A DNA stretch of 64,000 nucleotides from Nocardioides renjunii (GCF_034661175.1 NZ_CP141058.1:2852001-2916000); one strand, 5' to 3'; shown: positions 1 through 64,000, counted from the first letter of the stretch. Numbers and translations: made by a program. The notes: generated from the letters alone by a model not told the origin.

Positions 1-561
<561 letters not shown>

Positions 562-640
562 TCGGCCGACGCGCCCGGTGCCCCCACGTGCCGGGTGGCG
601 GTGGCTGACGGGCGAACACGGGTCTGGCAGGCTGTGCGCC

Positions 641-1156
641 ATGCCCGTTTCGACCATCCCGCCGCGCATCAAGTGGGCCGTCGACCTCATGGACGTCCAG
701 CCGGGCGACCAGGTCCTCGAGATCGGCTGCGGCCCCGGAGCCGGCGCCGAGGCGATCTGCAGCAAGCTGGAGACCGGCAAGCTGTTCGCGATCGACCGGT
801 CGGAGTCGGGCGTGGACCGCACCAAGCGCCGCAACCAGAAGTACGTCGACGCCGGCCGGCTCGTCGTACGCCAGATCGACCTCGCCACGCTGCGGGTGCC
901 GGTCAAGCGGCTCAACAAGGTCTTCGCGTTCAACGTGAACCTGTTCTGGGTCCGCGACTGCGACGACGAGGTCGCCCTGCTCCACGAGCGGGTCGTCCCC
1001 GGTGGCGCGGTCTACCTGTTCTACGACGCCGTTCGCCCCGAGCTGGTGCCCAACATCGTCAAGAAGGCCTCGGAGAACCTCGTCCGCGGCGGCTTCCGGG
1101 TCAGCGTGGTGGAGCAGAAGGCTCCCCCGGTGATCGGGCTCATCGGCCGCCGCTGA
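641..1156 (+). CDS. class I SAM-dependent methyltransferase
   Basis: The 171-residue protein has the SAM-binding motif I (VLEIGCGPGAGAE, about residues 27–39) followed by the acidic end of strand 2 (LFAIDRS). It is short for the family and carries a single Rossmann-like domain, so the substrate cannot be named. The ATG at 641 is preferred over the longer open frame because upstream codons are not conserved-looking and a CAGGCT hexamer sits seven bases before it. The gene is divergent from dapB and convergent with the M16 peptidase, whose stop lies 18 bases away. It could act on a small molecule or on RNA. Confidence 0.8.
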   Translation: MPVSTIPPRIKWAVDLMDVQPGDQVLEIGCGPGAGAEAICSKLETGKLFAIDRSESGVDRTKRRNQKYVDAGRLVVRQIDLATLRVPVKRLNKVFAFNVNLFWVRDCDDEVALLHERVVPGGAVYLFYDAVRPELVPNIVKKASENLVRGGFRVSVVEQKAPPVIGLIGRR

Positions 1157-1174
1157 CGCTGCCGGTGCCGACCG

Positions 1175-2482
1175 TCACGTCGTCGGCCCCACGACGGCCA
1201 GCAGCTCGGGCTGCGTGAAGAGCTCGCGTGCCAGGGCGTTGACGTCGTCGAGGGTGACGGCCTCGATGCGAGCGACGACCTCGTCGATGGTGAGCAGCTC
1301 GTCGTGGACCAGCTCGGCCTTGCCGATGCGCGACATCCGGGAGCCGGAGTCCTCCAGGCCGAGCACGAGCCCGCCCTTGAGCTGGCCCTTGCCGCGCTCG
1401 ACCTCCTCCGCGGTGAGACCCTCGGAGGCGACCTTGGCGAGCTCGCCGCGCACAGTCTCCAGCACGGCGTCGTACTTGCCGGGCAGGCAGCCGACCGAGA
1501 CGCCGACCACGCCGGCGTCGGCGTGGTGGGAGGCGAAGGAGTAGACGGAGTAGGCCAGGCCGCGGTGCTCGCGCACCTCCTGGAACATCCGCGACGAGGT
1601 GCCGCCGCCAAGAGCGGTGTTGAGCACGCCGAGGGTGTAGCGGCGGGGGTCGGTGCGGGTCATGCCCTTGACGCCGAGGACGAGGTTGACCTGCTCCTGC
1701 GGCCGCACGGTCCGCGCCTCGCCGGGGTGCACCTTGCGGGCCTTCTCCGACTGCTGCGTCGGGGTGGGCTCGGCCTCCCCGTCGAGGAATCCGGCGCGCC
1801 CGAAGGCCTGCCGGACCTGGCGCACGACAGCGGCGTGGTCGACGTTGCCGGCCACCGAGACGACCATGTTGTCGGGGCGGTAGTGGCGGCGGTAGAAGCG
1901 GTGGATCTGCGCGCGGGTCATCGCGGTGATCGACGCCTCGGTGCCGGCGATGGGACGACCGAGCGGGGTGTCGCCCCAGGCCTGGTGGGCGAAGAGGTTG
2001 TGTACCACGTCGTCGGGGTCGTCGTCGTGCATGGCGATCTCGTCGAGGATCACGTCGCGCTCGGCCTCGACGTCGGCCTCGGTGATCGTGGAGGCGGTGA
2101 CCATGTCGCCGAGCACGTCGACCGCCGTGGCCAGGTCCTCGTCGAGGACGCGGGCGTGGAAGACGGTGTACTCCTTGGTGGTGAAGGCGTTGAACTCGCC
2201 CCCGACCGCGTCGAGCGCCACGGAGATGTCCATCGCGGTGCGCTCGGGGGTGCCCTTGAAGAGCAGGTGCTCGAGGAAGTGCGAGCAGCCGTGCAGCACG
2301 GGCGTCTCGTCGCGCGAGCCGACGTTGACCCACACGCCGATGCTGGCCGAGCGGGTGCCGACCATCTGCTCGGTGACGATCCGCAGGCCGCTCGGCAGGA
2401 CCGTGCGCCGGACGCGTGAGGTCACCGCACCGTCGGCGTCCTTGACGGTGTGGAGGGTGCGGGTGGTGCCGTTCTTCTGCAC
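1175..2482 (-). CDS. M16 family zinc metallopeptidase (pitrilysin/MPP-like)
   Basis: This 435-residue protein carries the inverted zinc motif HxxEH (SHFLEHLLFKGT, about residues 86–97), followed by the family pattern GGEFNAFTTKEYT. This identifies a catalytic M16 subunit related to mitochondrial processing peptidase. A second, inactive M16 half follows from about residue 230. No signal peptide is evident, so a cytoplasmic role is likely. The GTG start at 2482 has a GGAAGGA Shine–Dalgarno about five bases upstream. It lies 84 bases downstream of pnp with a strong hairpin between them. The pairing of pnp with an M16 gene is conserved in Gram-positive bacteria. The physiological substrate is unknown. 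Confidence 0.9.
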   Translation of the reverse strand: MQKNGTTRTLHTVKDADGAVTSRVRRTVLPSGLRIVTEQMVGTRSASIGVWVNVGSRDETPVLHGCSHFLEHLLFKGTPERTAMDISVALDAVGGEFNAFTTKEYTVFHARVLDEDLATAVDVLGDMVTASTITEADVEAERDVILDEIAMHDDDPDDVVHNLFAHQAWGDTPLGRPIAGTEASITAMTRAQIHRFYRRHYRPDNMVVSVAGNVDHAAVVRQVRQAFGRAGFLDGEAEPTPTQQSEKARKVHPGEARTVRPQEQVNLVLGVKGMTRTDPRRYTLGVLNTALGGGTSSRMFQEVREHRGLAYSVYSFASHHADAGVVGVSVGCLPGKYDAVLETVRGELAKVASEGLTAEEVERGKGQLKGGLVLGLEDSGSRMSRIGKAELVHDELLTIDEVVARIEAVTLDDVNALARELFTQPELLAVVGPTT

Positions 2483-2520
2483 AGGGGTCCTTCCGGGGGT
2501 GATGCCTGGGGTGAAGCAAC

Positions 2521-2552
2521 ACGACCGGCCGGCCAGGCGGCCGGCCGGTCGT
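2521..2552 (-). terminator. hairpin after pnp
   Basis: A perfect 14-bp inverted repeat with a four-base loop (AGGC) lies between the pnp stop and the M16 peptidase start. It is GC-only and has no clear T-tract, as is common in actinobacteria. It may only reduce read-through into the co-directional M16 gene. Confidence 0.7.
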
Positions 2553-2566
2553 GGTGGTGGATCAGG

Positions 2567-4819
2567 TCACTCGGCGTCGGTCGCCTCGGGGCTGACGTCG
2601 GAGCCGGCGTCGGCCTCGTCCTCGGAGCCGCCCTCGGCCTCGTCGACGACGGGGACCAGCGAGAGCTTGCCGCGGTCGTCGATCTCGGCGATGGAGACCT
2701 GGACCTTCTGGCCGACGGACAGGACGTCCTCGACGGCCTCGACACGCTTGCCACCGGCGAGCGCACGCAGCTTGCTGATGTGCAGCAGGCCGTCCTTGCC
2801 CGGCATGAGCGAGACGAAGGCACCGAAGTTGGTGGTCTTCACCACGGTGCCGAGGTAGCGCTCGCCGACCTCGGGCATGGTCGGGTTGGCGATCGCGTTG
2901 ACCGCGGCCTTGGCGGCCTCGGCCGCCTCGCCGTTGGTCGCACCGATGTAGACCGTGCCGTCGTCCTCGATGGACAGCGTCGCGCCCGTGTCGTCCTGGA
3001 TCTGGTTGATGACCTTGCCCTTGGGCCCGATCACCTCGCCGATCTTGTCGACGGGCACCCGGATGGTGATGATGCGCGGGGCGTGGACCGACATCTCCTC
3101 CGGCGCGTCGATGGCCTCGGCCATCACGTCGAGGATCGCCAGGCGCGCGTCGCGGGCCTGGGTCAGGGCGGCGGCCAGGACCTCGGCCGGGATGCCGTCG
3201 AGCTTGGTGTCGAGCTGCAGCGCGGTCACGAACTCGCGGGTGCCGGCGACCTTGAAGTCCATGTCGCCGAAGGCGTCCTCGGCACCGAGGATGTCGGTCA
3301 GCGCGACGTACTGCGTCTCGCCGTCGACCTCGTCGGAGATGAGGCCCATCGCGATGCCGGCGACGGAGGCCTTGAGGGGCACACCGGCCTGCAGCAGCGA
3401 CAGGGTCGAGGCGCAGACCGAGCCCATCGAGGTCGAGCCGTTGGAGCCCATGGCCTCGGAGAGCTGGCGGATCGCGTAGGGGAACTCCTCACGCGAGGGC
3501 AGCACCGGCAGGAGGGCGCGGCGCGCGAGGGCGCCGTGGCCGACCTCGCGACGCTTGGGCGAGCCCACGCGGCCGGTCTCGCCGGTGGAGAACGGCGGGA
3601 AGACGTACTTGTGCATGTAGCGGCGGTGCTTCTCCGGGGAGAGCGTGTCGAGCTGCTGCTCCATCTTGAGCATGTCGAGGGTGGTGACGCCCAGGATCTG
3701 GGTCTCGCCACGCTCGAACAGCGCGGAGCCGTGGACGCGCGGGATCACGTCGACCTCGGCGTGCAGCGGACGGATGTCGGCGAGGCCGCGGCCGTCGATG
3801 CGGACCTTGTCGCGCAGCACGCGCTGGCGGACCAGGCTCTTGGTCAGCGAGCGGAACGCCGCGCCGATCTCCTTCTCGCGGCCCTCGAACTGGCCGGAGA
3901 GCTGCTCGAGGAGCTCGCCCTTGATCTCGTCGACCTTGAGCTCGCGCTCCTGCTTGTCGCCGATGGTCATCGCGGCGGCCGTGTCGTCCTTCGCGGCGGA
4001 CTCGACCGCGGCGTAGACGTCGTCCTCGTAGTCGAGGAAGACCGGGAAGTCCTGGACCGGCTTGGCGGCCTCGGCCGCGAGCTGGGCCTGCGCCTCGACG
4101 AGCTGCTTGATGAAGGGCTTGGCGGCGTCGAGGCCACCGGCCACGATCTCCTCGGTCGGCGCCTGGGCGCCGTTCTGCACGAGGTCGAGCGTGGCCTCGG
4201 GGGCCTCGGCCTCGACCATCATGATCGCGACGTCGCCGGACTCGGTGACCCGACCGGCGACGACCATGTCGAAGACGGCCGACTCGAGCTGCGAGTGGGT
4301 CGGGAAGGCCACCCACTGGCCCTCGATGAGGGCGACGCGCACGCCGCCGACGGGGCCGGAGAACGGCAGGCCGGAGAGCTGGGTGGAGAGCGACGCGGCG
4401 TTGATCGCGAGCACGTCGTAGGGCATGTCGGGGTCGAGCGCCATGACGGTGATGACGACCTGGACCTCGTTGCGCAGGCCCTTCTTGAACGTCGGGCGCA
4501 GCGGGCGGTCGATGAGGCGGCAGGTGAGGATCGCGTCCTCGCCCGGGCGGCCCTCGGAGCGGAAGAAGGAGCCGGGGATCTGGCCCACGGCGTACATCCG
4601 CTCCTCGACGTCGATCGTGAGCGGGAAGAAGTCGAAGTGGTCCTTGGGCGTCTTGCCCGCGGTCGTCGCCGAGAGCAGCATGGTCTCGTCGTCGAGGTAG
4701 GCCGTGACCGAGCCGGCGGCCTGGCGGGCGAGCAGGCCGGTCTCGAACTTGACCGTGCGCTTGCCGAAGGAACCGTTGTCGAGGACGGTCTCGACAGCGG
4801 AGATGATGGGTTCACTCAT
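2567..4819 (-). CDS. pnp: polyribonucleotide nucleotidyltransferase (PNPase)
   Basis: PNPase degrades RNA phosphorolytically from the 3' end and can also add tails. The 750-residue protein has two RNase PH domains separated by a helical linker, then a KH domain ([14 protein letters not shown], about residues 605–618) and an S1 domain (near residues 665–720). It ends in an acidic tail. The length fits the actinobacterial family. The ATG at 4819 ([10 protein letters not shown]) is the family start, and the much longer open frame upstream crosses the leader. It lies 274 bases downstream of rpsO. In Streptomyces the rpsO–pnp read-through transcript is cut by RNase III in this spacer, and the hairpins here are consistent with that. 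Confidence 0.98.
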
Positions 4820-4862
4820 GGAAGCAGGATCTGCTTTCTCTTCGCGGAGCGATCCGCGTCGT

Positions 4863-4905
4863 CCACACTCGAACGTGTGGGGCATCGAGGGCCCCGCGGG
4901 GCCGG
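4863..4905 (-). promoter_or_regulatory. structured pnp leader (possible RNase III target)
   Basis: The leader of pnp holds a six-bp hairpin (CCACAC/GTGTGG, 4863–4880). Next to it is a 14-base GC palindrome, GGCCCCGCGGGGCC, near 4890–4903. Structured leaders upstream of pnp are cut by RNase III in several bacteria, including Streptomyces. The equivalence here is inferred from position only. Confidence 0.4.
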
Positions 4906-5053
4906 TCTTCGATCGAGGCCCGCAGATCTCCCGGTGACGGGTGCCGATCTGAAGGCCACTACCGAGGACCGGGCCGGACGTGCGGGTCGCTCCTGTTGGC
5001 TGTGTGTTCAGTTGTTCCGGGTCGACACTAGCGCGGCGGGTCCCGGATGTGAG

Positions 5054-5086
5054 AGGAGCGGCTCCCCGTGGCGGGGAACCGCTCCT
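5054..5086 (-). terminator. rpsO terminator or attenuator
   Basis: A 14-bp stem with one mismatch and a five-base loop lies just after the rpsO stop codon. It separates rpsO from pnp on the same strand, and partial read-through would feed pnp. Confidence 0.75.
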
Positions 5087-5093
5087 GTCGCGA

Positions 5094-5369
5094 TCAGCGG
5101 CGGAGGCCGAGGCGCTCCACAATCGAGCGGTAGCGCTCGATCTCCGTCTTCTGCAGGTAGTTGAGCAGCCGGCGGCGCTGGCCGACCAGCAGCAGCAGTC
5201 CACGACGGCTGTGGTGGTCGTGCTTGTGCGTCTTGAGGTGCTCGGTGAGGTGCGAGATGCGGTGGCTGAGCAGCGCGATCTGGACCTCGGGGGAACCGGT
5301 GTCACCCTCGGTCAGGGCGTACTCGGCGATGATCTTCTTTTTGGTCTCCGCGTCGGTACCAATCGACAT
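5094..5369 (-). CDS. rpsO: 30S ribosomal protein S15
   Basis: S15 is a primary 16S rRNA-binding protein that organises the platform of the small subunit. The 91-residue sequence is family length and has the conserved features [32 protein letters not shown] and the RRLLNYL helix. The ATG at 5369 has a good AAGGAG Shine–Dalgarno. It is the first gene of the rpsO–pnp unit. A possible -10 (TATGCT, minus strand) lies near 5477–5482 but has no convincing -35 partner. Confidence 0.98.
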
Positions 5370-5551
5370 GGGGGCTCCTTCGGTTCTCGTTGCGCGGCGC
5401 GCCCGGGCCTGTTCACCGGGGCACTCTGGATCCGCGGCCGTCGTGACGGCGTGTCACCCTCCCGGGCAACCGCAGCAGCATATCGAGGCCCCGGACCGCC
5501 GGCCCAATCCGCGCCGCGCGACGAGGACGTACGTCCCCCGGTCGGGATCGC

Positions 5552-5815
5552 TCAGACGGCCGGCGGGGGCGGGTCCGACTCGGTGGTGCGCTGGCTGCTG
5601 GCCTGGCGTCCCTGCGCGTCGGTCGTGGTGGCCGTGGTGGTGTGCCGCCGGCGGGTGTTCTGCTGCACGATCGTGAGCACGAGCCAGAGCGCGCCGGCCA
5701 GGACCAGGATCCAGCCCAGCGTGGTGACGTTGAGCGGTCCCACCTGCTCCTGGTTGAACGCGAGCGCCAGGACGAGCCCGACGACGATGAGGCCGATCGG
5801 CCCTCCGTAACCCAT
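5552..5815 (-). CDS. small two-helix membrane protein (DUF6458-like)
   Basis: The 87-residue protein begins MGYGGPIGLIVVGLVLALA and has two predicted transmembrane helices (about residues 5–20 and 30–50). A basic turn and a polar, Thr/Pro-rich cytoplasmic tail follow. This layout resembles the actinobacterial DUF6458 family, assigned from memory of the N-terminal pattern and not by search. The ATG at 5815 has an AAAGGGAGA ribosome site. A 10-bp hairpin lies in its leader at 5840–5863. The function is unknown. Confidence 0.7.
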   Translation of the reverse strand: MGYGGPIGLIVVGLVLALAFNQEQVGPLNVTTLGWILVLAGALWLVLTIVQQNTRRRHTTTATTTDAQGRQASSQRTTESDPPPPAV

Positions 5816-5839
5816 GACGGTCTCCCTTTCTGTGGGGAT

Positions 5840-5863
5840 GCGGCCCGGCGGTGGCCGGGCCGC
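5840..5863 (-). promoter_or_regulatory. leader hairpin of the small membrane protein gene
   Basis: A perfect 10-bp GC stem with a four-base loop lies 25 bases upstream of the ATG at 5815, within the probable 5' leader. It does not cover the ribosome site. It could stabilise the mRNA or be a terminator for antisense transcripts. Confidence 0.4.
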
Positions 5864-5932
5864 GCAGAGTCTGGCCGCCTCCCGGTCCGGTGTCACCCTC
5901 CCCTGGGGTGCCCGACGTGCGACGATCCCGGG

Positions 5933-8062
5933 ATGGGTGAGAAGCGGATCGGCGTGTGCAACCTCTGCGAGGCCATCTGCGGGCTCGAGCTGACCGTGGA
6001 GGGCCGCGACGTCGTCGCCGTCCGCGGCCACGCCGCCGACCCGCTCTCCCGCGGCCACGTCTGCCCCAAGGGCGTCGCGATCGCCGACGTGTACGCCGAC
6101 CCCGACCGGTTGCGGCGCCCGGTGCGCCGGGTCGGCGAGGGCGCCGGGGCACGGTGGGAGGAGATCGGGTGGGACGAGGCGTTCGACCTGGTCGCCGACA
6201 ACCTCGCCCGGGTGGTGCGGGAGCACGGCGACGACGCCCTCGCGCTCTACCTCGGCAACCCCAACGCGCACAGCCTCGGCTCGATGACCCACGGCACCGC
6301 GATGGCGAAGTCCTTCCGGACCAGGAACCGCTACTCCGCGACCTCGGTCGACCAGCTCCCCCACCAGCTGGTGGCCCACCTCATGTTCGGCCACCAGCTG
6401 TTCCTGCCGGTCCCGGACATCGACCGCACGTCGTGGTTCCTCGTCGTCGGCGCGAACCCGATGGCCTCCAACGGGTCGCTGATGACCGTGCCCGACTTCC
6501 CCCAGCGGGTGCGTGACCTGCGCGCCCGCGGCGGCCGGATGGTCGTGCTCGACCCCCGCCGCACCGAGACCGCCAAGGTCGCCGACGAGCACCACTTCGT
6601 CCGCCCCGGCTCCGACGCGTGGGTGCTGCTCGCGATGCTGCACGTCCTCACCACCGAGGTCTCCCCCGACGACCTGCCCACCGTGCCGTCGTACGTCGAC
6701 GGGCTGGGCACGGTGGTCGACCTCGTCGCCGACGTCACGCCCGAGCTGGCCGAGTCGATGAGCGGGCTCCCCGCCGGCGAGGTCCGCCGCCTCGCGCGCG
6801 AGCTGCTGGCCGCCGACGGCGGCGTCGTCTACAGCAGGATCGGCGTCTCCGCCGGCCCGTGGGGCACGGTGTGCCAGTGGGCCGTGAACTGCCTCAACAT
6901 CCTCACCGGCAACCTCGACCGGGTCGGCGGGGCCATGTTCACCACGCCCGCGATCGACGCGGTCGGCACCGGGTTGATCGGGCGCGGGCACCACGACGTG
7001 TGGCGCTCACGGGTCCGCGGCCTCCCCGAGACCGCGGGCGAGCTGCCGGTCGCGGCGCTGCGCGAGGAGATCGAGACGCCGGGCGAGGGCCAGGTCCGCG
7101 CGCTGCTGACGGTGGCCGGCAACCCCGTGCTCTCCACCCCTGACGGAGCGCGGCTCGACCGCGCGCTGGACGGGCTCGACTTCATGGCCGCCGTCGACAT
7201 CTACGTCAACGAGACCACCCGTCACGCCGACGTCATCCTGCCCCCGACCACGGCGCTCGAGCGCGACCACTACGACCTGGTCTTCCACCTGCTGGCGGTG
7301 CGCAACACCGCGCGCTTCACCCCGGCGGTCTTCGAGAAGGAGGCCGACCAGCGGCACGACTGGCAGATCTTCCGCGAGATCACCCTGCGCACCGCCGCCC
7401 GGCTCGGCCGCAGGGCACCGCTGAGGAAACGGCTGGTGCAGCGGGCCCGCCTCACCGCCAGCCCGACGCTGCTGGTCGCCGGCCTCCTGCGCCGCGGCAC
7501 CAGCGGCGTGACGCTGAAGAAGCTCCGCGCGCGGCCCGCCGGCATCGACCTGGGACCACTGCGGGGCGGCCAGCTGCCCGGGCGGCTGCCCTCCCGCGAC
7601 CGGCGGATCGACCTCGCGCCGCCCCTCGTCGTCGAGGACGTCGTCCGGCTGGCGGCGGCGGCTGCGCCCGACGAGGGGCTGCTCCTCATCGGCCGCCGCC
7701 ACCAGCGCGACTGCAACTCCTGGATGCACAACTCCGAGCGGTTGACCCGTGGCCGTGCCCGCCACCAGCTGCTGATGAACCCCGCCGACCTCGCCGTCCG
7801 CGAGCTTGCGGACGGGGCCCGGGTGCGGGTGACCTCCCGCACCGGCACGGTGGAGGTCGAGGTGGCCGCCTCCGACGACCTGATGCCCGGGGTGGTCTCG
7901 CTCCCCCACGGCTACGGCCACGCCCGCGAGGGCGTCCTGATGACCCGCAGCCGTGAGGTGCCGGGCGTCTCGGCCAACGACCTGACCGATCCCGAGCTGC
8001 TCGACGTGTCGGGCAACGCGGCCCTCAACGGCGTACCGGTGGAGGTCACGGCTGCCGGCTGA
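5933..8062 (+). CDS. molybdopterin-dependent oxidoreductase (formate dehydrogenase/nitrate reductase superfamily)
   Basis: The 709-residue protein begins with a [4Fe-4S] site of the form CxxCxxxC…C (CNLCEAIC at about residues 9–16, then HVCPKG). The molybdopterin oxidoreductase core follows, with a C-terminal molybdopterin-dinucleotide-binding domain (DLAVRELADGARVRVTSRTG). There is no Tat signal, so it is cytoplasmic. The region around the usual Mo ligand reads NRYSATSVDQLPHQLVAH and has no cysteine or selenocysteine codon, unlike classical formate dehydrogenases. No electron-transfer subunit or cofactor gene lies beside it. The substrate is unknown. It overlaps the convergent MMPL gene by 17 bases. 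Confidence 0.88.
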   Translation: MGEKRIGVCNLCEAICGLELTVEGRDVVAVRGHAADPLSRGHVCPKGVAIADVYADPDRLRRPVRRVGEGAGARWEEIGWDEAFDLVADNLARVVREHGDDALALYLGNPNAHSLGSMTHGTAMAKSFRTRNRYSATSVDQLPHQLVAHLMFGHQLFLPVPDIDRTSWFLVVGANPMASNGSLMTVPDFPQRVRDLRARGGRMVVLDPRRTETAKVADEHHFVRPGSDAWVLLAMLHVLTTEVSPDDLPTVPSYVDGLGTVVDLVADVTPELAESMSGLPAGEVRRLARELLAADGGVVYSRIGVSAGPWGTVCQWAVNCLNILTGNLDRVGGAMFTTPAIDAVGTGLIGRGHHDVWRSRVRGLPETAGELPVAALREEIETPGEGQVRALLTVAGNPVLSTPDGARLDRALDGLDFMAAVDIYVNETTRHADVILPPTTALERDHYDLVFHLLAVRNTARFTPAVFEKEADQRHDWQIFREITLRTAARLGRRAPLRKRLVQRARLTASPTLLVAGLLRRGTSGVTLKKLRARPAGIDLGPLRGGQLPGRLPSRDRRIDLAPPLVVEDVVRLAAAAAPDEGLLLIGRRHQRDCNSWMHNSERLTRGRARHQLLMNPADLAVRELADGARVRVTSRTGTVEVEVAASDDLMPGVVSLPHGYGHAREGVLMTRSREVPGVSANDLTDPELLDVSGNAALNGVPVEVTAAG

Positions 8063-10220
8063 CCGCCAGCTCCGGGACCGGCTCCACCACCTGCTCCCCG
8101 GGCACCTCCCGGCGCCCCCAGACCCGGTCGCCGAGCAGCACCAGCACCGCCGGCAGCATCACCAGCCGGATCAGGGTCGCGTCGAGCAGGATCGCGACGG
8201 CGAGGCCGACGCCCATCATCTTCATCTCGAGCATCGACAGCGTGGCGAAGATGGCGAACACCGACACCATCACCGCGGCGGCGCTCTTCACGACGCCCGC
8301 CGTGTCGGTGACGCCCTGCTCGACCGCGAGCCGGGCGGGCAGCCCGCGTCGCACGTGCTCGCGGACCCGGCTGAGGACGAAGACGTGGTAGTCCATCGAC
8401 AGGCCGACCAGGATGACGAGGACGATCATCGGGATCCAGTCGATGAGGAAGCCCGGCGAGGTGAAGTCGAGCGCTCCCTCGAACCAGCCGTGCTGGAACA
8501 CGAGCGTCATCATCCCGAAGGCGACCGCCACCGAGGCGAGGTTGAGCACCGAGGACACGAGCGCCAGCCGGACGCTGCGGAACGCGATGCCCATCATGAC
8601 CATCGTCAGCAGCGCCACGAAGCCGATCACGATCGGGAGGTACGTCGCCAGGTGGTGCGCCGAGTCGTACGACTCTGCCGCTCCCCCGCCGACCGCGTGC
8701 TCGACGTCGAGGCCGTCGAGCGCCGTGGGCACGAGCTCGTCGCGCAGCAGCTCGACCGCCTCGTCCACGCGCGGGTCGCTCTCCTCGTGGGGGATGGCGA
8801 GGTCCAGGACGGTCGTCCGGCCGCCGTCGGAGACCTCGATGCCGGCGTCACCCGCCGCCACGAAGTCGCCGGTCCGGGCCGCCGCCTCGTCGAGCCCGAC
8901 CAGCGCCGAGCGGACCCGAGCCGCGTCGGCGGCGTCGGCCTGCACCACGACCTCGGCCGACGCACCCTCGAGCGGGAAGGCCTTCGCCATGTCGCGAGCG
9001 GTGACGACCTGCGGAATGGAGTCGGGCAGCGTCTCGAGGTTGGCGCTGTGCACCTTCATGCCCAGCATCGGCACGGCGAGCGCCACCACGACCGCGCCGC
9101 CCAGGGCGAGCGCCACGACCGGGCGTCGCAGCACCGGCGCGAGCAGCCGACGGCTGATCCCGCCCCGCCCGATCCGGCGGTTGAGCCGCCAGAGGCCGGG
9201 GACGCGCGGGCGGTCGACCCAGCGGCCGAGCGTGACCAGGAGGGCGGGCAGCACGGTGATCGAGCCGAGCACGGCGATCGCGACCACGAGGATCGCGCCG
9301 GTGGCCAGCGAGTTGAAGGTGACGCCGCCGACGACGTAGAGGCCCGACATGGCGACGACGACGGCGAGGCCGGACACCAGGATCGAGTGGCCGGAGGTCT
9401 CGGCGGCCACCTCGACGGCGTCGAGGGTCGAGCGACCACGGGCGCGCTCCTCGCGCTCGCGCTTGAGGTAGAAGAGCGAGTAGTCGACACCGACCGCCAT
9501 GCCGATGAGCACGATCATGCTGGTGACGGTGGCCTCGGCCGGCACCAGCCACGAGACGGGTGCGGTGATGCCGATCGTCACGACGACACTGCTCGCCGCC
9601 AGCAGGACGGGGATGCCCGCCGCGATGAGGGCCCCGAACGCGAAGAGCATCAGCACGAGCGTCACGGGCAGGCTGATGCCCTCGGCCGAGGCCAGGTCGG
9701 CCTCGACCTGCTCGTTGATGCCCTCGTCGATGGTGAGGTCACCGGCCTGGCGGATGCGCAGGTCGGCGTACTCCTCCTGCACCGCGTCGGTCACCGCCGT
9801 CATCTCCCCGGTCTCCTCGTGGTCGGCGGCGAGCCGCACGGCGACCAGCAGGGCGGACCGGTCCTGGCTCCACACGGGCGCCATCGCCTCCTCGACGCCG
9901 GGGACCTTCGCCATCTCCCGCCCGAGCTGCGCAGCGGCCTCTTCAGCCCGCGCGGGGTCCAGGCCGGAGGCGCCGGCGGTGACGAGGACGTTCTCGGTGA
10001 GCGGGTCGGACATGCCGGCGTCGTCGATCCACTGGGCGGCGCGCCCGGACTCGTGCTCGCGGTAGTCGACGTCGTCGGCGGTGTTGGTGGGGACGGCCGC
10101 GGCGAGCACCACGGCCACGGCGACCAGGGCGAGCCAGCCGAGGATCGCGCGCCACGGGTGGGTGGCGCTCCAGCGGGCGGCCCGGATCGGGGCTCCGGCG
10201 AGAGGGTTGCGGACGGACAT
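8046..10220 (-). CDS. MMPL-family RND transporter
   Basis: The 724-residue integral membrane protein has the MMPL layout. There is one N-terminal transmembrane helix and a large extracytoplasmic loop, then five helices (about residues 180–345). A second helix, second loop and five more helices (about residues 550–700) complete it. MMPL proteins use proton motive force to export lipids, siderophores or drugs, and the substrate here cannot be told. It is divergent from a sensor kinase and response regulator starting 137 bases away, which suggests control of this pump by that system. The 3' end overlaps the oxidoreductase gene by 17 bases. Confidence 0.88.
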   Translation of the reverse strand: MSVRNPLAGAPIRAARWSATHPWRAILGWLALVAVAVVLAAAVPTNTADDVDYREHESGRAAQWIDDAGMSDPLTENVLVTAGASGLDPARAEEAAAQLGREMAKVPGVEEAMAPVWSQDRSALLVAVRLAADHEETGEMTAVTDAVQEEYADLRIRQAGDLTIDEGINEQVEADLASAEGISLPVTLVLMLFAFGALIAAGIPVLLAASSVVVTIGITAPVSWLVPAEATVTSMIVLIGMAVGVDYSLFYLKREREERARGRSTLDAVEVAAETSGHSILVSGLAVVVAMSGLYVVGGVTFNSLATGAILVVAIAVLGSITVLPALLVTLGRWVDRPRVPGLWRLNRRIGRGGISRRLLAPVLRRPVVALALGGAVVVALAVPMLGMKVHSANLETLPDSIPQVVTARDMAKAFPLEGASAEVVVQADAADAARVRSALVGLDEAAARTGDFVAAGDAGIEVSDGGRTTVLDLAIPHEESDPRVDEAVELLRDELVPTALDGLDVEHAVGGGAAESYDSAHHLATYLPIVIGFVALLTMVMMGIAFRSVRLALVSSVLNLASVAVAFGMMTLVFQHGWFEGALDFTSPGFLIDWIPMIVLVILVGLSMDYHVFVLSRVREHVRRGLPARLAVEQGVTDTAGVVKSAAAVMVSVFAIFATLSMLEMKMMGVGLAVAILLDATLIRLVMLPAVLVLLGDRVWGRREVPGEQVVEPVPELAVSRQP

Positions 10221-10356
10221 GACGGACTCCTGGGTCGAGGTGGAGGGACGTCCTCAGCCTCGGCCGGCGCGAGGGCCGCGTCGCTGGCGCCAGGTCCCCT
10301 GCCGGGGTGGACCTAGGTCCACTGCGCCCAGCGCCCGGCTCGGGGAGGATGGGGGC

Positions 10357-11505
10357 ATGCGCACGCCAGCCGGTCCGTGGACCGTCACCGGGTTCGCCGC
10401 CTGCCAGCTGCTGCTCCTCGTGCCCACGGTCGTGGCCTTTGTGCTGGTGGGTGTCGGAGGACTGCTCGCCCTCGTCACGGTCGGCGTCCCGATCCTGGTG
10501 CTGGGCCTGCCGGCGCTGCGCTGGATCGCCGAGCGGCACCGCTCGATGGCGGCGCGCACCCTCGGCCACGAGGTGCCCGCCGGCTACCTGCCGACCAGCG
10601 GCCTCGGCACGCTGGCCCGGGTGCGCACGTGGGCGGTGGACCCGATGACCTGGCGCGACCTGCTGTGGGTGCTGGTCTCCCTGACGGCGGGCTTCGCCCT
10701 GGCCCTCCTCACCGTGCTGCTGCTGCTCCTCGTCGTCACCGGTGCCATCTGGTGGTACGGCGCGCCGCACGTCATGCGCCTGCGCGCCACCCTCGACCGG
10801 ACCTTTCTCACGCGCGGCCACACCGAGCAGCTCGAGCAGCGCGTCGTCGACCTGACGGTGTCGCGGGCCGACACCGTCGACCACAACGCCGCCGAGCTGC
10901 GACGGATCGAGCGCGACCTCCACGACGGGGCGCAGGCGCGGCTCGTCGCGGTCGGGATGACGCTCGGCCTGGCCGACGACCTGTTCGAGCGCGACCCCGA
11001 GGCCGCGCTCCGGCTCGTCGCCGAGGCGCGTGACACGACCGGGGCGGCCCTCGCCGACCTGCGCGCCGTCGTCCGCGGCATCCACCCGCCGGTGCTCGCC
11101 GACCGCGGGCTCGCCGGCGCCGTCGAGGCGCTCGCGCTCGACATGGCGCTGCCGGTGACGGTGCTGTCCGACCTGGAGGGCCGACCACCCGAGCCGGTGG
11201 AGTCGGCGGTCTACTTCGCGGTCGCGGAGTGCCTCGCCAACGTGGGCAAGCACGCGGGGGCGAGCCGCGCGTGGGTGGACCTGCGCCACGGCTCCGGCGT
11301 GCTGCGCGCCTCCATCGGCGACGACGGCCGCGGCGGGGCCGATGCGCGACACGGCACCGGCATGCTCGGCGTCATGCGACGCCTGTCGGCGTTTGACGGC
11401 ACGATGGTGGTCTCGAGCCCCGACCGGGGGCCCACGCTGATCACGTTGGAGATTCCGTGCGCCTTGTCATCGCCGAGGACAACGCTCTCCTCCGCGACGG
11501 ACTGA
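10357..11505 (+). CDS. two-component sensor histidine kinase, NarL-partner type (HisKA_3)
   Basis: The 382-residue kinase has an N-terminal membrane sensor with about four transmembrane helices (near residues 8–55 and 105–140) and almost no extracytoplasmic domain. The HisKA_3 dimerisation helix contains the phospho-accepting His in RDLHDGAQARL. The HATPase_c domain shows the N box (AECLANVGKHA) and a DDGRGGA glycine box. Such intramembrane-sensing kinases often detect envelope stress. The ATG at 10357 is six bases after GAGGAT. It overlaps the response regulator by 49 bases, so the two are translationally coupled. The MMPL exporter upstream is divergent. Confidence 0.9.
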   Translation: MRTPAGPWTVTGFAACQLLLLVPTVVAFVLVGVGGLLALVTVGVPILVLGLPALRWIAERHRSMAARTLGHEVPAGYLPTSGLGTLARVRTWAVDPMTWRDLLWVLVSLTAGFALALLTVLLLLLVVTGAIWWYGAPHVMRLRATLDRTFLTRGHTEQLEQRVVDLTVSRADTVDHNAAELRRIERDLHDGAQARLVAVGMTLGLADDLFERDPEAALRLVAEARDTTGAALADLRAVVRGIHPPVLADRGLAGAVEALALDMALPVTVLSDLEGRPPEPVESAVYFAVAECLANVGKHAGASRAWVDLRHGSGVLRASIGDDGRGGADARHGTGMLGVMRRLSAFDGTMVVSSPDRGPTLITLEIPCALSSPRTTLSSATD

Positions 11506-12095
11506 TCCGGCTGCTGGAGGCCAACGGCTGCACCGTCGTGGCGGCCGTCGACAACGCCCCACAGCTCGACGCGGCCCTCCGTGACGTCGAGGCCGACGGT
11601 GCCGTGCTCGACGTGCGGATGCCGCCGACCTGGTCCGACGAGGGACTGCGGGCCGCCATCGCCGTGCGCACCCGGCGACCCGGCTACCCCGTGATGGTGC
11701 TCTCGCAGTACGTCGAGCAGCTCTACGCCCGCGAGCTGCTCGCCAGCGGCGAGGGCGGGGTCGGCTACCTCCTCAAGGACCGCGTCGCCAACGTCGGCGA
11801 GTTCGTCGACGGCGTACGCCGGGTGGTGTCCGGCGGGACCGTCATCGACCCCGAGGTCATCGCCGCGATCATGGCCCACCGGCGCGACGAGCCGCTCGAC
11901 CGGCTCACGGCCCGCGAGCGCGACGTGCTGTCGCTGATGGCGGAGGGGCGCTCCAACGCCGCCATCGCCGGCGCGCTCTTCGTCTCCGAGAAGGCCGTCG
12001 CCAAGCACACCAACAGCATCTTCACCAAGCTCGACCTGCCCCTCGCGCCCGACGACAACCGGCGGGTGCTGGCCGTGCTCGCCTGGCTGCGCTGA
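11457..12095 (+). CDS. LuxR/NarL-family response regulator
   Basis: The 212-residue regulator has a receiver domain (residues 1–120). It carries acidic residues in VIAEDNALL, the phospho-acceptor Asp in VLDVRMPP, and a conserved Lys in YLLKDRV. A LuxR-type helix-turn-helix follows (LTARERDVLSLMAEGRSNAA…SEKAVAKHTNSIF). The GTG at 11457 lies inside the kinase gene. It is the cognate partner of the kinase, and the likely target is the divergent MMPL promoter, judged by position only. Confidence 0.92.
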   Translation: MRLVIAEDNALLRDGLIRLLEANGCTVVAAVDNAPQLDAALRDVEADGAVLDVRMPPTWSDEGLRAAIAVRTRRPGYPVMVLSQYVEQLYARELLASGEGGVGYLLKDRVANVGEFVDGVRRVVSGGTVIDPEVIAAIMAHRRDEPLDRLTARERDVLSLMAEGRSNAAIAGALFVSEKAVAKHTNSIFTKLDLPLAPDDNRRVLAVLAWLR

Positions 12096-12104
12096 GGGCC
12101 GGCG

Positions 12105-12144
12105 GTCATGGGGAGAGGTCACCCCCGCGACCACTCCCCATGAC
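12105..12144. terminator. bidirectional terminator hairpin
   Basis: A perfect 11-bp inverted repeat (GTCATGGGGAG/CTCCCCATGAC) separated by 18 bases lies between the convergent response regulator and HAAS-type gene. It can act in both directions. Confidence 0.65.
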
Positions 12145-12158
12145 GTGCGCAACCGGGG

Positions 12159-13250
12159 TCATGGCCTTCGGTCGTTCCGTGGGGTCTCACGACCCTCGCC
12201 GGCCTTCTCGCGCCGCTCGGCCCGGTCCGGTTGCGGCTCGTCCGCCGGTCCGGGGCTCACGAGCGGGTGGGTGACCTCCGGCGTCGTGGCCCGGTCAGGG
12301 ACCGGGAACGCAGTCTCGCCGAGGTCGGCACGGCGCGCCGACGTACGAGCGGGACGCTCGCGCTCGGCGAGGGGGAAGACGTTCCAGCGCGCGACGTCGC
12401 CGAGGATCCACGGAACGGTCCGGGCTTGCTGGTCCCAGCACCGCACGTCGAGCGGTCGTCCTTCCTGGTCGAAGAGCTGCACGCCGGTCAGCGGCTGACC
12501 CGACGCGTCGTAGGCCGCGATGTTGCAGACCTCGCGGCCGCCGTTGAGGACGCCGGACTCCGTCATGAAGAGCTCGGCCTCCCCGTAGCCTTGGTTGTAG
12601 CGGCTCCAGGACTGCTGGTCGAGCTCGCCGTTGATGACGGGCAGGCTCACGATCGCGCACAGGTTGAGCGCCAGGAGCACCACACGAGCCAGCAGACTCC
12701 GCGAGCCGGGGGTGCGCGCGCCCGGCCACAGCACACCGAGCCCCACGAGCGCGCTTCCCACCACGCAGACCGCGAGCATGAGGAGGCCGATCGCCGGGTG
12801 CACGCCCGGCAACCAGGTCAGCCCGTAGTCGTACCACCCCGGCCACAGCAACGCGACCACGACCGAGGCGGCCCAGGCGCGCAGCACCCACCAGGCAGGA
12901 CGCAGGGTGACGAGCACCCGCCACGCCGACACCACACGCGGCCGCGAGACCTGGAGGTCGAACCACGCCCGGGCGGCGTCGAGCTGCTCGAGCAGCATCA
13001 CTCCCGCCGGCGGGCTCGGGCGCCGGCCAGGGACCGGGTCGAACCCGGCGGCGGTGCGCAGCTCGCGGGCATAGGCCACCGCGTCGCCGAGGACGTCCGC
13101 CCCCTGCTCCGCGACCTGGTCCGCCAGGTCGGCCTCGAGTCCCTCCGTCAGCTCGAGCCGGTCCTCCTCGGGAAGGTCGGAGAGGAGGTCGCGGACTCTG
13201 TCGACGAAGCCGGCGACGTCAGGTCGGACGGGAAGATCGGTGGTGCTCAT
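12159..13250 (-). CDS. HAAS/DUF1700-type membrane protein, PadR partner
   Basis: The 363-residue protein begins with a helical, acidic N-terminal domain of the HAAS/DUF1700 kind (VDRVRDLLSDLPEEDRLELTEGLEADLADQV). About four transmembrane helices follow (residues 118–205), then an extracytoplasmic region with two cysteines and a charged C-terminal tail. Genes of this kind usually sit directly after a PadR regulator. Here the start overlaps the PadR stop by four bases (ATGA), so expression is coupled. The function is unproven. HAAS proteins are thought to signal from the membrane to sporulation or envelope functions in some bacteria. Confidence 0.7.
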   Translation of the reverse strand: MSTTDLPVRPDVAGFVDRVRDLLSDLPEEDRLELTEGLEADLADQVAEQGADVLGDAVAYARELRTAAGFDPVPGRRPSPPAGVMLLEQLDAARAWFDLQVSRPRVVSAWRVLVTLRPAWWVLRAWAASVVVALLWPGWYDYGLTWLPGVHPAIGLLMLAVCVVGSALVGLGVLWPGARTPGSRSLLARVVLLALNLCAIVSLPVINGELDQQSWSRYNQGYGEAELFMTESGVLNGGREVCNIAAYDASGQPLTGVQLFDQEGRPLDVRCWDQQARTVPWILGDVARWNVFPLAERERPARTSARRADLGETAFPVPDRATTPEVTHPLVSPGPADEPQPDRAERREKAGEGRETPRNDRRP

Positions 13251-13600
13251 GCGCTGACTCCCGGAGTGGTCGAGTGAGGTGCGGTGGAGGCGAGGAGCCC
13301 GTCCAGGGTGGACGCGAAGGCGTACCAGTCCGTGCGCTGCTCATGGAGCTGCCCACGACCGACCGGCGTGATGCCGTAGTACTTGCGGTGCGGTCCGCTT
13401 TCGGAGGGCACGACGTACGACGTCAGTGCGCCCGCGGCGTAGAGGCGGCGCAGCGTCCCGTAGACCGAGGCGTCGCCCACCTCCCGCAGGCCACCGTCGC
13501 GCAGCCGCCGCACGATGTCGTAGCCGTAGCCGTCCTCCCCCTCGACCACCGCCAGCACGGCGAGGTCGAGCACGCCCTTGAGGAGCTGGGTCTGATCCAT
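13247..13600 (-). CDS. PadR-family transcriptional regulator
   Basis: The 117-residue protein is a single PadR winged helix. It has GYGYDIVRRLRDGGL, then DASVYGTLRRLYAAGAL (recognition helix and wing) and HRKYYGITPVGRGQL at the end of the wing. The ATG at 13600 (MDQTQLLKG) is preferred to the one nine bases upstream. PadR proteins start this way, and TAGTGT lies seven bases before it, suggesting a leaderless transcript. It is coupled to the downstream membrane gene. PadR proteins usually repress their own operon and are released by a ligand or by their membrane partner. Confidence 0.92.
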   Translation of the reverse strand: MDQTQLLKGVLDLAVLAVVEGEDGYGYDIVRRLRDGGLREVGDASVYGTLRRLYAAGALTSYVVPSESGPHRKYYGITPVGRGQLHEQRTDWYAFASTLDGLLASTAPHSTTPGVSA

Positions 13601-13607
13601 GCAGCGC

Positions 13608-13629
13608 ACACTACTCCGTATCGCGCAGT
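13608..13629 (-). promoter_or_regulatory. padR promoter with possible autoregulatory operator
   Basis: On the minus strand TAGTGT (13608–13613) ends seven bases before the PadR ATG. Abutting it is an interrupted inverted repeat of the form ACTnCG…CGnAGT (13613–13629). An operator over the -10 would fit PadR self-repression. The repeat is short, so the operator call is tentative. Confidence 0.4.
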
Positions 13630-13676
13630 ACCGCGCAGCACGCTGTCAGCGTGTCGCCCGTGGCCCGGACGTGCGA

Positions 13677-13708
13677 GACGGGGCCGACCCCCATGGGCCG
13701 GCCCCGTC
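13677..13708 (-). terminator. mtlA terminator
   Basis: A perfect 10-bp GC stem with a 12-base loop lies 18 bases beyond the mtlA stop, before the divergently oriented end of the PadR unit. Confidence 0.65.
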
Positions 13709-13725
13709 GCGCTCACGCTGGTGGG

Positions 13726-15714
13726 TCAGACGGTGACCCCGTCGAGGACGGCGAGGACCTCGTCGGCCGTCGTGGCCGCCCGGAGACGAGCCACCTGCGA
13801 CTCGTCCGCGAACACCATGGCCAACGAGCGGAGCAGGGCCAGGTGGTCGTCGCCGGCGCCGGCGATGCCCACGACGAAGTCGGCCTGCTTGCCGTTCCAG
13901 TCGATGCCCTGGTCGTAGCGGACGAACGACAGCGCGGAGCGGCGGATCGCCCCCTTGGCCTCGTTGGTGCCGTGCGGGATCGCCAGGCCGTTGCCCATGT
14001 GGGTCGAGACCGACTTCTCGCGCTCGTGCATCGCCTCGACGTACGACGCGTCGACCGCGCCCGCCGCGACGAGGAGCTGGCCCGCCTCGGCGATGGCGTC
14101 GTCCCGCGTGCGGGCGGAGCCGCCGAGGACGATCGAGTCGCGCGAGAGCACGTCGGCCGCCGCGGCGGCCGGGGCCTCGTCGGCGACGGCGGTCCCGGAG
14201 GAGGTGCCGAGCATCTCCACGATCTCGTCGTAGCGCGGGCTGCCCATGAAGTTGTCGACCGAGACGTGCATGGCGGACGGCGTCCTCTGGCGGGCCCGGT
14301 CCGTGAGGTCCTGGTGGGTGACCACGAGGTCGTAGCTGTCGTCGAGGCTGGAGATCGCCTTGTTGACGACCGTGACGTCACCGTGGCCCGCCTGCTGGAT
14401 CTTCCGGCGGAGCACCGAGGCGCCCATGGCGGAGGAGCCCATGCCGGCGTCGCAGGCGAACACGATGGACCGCACCGGGCCCGCGGCGGCGGCGGAGCCG
14501 CCGAGCATGCCGCTGACCGAGGACTTCTTGCCCTTGTTGGCCTCCATCTGCGCGGTGGCGGCCGCGAGGTCGCCCTCGTCGGTGGAGCGGTCGAGCTTGA
14601 GCAGGAAGGAAGCGATCGCGAAGGACACCGCGGTGGCGGCGACCACCGACAGGGTCACCCCGACGAAGCTGCCGGCCGGGGTCGAGAGCCACACCGCGAT
14701 GATCGAGCCGGGCGAGGCGGGCGAGCGCAGGCCGGAGCTGAAGGCCACGTTGGTCGCCACACCGGCCATGCCGCCGCCGATGACGGCGAGGACCAGCTTG
14801 GGCTTCATCAGCACGTAGGGGAAGTAGATCTCGTGGATGCCGCCGATGAACTGGATGATGATCGCGCCCGGCGCCGACGCCTTGGCGGCACCACGGCCGA
14901 AGAACGTGAAGGCCAGCAGCAGCCCCAGGCCGGGGCCGGGGTTGGCCTCGAGCAGGAACAGGATCGACTTGCCCTCCTCGAGCGCCTCGGTCGTGCCGAG
15001 CGGCGTCAGGATGCCCTGGTTGATCGCGTTGTTGAGGAACAGGATCTTGGCCGGCTCGATGAAGATCGAGGTGAGCGGCAGCAGGCCGTTGTCGACGAGC
15101 GTGTCGACGACGTTGGACGCCAGCTTGCTGAACTGCTCGACGAACGGCCCCGCCACGACGAAGCCGAGGATCGCCAAGATGGCGCCCCAGATGCCGGCGG
15201 AGAAGTTGTTGACGAGCATCTCGAAGCCGGGTCGGATCTTGTGGGACCACAGCGCGTCGAGCTTCTTCATCGACCAGCCGCCGAGCGGGCCCATCACCAT
15301 GGCGCCGAGGAACATCGGGACGCTGGCACCGGCGATCGCGCCCATGGTGGCGATCGCGCCGACCACGCCGCCGCGGGTGCTGTCGTCGTACATCATCCGA
15401 CCGCCGGTGTAGCCGATGAGCAGCGGCAGCAGGTAGGTGATCATCGGGCCGACGATGCCGACGCTGTCCGTGCCCTCCCAGCCGCCGAGCTGGCCCACGA
15501 ACCCGTAGGTGTAGCCCTCCTCCAGCGTGTAGCCGAAGGCGTTGTCGCCGATGAGGGCGATCCAGCCGGTGGGGATGAAGAGCGCGGTGATGAGCCCCCA
15601 CGCGATGAACGCGCCGATGTTCGGCAGGACCATGTTGGAGAGGAACGTGCCGAACTTCTGCACGCGCACCCGCGCGCCGGAGCTCGACGCGGGAGTGGAA
15701 GTTGTGGTCGCCAT
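13726..15714 (-). CDS. mtlA: PTS mannitol-specific EIICBA permease
   Basis: MtlA imports mannitol and phosphorylates it to mannitol-1-phosphate. The 662-residue protein keeps the Escherichia coli order. The membrane EIIC domain (about residues 15–345) is very close to MtlA, with FGTFLSNMVLPNIGAFIAWG and GGIHEIYFPYVLM. EIIB follows with the phospho-Cys at 421 (FACDAGMGSSAMG), then EIIA with the phospho-His at 581 (AIPHGTNEAKG). The ATG at 15714 has a GGAGGAC ribosome site. EI, HPr and a fructose permease lie nearby. No mtlD (mannitol-1-phosphate 5-dehydrogenase) is present in the window. Confidence 0.95.
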   Translation of the reverse strand: MATTTSTPASSSGARVRVQKFGTFLSNMVLPNIGAFIAWGLITALFIPTGWIALIGDNAFGYTLEEGYTYGFVGQLGGWEGTDSVGIVGPMITYLLPLLIGYTGGRMMYDDSTRGGVVGAIATMGAIAGASVPMFLGAMVMGPLGGWSMKKLDALWSHKIRPGFEMLVNNFSAGIWGAILAILGFVVAGPFVEQFSKLASNVVDTLVDNGLLPLTSIFIEPAKILFLNNAINQGILTPLGTTEALEEGKSILFLLEANPGPGLGLLLAFTFFGRGAAKASAPGAIIIQFIGGIHEIYFPYVLMKPKLVLAVIGGGMAGVATNVAFSSGLRSPASPGSIIAVWLSTPAGSFVGVTLSVVAATAVSFAIASFLLKLDRSTDEGDLAAATAQMEANKGKKSSVSGMLGGSAAAAGPVRSIVFACDAGMGSSAMGASVLRRKIQQAGHGDVTVVNKAISSLDDSYDLVVTHQDLTDRARQRTPSAMHVSVDNFMGSPRYDEIVEMLGTSSGTAVADEAPAAAAADVLSRDSIVLGGSARTRDDAIAEAGQLLVAAGAVDASYVEAMHEREKSVSTHMGNGLAIPHGTNEAKGAIRRSALSFVRYDQGIDWNGKQADFVVGIAGAGDDHLALLRSLAMVFADESQVARLRAATTADEVLAVLDGVTV

Positions 15715-15801
15715 GCTTGATGTCCTCCAGTCGAACGTGGGGTGAGCCCCATCACATGATGTCCGCGATTAAACCTCACGAACGGGCCTGTTGCCAAGCA
15801 T

Positions 15802-15823
15802 TCGGGCACGTTTTCGTGCCCGA
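15802..15823 (-). terminator. terminator after the zinc dehydrogenase
   Basis: A perfect nine-bp stem (TCGGGCACG/CGTGCCCGA) with a four-base loop lies 18 bases after the dehydrogenase stop and 88 bases before the mtlA start. It implies that mtlA has its own promoter. Confidence 0.7.
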
Positions 15824-15840
15824 CTGTGTGGCTTTCCGCC

Positions 15841-17577
15841 TCAGTCGTTCAGCTGGCTGTCGAACAACGCCCTCTCCACCTCGTCGTTCCACGTGCCGCC
15901 GGGCCCCAGCTGGGCGGCGACGTCCGGAAGCTTCTCCTCCAGCTCGTCGAGTCCCATGAGGGGGAGGTCGTGGATCTGGGGGAAGATCAGCACCTTGCCG
16001 GAGTAGGTCCCGTCGACCAGGGCCCGGAGGCCGTCCTTGGCCGCCAGCATGCCGCCGACGGCGCCCACGATGGATCCCGGGGAGAGCTGGCCCTGGTTGG
16101 CCAGGTCCACGACCTGCTGCTGGTCGTGGATGGTCAGGCCCGACGTCCCGGTGTACTGCGCGTTGCCGAGGTAGACCGCGCTCAGGTCCAGCGGCGCCAG
16201 CGTGCCGTTGGGGACACCGGCGAAGAAGACCAGCATCCCGTCGGGCCGCATCAGCGTGTCGGCCTCGGCCATCACGGCGGAGATGGGGACGCTGACCACG
16301 ACGTCGTCGGCCCCCTGACCGTCGGTGAGACCCATGACGAAGTCGACGAGGGACTGGTCCGCGGTCTGGGAGTTGAAGGTGATCAGCTCGCAGTCGTTGC
16401 TCTCCGCCAGGTGGGCCAGTCGGTCCTCGAGGCTCCTGAGGCGTTCGTCGCTCACCTCGGTGGCGATGATCCGCTTCGGGCCGTCGGTCTGCTGGATGGC
16501 CCTCTGGACGTGCATCAGGCCCATCGGGCCGCCGGCGCCGACGAACACCGTCGTACCTCCCGGGCGCAGGTCGCAGCGGTTGCGCGCCTCGCCGTAGGAG
16601 GCGGCGATGTCCGGACCCCGACCGCCGAGGTAGGCGGTGTAGTCGTAGTGCAGGCGGCCCACGTCGAGGTCCACGAGGCCGTCCAGGGCGGTCTCGCCCA
16701 CCAGGTTGAGGGTGCCCCGCCGCGCGATGTGCGTGGCGACGGCACCTGCCGTCGCGGCGGAACGAGGGTCGAGCACGACGATGTCGTCGAAGCCGGCGCC
16801 GTCGGTCAGCTCGTCCACCAGGGCCTGGTAGTCGTCCACGCCGATGCCGTCGCGCACGACCACGTCGGCCGAGGTGCTCTCCAGCAGCTCGCGCACGGAG
16901 GCGGGCACGTCGGACGTCACGATGGTGGCCGGGGCGTCGAGCCCGGAGGAGAACTCGTAGTCCCGCTCGTCCCCGGGCCGGCCGACGATCCACATCGTCC
17001 CGCCGGTCTTGGGCTCCAGGCGGCGACGCTGCGTGTAGGCCGCCATCACGCACCCCCAGGGCTCCAGCGTGGACCCCTCGGCGTAGCCCATGGTGTCGGG
17101 GAGGGGCAGCAGGCAGGCGCCGTCATCGGTCTCGAGCATCTCCGCGCCCATGAGGTGGTACTGCGTCAGGCCGCCGGGGACGGTGTAGCCGTAGGCCGTG
17201 CTCCTGCCGTCCTGGTAGATGTCGGGCTGCACCGCCAGCCTCTGGCCCGGGTGGTAGCGGTCCTTGAGGTTGTCCCCCACCTCGATGACGGTGAGGCTCA
17301 CCTCGTGCCCGAGCCGGGTGGGGTCGTGGGCCAGGTCGCGGTCGTAGAGCTTCGGGTGGCTGCCGCCCTGACGCATGATCTTCACGTCGGAGAAGCAGAG
17401 TCCCACGCTGTCGATGCGCACCAGCATGTGGTCGGCGTCGGGCGTGGGGACGGGGACCAGCTCGGGGGCACCGTCCTTGCCCATGTTCTCCTCGCCCGCG
17501 CCGTGCAGGTACCAGGTCCAGGAGCCGTCCGGCAGCTCGGCATCCGCCGCGCGGTACCGGTCGTACGTCGATGTCAT
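15841..17577 (-). CDS. zinc-type medium-chain dehydrogenase with two Rossmann modules; putative hexitol-phosphate dehydrogenase
   Basis: The 578-residue protein is about 200 residues longer than ordinary zinc alcohol or polyol dehydrogenases. Residues 1–190 form a GroES-like catalytic domain with zinc ligands of the polyol type: Cys61 (GLCFSD), His91–Glu92 (LGHEV) and Glu172 (EPWGC). The four-Cys structural zinc loop is absent. Residues about 192–335 look like a Rossmann module whose glycine loop is degenerate (WIVGRPGDE). Residues about 341–540 form a second Rossmann module with an intact loop (FVGAGGPMG). It lies 31 bases after ptsI. Known members of this superfamily oxidise hexitol phosphates (GatD, SorE). 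With mtlA nearby and no mtlD, a role on mannitol-1-phosphate or a similar compound is inferred. Confidence 0.75.
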   Translation of the reverse strand: MTSTYDRYRAADAELPDGSWTWYLHGAGEENMGKDGAPELVPVPTPDADHMLVRIDSVGLCFSDVKIMRQGGSHPKLYDRDLAHDPTRLGHEVSLTVIEVGDNLKDRYHPGQRLAVQPDIYQDGRSTAYGYTVPGGLTQYHLMGAEMLETDDGACLLPLPDTMGYAEGSTLEPWGCVMAAYTQRRRLEPKTGGTMWIVGRPGDERDYEFSSGLDAPATIVTSDVPASVRELLESTSADVVVRDGIGVDDYQALVDELTDGAGFDDIVVLDPRSAATAGAVATHIARRGTLNLVGETALDGLVDLDVGRLHYDYTAYLGGRGPDIAASYGEARNRCDLRPGGTTVFVGAGGPMGLMHVQRAIQQTDGPKRIIATEVSDERLRSLEDRLAHLAESNDCELITFNSQTADQSLVDFVMGLTDGQGADDVVVSVPISAVMAEADTLMRPDGMLVFFAGVPNGTLAPLDLSAVYLGNAQYTGTSGLTIHDQQQVVDLANQGQLSPGSIVGAVGGMLAAKDGLRALVDGTYSGKVLIFPQIHDLPLMGLDELEEKLPDVAAQLGPGGTWNDEVERALFDSQLND

Positions 17578-17608
17578 GCGTCCTCCGTCGTGAGATGGGT
17601 GGGGGTTG

Positions 17609-19291
17609 TCAGTGGCCGAGCAGCTCGCGGACGGCTGCTCGCGCGGCCATCGGGTCGGGCGCCCCGAGCGCAGCCTCGGCTGCCGCCTCGCACGTCTCCA
17701 GGCTCACCATGCCGAGCTGGGCACCGACAGGACGTACGGCGCGTGCGGCCATGGAGAGCGACGAGATGCCCATGCCGATGAGCGCCGTGGCGAGCAGCGG
17801 GTCGGCGGCGGCCTCCCCGCAGACGCCGACCGGCTTGCCGGCCTCGGTGCCGGCGTGGGCGGTGATCGCGATCAGCTGGAGGACGGCGGGCTGCCACGGG
17901 TCGGTGAGGTGGGCCAGGTCCGTGGCCATCCGGTCGGCGGCCATGGCGTACTGGGTGAGGTCGTTGGTGCCGATCGAGAGGAAGTCGACGACCTCGAGCA
18001 TCCGGTGGGCGAGCAGGGCGGCGCTCGGGATCTCCACCATCACGCCGGCCTTGAGGCCGCGGGCGTGGACCTTCGCGGAGAAGTCGGCCGCCTCGGCCAC
18101 CGTCGCGACCATCGGCGCCATCACCCAGGTCTCGGTGCCGGTCCGCTCGGCCGCTGCCGCGATGCCGTCGAGCTGGCGGTCCATCAGGCCGGGGTTGTCG
18201 AAGCTCAGCCGGAGCCCGCGCACCCCGAGCGCCGGGTTCTCCTCGCCCGTGTGGGTCGCGAAGGCGACCGGCTTGTCCGAGCCCGCGTCGAGGGTGCGGA
18301 CGACGACGTAGCGGCCGTCGGCGTAGGGCGCGAGAACCTTGCTGTAGATGTCGGCCTGCTCCTCCACGCTCGGCTCGTCCTTGCGGTCGAGGAAGCACAG
18401 CTCGGTGCGGAACAACCCCACGCCCTGCACCGGCTCGCGGCCGGCCGACTCCGCGGAGGCGCCGTCGGCGACGTTGGCGAGCAGCTTGAGCGGCAGTCCG
18501 TCGGCGGTGGCCGCCGGACCGCTCCAGGACGCGAGCTGCTCACGGAGCCGCAGGCTCTCCGCGACCCGCGCGCGGGCGTCGTCGGGGTCGGCGCCCGTCT
18601 CGATCGTGCCGGTCTCGCCGTCGACCACCACGAAGGTGCCCGCGGGCAGCTCGGTGACCCCCGCGGCGCCGACGACGCACGGGATGCCGAGCTGGCGGGC
18701 GATGATCGCCGTGTGGCTGGTCGCGCCGCCGCGCTCGGTCACCAGCGCGGTCACGAGCGCGGGGTCGAGGCCGGAGGTATCGCTCGGGGCGAGGTCCTCG
18801 GCCACCAGGATCGACGGCTCCGTCGGGGTGGGCACGCCGGGGGCCGGCTCGCCGACGAGGTGGGCGACGACCCGGCGCTCGATGTCGCGCAGGTCGGTGA
18901 CGCGCTCGGCCATGAGCCCGCCCATGCTGGTGAAGATCGTGACGAACTGCTCGACGGCGCCCTGCACGGCTGCCACCGGCCCCTGGCCGGCCGTGAGGTT
19001 CTTGGCGACGCCCGAGCGCAGTCCCTTGTCGCGCGCCAGGCCTGCGCTCGCGGTCAGCACCTCGGCCGCCGCGCCCTCGGCGCGGGCCGCCTTGTCGGTG
19101 AACGTCTGCGCCACGGCGCCCACCGCGTCGTCGTACGCAGCGAGTGCGGCGTCCGGATCGGCGAAGTCACCCTCGCCGTAGCGCGCGATCGCCTCGGGCG
19201 AGACCTCGCCGCGGACGTGCAGGACGGGGCCCGCGGCGACACCCGGTACGACCGGGGTCCCGCTCAACGAGGGGTGCTCGGCTGTGGTCAT
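17609..19291 (-). CDS. ptsI: PTS Enzyme I (phosphoenolpyruvate–protein phosphotransferase)
   Basis: EI autophosphorylates from phosphoenolpyruvate and passes the phosphate to HPr. The 560-residue protein has the HPr-binding and phospho-His domain with active His193 (GGATSHTAIIARQ). The PEP-binding barrel carries DFLSIGTNDLTQYAMAADR and the active Cys motif GVCGEAAADP. The ATG at 19291 (MTTAEH) is chosen as the family-like start; 13 further codons are open upstream. It is divergent from the DeoR regulator across 86 bases, with the dehydrogenase gene downstream in the same direction. Its partner HPr is at 23355. Confidence 0.96.
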   Translation of the reverse strand: MTTAEHPSLSGTPVVPGVAAGPVLHVRGEVSPEAIARYGEGDFADPDAALAAYDDAVGAVAQTFTDKAARAEGAAAEVLTASAGLARDKGLRSGVAKNLTAGQGPVAAVQGAVEQFVTIFTSMGGLMAERVTDLRDIERRVVAHLVGEPAPGVPTPTEPSILVAEDLAPSDTSGLDPALVTALVTERGGATSHTAIIARQLGIPCVVGAAGVTELPAGTFVVVDGETGTIETGADPDDARARVAESLRLREQLASWSGPAATADGLPLKLLANVADGASAESAGREPVQGVGLFRTELCFLDRKDEPSVEEQADIYSKVLAPYADGRYVVVRTLDAGSDKPVAFATHTGEENPALGVRGLRLSFDNPGLMDRQLDGIAAAAERTGTETWVMAPMVATVAEAADFSAKVHARGLKAGVMVEIPSAALLAHRMLEVVDFLSIGTNDLTQYAMAADRMATDLAHLTDPWQPAVLQLIAITAHAGTEAGKPVGVCGEAAADPLLATALIGMGISSLSMAARAVRPVGAQLGMVSLETCEAAAEAALGAPDPMAARAAVRELLGH

Positions 19292-19314
19292 GGACACACC
19301 GTAGAACACCGCGT

Positions 19315-19345
19315 TGTTGACAAGCAACATATTCGGGACTAAAAC
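19315..19345 (+). promoter_or_regulatory. fruR–fruK–fruA promoter with overlapping operator
   Basis: TTGACA (19317–19322) is spaced 17 bases from TAAAAC (19340–19345), a near-consensus sigma-70-type promoter directed at the DeoR gene. The -35 is embedded in a perfect five-bp inverted repeat, TGTTGACAAGCAACA (19315–19329). This is a likely operator, probably for the DeoR/FruR protein encoded next to it. A further CAACA lies at 19345–19349. Because ptsI starts at 19291 on the other strand, the site could control both units. Confidence 0.6.
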
Positions 19346-19377
19346 AACACATACACAGATCCTCGGGAAGGGGACCG

Positions 19378-20145
19378 ATGTACGCCGAAGAGCGCCAGCA
19401 GGCCATGGCCCACCTGATCAGTCGCCGCGGCCGGTTGTCCGTGGTGCAGCTGGCCGAGGAGTTCGAGGTCACCACCGAGACCGTGCGCCGCGACCTGTCC
19501 ACCCTGGACCGGATGGGTCTGGTCCGCCGGGTGCACGGAGGCGCCGTCCCCGCCGGCTCGCTCACCGTCATCGAATCAGGGATCGGCGAGCGCGACCAGT
19601 CCAACACGCAGGCCAAGGAGGCGATCGCCAACGCGGCGGTCGCCCTGCTGCCGCCGCCCGACTCGGTGGTCGTGATCGACGCCGGGACCACGACCTCCCG
19701 CTTCGCGGCCGCCCTCCCCCGCGACCACCGCCTGACCGTGGTCACCCACGCCGTCCCGGTCGCCACCCGCCTGGCCGGCCTGCCGCAGATCGAGCTGCAC
19801 CTCCTGCCCGGCAAGGTGCGCCCGGCCACCCACGCCGCCGTGGGCGCCGACACCGTCACCGCCCTGTCCGACCTGCGCGCCGACGTCGCCTTCGTGGCGA
19901 CCAACGGCATCACCGTGGGCCACGGGCTCACCACGCCCGACAGCGACGAGGCGGCGAGCAAGCGGGCCATCATCGCCTGCGCGCGGCGTACGGTGGTGCT
20001 CGCAGACTCGACCAAGTTCGGCATCGAGACGGCCGTGCGCTTCGCGACCCTCGACTGCCTGGACGTGCTCGTCACCGACAGCGACATCGAGGCCGCGGAC
20101 CGCCGCGCGCTGGAATCCGCCGGAATCGAGGTAGTGATCGCATGA
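19378..20145 (+). CDS. DeoR-family sugar regulator (FruR-like)
   Basis: The 255-residue protein has an N-terminal DeoR winged helix (RRGRLSVVQLAEEFEVTTETVRRDLSTLDRMGLVRRVHGGA). A DeoR C-terminal sensor domain follows, with the typical DAGTTT and DSTKFG motifs that bind phosphorylated sugars. It is the first gene of a regulator–fruK–fruA–ptsH unit and overlaps fruK by four bases (ATGA). By position it should repress this unit and perhaps ptsI, responding to fructose-1-phosphate or a similar effector. The ATG at 19378 has a GGAAGGGG ribosome site. Confidence 0.93.
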   Translation: MYAEERQQAMAHLISRRGRLSVVQLAEEFEVTTETVRRDLSTLDRMGLVRRVHGGAVPAGSLTVIESGIGERDQSNTQAKEAIANAAVALLPPPDSVVVIDAGTTTSRFAAALPRDHRLTVVTHAVPVATRLAGLPQIELHLLPGKVRPATHAAVGADTVTALSDLRADVAFVATNGITVGHGLTTPDSDEAASKRAIIACARRTVVLADSTKFGIETAVRFATLDCLDVLVTDSDIEAADRRALESAGIEVVIA

Positions 20146-21095
20146 TCCTCACCCTGACGCCCAACCCCAGCTTCGACCGGACGGTCGCCCTCGACGGCCA
20201 CCTCGACCGCGGCCAGGTGCACCGCGTGGTCTCGGTGACGTCGCAGGCCGGCGGCAAGGGGGTCAACATCTCGCGGGCCGCGGTCAGCGCCGACATCCCC
20301 AGCATCGCCGTCGTGCCCGCCCTCAAGGACGACCCGTTCGTCCTCGAGCTGCTCGGCGTGGGCATCGACTGCCGCCCGGTGCGACCGGCCGGCAACGTGC
20401 GCGTCAACCTGACGATCACCGAGCCCGACGGCACCACCACCAAGCTCAACTCCCCCGGCGCCGAGGTGGCCACCGAGGACCTCGAGCGGATGGCCGAGGC
20501 GGTCCTGGCCCGCGCGTCGGTCGCCGCCTGGACCGTGCTGGCGGGCTCGCTGCCCGCAGGCGCCCCGCCCGGCTTCTACGCCGACCTCGTACGCCGCCTG
20601 CGCGCCGTGGGTGGCCACGTGGCCGTCGACACCAGCGACGGCCCGCTGCAGGCGCTGGTGGAGGCGCTCCCGGCAGCCGCCCCGGACCTGATGAAGCCCA
20701 ACGGCGAGGAGCTCGCCTCCTTCACCGGCGGCGACGCCGAGAAGCTCGAGGCCGATCCCGCTGCCACGGCGGTGGCCGCCCGCCAGCTCATCGAGCGGGG
20801 CGTGGGCGCCGTCCTCGCCACCCTCGGGGGCAACGGCGCCGTCCTCGTGACGGCGGAGGGCGCCTGGCACGCGACTCCCCCGCCCACCACCGTCGTCAGC
20901 ACCGTGGGTGCCGGCGACTCCAGCCTGTTCGGCTACCTGCTCGGCGACATGCGGGGGCTGCCGGCCCCCGAGCGCCTCGCACTCGCCGTCGCCTACGGCA
21001 GCGCCGCCGCAGGTCTGCCCGGAACGACCATCCCCCAGCCCTCGCAGCTCCGCACCGAGCTCGTCGGCGTCACCGCCCTCGGAGGCACAGCATGA
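20142..21095 (+). CDS. fruK: 1-phosphofructokinase (PfkB family)
   Basis: FruK phosphorylates fructose-1-phosphate to fructose-1,6-bisphosphate. The 317-residue protein starts MILTLTPNPSFDRTV and has the PfkB substrate-binding GGKGVNISRA. The C-terminal signature GAGDSSLFGYL (about residues 254–264) holds the catalytic Asp. It overlaps the regulator before it and the fructose permease after it by four bases each, a tightly coupled operon. Tagatose-6-phosphate kinase is the main alternative in this family but does not fit the fructose permease. Confidence 0.93.
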   Translation: MILTLTPNPSFDRTVALDGHLDRGQVHRVVSVTSQAGGKGVNISRAAVSADIPSIAVVPALKDDPFVLELLGVGIDCRPVRPAGNVRVNLTITEPDGTTTKLNSPGAEVATEDLERMAEAVLARASVAAWTVLAGSLPAGAPPGFYADLVRRLRAVGGHVAVDTSDGPLQALVEALPAAAPDLMKPNGEELASFTGGDAEKLEADPAATAVAARQLIERGVGAVLATLGGNGAVLVTAEGAWHATPPPTTVVSTVGAGDSSLFGYLLGDMRGLPAPERLALAVAYGSAAAGLPGTTIPQPSQLRTELVGVTALGGTA

Positions 21096-23305
21096 CCGAC
21101 CTCATCACCACAGACCTCGTCCGGCTCGGTGCCGGCTGGGGCGCGGACAAGCACGAGGTGATCCGCGCCCTCGCGGCCGTCGTCGACGACGCCGGCCGCG
21201 CCACCAGCAGGGACCAGCTGATCGAGGACGCGTTCGCCCGCGAGTCCACCTCGTCCACCGGGCTGCCCGGCGGCATCGCGATCCCCCACTGCCGCACGGC
21301 CGGGGTCGAGACGCCTACGCTCGCCTTCGCCCGGCTCGACCCCCCGGTCGACTTCGGCGCCAAGGACGGCCCCGCGGACCTGGCGTTCCTCATCGCGGCA
21401 CCGGCCGGCGGCGACGCCGACCACCTGACGATCCTCACCAAGCTCGCGCGTGCCCTCGTCAAGCCGGCCTTCACCGACTCGCTGCGCTCGGCCGGATCGG
21501 CCGAGGAGGTCGTCGACCTGATCACGCACGAGATCGGCGAGACGGCCCCCGTGGCGAAGAAGACCCCCGCCCCGGCGTCCGGCACCCCGTCCGGTGCGGC
21601 CGAGCCCGGAGGCGGCGAGACCCGGGCCCCGGGCCAGGCCGTCGCCGACGCGACCGGCTCGACGCCCCCCGCCACCTCCGACGGCGCGCCCGCGACCTCG
21701 GCCGGTACGTCGGCCGGCACCTCGGCGGCCGCCGCGACGGCACCCGCCTCCGACGGCATGCCGACCCTGGTCGCGGTCACCGCGTGCCCGACCGGCATCG
21801 CCCACACCTACATGGCGGCCGAGGCCCTCGAGGCCGCTGCCGAGCGGGCGGGGGTCCAGCTCGAGGTCGAGACCCAGGGGTCGGCCGGCGCCACCCCGCT
21901 GGCACCCGCCACCATCGCCGCCGCCGGCGCCGTCATCTTCGCCGTCGACGTGGGCGTGCGTGACCGGTCCCGGTTCGCCGGCAAGCCGATGGTGACCTCC
22001 AGCGTGAAGCGTCCGATCGACGACGCCGACGCGATGATCGCCGAGGCCCTGCGCTACGCCGCCGACCCGTCGGCGTCGCCCCGGGTCGAGGGCGCGGCCG
22101 GCGGCGGGTCCTCGGAGGGCACCGGCGCGACCGGGCAGGAGAGCTGGGGCGGTCGTACGCGACGCGTCCTGATGACCGGCGTCTCCTACATGATCCCCTT
22201 CGTCGCCGCGGGCGGCCTGATGATCGCCCTCGGCTTCCTCTTCGGCGGCTACGAGATCGTCGGCCCCGCGCAGGAGATCCTGCTCGAGAACTCCTTCACC
22301 AACCTGCCCGACCCGTCGGCGCTCGGCCTCGACCACGCCCTGTTCGACTCCGGGTTCTTCGCCTACATCGGTGCCCTGCTGCTGATCATCGGCCAGACCG
22401 CGTTCGCGTTCTTCATCCCTGCACTGGCCGGCTACATCGCGTACGCCATCGCGGACCGCCCCGGCATCGCCCCCGGCTTCGTCATGGGTGGCCTCGCCTC
22501 CAACGTGATCGGCGTGAGCGGCGACTCCGCCTACCCCGCGACGGGCTTCCTCGGCGCGATCGTCGGCGGCGTGCTCGCCGGCGTCATCGCCCACTGGATC
22601 GCGGGCCGCAAGGTCCCGGCCTGGGCCCGCGGCCTGATGCCGGTGCTCGTGATCCCGCTGGTCACCAGCGTGGTGGCCGGCTTCCTCATGCTGGTGGTCC
22701 TCGGCCGGCCGATCGCCTGGTTGATGGGCCAGCTCGAGGACGGCCTCAGCTCGCTGAGCGGCGGCAGCGCCGTCCTGCTCGGCGTCATCCTCGGCCTGAT
22801 GATGGCCTTCGACATGGGCGGTCCGCTCAACAAGGTCGCCTACAGCTTCGCCGCCGCCGGCGTCGGCGGTGCCGCGCTCTCCGGCGACGCACCCGAGCTG
22901 CGGATCATGGCCGCGGTCATGCTGGCCGGCATGGTCCCGCCCATCGCCCTGGCGCTCGCCACGGTGATCCGCCCCAGCCTGTTCTCCATCCCCGAGCGCG
23001 AGAACGGCAAGGCCGGCTGGCTGCTCGGGGCGTCGTTCATCACCGAGGGCGCCATCCCGTTCGCCGCGGCCGACCCGCTGCGGGTCATCCCGTCGATCAT
23101 GGCCGGCAGCGCCGTCACCGGCGGCCTCGCCATGGCGATGGACGTCAGCGTGCGGGCACCCCACGGTGGCATCTTCGTGCTGTTCGCCGTGGACGGGGTC
23201 CTCGGCTACCTGATCGCCCTCGCGGCGGGCGTCGCCGTCGGTGCCGCTCTCGTGATCGTCCTCAAGAGCCTGGGCCGCCCGAGCCCCGACGTCGCTACTG
23301 TCTGA
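21092..23305 (+). CDS. fruA: PTS fructose-specific EIIABC permease
   Basis: The 737-residue permease imports fructose as fructose-1-phosphate. EIIA comes first, with the phospho-His at 66 (GGIAIPHCRTAG). An Ala/Pro-rich linker leads to EIIB with the phospho-Cys at 232 (VTACPTGIAHTYMAAEA). EIIC (about residues 350–725) is a multi-helix membrane domain with GVSGDSAYPATGFLGAI and DMGGPLNKVAY. The A–B–C fusion order is a standard arrangement. It is coupled to fruK and followed 49 bases later by ptsH, so the operon carries both its own permease and HPr. Confidence 0.95.
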   Translation: MTDLITTDLVRLGAGWGADKHEVIRALAAVVDDAGRATSRDQLIEDAFARESTSSTGLPGGIAIPHCRTAGVETPTLAFARLDPPVDFGAKDGPADLAFLIAAPAGGDADHLTILTKLARALVKPAFTDSLRSAGSAEEVVDLITHEIGETAPVAKKTPAPASGTPSGAAEPGGGETRAPGQAVADATGSTPPATSDGAPATSAGTSAGTSAAAATAPASDGMPTLVAVTACPTGIAHTYMAAEALEAAAERAGVQLEVETQGSAGATPLAPATIAAAGAVIFAVDVGVRDRSRFAGKPMVTSSVKRPIDDADAMIAEALRYAADPSASPRVEGAAGGGSSEGTGATGQESWGGRTRRVLMTGVSYMIPFVAAGGLMIALGFLFGGYEIVGPAQEILLENSFTNLPDPSALGLDHALFDSGFFAYIGALLLIIGQTAFAFFIPALAGYIAYAIADRPGIAPGFVMGGLASNVIGVSGDSAYPATGFLGAIVGGVLAGVIAHWIAGRKVPAWARGLMPVLVIPLVTSVVAGFLMLVVLGRPIAWLMGQLEDGLSSLSGGSAVLLGVILGLMMAFDMGGPLNKVAYSFAAAGVGGAALSGDAPELRIMAAVMLAGMVPPIALALATVIRPSLFSIPERENGKAGWLLGASFITEGAIPFAAADPLRVIPSIMAGSAVTGGLAMAMDVSVRAPHGGIFVLFAVDGVLGYLIALAAGVAVGAALVIVLKSLGRPSPDVATV

Positions 23306-23354
23306 CCACGCCCGTCCCGCCGCACCCACACCCCACCCCACCCCAAGGAGAACC

Positions 23355-23597
23355 ATGCCCAGCAAGTCCGTCGTCGTCGGCTCCGCCGTCGGCCTCCACG
23401 CCCGCCCCGCCGCGATCATCGCCGAGAAGGCCGGCGAGCTCGGCTCCGACGTGACCATCAACGGCGTCGACGCCAGCTCGTCGCTGATGATCATGACCCT
23501 CGGCGCCGGCAACGGCGACACCGTCGAGGTGGCCGGTGACGACCAGGCCGCGGTGGACGCCATCGCCGCGCTGGTCGAGCAGGACCTCGACGCCTGA
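23355..23597 (+). CDS. ptsH: phosphocarrier protein HPr
   Basis: HPr carries phosphate from EI to the EII permeases. The 80-residue protein has the active His15 in GLHARPAA. Serines around residues 41–46 (ASSSLMIMTLGA) cover the Ser46 region used for regulation in Firmicutes. No HPr kinase gene is visible here. An AAGGAG ribosome site lies six bases before the ATG. The spacer after fruA is an unusual C-rich run. A very strong terminator follows. Confidence 0.96.
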   Translation: MPSKSVVVGSAVGLHARPAAIIAEKAGELGSDVTINGVDASSSLMIMTLGAGNGDTVEVAGDDQAAVDAIAALVEQDLDA

Positions 23598-23604
23598 GGC
23601 ACTC

Positions 23605-23668
23605 CCGGTGGGCGGTGCCCGAGCCACGTCCTCGTCGTACGACGAGCAGCTCGGGCACCGCCCACCGG
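23605..23668. terminator. bidirectional terminator after ptsH
   Basis: A perfect 20-bp inverted repeat (23605–23624 with 23649–23668) surrounds a loop that itself contains the palindrome CTCGTCGTACGACGAG (23631–23646). It separates ptsH from the convergent membrane-protein gene. Confidence 0.85.
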
Positions 23669-23709
23669 CATGTCCGGGGCCGATGCGCCGGGCGGGGGCG
23701 AGCCCTGCG

Positions 23710-24696
23710 TTAGTCGGTCCGTCGCAGCGCTCGGTAGGCGGCCCGCACGCTCACCGCGCGCTCGAGCTCGGCCACGATCGAGCTGAAGAACTGGGTGCGG
23801 TAGACCTCGTCGGTGACGGCGTAGACCGTGAAGTAGAGACCGCTGAAGGCCGCGAGGAACGTCGACACCTGCACCAGCTCCCAGTTGGCGCGGGCGGAGA
23901 ACGGCAGGTTGGTCACCTCGTGGCCGATCCACCCGGCGATGACGCCCGGGTCCATGACCAGCAGCCCGAAGACCACGAAGAACACGAAGACGCTGACGCT
24001 GAGCAGCACGACCTGCACGAGCTGGGTGATGAGCAGCATCAGCACGAGGTTCGCCTTCTGGAGCCCCGAGATGGCCACCTCGTCGACGACCTTCGCGCCC
24101 GCAGGCTGCCGGAACCCCTCGAGCGGCGTGCCCACCAGGTGGCGTGCCAGCTCATCGGGGTCGACGTGCTCGTCGAACCCCGCCAGCTCCTCGGGCAGCC
24201 GGACGAGCAGGAACCCGACGGTGATCGTGAGGAACAGCGCCACCGTCAGCCACATCACCCGGCCGTCGAGCGTGGCCGACACCTCCCAGACCTCGGCGTT
24301 GATGAAGAGGAAGGTCACGAAGAGCAGCAGCAGTGGCAGCGCTCGCGTCACGAGGGGGAAGAGCAGGCCGAGGCTCGAGAAGGTCTGGCTCGCGGCCCAG
24401 CGGGCCACCACCCACGCACGCAGGGTGAACAGCGCGTAGAGGGCGACGCTGAGCAGGCCGAGGTTGATCCCGGGGACCAGGCCGTCGTCCCACTCCAGGT
24501 GGTCGGTGAGGGCGAACCCGCACACCACCGCGGCCGCGAGCACGACGGCGAGCAGGCCGACCCGGACGAGCCGACCGCGCGCCAGCCCGCGCTGGACCTC
24601 GGCCCGGATGTCGTCGACGAAGTAGGGCAGCCCGTGGTCGACGAACCACTGCTCCACGGCCGCCAGGTCCGTGCGGTCGGTGCGGTCCCCCGTCAC
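23710..24696 (-). CDS. multi-pass membrane protein of unknown function
   Basis: The 328-residue protein has a short polar N-terminus. About six hydrophobic segments follow (near residues 38–58, 65–90, 105–125, 133–155, 205–240 and 265–290). A soluble stretch at about 160–200 is rich in acidic residues. I recognise no domain. The GTG start at 24696 overlaps the ribF stop by four bases (GTGA), so it is translationally coupled to ribF. That link could point to flavin-related transport but may only reflect operon order. Confidence 0.65.
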   Translation of the reverse strand: MTGDRTDRTDLAAVEQWFVDHGLPYFVDDIRAEVQRGLARGRLVRVGLLAVVLAAAVVCGFALTDHLEWDDGLVPGINLGLLSVALYALFTLRAWVVARWAASQTFSSLGLLFPLVTRALPLLLLFVTFLFINAEVWEVSATLDGRVMWLTVALFLTITVGFLLVRLPEELAGFDEHVDPDELARHLVGTPLEGFRQPAGAKVVDEVAISGLQKANLVLMLLITQLVQVVLLSVSVFVFFVVFGLLVMDPGVIAGWIGHEVTNLPFSARANWELVQVSTFLAAFSGLYFTVYAVTDEVYRTQFFSSIVAELERAVSVRAAYRALRRTD

Positions 24697-25628
24697 GCCA
24701 GCAGGTCCCGAGCCCGGCGCACGTCGTCGTGCATCGTCTCGATGAGTGCCTCCATGCCCTCGAACTTCACCATCCCGCGGAGCCGGTCGACGAACGCCAC
24801 CTCGACCTCCACGCCGTAGAGCTCGAGGTCGTCGCGGTCGAGCACGTAGGACTCCACGCGGCGGTCCCGCTCCCCGTCGAACGTGGGGTTGGTGCCGACG
24901 GAGATCGCCGCCGGGTAGCGCTCGCGCGTGTCGAGGCGCGTCAGCCAGCCGGCGTACACGCCGTCGGCGGGCGCGGCGTCCACCGGCGGGATCGGCACGT
25001 TGGCGGTCGGGTAGCCCATCTGGCGCCCGCGCTTGTCCCCCTCCACCACGGTCCCGCGGACGGTGAACGGACGACCGAGGGCCTCTGCGGCCCCGGCGAC
25101 GTCGCCGGTCGCCAGGCACTGGCGCACGTAGGTCGAGCTCCAGACCTGCGGCCCACCGTCGAGGGCCACGCCGACGGTCTCGAAGCCGCGCGAGGCGCCC
25201 GCCTCGACGAGCGTGGCCACCTCGCCGGCGGCCTTGGCGCCGAAGCGGAAGTTGGCGCCGACGACCACGGCGCCGGCGTGGAGGGTGTCGACGATGATCC
25301 GGTCGATGAACTCCTCCGGCGACCAGCCGGCGATCTCGCGGTCGAAGCCGACCACGAGGATCGCGTCGACGCCGGCGGACTCGAGCAGCCGGGCGCGCGT
25401 GTGGATCGAGGTCAGGGTGGGCGGCGCGTGGTCGGGCCGCAGCACCGCCATCGGGTGGGGGTCGAACGTCACCGCCACGACGGAGTCGATGCCGAGCCGG
25501 GAGGCGGCCGCGCGGGCCTCGCGCAGCACGTGGGCGTGCCCGAGGTGGACGCCGTCGAAGTTGCCGATGCTCACCACGGTGCGGCCGAGGTCGGCCGGCA
25601 CGTCCTCGACGTCTCGCCAGATCTGCAC
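24693..25628 (-). CDS. ribF: bifunctional riboflavin kinase/FMN adenylyltransferase
   Basis: RibF converts riboflavin to FMN and then FAD. The 311-residue protein has the N-terminal adenylyltransferase domain with SIGNFDGVHLGH (about residues 21–32) and the C-terminal riboflavin kinase domain with GYPTANV and a conserved NPTF. The length is normal. The GTG at 25628 is preceded at six bases by TAGGCT, suggesting a leaderless transcript. It lies 74 bases after truB, and the downstream membrane gene overlaps it. Confidence 0.96.
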   Translation of the reverse strand: MQIWRDVEDVPADLGRTVVSIGNFDGVHLGHAHVLREARAAASRLGIDSVVAVTFDPHPMAVLRPDHAPPTLTSIHTRARLLESAGVDAILVVGFDREIAGWSPEEFIDRIIVDTLHAGAVVVGANFRFGAKAAGEVATLVEAGASRGFETVGVALDGGPQVWSSTYVRQCLATGDVAGAAEALGRPFTVRGTVVEGDKRGRQMGYPTANVPIPPVDAAPADGVYAGWLTRLDTRERYPAAISVGTNPTFDGERDRRVESYVLDRDDLELYGVEVEVAFVDRLRGMVKFEGMEALIETMHDDVRRARDLLA

Positions 25629-25634
25629 GTCGGC

Positions 25635-25640
25635 AGCCTA
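25635..25640 (-). promoter_or_regulatory. -10 element for leaderless ribF
   Basis: TAGGCT on the minus strand ends six bases before the ribF GTG, so ribF can be transcribed separately from truB. Confidence 0.5.
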
Positions 25641-25702
25641 CTGGCGGCCCCGAGCCGGCCCCGCGCTCCCCCCGCCGTCCCCTCGCTGCCGCCCGCCGTT
25701 GC

Positions 25703-26560
25703 TCAGACGAAGACGGCGACGGGCCTGGCGCGTGCGCCGTGCGGCTCGTAGAGGGCGAGGAACTCGCCTCCCGGCGCGAAGACTGCGTGCGCCCCGTCCC
25801 CCGGCAGCGCCAGGTCGAGGGGGCGCCCGAACCGGACGTGCGCAGCCTGCTCCTCGTCGAGGTCGATCGAGGCGAACGTGCCGCGGGCGGCGTCGGCGAT
25901 GGGAACCATGGCGAAGTCGTCGGCCAGCTCGTCGAGCGTGCGGGCGACCGAGAGGTCGAAGGAGCCGACGGCCGTGCGCCGCAGCGCCGTCAGGTGACCG
26001 CCGACGCCCAGCGCAGTCCCCAGGTCGCGCGCGATGGCGCGGATGTAGGTGCCGCTCGAGCAGCGGACCGAGATGCGCACCTCCGGCAGCGTCACGTCGG
26101 TCACGGCCAGCTCGTGGATCGTCACCGGCCGGGCCGCGAGCTCGACCTGCTCGCCGGCGCGGACCCGCGCGTAGGCGCGCTGCCCGTCGACCTTGATCGC
26201 GGAGACGGCGGTCGGGACCTGCTCGATGTCGCCGACGAACCGCGCCAGCTCCGCGCGTACGTCGTCCTCCCGCACGCCGCCGGTGCCACGCGTCTCGACG
26301 ACCTCTCCCTCGGCATCGTCGGTGGTCGTCGACACCCCCAGCCGGATGGTCGCGTCGTAGGCCTTCTCGGTGAGCATCAGGTGCCCGAGCAGCCGCGTGG
26401 CCCGGTCGACGCCCAGCACGAGCACACCCGTCGCCATCGGGTCGAGGGTGCCGGCGTGGCCGACCTTGCGGGTGCCGGCGAGGCGGCGGACCCGGGCGAC
26501 GACGTCGTGGGAGGTCATGCCCGGGGACTTGTCGACGACGACCAGACCGGGGTCGACCAT
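25703..26560 (-). CDS. truB: tRNA pseudouridine(55) synthase
   Basis: TruB makes pseudouridine 55 in the T-loop of tRNAs. The 285-residue protein starts with LVVVDKSPGMTSHDVV and has the catalytic Asp in KVGHAGTLDPMATGVL (about residues 37–52). A C-terminal PUA-like region is present. Its ATG shares one base with the rbfA stop (TGATG), so the two are coupled. Confidence 0.96.
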   Translation of the reverse strand: MVDPGLVVVDKSPGMTSHDVVARVRRLAGTRKVGHAGTLDPMATGVLVLGVDRATRLLGHLMLTEKAYDATIRLGVSTTTDDAEGEVVETRGTGGVREDDVRAELARFVGDIEQVPTAVSAIKVDGQRAYARVRAGEQVELAARPVTIHELAVTDVTLPEVRISVRCSSGTYIRAIARDLGTALGVGGHLTALRRTAVGSFDLSVARTLDELADDFAMVPIADAARGTFASIDLDEEQAAHVRFGRPLDLALPGDGAHAVFAPGGEFLALYEPHGARARPVAVFV

Positions 26561-27057
26561 CAGGGGCGGACGTCCCCGTCGAGGTCGTCCCCGCCGGGCT
26601 CGTCCTCGTCGGGCTCGTCCTCGTCGTCGAGGTCGTCCTCGGCCGCCCGCGGCTTCTTGTAGGGGTCGGGCTCGCCGGCGTAGGCCGTGCCGCGCTGCGC
26701 GGCGACCGCCTCGTCCTGCTCCTTGGCGCGGGCGAGCACCTCCTCGAGCTCCCGGGCGCTCTCGGGGAGCGCGTCGGGGATGAAGGTCAGCGACGGCACG
26801 ATGCGCATGCCGAGCTGCCGGGCGACCTCGGAGCGGATGACGCCCTTGGCCGACTCGAGCGCAGCGGCGGTGCTGGTCCGCTCCTCCTCGCCGCCGAGGA
26901 CGGTGTAGAAGATCGACGCCTGCTGGGAGTCGCCGGTGACCCGGACGTCGGTGATGGTGACGAAGCCGAGGCGCGGGTCCTTGATGCGACGCTCGAGCAT
27001 CTCGGCGACGATCACCTGGATGCGGTCGGCGATCTTGCGGACGCGGGGGTTGGTCAT
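26560..27057 (-). CDS. rbfA: 30S ribosome-binding factor RbfA
   Basis: RbfA assists late 16S maturation and 30S assembly. The 165-residue protein has the KH-like core starting [28 protein letters not shown] long acidic tail (residues about 140–165, mostly Asp and Glu) is a common actinobacterial extension. It follows infB across a strong hairpin and is coupled to truB downstream. Confidence 0.95.
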
Positions 27058-27078
27058 GTGCTCACTCTCTCAAATGCC

Positions 27079-27114
27079 GACCGGGCACCTGCACAGCAGT
27101 GCAGGTGCCCGGTC
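27079..27114 (-). terminator. hairpin between infB and rbfA
   Basis: A perfect 16-bp stem (GACCGGGCACCTGCAC and its complement) with loop AGCA lies directly after the infB stop. It is strong enough to end transcription of the nusA–infB unit, although rbfA lies on the same strand. Confidence 0.8.
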
Positions 27115-27125
27115 AGTGTCCTACG

Positions 27126-29969
27126 TCAGCTGCGCGGGATCTCGCGCATCTCGAACGACTCCACGACATCGCCGATCTTGATGTCCTGGAAGTTGCGGAG
27201 CACCAGACCGCACTCGAAGCCCTCGCGGACCTCCGAGGCGTCGTCCTTCTCGCGGCGGAGGGAGAGGAGGTCGAGGTTGTCGGCCACCACCGCTCCGTCT
27301 CGCAGGACCCGGACCTTGGCGTTGCGCCGGATGAGGCCGGAGGTGACCATGCAGCCCGCGATGTTGCCGGCCTTGGACGAGCGGAAGATCTCGCGGATCT
27401 CCGCCTGGCCGAGGGTCGACTCCTCGTAGATGGGCTTGAGCATCCCCTTGAGGGCCGCCTCGATCTCCTCGATCGCCTGGTAGATGACCGAGTAGTAGCG
27501 GATCTCGACACCTTCCTTGTCGGCCATCTGGCTCGCCTTGCCCTGCGGGCGGACGTTGAAGCCGATGATGATGGCGTCGGAGGCGGCAGCCAGGTCGACG
27601 TTGGTCTCGGTGATGGCACCGACACCGCGGTCGATGACCCGCAGCGAGACCTCGTCGCCGACGTCGATCTGCGACAGGGCGTCCTCGAGCGCCTCGACCG
27701 AGCCGGACACGTCGCCCTTGAGGATGAGGTTGAGCTCCTGGCTCTCGCCCTTCTCCATGGAGGCCATGAAGTCCTCGAGGCTGCGACGCACGCGACGCTT
27801 GGCCTGCATGGCCGCACGCTCGCGCGCCTCACGCTTCTCGGCGATCTGGCGAGCCATCCGGTCGTCCTCGACCACGATGAAGTTCTGCCCGGCACCCGGC
27901 ACCGCCGAGAGGCCCAGCACCATCGCGGGACGTGACGGGTCGGCCTCGAGGATCTCGTTGCCGTGCTCGTCGAGCATCGCGCGGACCCGGCCGTGGGCCG
28001 GACCGGCGACGATCGAGTCGCCCACGCGCAGCGTGCCGCGCTGGACCAGCACCGTCGCGACGGGGCCGCGGCCGCGGTCGAGGTGCGCCTCGACCACGAG
28101 GCCCTGTGCGTCCTGCGTGGGGTTGGCCCGCAGGTCGAGCGACGCGTCGGCCGTCAGGACGACCGCCTCGAGCAGCTTGTCGAGGTTGATGCCGGCCTTG
28201 GCCGAGACGTCGACGAACATCGCGTCGCCGCCGTACTCCTCGGGGATCAGGCCGTACTCGGTGAGCTGGCCGCGGACCTTGGTGGAATCGGCCTCCGGCT
28301 TGTCGATCTTGTTGACCGCGACCACGATCGGCACCTGGGCCGCCTTGGCGTGGTTGAGCGCCTCGACCGTCTGCGGCATGACGCCGTCGTCGGCCGCGAC
28401 GACCAGGATCGCGATGTCGGTGGCCTGGGCACCACGGGCACGCATGGCGGTGAACGCCTCGTGACCGGGGGTGTCGATGAGGGTGATGCGGCGGTCCTCG
28501 CCGTCGACCTCGGTGTGCACCTGGTAGGCACCGATGTGCTGGGTGATGCCACCGGCCTCCTTGTCGACCACGTTGGCGTCACGCAGCGCGTCGAGGAGCT
28601 TGGTCTTTCCGTGGTCGACGTGACCCATGACGGTCACGACCGGCGGACGGATGACCAGGTCGGCCTCGTCGCCCTCGTCGGCACCGAACTCGAGGTCGAA
28701 GGTCTCGAGCAGCTCGCGGTCCTCGTCCTCGGGCGAGACGATCTGGACGACGTAGTTGAGCTCCTCGGCGAGCAGCTCGAACGTCTCGTCACCCACCGAC
28801 TGCGTCGAGGTCACCATCTCGCCGAGCGAGAACAGCATCTGCACCAGGGCAGCGGCGTCGACGTTGATGCGCTCGGCGAAGTCGGTCAGCGAGGCGCCAC
28901 GCGGGAGACGGACGGTCTCCCCGTTGCCCTTGCGGACCCGCACGCCGCCGATCGTCGGGGCCTCCATGGCCTCGAACTCCATGCGACGCGCCCGCTTGGA
29001 CTTGCGTCCGCGGCGCGACGGGCCGCCGGCGCGCCCGAAGGCACCCTGGGTCTGGCCACGCTGGCCGGGACGACCGCCACCTGGGCGACCGCCACCGGAC
29101 GGACCGAAGCCGCCGGGGCGACCCGGGGCACCGCCGCCGGGAGCACCGGCACCGGCGCCGGGACGACCCGGGGCACCACCGCGGGCGGGGGCACCCGGAC
29201 GACCGGGACCGCCACCGGGACCACCGCGGGCCGGACGGCCGCCGGGGCCGTTGCCGAACGCGGCCGGGGACTTGGGCATCATCGCCGGGTTGGGGCGCGG
29301 CATGCCGGGGCGTGCCTCGCCGCCGCCGGCCGGCGGACGCGGCGGACGGGTGTCGTCGCCCGGGGTGCGCGGGGCCGGGCGCGAGCCCATCCCCTGGCTG
29401 GGGGCGAACGGGTTGTTGCCGGGACGCGGTGCGCCGGGCCGGCCCACCGGACGCGGTGCCGGGGACTTGGCGGCCGGAGCAGCCGGGGCTGCCGGGGCAG
29501 CCGGGGCGGCAGGCGCCGCGGACTCGGCCGCGGGTGCCTGCGGCTCGGCGGCAGGTGCCTTGGGTCCGGGCCTCGGGCCGGGCCTGGCGGCGGCCGGTGC
29601 GGCCTCCTCGACGACGGCCGGGGCGGGAGCCGCGGCGGGTGCCTCGGCGGCGGGCGCAGCGGCCGGCTTGGGGCCGGGACGCGGCGCCGCCTTCTTGTCG
29701 GCCGGCTTGTCAGCGGGCGCGTCGGTGGACGTCGCAGCCGGCGCGGCGGCCTGCTGGGTCGCGGGGGCGGCAGCCTCGGCGGCGGGGGCTGTGGCCGCAG
29801 CGGCCTTCAGCTCGTCGCCGTACTGCTTCTTGAAGCGCATCTCGACGGGCGGCTCGACAGTCGACGATGCCGACTTGACGAACTCCCCCATCTCCTTGAG
29901 CTTCTCGAGAACGAACTTGCTCTCGACTCCGAACTCCTTGGCGAGTTCGTGGACTCGGGTCTTTGCCAC
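27126..29969 (-). CDS. infB: translation initiation factor IF-2
   Basis: IF-2 is the GTPase that recruits initiator tRNA. The 947-residue protein opens with an IF2_N helix module ([20 protein letters not shown]). A long low-complexity linker rich in Ala, Pro, Gly and Arg follows (about residues 55–320). A second IF2_N motif precedes the G domain, which has GHVDHGKT (P-loop), DTPGHEAF and NKID (about residues 450–590). The beta-barrel and C-terminal domains complete it. The long linker is typical of actinobacteria. The GTG at 29969 lies downstream of a hairpin that covers the Shine–Dalgarno. Confidence 0.98.
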
Positions 29970-29981
29970 GGTTGGTCTCTA

Positions 29982-30010
29982 CTCCTTCTGGTCCGTGACC
30001 CCAGAAGGAG
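29982..30010 (-). promoter_or_regulatory. infB leader hairpin covering the ribosome site
   Basis: On the minus strand CTCCTTCTGG and CCAGAAGGAG form a perfect 10-bp stem with a nine-base loop. The 3' arm contains the AGAAGGAG Shine–Dalgarno, which ends 12 bases before the infB GTG. When folded, the stem would hide the site and limit IF-2 translation. Confidence 0.5.
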
Positions 30011-30068
30011 AGGGGAAACGGAACAGCTAGTGGGTGTGCACACTCATTACGAGTTACTCATCGAGTGC

Positions 30069-30413
30069 TCATGAGCTGCGTGCTCCAGTTTCTGGTCGGT
30101 CGAGCGGTGATTCGGACTGGTCGATCACGGTGGCGAGGTAGTCGGCCACCGGTGTGTCGGCGAGCGGGCCCCCCGAGCGGAGCGCCCGGGGTAGTGCTCG
30201 GCGTCGTGCTGCGAGCTCCCAGCACTCGGTCGTGGGGTGCAGGTGCGCCCCGCGACCGGGCGCTCGGCGGTCCGGATCGGGCACCAGGGCCGGTCGGCCC
30301 TCGGCGTCCGAGCCTGCGACCACCCGCAGCAGCTCGCTCGCAGCGGCCCTGGCCCGGCAACCCACGCACGTCCGGACGGGTCCGGGCGCAGGGGTGTCAG
30401 ACGTGGTGGCCAC
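30069..30413 (-). CDS. ylxR: YlxR family RNA-binding protein (DUF448)
   Basis: The 114-residue protein has the YlxR hallmark RTCVGCRARAAASELLRVV and GRGAHLHPTTECWELA, the second part of the same fold. YlxR lies between nusA and infB in most Gram-positive bacteria, as here. It is a small nucleic-acid-binding protein that has been linked to RNase P or transcription control in some species. Confidence 0.92.
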   Translation of the reverse strand: MATTSDTPAPGPVRTCVGCRARAAASELLRVVAGSDAEGRPALVPDPDRRAPGRGAHLHPTTECWELAARRRALPRALRSGGPLADTPVADYLATVIDQSESPLDRPETGARSS

Positions 30414-30461
30414 TGCGGTCCACTCTACTGCGTCGGACCAGCGGATGACGAACCGGCCGCG

Positions 30462-31439
30462 TCAGTCCGGCGTGGGCGCCTCGTCGGAGCGGATGTCGAT
30501 CCGCCAGCCGGTGAGCCGCGCGGCGAGGCGGGCGTTCTGGCCCTCCTTGCCGATGGCGAGGGAGAGCTGGAAGTCGGGTACGACGACGCGGCAGGAGCGG
30601 GCGGCCAGGTCGACGATCTCGACCGAGTTCACCCGAGCCGGGGAGAGGGCGTGCGCGACCATCTCGGCCGGGTCCTCGGCCCAGTCGACGATGTCGATCT
30701 TCTCGCCGTGCAGCTCGCTCATCACGTTGCGCACCCGCTGGCCCATGGGGCCGATGCAGGCGCCCTTGGCGTTGACGCCCGCGACGGACGAGTGGACGGC
30801 GATCTTGGTGCGGTGCCCGGCCTCGCGGGCGATGGCGGCGACCTCCACGGTGCCGTCGGCGATCTCGGGCACCTCGAGCGCGAAGAGCTTCTTGACCAGC
30901 GTCGGGTGCGAGCGCGACAGGGTGATCTGCGGGCCGCGCATCCCCTTGCGCACCGAGGTCACCAGGCACTTGATGCGCTCGCCGTGGACGTACTTCTCCC
31001 CCGGCACGCGCTCGCTGACCGGCAGCAGCGCCTCGACCTTGCCCAGGTCGACCATCACGTCGTCGGGGTTGCGGCCCTGCTGGATGATCCCCGAGATGAT
31101 GTCGCCCTCCTTGCCGGAGAACTCGCCGAACTTGATCTCGTCCTCGGCGTCGCGCAGCCGCTGCAGCATCACCTGCTTGGCGGTCGTGGCCGCGATGCGG
31201 CCGAAGCCCTGCGGGGTGTCGTCGTACTCGGGGCCGGCGTTGCCCTCGTCGTCGACCTCGCGCGCCCAGACCGTCACGTGGCCGCTCTTGCGGTCCAGCT
31301 CGACCCGCGCGGGGTGCTGCGACTCGGTGGCGCGCTGGTAGGCCGTCAGGAGGGCCTGCTCGATGGCCTCGGCCAGCACCTCGAAGGAGATCTCCTTCTC
31401 ACGCTCCAGCATCCGCAGGATGCTCAGGTCGATGTCCAT
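30462..31439 (-). CDS. nusA: transcription termination/antitermination factor NusA
   Basis: The 325-residue protein has the NusA N-terminal RNA-polymerase-binding domain ([20 protein letters not shown]). An S1 domain (about residues 130–200) and two KH domains follow ([21 protein letters not shown] near 240). It lacks the acidic repeats of the proteobacterial form, as is usual for Gram-positives. Its start codon shares one base with the rimP stop, so the two are coupled. Confidence 0.97.
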
Positions 31440-31930
31440 CAGTCGTCGTCCTTCTTCTCGCTCTTGCGGTTGAACTCGATCTGCACCAGGGCCTTCGCGA
31501 CGTCGGCATAGGCGACCTCGCGCCGGGTGCCCTCGACGTCGAGGGTCGCGGACTCCTCGGCCGAGCCGACGATGCGGCCGGTCACGCTGGACCCGTCGGT
31601 GAGGGTGGCCTTGACCAGGCGGTCCTGGTTGCGCCGCCAGTGGCGCGGCAGGGTCAGCGGCCGGTCGACGCCGCGGGAGGTGACCTCGAGGGTGTAGGGC
31701 ATCTCGCCCATCACGTCGGACTCGTCGAGGACGCGGGAGACCTCGCGCGTCGCGTCAGCGACGTCGTCGAGGGTGACGCCGCCGTCCTTGTCGACGGCCA
31801 CCCGCAGCACCCGGCGCTTGCCGGCGGGGGTGACCTCGACGGCCTCGACGTCGAGGCCCATCACGCGCAAGGGGTCGACCAGCTCCGCTTCGATGCGGTC
31901 CCGGGTGGCGTCCTGGTGGGGAGTGCTCAT
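31439..31930 (-). CDS. rimP: ribosome maturation factor RimP
   Basis: RimP is needed for 30S maturation. The 163-residue protein has the two-domain layout with GLDVEAVEV, the conserved SRVLDES…[14 protein letters not shown] stretch and a C-terminal Sm-like barrel. The ATG at 31930 has a GAGGAGG ribosome site. It heads the rimP–nusA–ylxR–infB unit. Confidence 0.95.
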
Positions 31931-31967
31931 CGGGTGCGACCTCCTCGTGTGCAGTTGTCGAGCCATC

Positions 31968-31973
31968 ACCCTA
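31968..31973 (-). promoter_or_regulatory. -10 element of the rimP–nusA–infB unit
   Basis: TAGGGT on the minus strand, placed to give a leader of about 30 bases that contains the GAGGAGG ribosome site of rimP. It is divergent from the TAGGGT of the lipoprotein gene at 32036. Confidence 0.5.
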
Positions 31974-32035
31974 GCGGCCGTCCGGGCTGCCCCGGAATCG
32001 TGCGCCGGCCGGTCGGGAGCGACGCGCGCGAGGGT

Positions 32036-32041
32036 TAGGGT
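32036..32041 (+). promoter_or_regulatory. -10 element for a leaderless lipoprotein gene
   Basis: TAGGGT ends six bases before the GTG at 32048. Confidence 0.5.
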
Positions 32042-32047
32042 TCGGGG

Positions 32048-32569
32048 GTGCCGAGACGCCCGCTGACCCGTCGTACGACGGTGGGGTCGGCGCTGTGCGC
32101 ACCGCTGGTCCTCGCGGGCTGCGACATCGACCCGCCGGTCCGCGACGGTGGCACCTCCGCCGCTCCAGCACCGCCCGACGCCGAGCTGGTCGCCGCCGTC
32201 GTCGGGTCGCTCGTGCGGGCGCAGTCGGTCCTGGAGGCCGCCACGTCGTCCGCGCCCGTCCTCGGCGCCCGCCTGGCGGCGATCGGCGAGGCCCACGCCG
32301 CGCACCTCGACCTGCTGGCCGGCGCGGTCCCCGGAAGCGGTCTCCCGAGCGCCGGCGCGCCCACTGTCCCGCCGCGGGTCGACCGGGCGCTGGGAGCGGT
32401 CCGCCGCTCCGAGCAACGCCTGCTGCGCGAGGCGCGCGAGGCGTGCGCCGTCGCCGCCAGCGGCGACCTGGCCAGGGTGCTGGCCAGCATCGCCGCCTCC
32501 ACGGCCCAGCACAGCGCCGCCCTGGCCGGCGCCCCCACGGGTGCCACGCCGATGAAGGCGAGCCCATGA
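32048..32569 (+). CDS. putative lipoprotein, helical (ferritin-like partner)
   Basis: The 173-residue protein has a twin-arginine-like basic N-terminus and a lipobox ending LVLAGC (Cys at about residue 25), so it is probably a lipid-anchored envelope protein. The mature part is helical. It has AAIGEAHAAHLDLLAG, which resembles one helix of the ferritin-like domain in the next gene. It overlaps that gene by four bases (ATGA). The function is unknown. Confidence 0.7.
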   Translation: MPRRPLTRRTTVGSALCAPLVLAGCDIDPPVRDGGTSAAPAPPDAELVAAVVGSLVRAQSVLEAATSSAPVLGARLAAIGEAHAAHLDLLAGAVPGSGLPSAGAPTVPPRVDRALGAVRRSEQRLLREAREACAVAASGDLARVLASIAASTAQHSAALAGAPTGATPMKASP

Positions 32570-32994
32570 GCGTCGTCGACGCCCTCCAGGTCGTCCTCGC
32601 CGACGAGCACGCCGCCGTCTACACCTACGGCGTCCTCGGGGCACGGACCTCGCAGGCGGCCACCCCCGCGCTCCTCGACGCGCTGACCACCGCCCACCGC
32701 CGGCACCGGTCGCGGCGCGACCAGCTGCGGACGATGGTGGTCGAGGCCGGCGGCGAGCCGGTGGCCGCCGCTGCCGCCTACGAGCTCGACGGCGCGGCGC
32801 TGCGCCCGGCGCAGGTCGAGGCGGCCGCCCGCGACCTCGAGGGGGCGAGCGTCGAGGCCCTGCTCGCGCTGGTCGCCCGCTCGACCGGCACGGTGCGCGG
32901 GTGGGCGCTCACCGAGGCGACGTGGTCGGCGACCTGGCAGGTCGGGCTGGGCGCGACGCCCGCCACCTGGCCGGGGGCACCCGAGCTCGGCTGA
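32566..32994 (+). CDS. ferritin-like domain protein (DUF4439)
   Basis: The 142-residue all-helical protein fits the DUF4439 ferritin-like family. It has DALQVVLADEHAAVYTYGVLGAR with a metal-ligand-like Glu, then HRRHRSRRDQLR and AALRPAQVEAAARDLE. It has no signal peptide, in contrast to the lipoprotein it is coupled to. This pair next to rimP is seen in related actinobacteria, stated from general knowledge. The metal and the reaction are unknown. Confidence 0.75.
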   Translation: MSVVDALQVVLADEHAAVYTYGVLGARTSQAATPALLDALTTAHRRHRSRRDQLRTMVVEAGGEPVAAAAAYELDGAALRPAQVEAAARDLEGASVEALLALVARSTGTVRGWALTEATWSATWQVGLGATPATWPGAPELG

Positions 32995-33062
32995 GCCAGC
33001 TTCGCCCCACTCGACCGGCCGCGTCGCCATGTCTTCTGGACCAAGGCACCGGTAAAGGGAAA

Positions 33063-33139
33063 GCGGCCCGCGGCCTCAACCTTTGGGAAAGTCCCGAGAT
33101 CTCTCCCAAAGGCCGAGGACGCGGACCGCTCGTGGGGTT
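33063..33139. repeat. long imperfect hairpin, terminator or small RNA
   Basis: Arms 33063–33088 and 33114–33139 pair over 26 bases with about four mismatches, two of which can be G·U. The inner nine bases (CCTTTGGGA/TCCCAAAGG) are perfect. The loop is 25 bases and includes CCCGAGATCTC. It lies between the convergent DUF4439 and HAD genes, so it can be a two-way terminator. Its size and loop also allow a structured RNA or a mobile hairpin. Confidence 0.55.
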
Positions 33140-33186
33140 GGTCAGCATCACCCTGCGTGGCCGTCCTGTGGGGGTGGAGCGGCCAC

Positions 33187-33263
33187 ATGCACAATCATGC
33201 AGCCGATCGGCGGCCAGCAACAGGCTCACCGACTTGCATGTTCGTGCAACGCACAAAGTTGCA
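33187..33263. promoter_or_regulatory. cluster of TGCA half-sites in a non-coding gap
   Basis: Within 77 bases there are ATGCA (33187), ATGCA (33197), a perfect TTGCA-N6-TGCAA dyad (33234–33249) and TTGCA (33259–33263). The surrounding 292-base gap (32995–33286) has no convincing protein gene. Repeated half-sites with a dyad look like a protein-binding site, but no regulated start codon lies close by. Confidence 0.35.
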
Positions 33264-33286
33264 GGACGCCGGCTCGTCCGCGGCGC

Positions 33287-34012
33287 TCACCCGCGGTCGA
33301 GGACACGGACCACGGCAGGCACCTCGGCGAGCGAGGCGACGGTGGCGTCGGGCTCGCCCTCGGTGTGGCCGACCTGGTCGACCGGGATGTTGCTCAGGGG
33401 GACGTGGACGGCGCGGAGGCCGGCGTTGTGTGCGCCCCAGACGTCGTCGAAGAGCCGGTCCCCGACGTAGACGCACGCGGCCGGGTCGGCCACGCCCACG
33501 GCGTCCATGGCGGCGCGGAAGGCGTGCGGCGACGGCTTCGTCCACGGGATCTCGCTGGTGTAGACGTCACCGTCGACCAGGTCGAGGACGCCGTCGCGCT
33601 CGAAGAAGCCGACGTGCCACTCGCGGGGCCAGATCGTGTTGGACAGGACGCCCACCTTGAGCCCCGCGGCGCGCAGCTCCTCGAACATCGGTCGCACCTC
33701 GGGGTCCGTCAGCGTGTGCGGCTCCCAGAACTCGTAGTAGGCGCGCAGCAGCTCGGGGTCGTGCTCGAGCCCGGCCTCGGCGAACAGGTCCGCGATGGTG
33801 GCGCTCCGCTGGTGGTCGCGGCTGCGGCCCCACACCGCGGCTCCGGCACGGTGCAGCCGCTCGGCATGGGCGTGGTGGTCATCGTCGAGCGTCGGCGTAC
33901 GTCGTACGGCCGCAGCCAGCGCGACCGACTCGGCGTGGAAGTCCACGTCGTGCCACCGCGTCAGCGTCCCGCCCCAGTCGAAGATGACCGCCTCGATCCT
34001 CGTCCCGGCCAT
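33287..34012 (-). CDS. HAD-superfamily hydrolase
   Basis: The 241-residue protein has HAD motif I as FDWGGTLTRW (nucleophile Asp at about residue 11), motif II in VLSNT, a Lys in TKPSPHAF and motif III in YVGDRLFDDVWGA. The usual second Asp of motif I (DxD) is a Gly. That is seen in some HAD subfamilies but removes the common acid–base residue. A cap-1 insertion is present. It starts 17 bases after the proS stop and is probably co-transcribed. The substrate is unknown, and phosphoglycolate-like or nucleotide phosphatase are guesses. Confidence 0.85.
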   Translation of the reverse strand: MAGTRIEAVIFDWGGTLTRWHDVDFHAESVALAAAVRRTPTLDDDHHAHAERLHRAGAAVWGRSRDHQRSATIADLFAEAGLEHDPELLRAYYEFWEPHTLTDPEVRPMFEELRAAGLKVGVLSNTIWPREWHVGFFERDGVLDLVDGDVYTSEIPWTKPSPHAFRAAMDAVGVADPAACVYVGDRLFDDVWGAHNAGLRAVHVPLSNIPVDQVGHTEGEPDATVASLAEVPAVVRVLDRG

Positions 34013-34029
34013 GCGCGGACCAGCCGCCG

Positions 34030-35808
34030 TCAGCTGCGGACGAGGCCGACGACGTGGGTCGCCGCAGCGCCCACCGCGACGTCCTCGCGGTCGCCGGAGC
34101 GCCGGTCGCGGACCTCGACGTTGCCGTCCGCCAGGCCACGGCCGACGGTGACGATCGTCGGGACGCCGATCAGCTCGGCGTCCTTGAACTTCACCCCCGG
34201 GCTGACCTTGCCGGTGCGGTCGTCGAGGAGCACGTCGAGGCCGGCGCCCTTCAGCTCCTGCGCGAGCACCTCCGCCGCGGCCAGGATCGACTCGTCCTTG
34301 CCTGCCGCGACCACGTGCACGTCGGCGGGCGCGACGTTGCGCGGCCAGCACAGCCCGATCTCGTCGAGGGTGCCCTCGGCGATGGCGGCCACGGCGCGCG
34401 AGGGCCCGATGCCGTAGGAGCCCATGGTGACCGTGACGAGCTTGCCGTTCTCGTCGAGGACCTGCAGGCCCAGCGCCTCGGCGTACTTGCGACCGAGCTG
34501 GAAGATGTGGCCCATCTCCACCCCGCGCGCGGACTCGAGCGTGCCCGCGTCGCAGTTGGGGCAGGCGTCGCCGTCGCGGACGTCGGCGGCCTCGATGGTG
34601 CCGTCGGGGGTGAAGTCGCGGCCCACCACCATGTCGACCACGTGCGAGCCGTGCACGTCGGCGCCGGTCACCCACCGGGTGCCCTGCGAGACGCGGGGGT
34701 CCACGAGGAAGCGGATGCCGGACGCGGACTCCGCGCCGAGCGCCCCGGGGCCGATGTAGCCCTTGACCAGGGCGGGGTGCCTCGCGAGCTCCGCCTCGTC
34801 CATCGGCTCGACCTCGATCGGCTCGAGCTGGCCCTCGAGGCGCTTCTGGTCGACCTCGCGGTCGCCGGGCACGCCGATCGCCAGCGGCTCGCGCGTGCCG
34901 TCGGGGTGCTTGAGCACGACGAGCACGTTCTTGAGGGTGTCGCCGGCCGCCCAGGGACGGTCGTCGCGCGGGAAGGCCGCGTTGAGGTGGTCCACGAGGG
35001 AGTCGATGGTCGGCGTCCCGGGGGTGTCCTCGGCGTGCGCGGCCGGCACGTCGTCGTACGAGACGGGTGCGGGGGTCGGGACGGCGACGGCCTCGACGTT
35101 GGCGGCGTAGTCGCAGTGCGTGCACCGGACGTAGGTGTCCTCGCCGACCTCGGCCTTGGCGAGGAACTCCTCGCTGGCCGACCCGCCCATCGCGCCGGAC
35201 GTCGCCTTGACGATCACGTACTCGAAGCCGAGCCGGCCGAAGATCCGGACGTAGGCGTCGCGGTGCCGCTGGTAGGAGCGCTCCAGGCCGGCGTCGTCGA
35301 TGTCGAAGGAGTAGGAGTCCTTCATGACGAACTCGCGGCCGCGCAGCAGGCCCGCGCGGGGACGCGCCTCGTCGCGGTACTTGTTCTGGATCTGGTAGAT
35401 CGAGAGCGGCAGGTCCTTGTAGGAGGAGTAGAGGTCCTTCACCGCGAGCGTGAACATCTCCTCGTGGGTGGGCCCGAGGAGGTAGTCGCCGCCCTTGCGG
35501 TCCTGGATGCGGAAGAGGCTGTCGCCGTAGTCGGTCCAGCGGCCGCTCGCCTCGTAGGGCTCCTTGGGGAGCAGGGCGGGGAACAGCACCTCCTGCGCGC
35601 CGATCCCGTCCATCTCCTCGCGGATGATGTCCTCGATGCGGCGCAGCACCCGCAGGCCCAGCGGCAGCCAGGTGTAGATGCCCGGGGCGGCCCGGCGGAT
35701 GTAGCCGGCGCGCACCAGCAGCCTGTGGCTCGGCACCTCGGCGTCGTTGGGGTCGTCGCGCAGGGTGCGCACGAACAGGGTCGACATGCGGAGGATGCGG
35801 CCAGTCAT
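34030..35808 (-). CDS. proS: prolyl-tRNA synthetase
   Basis: ProS charges tRNA-Pro. The 592-residue class II enzyme has motif 1 around [22 protein letters not shown]. Motif 2 is in [16 protein letters not shown]. The bacterial-type insertion domain (about residues 230–395) edits Ala-tRNA-Pro in homologues. Motif 3 is near [15 protein letters not shown]. The ATG at 35808 is chosen because TATTGT ends seven bases upstream; an alternative ATG lies at 35787. It is flanked upstream by the 73-bp hairpin repeats and followed by the HAD gene. Confidence 0.97.
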
Positions 35809-35815
35809 GCGCGCA

Positions 35816-35821
35816 ACAATA
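35816..35821 (-). promoter_or_regulatory. -10 element for leaderless proS
   Basis: TATTGT on the minus strand, seven bases before the ATG at 35808. It supports that start over 35787. Confidence 0.45.
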
Positions 35822-35882
35822 GGTGCGCGCCTCCGGGCGTCGCGAACCAGTTGCGCCGGGGACGCCCGGCGGTCCGGCGCCC

Positions 35883-36101
35883 GATCCCGGTGGTGGCGGC
35901 ACATCGCACTCCCAGCCGGCGCCCGCGCACCATGGGCCGCCACCCCCGTCCACCCGATCCCGATGGTGGCGGCACTTCGCAGCCGAACACGGCCGTCGCG
36001 TGCGATGTGCCGCCACCCCCGCCCACCCGATCCCGGTGGTGGCGGCACATTGCAGCCGAACACGGCCATCGCGTGCGATGTGCCGCCACCCCCGCCAGCC
36101 C
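35883..36101. repeat. three tandem 73-bp hairpin repeats plus a partial copy
   Basis: Units start at 35883, 35956 and 36029, an exact 73-base period, and a half copy follows to about 36126. Each unit holds its own inverted repeat. In unit 3 the arms 36038–36054 and 36074–36090 pair over 17 bases with one wobble (GGTGGCGGCACAT with ATGTGCCGCCACC). Unit 1 is diverged in the middle; units 2 and 3 are nearly identical. There are no spacers, so it is not CRISPR. It lies between proS and the CHAT gene, at the edge of the accessory cluster. Confidence 0.85.
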
Positions 36102-36147
36102 GTGCGCGATGTGCCGCCACCACCAACCGGGGCCGGGGCGCGCGCCC

Positions 36148-38742
36148 TCAGGTGCCGAGGACCGTGAACGAGGCGGCGGTCGCCGTCAGCACGGGGTCGC
36201 CGGCCGCCGCCTCGCGGGCGGCGAGCATCGCGTCGCCCAGGCCGCCGCCCTGCCGCAGCCTCGCGTGCAGCGCGACCATCACATCGACCGTGGCCGCGTC
36301 GTCGACCTCGGCGAGGCTGGAGACCACGCCGGCCGTCCCCATCGAGAGCAGGGCGGCCGCCAGCCCCAGCAGCTCCTGGTCGCCGACGGGGGCCATGACG
36401 CCGGACTCGCAGGCCGAGAGCACCACCCGGTGCGGAGGTCGGTGGAGGCGCTGGAGGTCGTGCACGAGCAGCGGACCGTCGGCGAGCGTGAGCGAGGAGA
36501 AGAGCGGGCTGTCCTCGCGGAAGTGACCGTGGGCCGCGACGTGCGCCAGCGCCGCGCCGTCGAGCGCGGCGAGGGACGCCGCCACCGTGGCCGCGTTACC
36601 GTCGATCACCTCGGCACCCGGGTCCTGGGCGGCGACGGCGGGCACCTCGGCGCCACCACTGCCGAGGCCGGGCCCGACGAGCATCACCCGACGGTCCCGA
36701 TCGGCGGGTGCAGCGGTGCGCGCGCGCAGCCACAGCCGCGCCGACGGGGTGCTCGTGACGGGCCGGTGCGCCAACGACGGGAGCAGCCCCCAGGGCACGC
36801 CCTGCAAGGCACTCGTGCCGGACACGACGACCCGGGCGTCCCCCGCCCGGCCGAGGGCGGGACCGAGGAGGGCCTGCTGCAGCCGGGCACCGGCCACGTC
36901 CAGCTGGGCCCGGCGCCCCCGGGCGGCCTGGCGGAGGGTGAAGAGGGCGAAGTCGACGGCCTTCGTGGCGCCGGCGGCGCCACCCACCTCGAGGCGGCGC
37001 ACACGTCCGCGTCCCGCCACCACGGCGTGCAGGTGACCGCGGATCTCGACGAGCTCGACGAGGACGGCGTCGTCCGCCGCGAGGGCGGCGAGGAGCTCGT
37101 CCACGTCGAGCGACGCCCCCGTCTCCCCCGAGCCGCGCGCGTGGAGCAGACGCTGTCGCACCGACTGCTCGAGCCTCGTCGCGAGCGCCTGGAGGCGATC
37201 GGTCGGCTCGCCGGACGCCCGGGCGTCCGCCAGCCGACGGTGCTGGGCGCGCAGCGCCGCGAGGTCCGCGGCGATGTCCGTCTCGGTCCCGGCGTCGGAG
37301 CGGGCCGAGGGGACCGTGAGAGCGGTGGCCCGCCAGCGCTCTGACCACCGGAGCAGGCGACGGGCCCCACCCGCGGCGAGCGCGGTGCGTGTGCCGAGCT
37401 CCGCGAGCTCCGCGCCGTGGGCGGAGGAGAACGCCCGCAGCTCCTGGCTCCCGAGGCTGGCGCGGTGCTCGTCGAGCGCCGTCAGCCCGCGCTCGCACGC
37501 CCGGAGGACCCCGCCGAGGTCACGTCCGGCGTCGCGGCGCTGTGCCAGGGCGAGCCAGCCGAGGGCCCGGGTCGTGGCGGTGGCCGCGTTGCGGAACCGC
37601 GACGCCTCGTCCAACCAGCGGCCCGCGAGTCCTGCAGCGCGCGGCGATCGTGACCGAGCGGCCAGCTCGGCGCCCAGCACCAGCGCCTGGGGCAGCTCGG
37701 GGGCCCCGGACCCACGTGCCACGTCGATGAGGACCTCGACGCGGTGGAGCAACCGACCCGGTCGGTCGGCCGACCCTGCCCGTGCTGTGAGGGCGAGCAG
37801 CTCGGCGGTCACCCAGGGCTGCAGCCTCCCCTGCGCGCGGAGCAGGCCGCGGGCCTCGTCCGCCGCCGACCAGGCACGAGCGTGGTCCCTCGCCTCGAGC
37901 GCGGCGCCGGCCAGCGCCAGCAGGAGGTCGGCCCGCTCGACCGCGAGCAGGGGGCGGGCGACGATTGCACGCTCGACGACGTCGAGGGCATCGGCGGCAA
38001 GGCCTCCGGCGAGGTAGGCGGCGCACCGGTCGTAGACCAGCTCGGTGTTGGTCTGGCCCACCGCCTCGAAGCGGGCGTGGGCGTCGGCATAGAGCTCGAA
38101 GGCACGGGGAAGGTCGCCCTGCAGGTAGGCCAGCCAACCCTGGTTGTGCACTCCCACGGCGACGGCCCCCGGCTGGCCCAGCGCCTCGTGGAGCTGGATG
38201 GACCGGTCGAACGCGCGGCGGGCCGCGGCGAGGTCGCCCAGACCGATGCTCGTCCATCCGACCAGGTTGAGTGCCCGGGCCTGCCACACGTCGTCGCCCG
38301 ACCCGTCCAGCAGGGCGAGCGCCCGCCGCAGGTCGGCCGCCCCCTCCTCGAGCTGGGCGAAGTAGTAGGCGCGGACCCGGGCACGTCGGACGAGCACCCG
38401 GGCCAGCGGAACACCGCCCAGCCCGGCAGCGGCCAGGTCGAGCTGCGCCAGGCCCTCACGGGTGCGGCCGGCGTGGACCAGGGAGCCGCCGAGGGTCGCC
38501 CGCACGTCGGCCTCGCGCTCGGCGTCCACGCGCCGCGCGAGCCTCAGTGCCTCGCGGATGTGGGCCAGGGCCTCGTCGGTCTCGCCCAGGTCGCGCAGCA
38601 CGATCCCCACCACCTGGTGACCGACCGAGGACACGGCGGGGTCGGGGTCGGGGACCAGGTCGGCCATCGCTGTCGCACGTGCGGCCGCCGGGTCGGCGAA
38701 GAGCGTGCGCAGCAGCTCCTCGGCCTCGACCCTGGTCACCAT
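36148..38742 (-). CDS. TPR–CHAT protein (caspase-like protease)
   Basis: The 864-residue protein has an N-terminal half of TPR-like helical repeats (about residues 10–420, including GDLAAARRAFDRSIQLHEALG and GDLPRAFELYADAHARFEAVG). A helical linker leads to a C-terminal CHAT domain (about residues 580–864). The caspase-type catalytic pair is visible: His738 in HVAAHGHF and Cys778 in VLSACESG. CHAT proteases are cysteine peptidases such as separase and gasdermin-activating bacterial caspases. No signal peptide or membrane segment is seen. The ATG at 38742 has an AAGGA ribosome site. It is divergent from a subtilase across 82 bases and belongs to the sigma-factor cluster to the right. It is likely a switchable protease whose TPR part senses a partner. 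Confidence 0.9.
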   Translation of the reverse strand: MVTRVEAEELLRTLFADPAAARATAMADLVPDPDPAVSSVGHQVVGIVLRDLGETDEALAHIREALRLARRVDAEREADVRATLGGSLVHAGRTREGLAQLDLAAAGLGGVPLARVLVRRARVRAYYFAQLEEGAADLRRALALLDGSGDDVWQARALNLVGWTSIGLGDLAAARRAFDRSIQLHEALGQPGAVAVGVHNQGWLAYLQGDLPRAFELYADAHARFEAVGQTNTELVYDRCAAYLAGGLAADALDVVERAIVARPLLAVERADLLLALAGAALEARDHARAWSAADEARGLLRAQGRLQPWVTAELLALTARAGSADRPGRLLHRVEVLIDVARGSGAPELPQALVLGAELAARSRSPRAAGLAGRWLDEASRFRNAATATTRALGWLALAQRRDAGRDLGGVLRACERGLTALDEHRASLGSQELRAFSSAHGAELAELGTRTALAAGGARRLLRWSERWRATALTVPSARSDAGTETDIAADLAALRAQHRRLADARASGEPTDRLQALATRLEQSVRQRLLHARGSGETGASLDVDELLAALAADDAVLVELVEIRGHLHAVVAGRGRVRRLEVGGAAGATKAVDFALFTLRQAARGRRAQLDVAGARLQQALLGPALGRAGDARVVVSGTSALQGVPWGLLPSLAHRPVTSTPSARLWLRARTAAPADRDRRVMLVGPGLGSGGAEVPAVAAQDPGAEVIDGNAATVAASLAALDGAALAHVAAHGHFREDSPLFSSLTLADGPLLVHDLQRLHRPPHRVVLSACESGVMAPVGDQELLGLAAALLSMGTAGVVSSLAEVDDAATVDVMVALHARLRQGGGLGDAMLAAREAAAGDPVLTATAASFTVLGT

Positions 38743-38824
38743 GGTCCGGCCATCCTTGCCGATCCGGCCGCCGAGTTGGCACGAAACCATTCCGGCGGCG
38801 ACGGCGCGTCGCTAGCGTCGCATC
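38743..38824. promoter_or_regulatory. divergent promoter region between the CHAT and subtilase genes
   Basis: Two readings are possible on the plus strand. TAGCGT (38813–38818) ends six bases before the subtilase ATG, the leaderless pattern of this window. Alternatively GAAACC (38783–38788) followed after 18 bases by CGTC (38807–38810) resembles a promoter for an ECF-type sigma factor, such as the one encoded at 40585. The palindrome CGCTAGCG lies at 38810–38817. No clear promoter was found towards the CHAT gene. Confidence 0.4.
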
Positions 38825-40105
38825 ATGAGCGACTGGAAGATCGGCGACGACCGGCGACGACGCAGCACCGACCAGCTCCGCGACCTCCGCGCGGCCAACG
38901 ACCGACAGGTGGCCTGGGACACCGAGGCGCCCGCCGACTTCACCTACCTGTTCCACCCCCACCACGTGCTGGTCGGGGCCGAGGACGCCGGCGACTTCGA
39001 GGCCGCCGTGGCGCGCCTCGACAAGGGTGTCCTCGACGAGGCGCCTCGCCGTGACGACGTACGACTGCTCGGGGGCGACCTCGTGCGCTACGTGCTGGCC
39101 GAGCGGCCCGGAGGGCAGTCCGTCCCCGACATCCTCGACCTGCTCGAGGATGGCGGCCTCCGACGGGGCGCCGCGTCACCCGACCACTGGGTGCACGTCT
39201 CCCCCGGTGGGGGCAGCGGCAGCGCCTGCCCGGCCGTCGAGCCCGAGGAGACCGGGCTCGCCGAGCCGTGGCCCCCCGTCGCACCGCAGGAGAAGGGCCA
39301 CGACGTGCGCGTCGTGGTCGTCGACACCGGCTGGAACCCACCGTCCGGCAACGACCCCCGCACGCCCTGGCTCGACGGGGTCGAGGGCGACGACGAGCTC
39401 AACGGTCCTGACCTGCGGCCCTATGCCGGGCACGGCACGTTCATCGCCGGGGTCGTGCGTTGCATCGCCCCCCTCACGACGATCTTCGTCGAGGGCTTCG
39501 CCGTCGGCGGCGTGGGCGGCGGCGGCATCCTCGAGTCCGAGATCGTGCGCCGGCTCGAGGAGGCCATCGTCCGCAAGCCGCAGGTGATCAACCTGTCCGC
39601 CGGCTGCCGCACCCGCCACGACCTGCCGTCGATCGCCTTCTCGCGGTTCCACCGCAGGCACCTCGAGGGCACGGACTGCGTGCTCGTGGCCGCCGCCGGC
39701 AACGACTCGTGGGCGGCACCCTTCTGGCCCGCGGCCTTCGATTGGGCCGTCGGCGTGGGATCGCTCGACCGCGACGGACGCGTGTCGGCCTTCTCCAACT
39801 ACGGCGTCTCCGCCGACGTCTACGCCCTCGGCCGCAACGTGGTCAACGCCTTCCCCGACGGCACCTTCGTGTGCCACGAGTCGCCCGACAAGGGCGACGT
39901 CCGGGTCTTCAGCACCGGGATGGCCCGGTGGAGCGGGACCTCCTTCGCCGCGCCGATCGTGGCGGGCCTCATCGCCCGCGAGATCAGCGAGACCGGGGCA
40001 TCGGCCGCAGACGCACGGGACGCGGTCCTGGCGCGTGCGACGTACGACTCCGACCCCCAGGTCGGACCCCACGTCGAGCTTCGCCAGCCCTACCCGGGCC
40101 CGTAG
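38825..40105 (+). CDS. cytoplasmic S8 (subtilisin-like) serine peptidase
   Basis: The 426-residue protein has a complete subtilase triad: Asp167 (VVVVDTGW), His203 (AGHGTFIAGV) and Ser373 (SGTSFAAPIVAG), with the oxyanion Asn293 (AAAGNDS). Residues 1–160 form an extension without a signal peptide. It includes DFTYLFHPHHVLVGAEDAGDFEAAVARLD, so the enzyme is probably cytoplasmic, unlike most secreted subtilases. It is divergent from the CHAT gene and convergent with the small protein gene, whose stop lies 24 bases away. With the CHAT protein it makes a two-protease locus under a local sigma factor. Confidence 0.92.
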   Translation: MSDWKIGDDRRRRSTDQLRDLRAANDRQVAWDTEAPADFTYLFHPHHVLVGAEDAGDFEAAVARLDKGVLDEAPRRDDVRLLGGDLVRYVLAERPGGQSVPDILDLLEDGGLRRGAASPDHWVHVSPGGGSGSACPAVEPEETGLAEPWPPVAPQEKGHDVRVVVVDTGWNPPSGNDPRTPWLDGVEGDDELNGPDLRPYAGHGTFIAGVVRCIAPLTTIFVEGFAVGGVGGGGILESEIVRRLEEAIVRKPQVINLSAGCRTRHDLPSIAFSRFHRRHLEGTDCVLVAAAGNDSWAAPFWPAAFDWAVGVGSLDRDGRVSAFSNYGVSADVYALGRNVVNAFPDGTFVCHESPDKGDVRVFSTGMARWSGTSFAAPIVAGLIAREISETGASAADARDAVLARATYDSDPQVGPHVELRQPYPGP

Positions 40106-40129
40106 CGTCGACGTTGCCGGGCCGAGCCC

Positions 40130-40588
40130 TCAGAGCTCGAGCCAGCGGCTGGTCGCCGACCCGCCCGCGTGGCGCACCGTGAAACGGACCGAACCGGTCG
40201 GCTCCGCCGCGATCGCGAGGAACCCCACCTCGTCGAGGGCGGTGGCCCAGCTCTGCCCGTCGGACGTCTCGAGCACGACCTCGACGGCCCCCATGTCGCC
40301 GTCGAGGTCGAGCAGCTGACCGCGCACCTGGCCCTCGTCGAGCTCGACCTCGAGCGACCAGCCCTCCCCCGCGGTGAAGTGGAGCATCCGCGACGTGGCG
40401 AGCCCCCTCACCTGTGCGGCCGGCTCGTCGCGCGAGTCACGGACCAGGACGAGCATCTCCCACTCGTCGTCGAGGCCGGCGGCGGCCACGGCCGCGATCA
40501 TGGTCGCCACGAGTCCGGGCGGCGGCGGGTCGTACGTCAGCCACATGTCACGCAGTTCCTCGAGGAGAGCGGCGTCCCCAGTAGTCAT
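40130..40588 (-). CDS. small sigma-factor-linked protein, unknown function
   Basis: The 152-residue protein has an N-terminal helical part (LEELRDMWLTYDPPPPGLVATMIAAVAAAGLDD) and a beta-rich C-terminal part. The C-terminal part resembles carboxypeptidase-regulatory or transthyretin-like sandwiches (SLEVELDEGQVRGQLLDL…GFLAIAAEPTGSVRFTV). There is no zinc-binding anti-sigma motif and no membrane segment. It overlaps the sigma gene by four bases (ATGA), so they are co-translated. A role as a sigma partner or as an adaptor to the proteases is inferred from coupling alone. Confidence 0.65.
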   Translation of the reverse strand: MTTGDAALLEELRDMWLTYDPPPPGLVATMIAAVAAAGLDDEWEMLVLVRDSRDEPAAQVRGLATSRMLHFTAGEGWSLEVELDEGQVRGQLLDLDGDMGAVEVVLETSDGQSWATALDEVGFLAIAAEPTGSVRFTVRHAGGSATSRWLEL

Positions 40589-41178
40589 CGCTCGCCTCCT
40601 CTCTCCAGTGCGGTTCGGACCTTGGCCAGGCAGCGGGCCCGGGTGGGTCCGATGCTCCCGACGGGCATGTCGAGGTCCTGGCTCAAGGATTGGTAGTCGG
40701 GTCGGTCCATGAAGGCCACGACCCGCAGCAGCTTGCGGCACCGCTCGTCGACCGATGCCACCGCCTTCCACAGCCGTGATCCCTCGTCGCCGAGCACGGC
40801 GAGCGCCTCGGCCGACTCCGCGTCCGGGAGCACGGCGTGCAGCGTCTCGTCCTGCACCGGTGTCGCCCGACGTGCGGTCCGGGCGTGTGCGGCTGCGCCG
40901 CGCCTGGCTGAGGTGATCAGCCAGGACGCGACCGCCTTGGGGTCGTCGATGGTCTGGTGCAGGCGTACGAACCCCAGCCAGGTCGCCTGAATCACGTCCT
41001 CAGCCGACTGGCGGTCGTGCCCGTAGGCCCTCACCACGTGCCAGAGCACCGGTGTCATCGTGGAGACCAGATCGTCCACCGCGCTGGCGTCCCCCGAACG
41101 CCAGGCGATGAACGCCCCACTGGCCAAGTCCCACGGTGACTGGTCGAGCTGCCCCTCAGCTCTTCGGTCCTCTGACAT
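40585..41178 (-). CDS. ECF-like RNA polymerase sigma factor
   Basis: The 197-residue protein has sigma region 2 (DLVSTMTPVLWHVVRAYGHDRQSAEDVIQATWLGFVRL) and region 4 (VDERCRKLLRVVAFMDRPDYQSLSQDLDMPVGSIGPTRARCLAKV). It has no region 1 or 3, as in ECF and related group 4 factors. Three in-frame ATGs lie at 41196, 41187 and 41178. The last is chosen because it has GGGGAC about ten bases upstream and a GACAAT seven bases before it. It is co-translated with the 152-residue protein. Its targets probably include the nearby subtilase and CHAT genes. Confidence 0.88.
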   Translation of the reverse strand: MSEDRRAEGQLDQSPWDLASGAFIAWRSGDASAVDDLVSTMTPVLWHVVRAYGHDRQSAEDVIQATWLGFVRLHQTIDDPKAVASWLITSARRGAAAHARTARRATPVQDETLHAVLPDAESAEALAVLGDEGSRLWKAVASVDERCRKLLRVVAFMDRPDYQSLSQDLDMPVGSIGPTRARCLAKVRTALERGGER

Positions 41179-41252
41179 GGTGACCATTGTCCCCATGTCA
41201 GTAGAGGAGGGAGCACCCGCCGTGCTGATACACCGCGAGCGAGATTTCTTTC

Positions 41253-42104
41253 TCAGAACATCAGTGTCGCGAACGTCGCCGTCTGCTCGAAGCCGACGCG
41301 GGCGTACGCCGCACGCGCCGGGGCGTTCCACTCGTTGACGTAGAGGGAGACCACCGGCGCGAGGCCGGACTCCAGGACGTGGCTGACCACGGCGGACATG
41401 CCCCGCGCGGCGAGGCCCTCGCCCCGGCGGTCCGGACGCACCCACACGCCCTGCACCTGGGCGGCGTACGGCGTCGCGCAGGCGATCTCGGCCTTGAACA
41501 CCACGCCGTGGTCGTCGAAGCTCGCCAGCGACCAGCCGCGGCCGATGAGCTGCTGGACGCGCGCCCGGTAGAGGTCGCCGCCGCCGGCGTCGTTCTCCGG
41601 CGAGACGCCGACCTCCTCGGTGTACATCGCGACGCAGGCCGGGTAGAGGACGTCGAGGTCGCGCTGCGTGGTCAGGCGTACGTCGGGGGCGGGCGCCACG
41701 GCCGGCGCCCGGCTGATCTGCAGGTGGGGCTGCTCCGGGCGGACCTCGCGCGGTCGCGACCACCGGGGCTGGATCTCGTCCCACAGCGCGGCGACCACCT
41801 CGCTCGGGCCGACGATCGTCCCGACGCTGCTGCGGCGCCGCAGCGCCGCGTCGGCGAAGGCGCCCACGTCGGCGGGCGTGCACTGCACCGGCACCAGGTT
41901 GGCACCGAGGTGGCAGCCGGCGACGAGCTCGCCGTCCTCGAACCGGCCCCAGACCTGGCCGCCGAGCCACCGCTCGTCGAGGTTGGTCAGGCGGGCGCGG
42001 TAGTCGGCGAACACGTTGACCACCGGGTCCTGCTCGGCGAGCGCGACGAAGCGGTCCCGGTCTCCCGGGCCCAGCACACGCACCTGCTCGCGGGTCCTCA
42101 GCAC
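41253..42104 (-). CDS. GNAT N-acetyltransferase with N-terminal DUF4081-like domain
   Basis: The 283-residue protein has an N-terminal domain with VLGPGDRDRFVALAEQDPVVNVFADYR, fitting the actinobacterial DUF4081 type. A C-terminal GNAT domain carries the acetyl-CoA loop VWVRPDRRGEGLAARGM and ends LYVNEWNAPARAAYARVGFEQTATFATLMF. The GTG at 42104 is supported by TAGGCT seven bases upstream. It lies next to ispG in related genomes as well, stated from general knowledge. The acceptor substrate is unknown. Confidence 0.88.
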   Translation of the reverse strand: MLRTREQVRVLGPGDRDRFVALAEQDPVVNVFADYRARLTNLDERWLGGQVWGRFEDGELVAGCHLGANLVPVQCTPADVGAFADAALRRRSSVGTIVGPSEVVAALWDEIQPRWSRPREVRPEQPHLQISRAPAVAPAPDVRLTTQRDLDVLYPACVAMYTEEVGVSPENDAGGGDLYRARVQQLIGRGWSLASFDDHGVVFKAEIACATPYAAQVQGVWVRPDRRGEGLAARGMSAVVSHVLESGLAPVVSLYVNEWNAPARAAYARVGFEQTATFATLMF

Positions 42105-42111
42105 GCTCCCG

Positions 42112-42117
42112 AGCCTA
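42112..42117 (-). promoter_or_regulatory. -10 element for the leaderless GNAT gene
   Basis: TAGGCT on the minus strand ends seven bases before the GTG at 42104. Confidence 0.5.
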
Positions 42118-42186
42118 GGGCGGTGGAGGGCCGGCCACCAACGTGAGCGCCGACCACCGGTCAGGTCAGGGGTGCGGCGGGGTAGG

Positions 42187-43350
42187 TCAGCTGACGCTGA
42201 CGGTCGCCTCGGCGCCCTCGACCGCCTCCATGCCCTCGGCGATGCGCATGGCCTCCTCGATGAGGGTCTCCACGATCTGCGACTCCGGCACCGTCTTGAC
42301 GACCTCGCCCTTGACGAAGATCTGGCCCTTGCCGTTGCCGGAAGCGACGCCCAGGTCGGCCTCGCGGGCCTCACCCGGACCGTTGACGACGCAGCCCATC
42401 ACCGCGACGCGGAGCGGCACCTCGAGGCCGTCGAGCCCCGCGGTGACCTCCTCGGCCAGCTTGTAGACGTCGACCTGCGCGCGACCGCAGGAGGGGCAGG
42501 ACACGATCTCGAGCCGCCGCGGCTTGAGGTTGAGCGACTCCAGGATCTGCAGGCCGACCTTCACCTCCTCGACCGGCGGGGCCGACAGCGAGACCCGGAT
42601 GGTGTCACCGATGCCCTTGCTGAGCAGGTGGCCGAAGGCGACGGCCGACTTGATGGTGCCCTGGAACGCCGGCCCGGCCTCGGTGACGCCGAGGTGCAGC
42701 GGCCAGTCGCCGGCCTCGGCGAGGAGCTCGTAGGCGCGCACCATGACGACCGGGTCGTTGTGCTTGACCGAGATCTTGAAGTCGTGGAAGTCGTGCTCCT
42801 CGAAGAGGCTGGCCTCCCAGACGGCCGACTCGACGAGCGCCTCGGGCGTCGCCTTGCCGTACTTGTCGAGGATCCGCTTGTCGAGCGAGCCGGCGTTGAC
42901 GCCGATGCGGATGGAGGTGCCGCGGTCCTTGGCAGCGCGCGCGATCTCCTTGACCTGGTCGTCGAACTTGCGGATGTTGCCGGGGTTGACCCGGACGGCG
43001 GCGCAGCCGGCGTCGATGGCCGCGAAGACGTACTTGGGCTGGAAGTGGATGTCGGCGATCACCGGGATCTGCGAGTGCTGCGCGATCTCGGGCAGCGCGT
43101 CGGCGTCGTCCTGGCTCGGGCAGGCCACCCGGACGATGTCGCAGCCGGTGGCGGTGAGCTCGGCGATCTGCTGGAGGGTGGCGTTGACGTCGGAGGTCAG
43201 CGTGGTCGTCATCGACTGGACCGAGATCGGCGACTCGCTGCCGACACCCACGGAGCCCACCTTGATCTGGCGAGTCTTGCGGCGGGGCGCCAGGACGGGG
43301 GGCGGCAGGGCGGGCATGCCGAGCGAGACGGACGGGCTGACAGCGGTCAT
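42187..43350 (-). CDS. ispG: 4-hydroxy-3-methylbut-2-enyl diphosphate synthase
   Basis: IspG (GcpE) makes HMBPP in the methylerythritol phosphate isoprenoid pathway. The 387-residue protein has the TIM-barrel start [20 protein letters not shown]. The [4Fe-4S] cysteines are in SCPSCGRAQ and [11 protein letters not shown] (about residues 280–330). The ATG at 43350 has TAGACT six bases upstream. It follows rseP and dxr on the same strand, another MEP gene two loci away. Confidence 0.97.
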
Positions 43351-43356
43351 GGCGCC

Positions 43357-43362
43357 AGTCTA
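43357..43362 (-). promoter_or_regulatory. -10 element for leaderless ispG
   Basis: TAGACT on the minus strand ends six bases before the ispG ATG, giving ispG its own promoter besides read-through from rseP. Confidence 0.5.
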
Positions 43363-43408
43363 GGTCGGCGGACCTCCTCGACCCGACTCGGCGGACCCGG
43401 GACCCGGG

Positions 43409-44755
43409 TCAGCTCAGGTGCAGCGGCACGACGATGTCGGCCACGATCAGGACCACGCCCATCACGAGCATGGCGAGCCCGACGACGTAGGCCACCGGCA
43501 GCAGCTTGGCGACGTCGACGTGCCCGGGGTCCGGTCGGCCGCGGAGGCGTGCGACGCCGCGCTTGAGGCCTTCGTAGAGGGCCCCGGCGATGTGGCCGCC
43601 GTCGAGCGGGAGCAGCGGCACGAAGTTGAACATGCCGATGAAGAAGTTGAAGCTCGCGATGAGGAACAGCAGCGTCACGAGCTTGTCGGTGAGCGGGAAC
43701 GCCTCGTTGGAGGCGGCCTCGCCGGCGAACCGGCCGCCGCCCACGATCGAGACGGGGCTGTCGGCGGCGCGCTCCTCGAGCCCGACGATCGCGCGGCCCA
43801 CCTCGTAGACCTTGACCGGGAGCTGGCCGAGGGCCTGCACCGTCTCGACGGTCATCGTCCCCATCTGCTCGGTCGTGTAGAGCAGGCCACCGGTCCGCAG
43901 GCTCGTCTCCGGCTGGACGCCGAGGAAGCCGACCTCGGTGAGGGTGTCGTCCTCGAGCGAGGTCTGGCGCAGGGTCACCGTGGTGTTGGTCGTGAGGGTC
44001 AGCATCGTGTCACTGCGCCGCACCTCGATGACGGCGTTGCCGTCGGCGTTGTCGCGGATCGCCGCCTGGAGGCTGTCCCAGTCGCTGAACCGGGTGCCGT
44101 TGAAGCTGACGATCTCGTCGCCGGGCCGGATCCCGGCCTCCTTCGCGGGCGTGACCGGGTCGTCGGCGGTGCAGTCGCGCGGCAGCTCCTCGACCGGGAT
44201 GACGCACGCGGGCACGGCGGCGACGGTGGGCTCCACCACCTCGTCGCGGGGGTTGCCGTAGGTCGCGAACAGCACCGCGAAGATTGAGAACGCGATGGCG
44301 ATGTTGACCATCGGCCCGCCCGCCATCACGATCACCTTCTTCCACCAGGTGAGCCGGTAGAACAGCCGGTCGGTGTCGTGCTGCTTGACGTACTCCCACT
44401 CCGCGGCGCGCGCGTCGGAGATGAGCTGGGTGAACATGCCGGTGTTGGAGCGGCGCACCTTGTGCACCGGCTCGCCGTCCTCGTCGTAGGTCGTCTCCTC
44501 GACGAGGCCCTCGGCACCCGGGGGCAGCATCCCGACGATCTTGACGTAGCCGCCGAGCGGGATCGCCTTGATGCCGTACTCGGTCTCACCGATCTGCCGG
44601 CTCCACACGGTCGGGCCGAAGCCGATGAACCACTGCGGCACCTTGCACCCGAACTTCTTCGCCGGGATGAGGTGACCGAACTCGTGCAGCCCGATGGAGA
44701 CCAGGATGGCCACCACGAAGGTGACGACACCCAGGGTGTAGAGGATCGGGGTCAC
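43409..44755 (-). CDS. rseP: M50 site-2 protease (RseP/Rip1-like)
   Basis: This intramembrane zinc protease cuts anti-sigma factors and other membrane proteins. The 448-residue protein has the HExxH motif in the first transmembrane helix (IGLHEFGHLIPAKKFG, about residues 21–36). A central PDZ domain covers about residues 200–290 (GIRPGDEIVSFNGTRF). The second active-site segment is NFVPLLPLDGGHIAGAL near residue 385. The GTG at 44755 has an AAGGA ribosome site 17 bases after dxr. The dxr–rseP–ispG order is standard in actinobacteria. Confidence 0.94.
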   Translation of the reverse strand: MTPILYTLGVVTFVVAILVSIGLHEFGHLIPAKKFGCKVPQWFIGFGPTVWSRQIGETEYGIKAIPLGGYVKIVGMLPPGAEGLVEETTYDEDGEPVHKVRRSNTGMFTQLISDARAAEWEYVKQHDTDRLFYRLTWWKKVIVMAGGPMVNIAIAFSIFAVLFATYGNPRDEVVEPTVAAVPACVIPVEELPRDCTADDPVTPAKEAGIRPGDEIVSFNGTRFSDWDSLQAAIRDNADGNAVIEVRRSDTMLTLTTNTTVTLRQTSLEDDTLTEVGFLGVQPETSLRTGGLLYTTEQMGTMTVETVQALGQLPVKVYEVGRAIVGLEERAADSPVSIVGGGRFAGEAASNEAFPLTDKLVTLLFLIASFNFFIGMFNFVPLLPLDGGHIAGALYEGLKRGVARLRGRPDPGHVDVAKLLPVAYVVGLAMLVMGVVLIVADIVVPLHLS

Positions 44756-44772
44756 GAGGGTTCCTTGTCAGG

Positions 44773-45867
44773 TCAGGCAGGCGCGATGACGGCGGTGGCG
44801 CGCTCCCGCGCCCACGCGTCGGCCGCGAGGACGTCGTCCACCGTCAGGTTCTCCGACGAGCGTACGTCGTGGGCGGCGAGGACGTCGGCAACCGTGGGGA
44901 TGATGTCGACGAAGCGGAGGCGCCCGGCGCGGAACGCCTCGACGCAGGCCTCGTTGGCGGCGTTGTAGACCGCCGGCGCGGTGCCGCCCTGCTCCCCCGC
45001 CGCCCGCGCGAGGGAGACGGCCGGGAAGGCGTCGTCGTCGAGCGGGAGGAACTCCCACGTGCCGGGGGTGGTCCAGTCGAAGGCGGGCGCCGCGTCGGGC
45101 ACCCGGTCGGGCCAGGCGAGGCCGAGCGCGATGGGGATCATCATGGTCGGCGGGCTGGCCTGGAGGATCGTGGAGCCGTCGACGAACTCGACCATCGAGT
45201 GGACGTCGCTGGTGGGGTGCACCACCACGTCGATCCGGTCGAAGGGGATGTCGAAGAGCAGGTGTGCCTCGATGACCTCCAGGCCCTTGTTGACCAGGGT
45301 GGCGGAGTTGATGGTGATGACCGGTCCCATCGACCAGGTGGGGTGCTGGAGCGCCTCGTCGACGGTGACGGTGGCGAGGTCCTCGCGGGTGCGGCCGCGG
45401 AAGGGTCCGCCGGACGCGGTCAGCACGAGGCGTCGTACCTCCGCGCGGGTGCCGGAGCGCAGGCACTGGGCCAGCGCGGAGTGCTCGGAGTCGACCGGCA
45501 CGATCTGGCCCGGCTGCGCCCGGCCGGTGACCAGGGCACCGCCCATGATGAGCGACTCCTTGTTGGCCAGCGCGAGGGTGTTGCCGGCGTCGAGGGCGGC
45601 CAGGGTGGGCCGCAGGCCGACAGCGCCGGTGATGCCGTTGAGCACGACGTCGCACTCCCGGGCCGCGGCCTCCGTCGACGCCTCCTCGCCCAGGCCGGAC
45701 CAGGCGGGGGCGAACTCCGCCACCTGGGCGTCGAAGAGCTCGCGGTTCGAGCCGCCGGCGGTGAGCGCGACGACGCGGAAGCGGTCGGGGTGGGCGCGGA
45801 CGAGCTCGAGGGCCTGGGTGCCGATCGACCCGGTCGAGCCGAGGATCACGATGTCGCGCACAGTCAC
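44773..45867 (-). CDS. dxr: 1-deoxy-D-xylulose-5-phosphate reductoisomerase
   Basis: Dxr makes MEP, the second step of the non-mevalonate isoprenoid pathway. The 364-residue protein has the NADPH loop [14 protein letters not shown] (about residues 6–19), NKESLIMGG, and the metal and substrate region PVDSEHSAL with ASGGPFR. Its GTG at 45867 lies only 26 bases from the divergent TPR gene start. CAAACT six bases upstream is a candidate -10. Confidence 0.97.
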
Positions 45868-45873
45868 CGCCCC

Positions 45874-45886
45874 AGTTTGTCAGGAT
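45874..45886. promoter_or_regulatory. back-to-back -10 elements of dxr and the TPR gene
   Basis: CAAACT (minus strand, 45874–45879) is six bases before the dxr GTG. CAGGAT (plus strand, 45881–45886) is seven bases before the GTG at 45894. The two elements are one base apart. Confidence 0.4.
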
Positions 45887-45893
45887 GGGCGCC

Positions 45894-46949
45894 GTGACCG
45901 AGGACTGGCAGGCACTCATGCGTGCCGAGACGCTGCTCGACCTGCGCCGCGACGCCGAGGCCGAGCAGCGCTTCCGCGACGTCCTCGCCGCCGACCCGGA
46001 GTCGGTCCCCGCCCTGCTGGGGCTCGGTCGCGCCCTCAACCGCCAGGACCGGCACGAGGAGGCCGAGCGGGCGGTCCGCAGCGCGCTGGCGCTCGCGCCG
46101 GAGCACGCGGCGGGCTACCACCAGCTCACCGACGTCCTCTGCGACCGCCGCGACGGCGCCGGCGCGCTGAGTGCCGCCGAGAGCGGCCTGGCGCTCGCGC
46201 CGCACGCCTTCACCTCGCACTACCAGCACGCCCGCGCCCTGCTGAGCCAGCGGCGACCGCGGGTCCGCGACGCGTACGACGCCGCGGTGCGGGCCGTGGG
46301 GCTCGCTCCGCACAGTCCCGACGCCCACAACCTCGTCGGCCTGTGCCTCGACGGCCTCGGCGACCACGCCGGCGCGCAGGCCGCCTTCCGCAACGCGCTG
46401 GCCCTCGACCCGCTGCACACGATGGCGCAGAACAACCTCGCCGCGACCGAGCTCGACCGCGGCCGGCTCCGCCGCGCGGCCGGCCTGCTGCGCTCGGCGG
46501 TCGGCAACGACCCGCAGGAGAAGCAGCTGCACCAGAACCTCGACGTCGTGCTCCTGCTGCTCGTCCGGCGCGTGGTGTGGTCCCTGTGCGGGGTGGCGAT
46601 CGTGCTCGGCGTGCTGCTGGTGACGGAGGCGCCCTGGTGGGCCCGAGCGCTGAGCGGCACGGCCTACGTCGCCGTGCTCGCCACGCTGCTGCACCGGGTC
46701 CGCGTCCAGCTCCCGCGCGGCGTGAGCCGCTGGGGCCGGGGCATCTGGGGCCGGACGCGGTGGCAGGGGCGCTACCTCATCGGCCTGCTGGTGCTCCTGT
46801 CCGTCGCGGTGCTGCTGCTGGCCTTCGCCCCCTACCCGGTGGCGGCCGGAGCCGGGCTCGTGCTCGGCGGCATCCTGCGGGTGCTCGGCGTGCTGTGCGT
46901 CATCGGCTGGATCGGCGCCGCCGCGGTCAACCTCGCGCGCGGTCGGTGA
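45894..46949 (+). CDS. TPR-repeat membrane protein
   Basis: The 351-residue protein has about five tetratricopeptide repeats (residues 10–215, for example PDAHNLVGLCLDGLGDHAGAQAAFRNALALDPLH). Four transmembrane helices follow (about residues 225–345). The GTG at 45894 is preferred to the ATG at 45885. The same context TGGGCGCCGTG recurs at the next gene, and a -10-like CAGGAT sits seven bases before it. The AAA+ ATPase gene follows 22 bases later, which suggests a shared function as a membrane-tethered scaffold. The process is unknown. Confidence 0.75.
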   Translation: MTEDWQALMRAETLLDLRRDAEAEQRFRDVLAADPESVPALLGLGRALNRQDRHEEAERAVRSALALAPEHAAGYHQLTDVLCDRRDGAGALSAAESGLALAPHAFTSHYQHARALLSQRRPRVRDAYDAAVRAVGLAPHSPDAHNLVGLCLDGLGDHAGAQAAFRNALALDPLHTMAQNNLAATELDRGRLRRAAGLLRSAVGNDPQEKQLHQNLDVVLLLLVRRVVWSLCGVAIVLGVLLVTEAPWWARALSGTAYVAVLATLLHRVRVQLPRGVSRWGRGIWGRTRWQGRYLIGLLVLLSVAVLLLAFAPYPVAAGAGLVLGGILRVLGVLCVIGWIGAAAVNLARGR

Positions 46950-46958
46950 CGGCCCTCC

Positions 46959-46964
46959 TAGGGT
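46959..46964 (+). promoter_or_regulatory. -10 element for the leaderless AAA+ gene
   Basis: TAGGGT ends seven bases before the GTG at 46972. This is the clearest example of the leaderless pattern. Confidence 0.55.
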
Positions 46965-46971
46965 GGGCGCC

Positions 46972-48231
46972 GTGGACGAGCGACTGATCGACAGCCTGGC
47001 GGCCGCGGTGCGCTCCGCCCCGGACGACCTCACCCTCCGGCTGCACCTCGCCGGGCTGCTCGTCGACGCCGGGCGCGGCGGCGAGGCCGTCGAGCACGTC
47101 GCGACCGTCCTGGCCACCGAGCCCACGTCGGCGCGGGCCCGCGAGCTGATGGCTCAGGCCGTGGCTCCCCCGTCGGCGCCTGCGCCCGCCGACCAGGCTC
47201 CCGCCGACGCGCCCACCGACGCTCCCACTGACGCGCCCACCGACGTGCCCCCTGCGGGTGCGCCGACCGACTTCGACTGGCGTGCCGCCGAGTCCGACCT
47301 CGGCGACCCGGTCGGACCGATGTTCGTCGACGGCGCCACCGAGGACCCCGGCCCGGCCGCGTTCGACGCCGAGCGGGTCGGCGTACGGCTCGCGGACGTG
47401 GGCGGGCTCACCGAGGTCAAGAAGCGCCTCGAGGCCGGCTTCCTCGCGCCGCTGCGCAACCCGGAGCTGCGCCGGCTCTACGGCAAGTCGCTGCGAGGTG
47501 GCCTGCTGCTCTACGGCCCGCCGGGGTGCGGCAAGACGTTCCTCGCCAAGGCCGTCGCCGGGGAGCTCGGCGCCTCCTTCATCCACGTCTCGCTGGCCGA
47601 CGTGCTCGGCATGTACGTCGGGCAGAGCGAGCGCAACGTCAAGGAGCTCTTCGAGGTCGCCCGGACCTCCGCGCCGTGCGTGCTGTTCCTCGACGAGCTC
47701 GACGCCATCGGGCAGAAGCGCTCCCTGTCGCGCAACAGCGGCGCGCGCACCACCGTCAACCAGCTCCTCACCGAGCTCGACGGCGTCGGCTCGGACAACG
47801 AGGGCGTCTTCGTGCTCGCGGCCACCAACCACCCGTGGGACGTCGACCCGGCGCTGCGCCGCCCCGGTCGCCTCGACCGCACGCTGCTGGTGCTGCCGCC
47901 CGACCGCGAGGCGCGGGAGGCGATCCTGCGCACCCACCTGCGCGACCGGCCGGTCGAGCGCATCGACACGCGCAGGCTGGCCACGGCGACCGACGGCTTC
48001 AGCGGCGCCGACCTCGCCCACCTGTGCGAGTCGGCGTCGGAGAACGCGCTGATGGAGTCCGTCGGCTCGGGGCAGGTCCGGATGATCGGGATGGCCGACT
48101 TCGACCAGGCCCTGTCCGAGGTCCGCCCCTCGATCGGGCCGTGGTTGGAGACCGCGCGCAACGTGGCGCTCTACGCCAACGCCTCGGGCGAGTACGACGA
48201 CCTGGCGACGTGGCTGCGCAAGCAGCGCTAG
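46972..48231 (+). CDS. classical AAA+ ATPase with N-terminal helical repeat
   Basis: The 419-residue protein has a short TPR-like N-terminus (about residues 1–60) and a low-complexity Ala/Pro/Asp/Thr linker with repeated APTD units (about 65–100). A single classical AAA domain of the Cdc48/FtsH kind follows. It has Walker A GPPGCGKT, Walker B VLFLDELDAI, the NHPWDVDPALRRPGRLDR arginine-finger region and a C-terminal helical lid. No protease domain is fused. The GTG at 46972 is chosen over 46963 on the TAGGGT spacing. It probably unfolds or remodels a partner with the TPR membrane protein. The stop codon overlaps that of the convergent gene in CTAG. Confidence 0.85.
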   Translation: MDERLIDSLAAAVRSAPDDLTLRLHLAGLLVDAGRGGEAVEHVATVLATEPTSARARELMAQAVAPPSAPAPADQAPADAPTDAPTDAPTDVPPAGAPTDFDWRAAESDLGDPVGPMFVDGATEDPGPAAFDAERVGVRLADVGGLTEVKKRLEAGFLAPLRNPELRRLYGKSLRGGLLLYGPPGCGKTFLAKAVAGELGASFIHVSLADVLGMYVGQSERNVKELFEVARTSAPCVLFLDELDAIGQKRSLSRNSGARTTVNQLLTELDGVGSDNEGVFVLAATNHPWDVDPALRRPGRLDRTLLVLPPDREAREAILRTHLRDRPVERIDTRRLATATDGFSGADLAHLCESASENALMESVGSGQVRMIGMADFDQALSEVRPSIGPWLETARNVALYANASGEYDDLATWLRKQR

Positions 48232-48833
48232 CCCGCCTGCTCCTCCGGCGCGCCGAACGACCAGATGCCCACGCCGCCGACCTCCACCAGCGTGGCGCCG
48301 GCGGTGACCGGCACCTTCTGGTCGTCCGACGCGCCGAGCGCGGCGCGCACGGTCAGCACGTCGTCGCGGTGCCGGGCGAGCACGGCGTCGCCGGGCACGT
48401 CGGCGCAGGGCGCCGGGTCCGTGCGGCCTGCGCGCATCGCGACGTCCCAGGGGACGTCCTCGTCGTCGACCGTGAGGACCACGCCGGCGTCGGTGGAGCC
48501 GACCCGCACCCGGCCCTCGGCGCCGGGCGAGTCGTCGTACGCCGCCTCGGCGCCGACGCGTGCCACGGCCAGCGCCACCAGCACCCCCTCCTCGGGAGGC
48601 AGCGAGCCGAGCACCACCCGGTCACCGATCCCGACGCCGAAGGCGCGCAGCACGCCGGCGCAGGCGGCCACCTCGGTGAGCAGCCAGGCGAAGGTCCGCT
48701 CCTTGCCGGCGAGCGTCAGGGCGACGTCATCGGCGCGACCACGGATCACGTGGATGTCGAGGGCGTTGTAGCAGGCGTTGAGGGTGCCGGGGTCGCCGTC
48801 GGCGGGCGCCCTGAACCAGGTGACGTCGGCCAT
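48228..48833 (-). CDS. AMP-binding-enzyme-like orphan, N-terminal part only
   Basis: The 201-residue protein matches only the N-terminal region of acetyl/propionyl-CoA synthetases. It has a start like LNACYNALDIHVIRGRADDVALTL, then TFAWLLTEVAACAGVLRAFGVGIGDRVVL and PPEEGVLVALAVARVGAEAAYDDSP. The P-loop and adenylation motifs and the C-terminal lid are absent, so adenylation activity is unlikely. It starts four bases after the M1 aminopeptidase stop and is co-transcribed with it. It is either a domesticated remnant or a small family of its own. Confidence 0.7.
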   Translation of the reverse strand: MADVTWFRAPADGDPGTLNACYNALDIHVIRGRADDVALTLAGKERTFAWLLTEVAACAGVLRAFGVGIGDRVVLGSLPPEEGVLVALAVARVGAEAAYDDSPGAEGRVRVGSTDAGVVLTVDDEDVPWDVAMRAGRTDPAPCADVPGDAVLARHRDDVLTVRAALGASDDQKVPVTAGATLVEVGGVGIWSFGAPEEQAG

Positions 48834-48837
48834 CGGG

Positions 48838-50277
48838 TCAGGCCAGCCCGTTGTCCGCCGTCTCGGCCGGCCGCGACGGGGTGCGCAGCCAGGCGTCGAA
48901 GAAGCCGGTGAGGTCCTGCCCGCTGACCCGCGCGGCCACCTCCTCGAACTCGGCGGACGAGCCGTTGCCGCCGCGCTGCTCGCTGATCCACGTGCGCAGC
49001 ACCCGCCAGAACGCCTCGTCGCCGACGCGGTTGCGCAGGGCCTGCAGGGTCATGGCGCCGCGGCCGTAGACGGCCCCGTCGAAGACGCGCTCGGCGCCCG
49101 GGTCGCCGATGGTGAGCTTCCAGAAGTCGGAGGAGCCGTCGACGTCGGTGTAGTAGTCGCGCAGGGTCGCAGCGGCCGAGCGACCGCCGTGGTTCTCGGT
49201 CCAGCGCCACTCCATGAACGTCGCGAACCCCTCGTTGAGCCAGATGTCGCGCCAGTGCTGGACGGCGATGTCGTCGCCGAACCACTGGTGGGCGAGCTCG
49301 TGCACCACGAGGCTGGTGTAGCCGGCGCCCACCGAGGGGTAGGTCGGCCGGGTCTGGTTCTCCAGGGCGAAGCCCGGGTCGAGCGACGTCGTGATGCCGC
49401 CGACCACCGAGAACGGGTAGTCGCCGAGGTCCTCCTCGAGTCCGGCGACGACCTCCGGGGTCTTCTTCATCAGCCGCATGCTGGCGTCGTGCTCGGCGTC
49501 GCTGAGGCCCTTCGAGACCGCCACGAGCCACGGCAGGCCGCGGTGCCTGCCCTTGGCGATGGTGAAGTCGCCGGCGGCGAAGAAGGCGAGGTAGGGCACC
49601 ATCGGCTCGTCGGCGCGCCAGTGCCACATCGTGGAGGTGCGGCCGACCTTCCTGCCCTTGAGCTCGCCGTTGGAGATCACCTCGCGCCCGTTGGGCACGC
49701 GCACCTTGACGTCGACGACCGCCTTGTCGAGCGGGTGGTCGTTGGCGGGGAACCACCACGGGGCCATGTGCGGCTCGTTCATCGTGACGACCTCGCGCCG
49801 GCTCGCGAGCCAGTTGTCCTCGCCGGCGTAGGAGTGCCTGCCGGGGCGGTCGGCGTACGACACGACGACGGTGTGCTCGGTGCCGGCGGCCAGCGGCCGC
49901 TTCGGCGTGATCCGCAGCTCGTGCCCGCCGCCGGTCCTGGCGACGTCGGCCTTCGCGCCGTCGACGGTCACCTTCGACACCTTCAGCAGGAAGTCGAGGG
50001 AGAAGCTCCTGAGCTCGGTCAGGGCGGTGAGCTCGACGCGGGTGCGACCGCTCAGCCGCCTGTCCTCGAGCGAGTAGCGGTTGTCGATGGCGTAGGACGA
50101 CACGTCGATGCCGCCGTTGCCGTCGAGCGGCCAGTAGGGGTCGCCGATGCCCGACGCGCCGTCGACCGGGGCGTCCGCCCGCACTCCGGCCGTGGCGGTG
50201 GCGCTGGCCAGCCCGACGGTCATGGCACCGGCGAGGACGACGGCGAGCAGGGGTCGAGGGATCGGTCGTGAGGTCAC
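48838..50277 (-). CDS. secreted M1 family metallopeptidase
   Basis: The 479-residue protein has a signal peptide (RPIPRPLLAVVLAGAMTVGLASATATA, cut near residue 30). An aminopeptidase N-like beta domain precedes the M1 catalytic domain with HELAHQWFGDD and LNEGFATF (HExxH-18-E), at about residues 315–345. The usual GAMEN exopeptidase motif reads ALENQT. It lacks the large C-terminal domain of PepN, as in the short secreted actinobacterial forms. The GTG at 50277 has TAGGTT six bases upstream. Confidence 0.92.
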   Translation of the reverse strand: MTSRPIPRPLLAVVLAGAMTVGLASATATAGVRADAPVDGASGIGDPYWPLDGNGGIDVSSYAIDNRYSLEDRRLSGRTRVELTALTELRSFSLDFLLKVSKVTVDGAKADVARTGGGHELRITPKRPLAAGTEHTVVVSYADRPGRHSYAGEDNWLASRREVVTMNEPHMAPWWFPANDHPLDKAVVDVKVRVPNGREVISNGELKGRKVGRTSTMWHWRADEPMVPYLAFFAAGDFTIAKGRHRGLPWLVAVSKGLSDAEHDASMRLMKKTPEVVAGLEEDLGDYPFSVVGGITTSLDPGFALENQTRPTYPSVGAGYTSLVVHELAHQWFGDDIAVQHWRDIWLNEGFATFMEWRWTENHGGRSAAATLRDYYTDVDGSSDFWKLTIGDPGAERVFDGAVYGRGAMTLQALRNRVGDEAFWRVLRTWISEQRGGNGSSAEFEEVAARVSGQDLTGFFDAWLRTPSRPAETADNGLA

Positions 50278-50283
50278 CCTCCG

Positions 50284-50289
50284 AACCTA
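50284..50289 (-). promoter_or_regulatory. -10 element for the leaderless M1 peptidase
   Basis: TAGGTT on the minus strand ends six bases before the GTG at 50277. Confidence 0.5.
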
Positions 50290-50394
50290 GCCCACTCCGT
50301 AATTCGGGTGCGGACCGCCGACGGCTGCGCCAGACTGGTCGGCGTACGCCCCGGCGACGACCCGCGTCGCCCGTGTTGTGAGAGGAGCCGTGAC

Positions 50395-50493
50395 ATGTCC
50401 ATCACTGTCCTCGGCCTGCCCGCCGACCACCTCTCTCACGCACGGAGCACCCACCTTGACGCACGCATTCCCGGAGGACTTCCTCCGCACTGA
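50395..50493 (+). CDS. possible upstream ORF or leader peptide overlapping the RIO kinase start
   Basis: A 32-codon frame (MSITVLGLPADHLSHARSTH…) starts at an ATG with a strong GAGAGGAG ribosome site spaced seven bases away. It ends 38 bases inside the kinase frame. It is rich in His and Leu. It may set the rate of kinase translation by coupling. It could also mean that the kinase start is misjudged. Confidence 0.4.
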   Translation: MSITVLGLPADHLSHARSTHLDARIPGGLPPH

Positions 50494-51349
50494 CGACCGT
50501 TCGCCCACCGAGGGCATCGACGAGTCGTTCGTCTTCTCGTTCCACACCTACGCCGACGAGCTCGGCGAGGGTCAGCGCTGGTCCCGCTGGGAGGACCTCG
50601 AGGCCCTCATGCGGGGCCCCGAGCCGCGCCCCGACTGGGTCGTCACCTCCAGCGGCGCCATCGACGCCGACCTGGGCATCCTCAAGACCGGCAAGGAGGC
50701 CGACGTCTTCCTGCTGGAGCGCGGCGACCCGCACCGGCCCGAGGACGCGGTCGTGATGGCCGCGAAGCGCTACCGCGACACCGACCACCGCACCTTCCAC
50801 CGTGCAGCCGCCTACACCGAGGGCCGCTCCATGAAGCGCTCCCGGGACGAGCGCGCCCTCAAGCGCAAGTCGACCTGGGGCCGCCAGGTCGCCGCGGGCG
50901 AGTGGGCGATCTCGGAGTGGAACGCCCTGCGGCGGTGCTGGGAGCTCGGCCTCCCGGTCCCCTACCCGGTCCAGATCGACGACACCGAGATCCTGATGGA
51001 GTGGATCACCCACACCGTCGACGGCGAGGTCGAGACCGCGCCCCGGGTGGCCCAGGTCCGCCCCGAGCGGACCGTGGTCGAGGGCTACTACGAGCAGCTC
51101 CGCGACGCGCTGATGACGCTCGTCCAGGCTGGGCTCGTGCACGGGGACCTGTCTCCCTACAACACCCTCGCCGCCGGTGAGCGGCTGGTCATCATCGACC
51201 TGCCGCAGATGGTGGACCTCGTCGGCAACCCGCGCGGGATGGACTTCCTGCTGCGCGACTGCGCCAACATGTGCGCCTGGTTCCGCTCCCGCGGGCTCGA
51301 GGTCGACGAGCAGGAGCTGTTCGGGGAGCTGATGGCCCACGCCTTCTGA
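50456..51349 (+). CDS. RIO-type serine/threonine kinase
   Basis: The 297-residue protein has RIO1-like kinase features. The ATP loop is in ILKTGKEADVFLLE, with a Lys in VMAAKRY. The catalytic loop reads LVHGDLSPYNTL and the metal site reads VIIDLPQMVD (RIO pattern IDxxQ). RIO kinases act in ribosome maturation in archaea and eukaryotes, and bacterial members are less studied. The start is uncertain. TTG 50456 (LTHAFPEDF) has GGAG eight bases upstream, and GTG 50378 or 50390 would add up to 26 residues. It ends before a double hairpin. Confidence 0.85.
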   Translation: MTHAFPEDFLRTDDRSPTEGIDESFVFSFHTYADELGEGQRWSRWEDLEALMRGPEPRPDWVVTSSGAIDADLGILKTGKEADVFLLERGDPHRPEDAVVMAAKRYRDTDHRTFHRAAAYTEGRSMKRSRDERALKRKSTWGRQVAAGEWAISEWNALRRCWELGLPVPYPVQIDDTEILMEWITHTVDGEVETAPRVAQVRPERTVVEGYYEQLRDALMTLVQAGLVHGDLSPYNTLAAGERLVIIDLPQMVDLVGNPRGMDFLLRDCANMCAWFRSRGLEVDEQELFGELMAHAF

Positions 51350-51379
51350 GCGGGGGTCGTCGGGTGGGTCCTCGGGTTT

Positions 51380-51442
51380 CGGGTTTCCCCGCACAGGCGG
51401 GGAAACCCGAACTTCTGGGGGCGTGCACACCCCCAGAAGTTC
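51380..51442 (+). terminator. two abutting hairpins after the RIO kinase
   Basis: Hairpin one (51380–51409) has a perfect 13-bp stem and loop ACAG. Hairpin two (51409–51442) has a perfect 13-bp stem and an eight-base loop. They share base 51409. They separate the kinase from the LOG gene on the same strand. Confidence 0.75.
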
Positions 51443-51471
51443 GCAACACGCTCGGCAAGTCCGCCTTGAGT

Positions 51472-51505
51472 CTCTCAGGGACTCACGCCTGAGAGCGGAT
51501 AGGTT
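51472..51505 (+). promoter_or_regulatory. LOG gene promoter region with small dyad
   Basis: TAGGTT (51500–51505) ends seven bases before the GTG at 51513. Just upstream, CTCTCAG and CTGAGAG form a seven-bp inverted repeat spaced by ten bases (51472–51495). It overlaps the expected -35 area and may be an operator. Confidence 0.4.
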
Positions 51506-51512
51506 GGGGCGC

Positions 51513-52631
51513 GTGCTGCACTCCCGTGGACGCGTCCTCGACGTCACCTCCCTCGACGACCTCGACCGTCGGCTGGCCGAGGGCGTGCGGTCGCTGGCCG
51601 GCTGGCGGGTGCTGCGCCTCGACCTCACCGCGCGCGGCCCCGCCCTGCTCGAGCGGTCGCTGGCGCAGTCGCTGTTCCTCGGCTGCGAGTTCGCCGAGGG
51701 CGAGGACGACGCCGTACGTCGCGCCGGCGGGGTGGTGCTGCACGCGATCCCCGACGTCCCGGTCGACCCCTACCGGGCGGGCCTCTACTCCCCCGCCGAG
51801 CTCTACGACGCACCCCGCTACGAGGACACCCTCGACGCCCGGGCCTACGCCTGGTCCCGGCGCGGTGCCGGACCCGAGGACGCGCTCGCCATGGCGCTGC
51901 ACGACCACCACGTCGACGCCGCCCTCGGCGAGTGGGTCGCCGGACGCGAGGTCGTCGGCGTCATGGGCGGCCACGCGCTGGAGCGCGGCAGCGAGGCGTA
52001 CGCCGACGCGGCGCGGCTCGGCCACACCCTGGCCGCGCGGCTGACGGTCGCCACGGGCGGCGGACCCGGGGCGATGGAGGCCGCCAACCTCGGCGCGTTC
52101 GTGCCGGGGGACGCATCGGGTCAGGCGTCCGCCGCGCTCGACGCCGCGCTGGCGGCGGTCGCGCGGGTGCCGTCGTTCCGACCCGACATCGGCGCTTGGG
52201 CCCGGGTCGCGCTGGACGTCGTCGAGGCGACGGCCGGCGGCCGGGCGTCGCTCGGCATCCCGACCTGGCACTACGGCCACGAGCCGCCGAACCCCTTCGC
52301 CACGGCGATCGCGAAGTTCTTCCGCAACGCCCCGCGCGAGGCGCTGCTGCTCGAAGTGTGCACAGCCGGCATCGTGTTCCTCCCGGGAGCCGGCGGCACG
52401 GTGCAGGAGGTCTTCCAGGACGCCTGCGAGAACTACTACGCCGACCGGACGTCCGTGGCGCCCATGGTGCTGGTCGGCCGCCGCCACTGGACCGAGGACC
52501 TTCCCGTGTGGCCGCTGCTGCAGGCGCTGGCGCGCGGACGGTCGATGGAGCCCCACGTCCACCTCGTCGACAGCGTCGAGGAGGCCGTGGCGGTGGTGGT
52601 GGCGGAGGTCACCCGGCGCGTCGGCGGCTGA
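51513..52631 (+). CDS. LOG-family Rossmann protein (nucleotide monophosphate nucleosidase-like)
   Basis: The 372-residue protein carries the LOG signature: GVMGGHALERGSEAY, then TGGGPGAMEAANLGAF, and LPGAGGTVQEVFQDACENYYA (the PGGxGTxxE motif in variant form). LOG enzymes release the base from nucleoside 5'-monophosphates; longer members resemble PpnN (YgdH). An N-terminal extension of about 140 residues is present. The GTG at 51513 is supported by TAGGTT. It overlaps the convergent glycosyltransferase by 23 bases. Confidence 0.88.
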   Translation: MLHSRGRVLDVTSLDDLDRRLAEGVRSLAGWRVLRLDLTARGPALLERSLAQSLFLGCEFAEGEDDAVRRAGGVVLHAIPDVPVDPYRAGLYSPAELYDAPRYEDTLDARAYAWSRRGAGPEDALAMALHDHHVDAALGEWVAGREVVGVMGGHALERGSEAYADAARLGHTLAARLTVATGGGPGAMEAANLGAFVPGDASGQASAALDAALAAVARVPSFRPDIGAWARVALDVVEATAGGRASLGIPTWHYGHEPPNPFATAIAKFFRNAPREALLLEVCTAGIVFLPGAGGTVQEVFQDACENYYADRTSVAPMVLVGRRHWTEDLPVWPLLQALARGRSMEPHVHLVDSVEEAVAVVVAEVTRRVGG

Positions 52632-53841
52632 GCGCCGGGGCCGCGCCCACCTCGCGGTAGTGGCCGACCAGCAGCTCGTTGACCGCCTGCCACGTCCGCC
52701 CGTGGACGCTGGCGCGCGCCGCACGTGACATCCGCAGCCGCAGCACGGGCTGGGTGACGAGCCGCTCGACGTGCGCCGCCAGCTCCTCGGCGTCGCCCGG
52801 CTCGTAGAGGAAGCCCGCGACGGTGTCGTCGACGACGTCGACCGGGCCGCCGGCGCGCGGGGCCACCACCGGGACGCCACTGGCGAGCGCCTCCTGGGCG
52901 GACTGGCAGTAGGTCTCGTGGCGGCCGGTGTGCACGAAGACGTCGAGGGTGGCGTAGGCCCGGGCCAGCTCCTCGCCGTGCAGGACGCCGAGGAAGGCGG
53001 CGTCCGGGAGCAGCGCCCGGAGGCGGCCCTCCTCCGGCCCGCCGCCCACCAGGACGAGGCGTACGCCGGGGAGCCGGTCGACCTGCGCCAGCAGCTCGAG
53101 CTCCTTCTCGGGCGCCAGCCGGCCGACGTACCCCACGAGCAGCTCGCCCGCCGGCGCGAGCGCGGCGTGCAGGTCCTCGTCGCGCCGGGTCGGGTCGAAG
53201 AGGACCTGGTCGACGCCCCGCGGCCACCGCGCCACGGCGTCGACCCCGAGGCGGGCCAGCTGGTCGATGCTCGCCGTCGACGGCGCGAGGGTGCGGTCGA
53301 CACCCAGGTGGATCCGGCGGGTGAGCGACTCCATGGCGCGCGCGCCGCCGGGGACGGCGTACCGGTCGGCGAACCCCACGAGGTCGGTCTGGTAGATCGC
53401 GACGGTCGGGATGCCGAGCGACCGCGCGGCGCGCGCCGCCTGGTAGCCGAGCGTCGCCGGCGAGGCGATGTGCACCACGTCGGGGCGGAACCGCTGCATC
53501 GCCGCCCGGAGCCGGCGGCGGGTCTCGAGCCCGATCCGGAAGTCGGCGTAGAACGGCAGGTTGGCCCCGCGGGCCCGGGTGACCGGGAACCCGGCGTACG
53601 TCGCGGGGCCGGTCGGTGCGATCAGCTCCGCCTCGTGGCCCTCGGCGGCCAGGTGCTCCAGCACCCGGCGCACAGAGTTGGTGACGCCGTTGACCTGGGG
53701 CAGGAACGACTCGGTGACGACGAGCACCCGCAGGCGCGGGCCCGGGTCGCGCGGATGCAGGTCGCGCGGCGTGAAGGTCGGGAGGGTGACGAGGTTGGCC
53801 GGGACGGTGCGGCTGCGACGCCGCCTCTCGAGCAGGTCCAT
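52609..53841 (-). CDS. GT4-family glycosyltransferase (MgtA-like mannosyltransferase)
   Basis: The 410-residue protein has a GT-B fold. The N-terminal part is LRVLVVTESFLPQVNGVTNSVRRV. The middle has VHIASPATLGYQAARAARSLGIPTVAIYQTD, close to GDP-mannose-dependent alpha-mannosyltransferases of the corynebacterial MgtA kind. The C-terminal nucleotide site is HETYCQSAQEALASGVPVVAP (E-x7-E). The likely role is mannosylation of a membrane glycolipid at the cytoplasmic face. The ATG at 53841 has TAGCGT seven bases upstream. Confidence 0.88.
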   Translation of the reverse strand: MDLLERRRRSRTVPANLVTLPTFTPRDLHPRDPGPRLRVLVVTESFLPQVNGVTNSVRRVLEHLAAEGHEAELIAPTGPATYAGFPVTRARGANLPFYADFRIGLETRRRLRAAMQRFRPDVVHIASPATLGYQAARAARSLGIPTVAIYQTDLVGFADRYAVPGGARAMESLTRRIHLGVDRTLAPSTASIDQLARLGVDAVARWPRGVDQVLFDPTRRDEDLHAALAPAGELLVGYVGRLAPEKELELLAQVDRLPGVRLVLVGGGPEEGRLRALLPDAAFLGVLHGEELARAYATLDVFVHTGRHETYCQSAQEALASGVPVVAPRAGGPVDVVDDTVAGFLYEPGDAEELAAHVERLVTQPVLRLRMSRAARASVHGRTWQAVNELLVGHYREVGAAPALSRRRAG

Positions 53842-53848
53842 GCCCCGG

Positions 53849-53854
53849 ACGCTA
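53849..53854 (-). promoter_or_regulatory. -10 element for the leaderless glycosyltransferase
   Basis: TAGCGT on the minus strand ends seven bases before the ATG at 53841. Confidence 0.5.
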
Positions 53855-53962
53855 GGAAGCGCCTCGCAACGGACGCCCCGATCCGGGAGGACGACACGTG
53901 AACGGTCCCCGACGCTCGGGGGTTCGGCGGGAAGGTGCGGCCGAGCTTCGCACCCGAGTTGC

Positions 53963-54025
53963 GTGCTTCGAGGTGGAGATCTCTACCTCGAAGCACGGCG
54001 GTCACCGGATATCCGGGGACCGCCG
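53963..54025 (-). terminator. two abutting hairpins after rlmN
   Basis: Hairpin 53963–53996 has a 12-bp perfect stem around the palindrome GAGATCTC. Hairpin 53996–54025 has an eight-bp outer stem around the palindrome CCGGATATCCGG. They share base 53996, the same design as the pair at 51380–51442. They follow rlmN on the minus strand. Confidence 0.7.
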
Positions 54026-54063
54026 GGCCAGTCACGCCGAGGCCGAGCAGGCCCCCGGAGGAG

Positions 54064-55200
54064 CTACTCCTTGGCGGCCAGCTGGCCGCAGGCGCCGTCG
54101 ATCTCCCGGCCGCGGGTGTCGCGGACGGTGGTGGGGATGCCCTTGGCCTCGAGCCGGCGGACGAACTCGCGCTCGTCCGCGGGGTCGGACGCGGTCCACT
54201 TCGAGCCCTCGATCGGGTTGAGCGGGATCAGGTTGACGTGCACCCAGCCCCAGTCGCCGTACGAGTTCAGGACGTCGCCCAGCAGGTCGGCCCGCTCTGC
54301 CTGGTCGTTGATGCCGCGCATCATGGCGTACTCGATCGAGACCCGGCGCTTGGTCCTGGCGGCGTAGTTCCACGCCGCCTCGACGGTCTGGGCGACCGAG
54401 AAGCGGGTGTTGATCGGCACCAGCTCGTTGCGCAGCTCGTCGTCGGGCGCGTGGAGGCTGAGGGCCAGCGTGACGGGGATGCCCTCGTCGGCGAGCTGGT
54501 TGATCCGCGGCACCAGGCCGACGGTGGACACGGTGACGCCGCGGGCGCTCATGCCGAGGCCGGCGGGCGAGGGGTCGGTGAGGCGGCGCACGGCGCCGAT
54601 GACGGCCTTGTAGTTGGCCAGCGGCTCGCCCATGCCCATGAACACGACGTTGGAGACGCGGCCCGGTCCGCCGGGGACCTCACCGCGGGCGAGGGAGCGC
54701 GCGCCGGCCACGACCTGCTCGACGATCTCGGCGGTCGACATGTTGCGCTGCAGCCCGCCCATGCCGGTCGCGCAGAACGGGCAGGCCATGCCGCAGCCGG
54801 CCTGGCTGGAGACGCAGATGGTCGCGCGGTCGGGGTAGCGCATCAGCACCGACTCCACGAGCGCGCCGTCGAAGAGCTTCCACAGGGTCTTGCGGGTGGT
54901 GCCCCGGTCGGCCTCCATGGTGCGCAGCGGCGTCATCAGGTGCGGCAGCAGCGCCGCCACGAGCTCGTCGCGCTGGCCCGACGGCAGGTCGGTCATCTCC
55001 GCGGGGTCGTCGACGAGGCGGCCGAAGTAGTGGGTGGACAGCTGCTTGGCGCGGAAGCCGGGCAGGCCCATCTCCTCCAGCAGCGCCTTGCGGCCGGCCT
55101 CGTCGAGGTCGGCGAGGTGCCGCGGCGGCTTGCGGCGCCCGCGGGGCTCGTCGAAGACGAGCGGCAGGGTCTTGATCGGCTGCTGGGTGGATTCGGACAT
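54064..55200 (-). CDS. rlmN: 23S rRNA/tRNA (adenine-C2) methyltransferase RlmN
   Basis: RlmN is a radical-SAM enzyme that makes 2-methyladenosine at 23S A2503 and tRNA A37. The 378-residue protein has the radical-SAM cluster CxxxCxxC ([19 protein letters not shown], about residues 130–148) and GMGEPLANY for SAM. A catalytic Cys lies in the C-terminal [11 protein letters not shown]. The length is normal. It is followed by two hairpins and preceded by a small membrane-protein gene on the same strand. Confidence 0.96.
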
Positions 55201-55246
55201 CTGGACCAGTGTCCCACCCCGGCGGTCGGGGCGACGATTCAGCGGA

Positions 55247-55594
55247 TCAGGCGTCGACCATGAAGTAGAGCACCAGTGAGGCGACGCCCAGCACGACCAT
55301 CGCGGTGACGATCATGCCGACGAACATGAACTGCCCGAAGCGGCGGGTCTTGCGCTTGACCAGCAGGAAGATCGGCAGCGCCAGGAAGACGAGCACGAAC
55401 GGGAACAGCCGCTCGGCCGTCTCGTAGGGGAACAGCAGCCGCAGGATGCCGGCGAAGGCGCCGGGCAGCGCCGTGACGAACAACATGCCGGCGAAGAAGC
55501 CCGTGATCCCGGCGAACGTCGGGTGGCTGGAGTGCCACCACGCGAAGCGCCCCTCCTGCGTCGTCCCGACCTCCTGCACCGGCTGCGTCTCCAC
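55247..55594 (-). CDS. small membrane protein, three helices
   Basis: The 115-residue protein has a polar N-terminus and three transmembrane segments (about residues 28–50, 63–80 and 90–112) with a basic cytoplasmic loop [11 protein letters not shown] recognise no family. The GTG at 55594 is six bases after TACTCT. Genes of this kind are often annotated as hypothetical between cdsA and rlmN in related genomes, which is a general impression. Confidence 0.65.
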
Positions 55595-55600
55595 GCGCCC

Positions 55601-55606
55601 AGAGTA
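55601..55606 (-). promoter_or_regulatory. -10 element for the leaderless small membrane protein
   Basis: TACTCT on the minus strand ends six bases before the GTG at 55594. Confidence 0.4.
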
Positions 55607-55679
55607 GGTGGTCGCGTCCGTCCGGCGCCGGTGGGCACGCGGTGGCAGGCAATTCGTGGCACCGGCGGGCGGCGCCGGC

Positions 55680-56192
55680 TCAGCGGTCGACGGTGATGAC
55701 GTCGGGCATCCCGAGCCCCGACCACCGGTCGAGGTCGGGCGGGCGAGCGGTGAGGTCGGCGACGACCACGGTCCAGGCGGTGCCGTGGCCGACCAGCACG
55801 ACGTCCTCCTGTCCGTGCACCTCCAGCAGCCGCCGGACCGCGGGGACGACACGGTCCCGGCAGGCGGCGAGCGGCTCCCAGCCGTCGACGGCCGGCTCGT
55901 CGGGCCGCTCGAAGGCGCGGCGGACCGCCCCGGCGAAGTCCTCGACCCACTCCCCTCCCCGCTCGTGCTCGCGCAGGTCGGGGAGCACGCCGACCTCGGC
56001 GTCGGTGAGGAGCTGCGCCGTCTGGACCGCCTTCGGCTCGGGCGAGGTCAGCCAGGCGGCGCGTCCCGGCAGGCGACCCGAGGCCCGCAGCGCCCACACG
56101 TCGTCGTACGCCGCGGGGTCGAGGTCCCACGCGGACGCGGGCACACCGGGGACGACGAGCGGCCGCCCGTGCCGGACCAGGTGGAGCGTCAT
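55680..56192 (-). CDS. histidine phosphatase (phosphoglycerate mutase-like)
   Basis: The 170-residue protein starts with the RHG motif (LHLVRHGRP, His8 as phospho-acceptor). It has SPEPKAVQTAQLL (Arg replaced by Lys at the usual R position), a HERGGEW acidic site and the second His in VLVGHGTAW. The substrate is unknown. It overlaps the SDR gene by four bases and belongs to the cdsA–SDR–phosphatase unit. Confidence 0.85.
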   Translation of the reverse strand: MTLHLVRHGRPLVVPGVPASAWDLDPAAYDDVWALRASGRLPGRAAWLTSPEPKAVQTAQLLTDAEVGVLPDLREHERGGEWVEDFAGAVRRAFERPDEPAVDGWEPLAACRDRVVPAVRRLLEVHGQEDVVLVGHGTAWTVVVADLTARPPDLDRWSGLGMPDVITVDR

Positions 56193-56983
56193 CGCGGCCT
56201 CGGCGCCAGGAACTCGGACGCGCCGCGGAGCCGGGTGGCGAGGAGGGTCGCGGCGAGCGCCGAGTCGAGGCGTACGTCGATCGGGCCGGGGTCGGCGAGG
56301 TCTGCCCGCCGACCCGGGCGGAGCGCGCCGGCGTCGAGGCCGTCGCGGCGGGCGATCAGCCGGCCGAGCTGGAGCCGGCTGGTCGGCTCCCCGCCTCCGA
56401 CGTGGAGCAGTCCCCGGACGTCGTTGCCGGCGAGCTCGACGAGGGCGGTGGCGAGGTCGTCGACGTGGACCGGGCAGCGGCGCTCGTCCTCGAAGAGGAC
56501 GCCCTCGGCGCCCGTGGCCAGCGCGCGCACGAGCTGTTCGTGCTTCGAGGCGCCGTCGCCGAGGATGAGGGAGGTGCGGGCGACCACGGCGCCGGGGCAG
56601 GCGGCCAGCGCCTCGGTCTCGGCGGCGACCTTCGCCCGGCCGTACGACGACACCGGGTCGGTCGGCGCGGCCTCGGTGTAGGGCCGGTCGGACCCGCCGA
56701 AGACCACGTCGGAGGAGACCAGCACCAGCCGCGCACCCACGCCGGCGGCGGCACGGGCGACGTGGGCGGCGCCGGTCGCGGTCACCTCCCAGTCGGCCTG
56801 CACGTAGGCGGTGTGCACGATCGCCGCGGGGCGGTGCCGCTCCACCAGCGCCCGTACGGCGGCCTCGTCGCGGACGTCGGCGTCCGCCGAGCCGACCGCG
56901 ACGACGTCGTGCGTGGCCTCGGCCGCTGCCACGACCTGCCGACCGAGATAGCCGGTGCGGCCGCCGGTGACCAGGATCCGCAT
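56189..56983 (-). CDS. NAD(P)-dependent sugar-nucleotide-type reductase (RmlD-like SDR)
   Basis: The 264-residue extended SDR has the loop VTGGRTGYLGRQ (residues 5–16), VLVSSDVVFGG, and the catalytic SYGRAKVAAE (YxxxK). It is close to dTDP-4-dehydrorhamnose reductases but there are no rhamnose genes nearby, so the substrate is uncertain. Its start shares one base with the cdsA stop and its stop overlaps the phosphatase start. Confidence 0.85.
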   Translation of the reverse strand: MRILVTGGRTGYLGRQVVAAAEATHDVVAVGSADADVRDEAAVRALVERHRPAAIVHTAYVQADWEVTATGAAHVARAAAGVGARLVLVSSDVVFGGSDRPYTEAAPTDPVSSYGRAKVAAETEALAACPGAVVARTSLILGDGASKHEQLVRALATGAEGVLFEDERRCPVHVDDLATALVELAGNDVRGLLHVGGGEPTSRLQLGRLIARRDGLDAGALRPGRRADLADPGPIDVRLDSALAATLLATRLRGASEFLAPRPR

Positions 56984-57882
56984 CAGAAGACGAGGTAGTA
57001 GAGCACCAGCCAGATCGGCGCGACCGTCGCGAGCAGCGAGTCGAGCCGGTCCATGAGGCCGCCGTGGCCGGGGATGACCTGGCTCATGTCCTTGATGCCG
57101 AGGTCGCGCTTGATGACGGACTCGCAGAGGTCGCCGAGGGTGGCCATCACGGCGGTGATGACACCGAGGATGACGCCGACCCACCAGTCGCCGCCGAGGA
57201 AGGACGTCACCAGCCAGACGCCGACCGCGATGGTGGCGACCATCGACCCGGCGAACCCCTCCCAGGACTTCTTGGGCGAGATCACGCGGGCCATCGGGTG
57301 CTTGCCGAACAGCACGCCGGCGACGTAGCCGCCGGTGTCGGAGGCGATCACGATCGCGATGAACGTGATGACGCCGCGCACGCCGTCGTCGTCGACGTCG
57401 AAGCCGAACGCCGGGTCGTGACCGCCCTCGGCGAGGAGCAGCGCCACGAAGGAGGCGAGGAAGGGCACGTAGACGAGCGTGAAGACCGATGCGGTGGCGT
57501 TCTTGACGTAGCCGTCGACGCCACGCCGCAGCAGCCACAGCATCACGACCAGGGCAGTGACGGCGGTGGCCGTCACGAGCGCCGGCGCCCCCCAGAAGTA
57601 GGCGACGACCACCATCACGACGCCGCCCAGCATCAGCGGCTGCTCGGGGAGGTCGATGTCCTTGGCCGACAGCCCGCGGTGCAGCTCCCACACGGCCACC
57701 GCCACGGCGACCGCCACGATCCCCATGAACGCGGTCTTCCAGAAGAAGAGCGAGAGCAGGATCGCGCTGACCAGCACCACCGCCGAGCCGACGGCGGCAG
57801 GCAGGTCCCGGCCGGCGCGGCCGTGGTCCTTCTGCGGTGGCTGGGGCGTCCCCGGCGCCGGTGGACTGTCAGGAGTCGTCAT
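56983..57882 (-). CDS. cdsA: phosphatidate cytidylyltransferase
   Basis: CdsA makes CDP-diacylglycerol in the membrane. The 299-residue protein has about eight transmembrane helices and a Pro-rich N-terminus. The catalytic motifs are KHPMARVISPKKSWEG and SVIKRDLGIKDMSQVIPGHGGLMDRLDS (about residues 205–225 and 250–285). It lies downstream of frr by ten bases, in the standard pyrH–frr–cdsA order. Confidence 0.95.
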   Translation of the reverse strand: MTTPDSPPAPGTPQPPQKDHGRAGRDLPAAVGSAVVLVSAILLSLFFWKTAFMGIVAVAVAVAVWELHRGLSAKDIDLPEQPLMLGGVVMVVVAYFWGAPALVTATAVTALVVMLWLLRRGVDGYVKNATASVFTLVYVPFLASFVALLLAEGGHDPAFGFDVDDDGVRGVITFIAIVIASDTGGYVAGVLFGKHPMARVISPKKSWEGFAGSMVATIAVGVWLVTSFLGGDWWVGVILGVITAVMATLGDLCESVIKRDLGIKDMSQVIPGHGGLMDRLDSLLATVAPIWLVLYYLVF

Positions 57883-57892
57883 GGAGGGGCGC

Positions 57893-58450
57893 TCAGACCT
57901 CGAGCAGCTCGGCTTCCTTGTGCTTGAGGAGCTCGTCGATCTTGTCGGTGTGGGTCTTGGTCATGCCCTCGAGGCGCTTCTCGGCCCCGGTGACGTCGTC
58001 CTTGCCGACCTCGCCGTCCTTCTCGAGCTTCTCGAGCGCCTGCTTGGCGGTGCGGCGGATGTTGCGGACCGACACCCGGCCGTCCTCAGCCTTGGCCTTG
58101 GCGAGCTTGATGAACTCCTTGCGGCGCTCCTCGGTGAGCTCGGGGAAGACGCAGCGCAGCACCTTGCCGTCGTTGGCCGGGTTGACGCCGAGGTCGGAGT
58201 CGCGGATGGCCTTCTCGATGGCGCCCATCGCGCCGACGTCGAACGGCTGGATCAAGATGGTGCGGGCGTCCTGGGAGGTGAAGCTCGCCAGCTGCTGCAG
58301 CGGGGTCGGGGAGCCGTAGTAGTCGGCCGTGATCTTGGCGAACATCGCCGGGTTGGCCCGGCCGGCGCGGATCGCGGCGAACTCCTCGCGGGTGGCCTCG
58401 ACGGACTTGTCCATCTTGGCGTCGGCATCGTTCATGACGTCGTTGATCAC
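57893..58450 (-). CDS. frr: ribosome recycling factor
   Basis: RRF splits post-termination ribosomes with EF-G. The 185-residue length is standard. It has the N-terminal helix (MDKSVEATREEFAAIRAGRANPAMFAKI) and VRNIRRTAKQALEKLEKDGEVGKDD of the long helical domain. It starts 37 bases after pyrH and precedes cdsA by ten bases. Confidence 0.97.
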   Translation of the reverse strand: MINDVMNDADAKMDKSVEATREEFAAIRAGRANPAMFAKITADYYGSPTPLQQLASFTSQDARTILIQPFDVGAMGAIEKAIRDSDLGVNPANDGKVLRCVFPELTEERRKEFIKLAKAKAEDGRVSVRNIRRTAKQALEKLEKDGEVGKDDVTGAEKRLEGMTKTHTDKIDELLKHKEAELLEV

Positions 58451-58487
58451 GGGTTGCTCTCTCTCGTCGTACGTCTCGGTGCGGCGG

Positions 58488-59216
58488 TCAGGCGGTCGGC
58501 TCGGGCGCGCTGCTCACCAGCGTGCCAATCCTCTCACCCCGCACCGCCCGCACGATCGTGCCCGGGGTGGAGAGGTTGAAGAACACCATGTCCATCGCGT
58601 TGTCGCGCGCCATCGCGATCCCGGTCGCGTCGGCGACCTTGAGGTCGCGGGCGAGGTACTCGTCGTAGGTGAGATGGTCGAACTTGACCGCGTCGGGGTT
58701 CTGCTTGGGATCGGAGTCGTAGACCCCGTCGACGCCCTGCTTGCCCATGAGGATGACCTCGCACCGGGTCTCGAGGGCGCGCTGGGCCGCGACCGTGTCG
58801 GTCGAGAAGAACGGCATGCCGGCCCCGGCGCCGAAGATCACGACGCGACCCTTCTCCATGTGCCGGATGGCGCGGCGCGGGATGTAGGGCTCGGCGACCT
58901 GGCCCATCGTGATGGCGGTCTGCACGCGGGTCTCGACGCCGTGCTTCTCGATGAAGTCCTGGAGCGCCAGGCAGTTCATCACCGTGCCGAGCATGCCCAT
59001 GTAGTCGGCGCGGGCTCGCTCCATGCCGCGCTGCTGCAGCTCGGCGCCGCGGAAGAAGTTGCCGCCGCCGACCACGATGGCGATCTGCACGCCCGACTTC
59101 GCGACCTCGGCCACCTCGCTCGCCGTGGCGTTGATGACGTCGAGGTCCAGTCCCACCTCGCCCCCGCCGAAGACTTCGCCCGAGAGCTTGAGCAGGACAC
59201 GGTTGTAGGCCGTCAC
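58488..59216 (-). CDS. pyrH: UMP kinase
   Basis: PyrH phosphorylates UMP to UDP. The 242-residue amino-acid-kinase-fold protein has [26 protein letters not shown], and the ATP-site loop [21 protein letters not shown]. The GTG at 59216 is the family start ([13 protein letters not shown]). A 41-base palindrome lies between it and tsf. Confidence 0.97.
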
Positions 59217-59288
59217 TGGGATCCCTTCACACGGCTGGGTGGGTCACCGGAAACCTACCGGCCGGCAGGCCCGGGGGTCGAACCCGAG

Positions 59289-59329
59289 CGACGAGGGGCC
59301 GTACGCCACTGGCGTACGGCCCCTCGTCG
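59289..59329 (-). terminator. 41-base palindrome after tsf
   Basis: Arms of 20 bases (59289–59308 and 59310–59329) are perfectly complementary around one central C, giving a long hairpin 20 bases beyond the tsf stop. It separates rpsB–tsf from pyrH–frr–cdsA. Confidence 0.85.
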
Positions 59330-59349
59330 GTGATCGGGTGGTGCGTGGC

Positions 59350-60162
59350 TCAGGCGCCGACCTCGAAGCGGGCGAACCGCTTCACGGTCGTGCCGGCCGC
59401 GTCGAGGACGGCCTTGACGCTCTTCTTGGACTCGGTGACCGACTCCTGCTCGAGCAGGACGATCTCCTTGTAGAAGCCACCGAGGCGACCCTCGACGATC
59501 TTGGCGATCGCCTGCTCGGGCTTGCCCTCCTCGCGGGTCTTCTGCTCGGCGATCGAGCGCTCGGACTCGACGACGTCGGCGGGGACCTCGTCGCGGGTGA
59601 GGTACTGCGCCTTCATCGCGGCGATCTGCATCGCGGCGCCGCGGGCGGCGGCCTCGTCACCCTCGAACTCGACCAGCACGCCGACGGCCGGCGGGAGGTC
59701 GGCGGCACGCTTGTGCATGTAGGTGACGGTGGTGCCGTCGAAGTAGGCGACCTCGCCCAGCTCGATCTTCTCGCCGATCGTGATGGCCAGGTCCTCGACG
59801 ACCTCGCCGACGGTCTTGCCGTCCAGCTCGGCGGCCTTGAGGGCGGCGGTGTCGGCGGCCTTGACCTCGTTGGCCACGTCGGCGATCTGCTGCGCCTTCT
59901 TGATGAAGTCCTCGTTCTTGGCGACGAAGTCGGTCTCGCTCTTGAGCTCGACTAGGGCGTTGCCGGAGGTGGCGACGAGGCCGGCGGCGGTCTCGCGCTC
60001 GGCGCCGCGGGCGGCGGCCTTGGCCGCGCCCTTGACCCGGAGCAGCTCGACGGCCTTGTCGAAGTCGCCGTCCGCCTCGGTCAGCGCCTTCTTGCAGTCC
60101 ATCATCCCGGCCTGGGTCTGCTCACGGAGCTTCTTGACGTCGGCGGCGGTGAAGTTGGCCAT
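59350..60162 (-). CDS. tsf: elongation factor Ts
   Basis: EF-Ts exchanges GDP for GTP on EF-Tu. The 270-residue protein has the N-terminal UBA-like domain ([36 protein letters not shown]) and the core signature [11 protein letters not shown]. It lies 76 bases after rpsB with a 12-bp hairpin between them. Confidence 0.97.
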
Positions 60163-60195
60163 GGTCCTTCTTCCTTCAGGTTCGTTGGGTACGGC

Positions 60196-60226
60196 GCGGC
60201 GGCGCGCAGGTCGTGCGCGCCGCCGC
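60196..60226 (-). terminator. rpsB–tsf intergenic hairpin
   Basis: A perfect 12-bp GC stem (GCGGCGGCGCGC with its complement) and a seven-base loop lie 13 bases after the rpsB stop. Partial termination here would adjust the S2 to EF-Ts ratio. Confidence 0.7.
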
Positions 60227-60238
60227 GGTCGGGACGTC

Positions 60239-61306
60239 TCAGGCGGTGGGCTCGTCGGTCGCCGGCTCGGCGTCCGTGACGGCCGTGGCGGTGTCGACGG
60301 ACGCAGCCTCGGCGACGGCGGCGTCGACGTCGGCGGCGACCTCGTCAGCCGACGCGTCGCTGCCGGCGACGGGAGCCGGCGCCTCGTCCGAGGTCGCGGC
60401 GTCGGCCGGGGCCTCGACAGCGGCGCCGGCGGCGGCGTCGGCCTGGGGGGCCTCGGCAGCGGCACCGGTGGACTCGGAGGCCGGGGTCTCGGCGGCGGCG
60501 TCGCCCGTGGCGGCGGCAGCGGCCTTCTCGGCGTCACCGGCGAGGAGCTCGCGCTCCCACTCGGCGAGGGGCTCCTCGGCACCGACGGTCTCGTCGGCGT
60601 CGCCGCCCTTGACGCCCGAACGGGCCATGAGGCCCTCGGCGACGGCGTCCGCGACCACGCGGGTCAGCAGGCCGACCGCGCGGATGGCGTCGTCGTTGCC
60701 CGGGATCGGGAAGTCGACGAGGTCGGGGTCGCAGTTGGAGTCGAGGATGCCGATGATCGGGATCCGCAGCTTGCGGGCCTCCTCGACGGCCAGGTGCTCC
60801 TTGTTGGTGTCGACGATCCACACGGCCGAGGGGACCTTGGTCATCTCGCGGATGCCGCCGAGGGTCTTCTCGAGCTTGGTGTGCTCCCGCTTCATCTGCA
60901 GGAGCTCCTTCTTGGTGCGACCCGAGCCGGCGACCGTCTCGAAGTCGACGTCGTCGAGCTCCTTGAGGCGGTTGATCCGCTGGTGGACGGTCTGGAAGTT
61001 GGTGAGCATGCCGCCGAGCCAGCGCTGGTTGACGTAGGGCATGCCGACGCGGGTGGCCTGCTCGGCGATGGCCTCCTGCGCCTGCTTCTTGGTGCCGACG
61101 AACATCACGACACCGCCGCGCGCGACGGTCTCCTTGACGAAGGCGAAGGAGCGGTCGATGTAGGACAGCGACTGCTGCAGGTCGATGATGTAGATGCCGT
61201 TGCGCTCGGTCATGATGAAGCGCTTCATCTTGGGGTTCCAGCGACGGGTCTGGTGACCGAAGTGGACGCCGCTCTCGAGCAGCTGGCGCATGGTGACGAC
61301 TGCCAT
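60239..61306 (-). CDS. rpsB: 30S ribosomal protein S2 with long C-terminal tail
   Basis: S2 joins the 30S body and head. Residues 1–230 are ordinary S2 ([52 protein letters not shown]). The remaining 120 residues are an Ala-, Glu-, Asp- and Pro-rich acidic tail without clear structure. Such tails occur in actinobacterial S2 but this one is long. The ATG at 61306 has a GGAGA ribosome site. The leader is about 250 bases. Confidence 0.97.
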
Positions 61307-61733
61307 GGGTTCTCCTGTGGTGGCGGAGGCGCTGACCGATGTGCCCGACCTTGCGCAGGCCGGACCGGGAGCGTGACTCCTGTTGGTTTCAGTTGCTGCC
61401 CCCGGCGGGTGCCGGGTGCCCTGACGCTCACACGCCGGTCCGATCCGCACCGGTGGGGCTGGCGGGAACTGAGGACCGACGCCCACGGGCGGTCCGGGAC
61501 CGAGGAGCATCCCGACGCGGTCTGCGAGCGTGCGAAGTCAGTCCGGGTGGACTGCTCCGCACATCGTAGGCCAGGGACTCACGCCGGGCGAAATGGCGGA
61601 ACGCTGCGGCGGAGCGGCGTCTTCCCGCTGGGCACGCACCGGCAACCGTCCACAACCGACCCGGCACCGTCGCACTCCACAGCCGCGCACGTCGGCCGTC
61701 GCCCTCGGGGCCCCTGCCGGGCAGCCTCGCAGG
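61307..61733 (-). promoter_or_regulatory. rpsB leader and divergent intergenic region
   Basis: The 427 bases between rpsB and the M23-like gene contain no convincing gene. A -10-like TACGAT (minus strand, 61563–61568) would give an S2 leader of about 250 bases, long enough for an autogenous S2-binding structure. This is inferred from length and from known S2 control in other bacteria; no specific fold was identified. Confidence 0.35.
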
Positions 61734-62327
61734 GTGCGCACCCACCTCGTCGCCGTCCTCACGGCCCTCCTGCTCGCGGCGTCCTCCGTGCCGCTCTCTC
61801 CCGCCACCTACGCCTGGCCCACCCCGTCGGCGAAGCCCGAGGTCGACGGGGTGTGGCCCCTCGACCCCGAGCCCGACGTGGTCCGCGGTCTCGAGCCCCC
61901 GCCGCACCCGTACGCCTCCGGGCACCGCGGCGTCGACCTGGCCGGTGCCCCCGGCCAGGCGGTGCGGGCCGCCCTGCCCGGCACCGTCGGCTTCGCCGGC
62001 TCCATCGGCGGCAAGCCGGTCGTCACGGTGCTGCACGGAGGGCGGCGTACGACCTACGAGCCGGTCGTGGCCACGGTCGAACGGGGCGACGAGGTGGCTG
62101 CCGGTTCGGTGCTGGGCAGGCTGGTGGTCACCGACAGCCACTGCTTCCCCGCGGCCTGCCTGCACTGGGGGCTGATCGAGGGCGAGACCTACCTCGACCC
62201 GCTGTCCCTCGTCGGCGGCGGCCCGGTGCGGCTGCTCCCCCTCTGGCGCGACGCGCCGGCCACGACGCGGTTGCCGTGGACTCCCCCGCTCCAGCGCTGG
62301 CGGCGCCCGGTCGACCGCGCCGTCTGA
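61734..62327 (+). CDS. M23/LytM-like peptidoglycan peptidase domain protein
   Basis: The 197-residue protein has a signal peptide (HLVAVLTALLLAASSVPLSPATYA). A LytM barrel follows with HRGVDLAG (first zinc His and Asp, near residue 65). The third motif, normally HxH, reads ACLHWGL, so one zinc ligand is Cys or missing. Activity is therefore uncertain, and it may be a degenerate LytM factor that activates other hydrolases. The GTG at 61734 gives the best signal peptide. It is convergent with xerC, 14 bases apart. Confidence 0.82.
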   Translation: MRTHLVAVLTALLLAASSVPLSPATYAWPTPSAKPEVDGVWPLDPEPDVVRGLEPPPHPYASGHRGVDLAGAPGQAVRAALPGTVGFAGSIGGKPVVTVLHGGRRTTYEPVVATVERGDEVAAGSVLGRLVVTDSHCFPAACLHWGLIEGETYLDPLSLVGGGPVRLLPLWRDAPATTRLPWTPPLQRWRRPVDRAV

Positions 62328-62341
62328 CGACGCCGGTCTGC

Positions 62342-63283
62342 CTAGGCCCGGGGGTGCGCCTGCTGGTAGGCCCGACGCAGCCGGTCGGTGGTGACGTGCG
62401 TGTAGAGCTGCGTCGTGGCCAGCGAGGCGTGGCCGAGCAGCTCCTGCACCGAGCGCAGGTCCGCGCCCCCCTCGAGCAGGTGGGTGGCGGCGGAGTGCCG
62501 CAGGCCGTGCGGGCCGATGTCGGGGGCGCCGGGGACGTCCGCGATGCGTCGGTGCACGAGGTCCCGGACGGCCCGCTGGTCGATGCGTCGCCCGCGTACG
62601 CCCAGGAACAGCGCCGGCCCGGACCCCTCGACGCGCAGCGCGGCGCGTCCGGAGCGCAGCCACCGGTCCAGCGCGCGGCCCGCCGGGGTGCCGTAGGGCA
62701 CCGAACGCTCCTTGCGGCCCTTGCCGAGGACCCGGACCACCCGTCGCTCGTCGTCCACGTCGTCGACGTCGAGCCCGACCAGCTCGCCCACCCGGATGCC
62801 GGTGGCGTAGAGCAGCTCGAGCATCGCCACGTCGCGGACCCCGACCGGGGTGCCGTCGTCGGCCAGCTCGGCGGCCGAGCGGATGAAGGCCTCGGCCTCG
62901 TCGGCCCGGAGGACCGGGGGAAGCGTCTTGTGCTTCTTCGGCGATCCGAGCGCAGCCCCCGGGTCGGTGGGCAGGCGCCCGGTCCGGTGCAGCCACGCGG
63001 TGAAGACGCGGGCCGCCGTGGCCCGGCGCGCGATGGTCGTCCGGCTGCGGCCGGTGGACTGGAGGCGGGCCAGCCAGCTCCGCAGCGTGCGGAGGTCGAG
63101 GTCCGTGACGTCGTCGTGGCCGAGCCGCAGGCAGTGGTCGAGCAGGCCGGAGACGTCACCGAGGTAGGCACGGACGGTGTGCGGGGCGAGGTCGCGCTCG
63201 GAGACCAGGTGGCGCTCGTAGTCGGCGAGCACGCGCATCATGGGTTCGGGCAGCCCCGGCGCACCTGCCTCCTCGTCGGCCAC
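62342..63283 (-). CDS. xerC: tyrosine recombinase XerC
   Basis: XerC resolves chromosome dimers at dif with XerD. The 313-residue protein has the SAM-like N-terminal domain ([27 protein letters not shown]). The catalytic set is Arg in [13 protein letters not shown], the HxxR in [15 protein letters not shown], His in [14 protein letters not shown] and the nucleophile Tyr in the same motif. GTG 63283 is preferred to the ATG 13 codons upstream because TACGAT sits six bases before it. It follows dprA on the same strand, a common actinobacterial pair. Confidence 0.93.
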
Positions 63284-63289
63284 GCCACG

Positions 63290-63295
63290 ATCGTA
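63290..63295 (-). promoter_or_regulatory. -10 element for leaderless xerC
   Basis: TACGAT on the minus strand ends six bases before the GTG at 63283. Confidence 0.45.
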
Positions 63296-63311
63296 GGCGT
63301 CGGGACGCCTC

Positions 63312-64000
63312 TCACCCGGCACCCGCGAGTCGCCACCCGCCGGGGACCTCCCGGACGAAGCCGCCCCGCTCGAGGCGACCCAGCGCGTTGGCCGCCTCGC
63401 GGACGTGGAGCGCGCACATCCCGGCGATCGACTCCACGTCGGCCGGGGCGCTCACCGGAACGGCCTCGAGCACCAGCTGGTCGGTGCGGCTCAGGCTGTC
63501 GCGTGGCCGCTCCTCGCCGCGACGGACCTCCGGGAGGTGCTGACCCGCGGCACCGACGATCTCGAGGACCTCCGCGCCGCGGGTGACCAGGGAGGCGCCG
63601 CCGCGCCGAAACCACTCGTGCACGCCCTCCGACGTGTAGCTGGTGACGGGGCCGGGCACGCACATGACGGGTCGGCTGAGCTGCTCGGCCCAGCTGGCGG
63701 TGTTGAGGGCGCCGCTGCGCAGGGCGGCCTCGACGAGGACCGTCCCGCTGGTCAGCGCGGCGATGAGCCGGTTGCGCGCCAGGAACCGGATCCGCGTGGG
63801 GGCGGACCCCGGCGGCTGCTCGGAGACCACCGCGAACTCGGCGGCGAGGTGGGCCAGGAGTCGGCGGTGCTGCACGGGATAGGTCCGGTCGACGCCGCAC
63901 GCGAGGACGGCCACCGTGGCACCGCCGGCCAGGAGCGCCGCGTCGTGCGCCGCGAAGTCGATGCCCTTGGCTCCCCCCGAGACCACCGGCGTCCCGGCTG
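63312..64000 (-). CDS. dprA: DNA-processing protein DprA, N-terminus cut by window edge
   Basis: DprA binds single-stranded DNA and loads RecA during transformation. The visible 229 residues hold the Rossmann signature [28 protein letters not shown], and [15 protein letters not shown], then [19 protein letters not shown]. The C-terminal winged-helix-like domain ([29 protein letters not shown]) is complete. The N-terminal SAM-like part lies off the right edge. Many actinobacteria keep dprA without known competence. Confidence 0.95.

Follow-up and report, generated by a model that had tools for sequence, protein, structure and literature searches.

An ECF54-type module of Nocardioides renjunii associates an ECF sigma factor and a small candidate anti-sigma protein with a TPR-CHAT protease and a predicted intracellular pro-subtilase

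ECF54 sigma factors are found in a genomic context with conserved carboxypeptidase, subtilase and CHAT genes, and a 2022 review (PMC8999054), citing Casas-Pastor 2021 and Huang 2015, lists them with a proposed mechanism only, in which they would be controlled by proteolysis without an anti-sigma factor. No experimental study of an ECF54 module was found among open-licence papers. A comparable association is described for the type III-E CRISPR system (Craspase/CASP), whose TPR-CHAT protease Csx29 cleaves Csx30, an inhibitor of an ECF sigma factor (PMC10028731). Proteases also take part in the control path of RseA-RpoE and RsiW-SigW, where the partner gene directly follows the sigma gene and a conserved promoter lies ahead. 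Finally, the parts of PMC8195603 considered here describe EACC2/caspase and TRADD-N systems, in which a caspase-like protease is linked to an ECF sigma factor and a TPR protein.

Here, we present a comparative analysis of a four-gene locus located in a 64,000-nucleotide stretch of the Nocardioides renjunii chromosome (the window; GCF_034661175.1, NZ_CP141058.1:2852001-2916000), within which all coordinates are counted unless given in Mb. Placed between proS and GNAT–ispG, the locus encodes a TPR-CHAT protease, a pro-subtilase, a 152-aa protein and an ECF sigma factor, at the positions given by a previous interpretation of the DNA alone (hereafter the sequence-only reading). Judged by gene context, this module is of the ECF54 type, sharing with this group an actinobacterial ECF sigma factor and conserved CHAT, subtilase and ‘carboxypeptidase’ neighbours, and the grouping of these genes is already known from the ECF54 literature. 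What seems new is the nature of the small protein and its tie to the sigma factor, a promoter carried by the sigma and subtilase (S8) genes but not by the CHAT gene, and the zymogen fold of the subtilase. In addition, the ‘carboxypeptidase’ partner is here a protein without peptidase and an anti-sigma candidate, whereas the published proposal involves no anti-sigma factor.

With the Craspase/CASP system, the module shares a TPR-CHAT protease, an ECF sigma factor and a further protein potentially able to inhibit this factor, but differs by the lack of a recurring CRISPR effector, the lack of a detected relation to Csx30 and the addition of a pro-subtilase. Its CHAT protein reached 26.6 bits against the Csx29 model NF041237, far from the cut-off of 300, and does not belong to the Csx29 type; likewise, no CRISPR effector (Cas7-11) was found among the direct neighbours (proS, GNAT, ispG) or among the recurring genes at other loci. 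The module therefore fits an analogue that may work like the Csx29–Csx30–CASP-sigma circuit without being a member of it. The gene order, the conserved promoter and the proteases recall RseA-RpoE and RsiW-SigW, yet the partner looks soluble and cytoplasmic, lacks a recognised anti-sigma domain, and the proteases are of the CHAT and S8 families. Within the parts considered, the PMC8195603 systems differ by a caspase associated with EACC2 and a DUF1822 TPR, and mention neither a subtilase nor a carboxypeptidase-regulatory-like protein.

The host chromosome (4.4 Mb) carries this CHAT gene in one copy, and the nearest named relative is Nocardioides sp. zg-1308. All four genes were found in 13 named Nocardioides genomes, 12 of which display the same compact arrangement, the last one having ~ 4.3 kb inserted between the small-protein and subtilase genes. 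In these 13 close relatives, wherever contigs were long enough, the module is flanked by GNAT, ispG and proS, and in several Nocardioides lacking the module there proS adjoins GNAT, confirming that the module interrupts a proS–GNAT–ispG backbone. Within a clade, the module is stable and its chromosomal site fixed. The module had also been described as edged by hairpin repeats: an array of 3.1 copies of a 73-bp hairpin (35880-36124) does lie on its proS side, but on this side only, and the same repeat is dispersed at about a dozen other sites in the genome, so that it was discarded as a module border or marker.

Beyond this clade, profile searches in 395 genomes of the class Actinomycetes (thresholds of 1e-5 for the small protein and 1e-60 for CHAT) recovered the small protein in 128 genomes, the CHAT family in 124 and both in 121 (Fisher p about 1e-88, phylogeny ignored), a strongly positive outcome for the co-occurrence across actinobacteria that had been suggested as a check on the four families. 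At the order level, CHAT (E<=1e-20) was detected in 70 of 148 genomes and the small protein, by a single-sequence search, in 55, with nearly all small-protein matches close to CHAT matches. The module genes occur together in about ten different gene orders, and the co-occurrence holds even with the sigma–small-protein and CHAT–S8 pairs megabases apart or on separate contigs; in one genome, the sigma and small-protein genes still lie between proS and GNAT, with CHAT and S8 ~ 0.9 Mb off. Among 12 genomes chosen for an isolated or distant sigma–small-protein pair, 9 contain CHAT, and one of those devoid of it is only 75% complete. The module is also present in other classes of the phylum, with a patchy presence within the genus Nocardioides. 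Spread by plasmids was ruled against, a single record of 72,556 matching CHAT, and partially. No fifth recurring gene family was found around the module loci, the repeated neighbours looking like housekeeping genes. As judged from these gene distributions, the four families are one real and widely conserved unit.

The TPR-CHAT caspase-like protease (36148..38742, minus strand, 864 aa) was identified by a Pfam CHAT match (E=2.6e-26) together with TPR. Its open reading frame extends to 38790 (880 aa) and is 16 residues too long, the start being taken as 38742 because relatives begin near there. With this start, His738 and Cys778 keep the numbering of the sequence-only reading, and both residues are invariant in 53 aligned relatives and kept in 61/61 more distant loci, for which genes are mechanically called open frames. 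The subtilase (38825..40105, plus strand, 426 aa; Pfam Peptidase_S8 E=1.7e-22) presents D167, H203, N293 and S373, all invariant in 50 aligned relatives, so that the catalytic triad formerly read as intact is upheld; at distant loci, H203 and N293 are found in 56/56, S373 in 53/53 and D167 in 50/56. Both active sites are intact and conserved from genus to phylum, and the two proteases look active.

The AlphaFold2 model of the subtilase (pLDDT 90.8) comprises an inhibitor-like N-terminal domain (residues about 30-124), a linker (about 125-140, with residues 127-136 below a pLDDT of 50) and a catalytic domain (about 145-424). Its best structural match is the unprocessed pro-subtilisin E, end to end (Z 30.1, rmsd 3.8, 307 residues), followed by PCSK9 and pro-Tk-subtilisin, and the predicted structure combines the Asp-His-Ser triad and the N-terminal propeptide domain placed on the catalytic domain that define a pro-subtilisin. 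Since no signal peptide is evident in its sequence, the subtilase reads, on this model, as a putative intracellular zymogen. The linker carries a CPAxEP-type motif in loci of the window type (CPAVEP in N. renjunii), and 3-8 tandem six-residue repeats (e.g. SPFTRG, TPYYAG; one seven-residue case) in 16 loci belonging to another branch. Located between the pro- and catalytic domains, it is an obvious candidate for a processing site.

The small protein (40130..40588, minus strand, 152 aa), a candidate soluble anti-sigma factor or adaptor, has no Pfam or NCBIfam match when searched alone, and 22 of the 55 members of its family match CarboxypepD_reg (best 2.4e-7). Its AlphaFold2 model (pLDDT 87.9) contains two helices (3-18 and 26-42), a linker region with Arg61 and a beta-sandwich (67-152). 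A structure search with the beta-sandwich returned middling matches only, the best being the copper-resistance protein CrdA (Z 8.5, rmsd 2.0, 83 residues), and Csx30 was absent from the structure-database matches of the protein. Neither sequence nor fold revealed a known anti-sigma domain, in a structure search that barely covered the helical part, and no membrane segment is evident. With 152 aa, no catalytic domain and a regulatory-like fold only, the protein is not a carboxypeptidase: the ‘carboxypeptidase’ gene of the ECF54 context encodes a helical N-terminal part and a carboxypeptidase-regulatory-like beta-sandwich, without peptidase, and this fold probably explains the label used in the literature. 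Arg61 is invariant in the 55 members but found in 112/138 sequences at the phylum scale, which rules it out as an invariant cleavage site; its conservation may be structural.

Directly ahead lies the ECF sigma gene (40585..41187, minus strand, 200 aa, with a possible second start at 41178 on the same strand), identified by sigma70-ECF TIGR02937 (E=7.8e-16, residues 36-194) and Sigma70_r2. Its profile matches ECF sigma structures, and a GSIGPTR-type motif is conserved in region 4 of the alignment. The sigma and small-protein genes overlap by 4 nt (ATGA), making the translational coupling proposed earlier plausible, and the sigma gene lies directly upstream of the small-protein gene, on the same strand, in 111/118 loci. 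The two proteins also diverge together, with the reservation that shared ancestry and the linkage of the pair confound such comparisons of distances: distances among sigma proteins correlate with those of the N-terminal half of the small protein (r 0.84), and partial correlations controlling for the other half, CHAT and S8 reach 0.68 for the N-terminal half and 0.17 for the C-terminal half. This ranking was obtained in 200/200 subsamples, and in 29 non-redundant loci the values are 0.52 and 0.25, respectively. Once the small protein is controlled for, no positive link connects the sigma factor to CHAT (-0.24) and little connects it to S8 (0.11). These patterns are suggestive of a direct contact between the helical N-terminal part and the sigma factor, and designate the small protein as the closest partner of the latter, hence as an anti-sigma candidate.

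Upstream of the sigma gene, a GTATCA-N16-CTC element (41207..41231, minus strand) forms a candidate -35/-10 promoter. GTATCA precedes 58/130 sigma genes versus 2.1 expected and 0 for a reversed-hexamer control, in a count made on the same, non-independent related loci whose alignments had first revealed the motif and its spacing. The full motif precedes the sigma gene in 45/130 loci, CTC following after 16 bases in 33 cases and 17 bases in 12, with other spacings rare. When an ECF gene is preceded by a motif shared so widely, this usually indicates autoregulation. The same motif occurs before S8 in relatives (20/120), and never before CHAT on its own strand (0/130), the 11 copies upstream of CHAT facing away, towards divergent genes. 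Control of the two proteases by one transcription factor, as first suggested, consequently holds at most for the subtilase of these relatives, and not for CHAT.

In N. renjunii, the strict motif is found solely before the sigma gene, and its subtilase gene is preceded instead by CTAGCGTC (38812..38819, plus strand), a conserved -10-like element visible in aligned upstream regions just before the start codon and kept in the close clade. The extended form GTATCA-N16-CTCC occurs once in the genome, before sigma, and a genome-wide regulon could not be drawn from this form, which yields the sigma promoter only. Among looser matches in this genome, an identical repeat accounts for two, and another, doubtful, lies near 3.166 Mb beside a small predicted secreted protein. 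In relatives, the genes following other copies of the motif encode C1 papain-like, NAL1/trypsin-like, PASTA, HopA1-like and ORF126-like small proteins; they share no family, some of the reading frames being uncertain, and none of them matched PADLOC. A near-perfect palindrome, GACATGGGGAC-AATG-GTCACCATGTC (41172..41201), spans the sigma start and is kept in the Nocardioides clade, as a possible operator. Overall, the analysis supports the sequence-only reading in its view of the four families as one unit, with active-looking proteases and a sigma factor as regulatory centre.

At the sequence level, the conservation of the four families, the integrity of the active sites of both proteases, the tight coupling of sigma factor and small protein and a conserved sigma promoter are established. 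We give a nearly even chance to a reading in which the small protein is a soluble anti-sigma factor relieved by CHAT, freeing an autoregulated sigma factor. The N-terminal helices of the small protein would keep the sigma factor inactive, and its beta-sandwich would present it to the protease arm. Once a stress ligand or a damaged protein had been sensed by the TPR part of the protease, its CHAT domain would cut either the small protein, for which the linker around Arg61 is the first candidate, or the pro-subtilase linker. CHAT is placed upstream in this cascade because it lacks a sigma-type promoter. Through GTATCA-N16-CTC, the freed sigma factor would switch on the operon that encodes it; in many relatives, it would raise the subtilase too, this intracellular pro-enzyme amplifying or executing the proteolytic response. 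This reading is drawn from the co-occurrence in 121 genomes and the presence of CHAT elsewhere in the genome when the sigma–small-protein pair stands alone, from the sigma-to-small-protein order (111/118) and the covariation of the N-terminal half with the sigma factor, from the promoter before sigma and S8 but not CHAT, the pro-subtilisin fold and the conserved catalytic residues, and from the Csx29–Csx30–ECF sigma precedent (PMC10028731). Against it stand the absence of a link between the small protein and known anti-sigma domains, the incomplete conservation of Arg61 at the phylum scale, the confounders of the distance correlations and the published view of ECF54 without anti-sigma factor. 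The complete picture, i.e. a CRISPR-independent cascade of sigma factor, soluble anti-sigma, TPR-CHAT and pro-subtilisin, widespread in Actinomycetota, in which CHAT cleavage would free the autoregulated sigma factor and induce the cytoplasmic subtilase as a free-standing counterpart of the type III-E CRISPR circuit, appears somewhat unlikely as a whole.

The proposal published for ECF54 suggests that the sigma factor itself could be the protease substrate, degraded by the subtilase and/or CHAT until stress stops the degradation, the small protein being then an adaptor or chaperone and not an anti-sigma factor. Such a scheme agrees with the predicted activity and cytoplasmic location of the two proteases, but the divergence of the sigma factor follows the small protein and, after correction for the latter, neither CHAT nor S8, and a subtilase bearing a sigma-type promoter in relatives makes more sense as an output, although it may also reflect negative feedback through degradation; we consider this scheme unlikely. 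Another alternative, a quality-control regulon in which CHAT and S8 degrade damaged cytoplasmic proteins while the sigma factor and its partner set the protease level without dedicated cascade, agrees with the broad, mostly chromosomal distribution and with four constant genes lacking a fifth partner. However, this constant composition and the specific covariation of sigma factor and small protein suggest a dedicated switch, and CHAT has no sigma-type promoter, leaving this alternative with a low probability.

CHAT and S8 proteases are known from defence systems, and a role in conflict or programmed death had initially been suggested for the locus: the TPR part would sense phage or damage and CHAT would mature the pro-subtilase into a lethal protease, the sigma factor only tuning dosage. 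The zymogen fold of the pro-subtilase and the patchy presence within the genus are compatible with such abortive infection, as is a weak likeness in PADLOC-DB, where the best matches were the generic ‘subtilase’ (1.9e-9) and, partially, IetS (1.1e-7) for S8, and BovA (0.02) for CHAT. Nevertheless, none of these reaches the family level, the plasmid match is single and partial, the recurring neighbours are housekeeping genes and the chromosomal site is fixed in the clade. The defence library, the 72,556 plasmid records and the neighbour genes provided no evidence of phage defence or cell death, and this role, which was not borne out, is in our view quite improbable.

Present in about a third of the sampled Actinomycetes genomes, the module makes what it senses a general question, and the GTATCA promoter offers a ready reporter for finding the inducing signal. 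Were the small protein indeed an anti-sigma factor cleaved by CHAT, a widespread counterpart of the sigma circuit of Craspase would exist outside CRISPR.

Next to the module, three tandem 73-bp hairpin units (window 35880-36124), each formed by GGTGGTGGCGGCACATCGC and its inverse, belong to a REP-like family: in a genome pattern search, the half-site returned 60 matches at about a dozen places, some copies sitting in longer arrays, while the reversed-pattern control returned 2. At the other end, a conserved palindrome (window 41172-41201) spans the sigma factor start codon and is possibly an operator.

Among related loci (L-numbers), one subtilase (S8) branch (L096-L099, L105-L112, L123, L125 and L126) carries 3-8 tandem six-residue repeats that separate the catalytic domain from the N-terminal region; the units, of the SPFTRG, DPYDSS, TPYYAG or GHPITS type, vary by lineage. 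In L203, L204 and L209, a tandem pair of S8 genes adjoins CHAT, and the sigma-small protein pair is located elsewhere in these genomes.

Some genes just downstream of CHAT lie behind a GTATCA-N16-CTC motif. A 712-aa protein (L126:2926-5061, minus strand), without any Pfam match, starts with a PITHGG string similar to the subtilase repeats and is a possible sigma target. A 105-aa protein, kept directly after CHAT in two Nocardioides (L105:5582-5896 and L110:4920-5234, both minus strand), has a weak ORF126-like hit as sole match. Near the module, further motif copies adjoin HopA1-family (PF17914, 5.4e-13; L176:3469-4398, minus), papain-like (L174:7631-8338, minus) and NAL1/trypsin-like (L268:9471-10949, plus) proteins, which may represent additional targets in single lineages.
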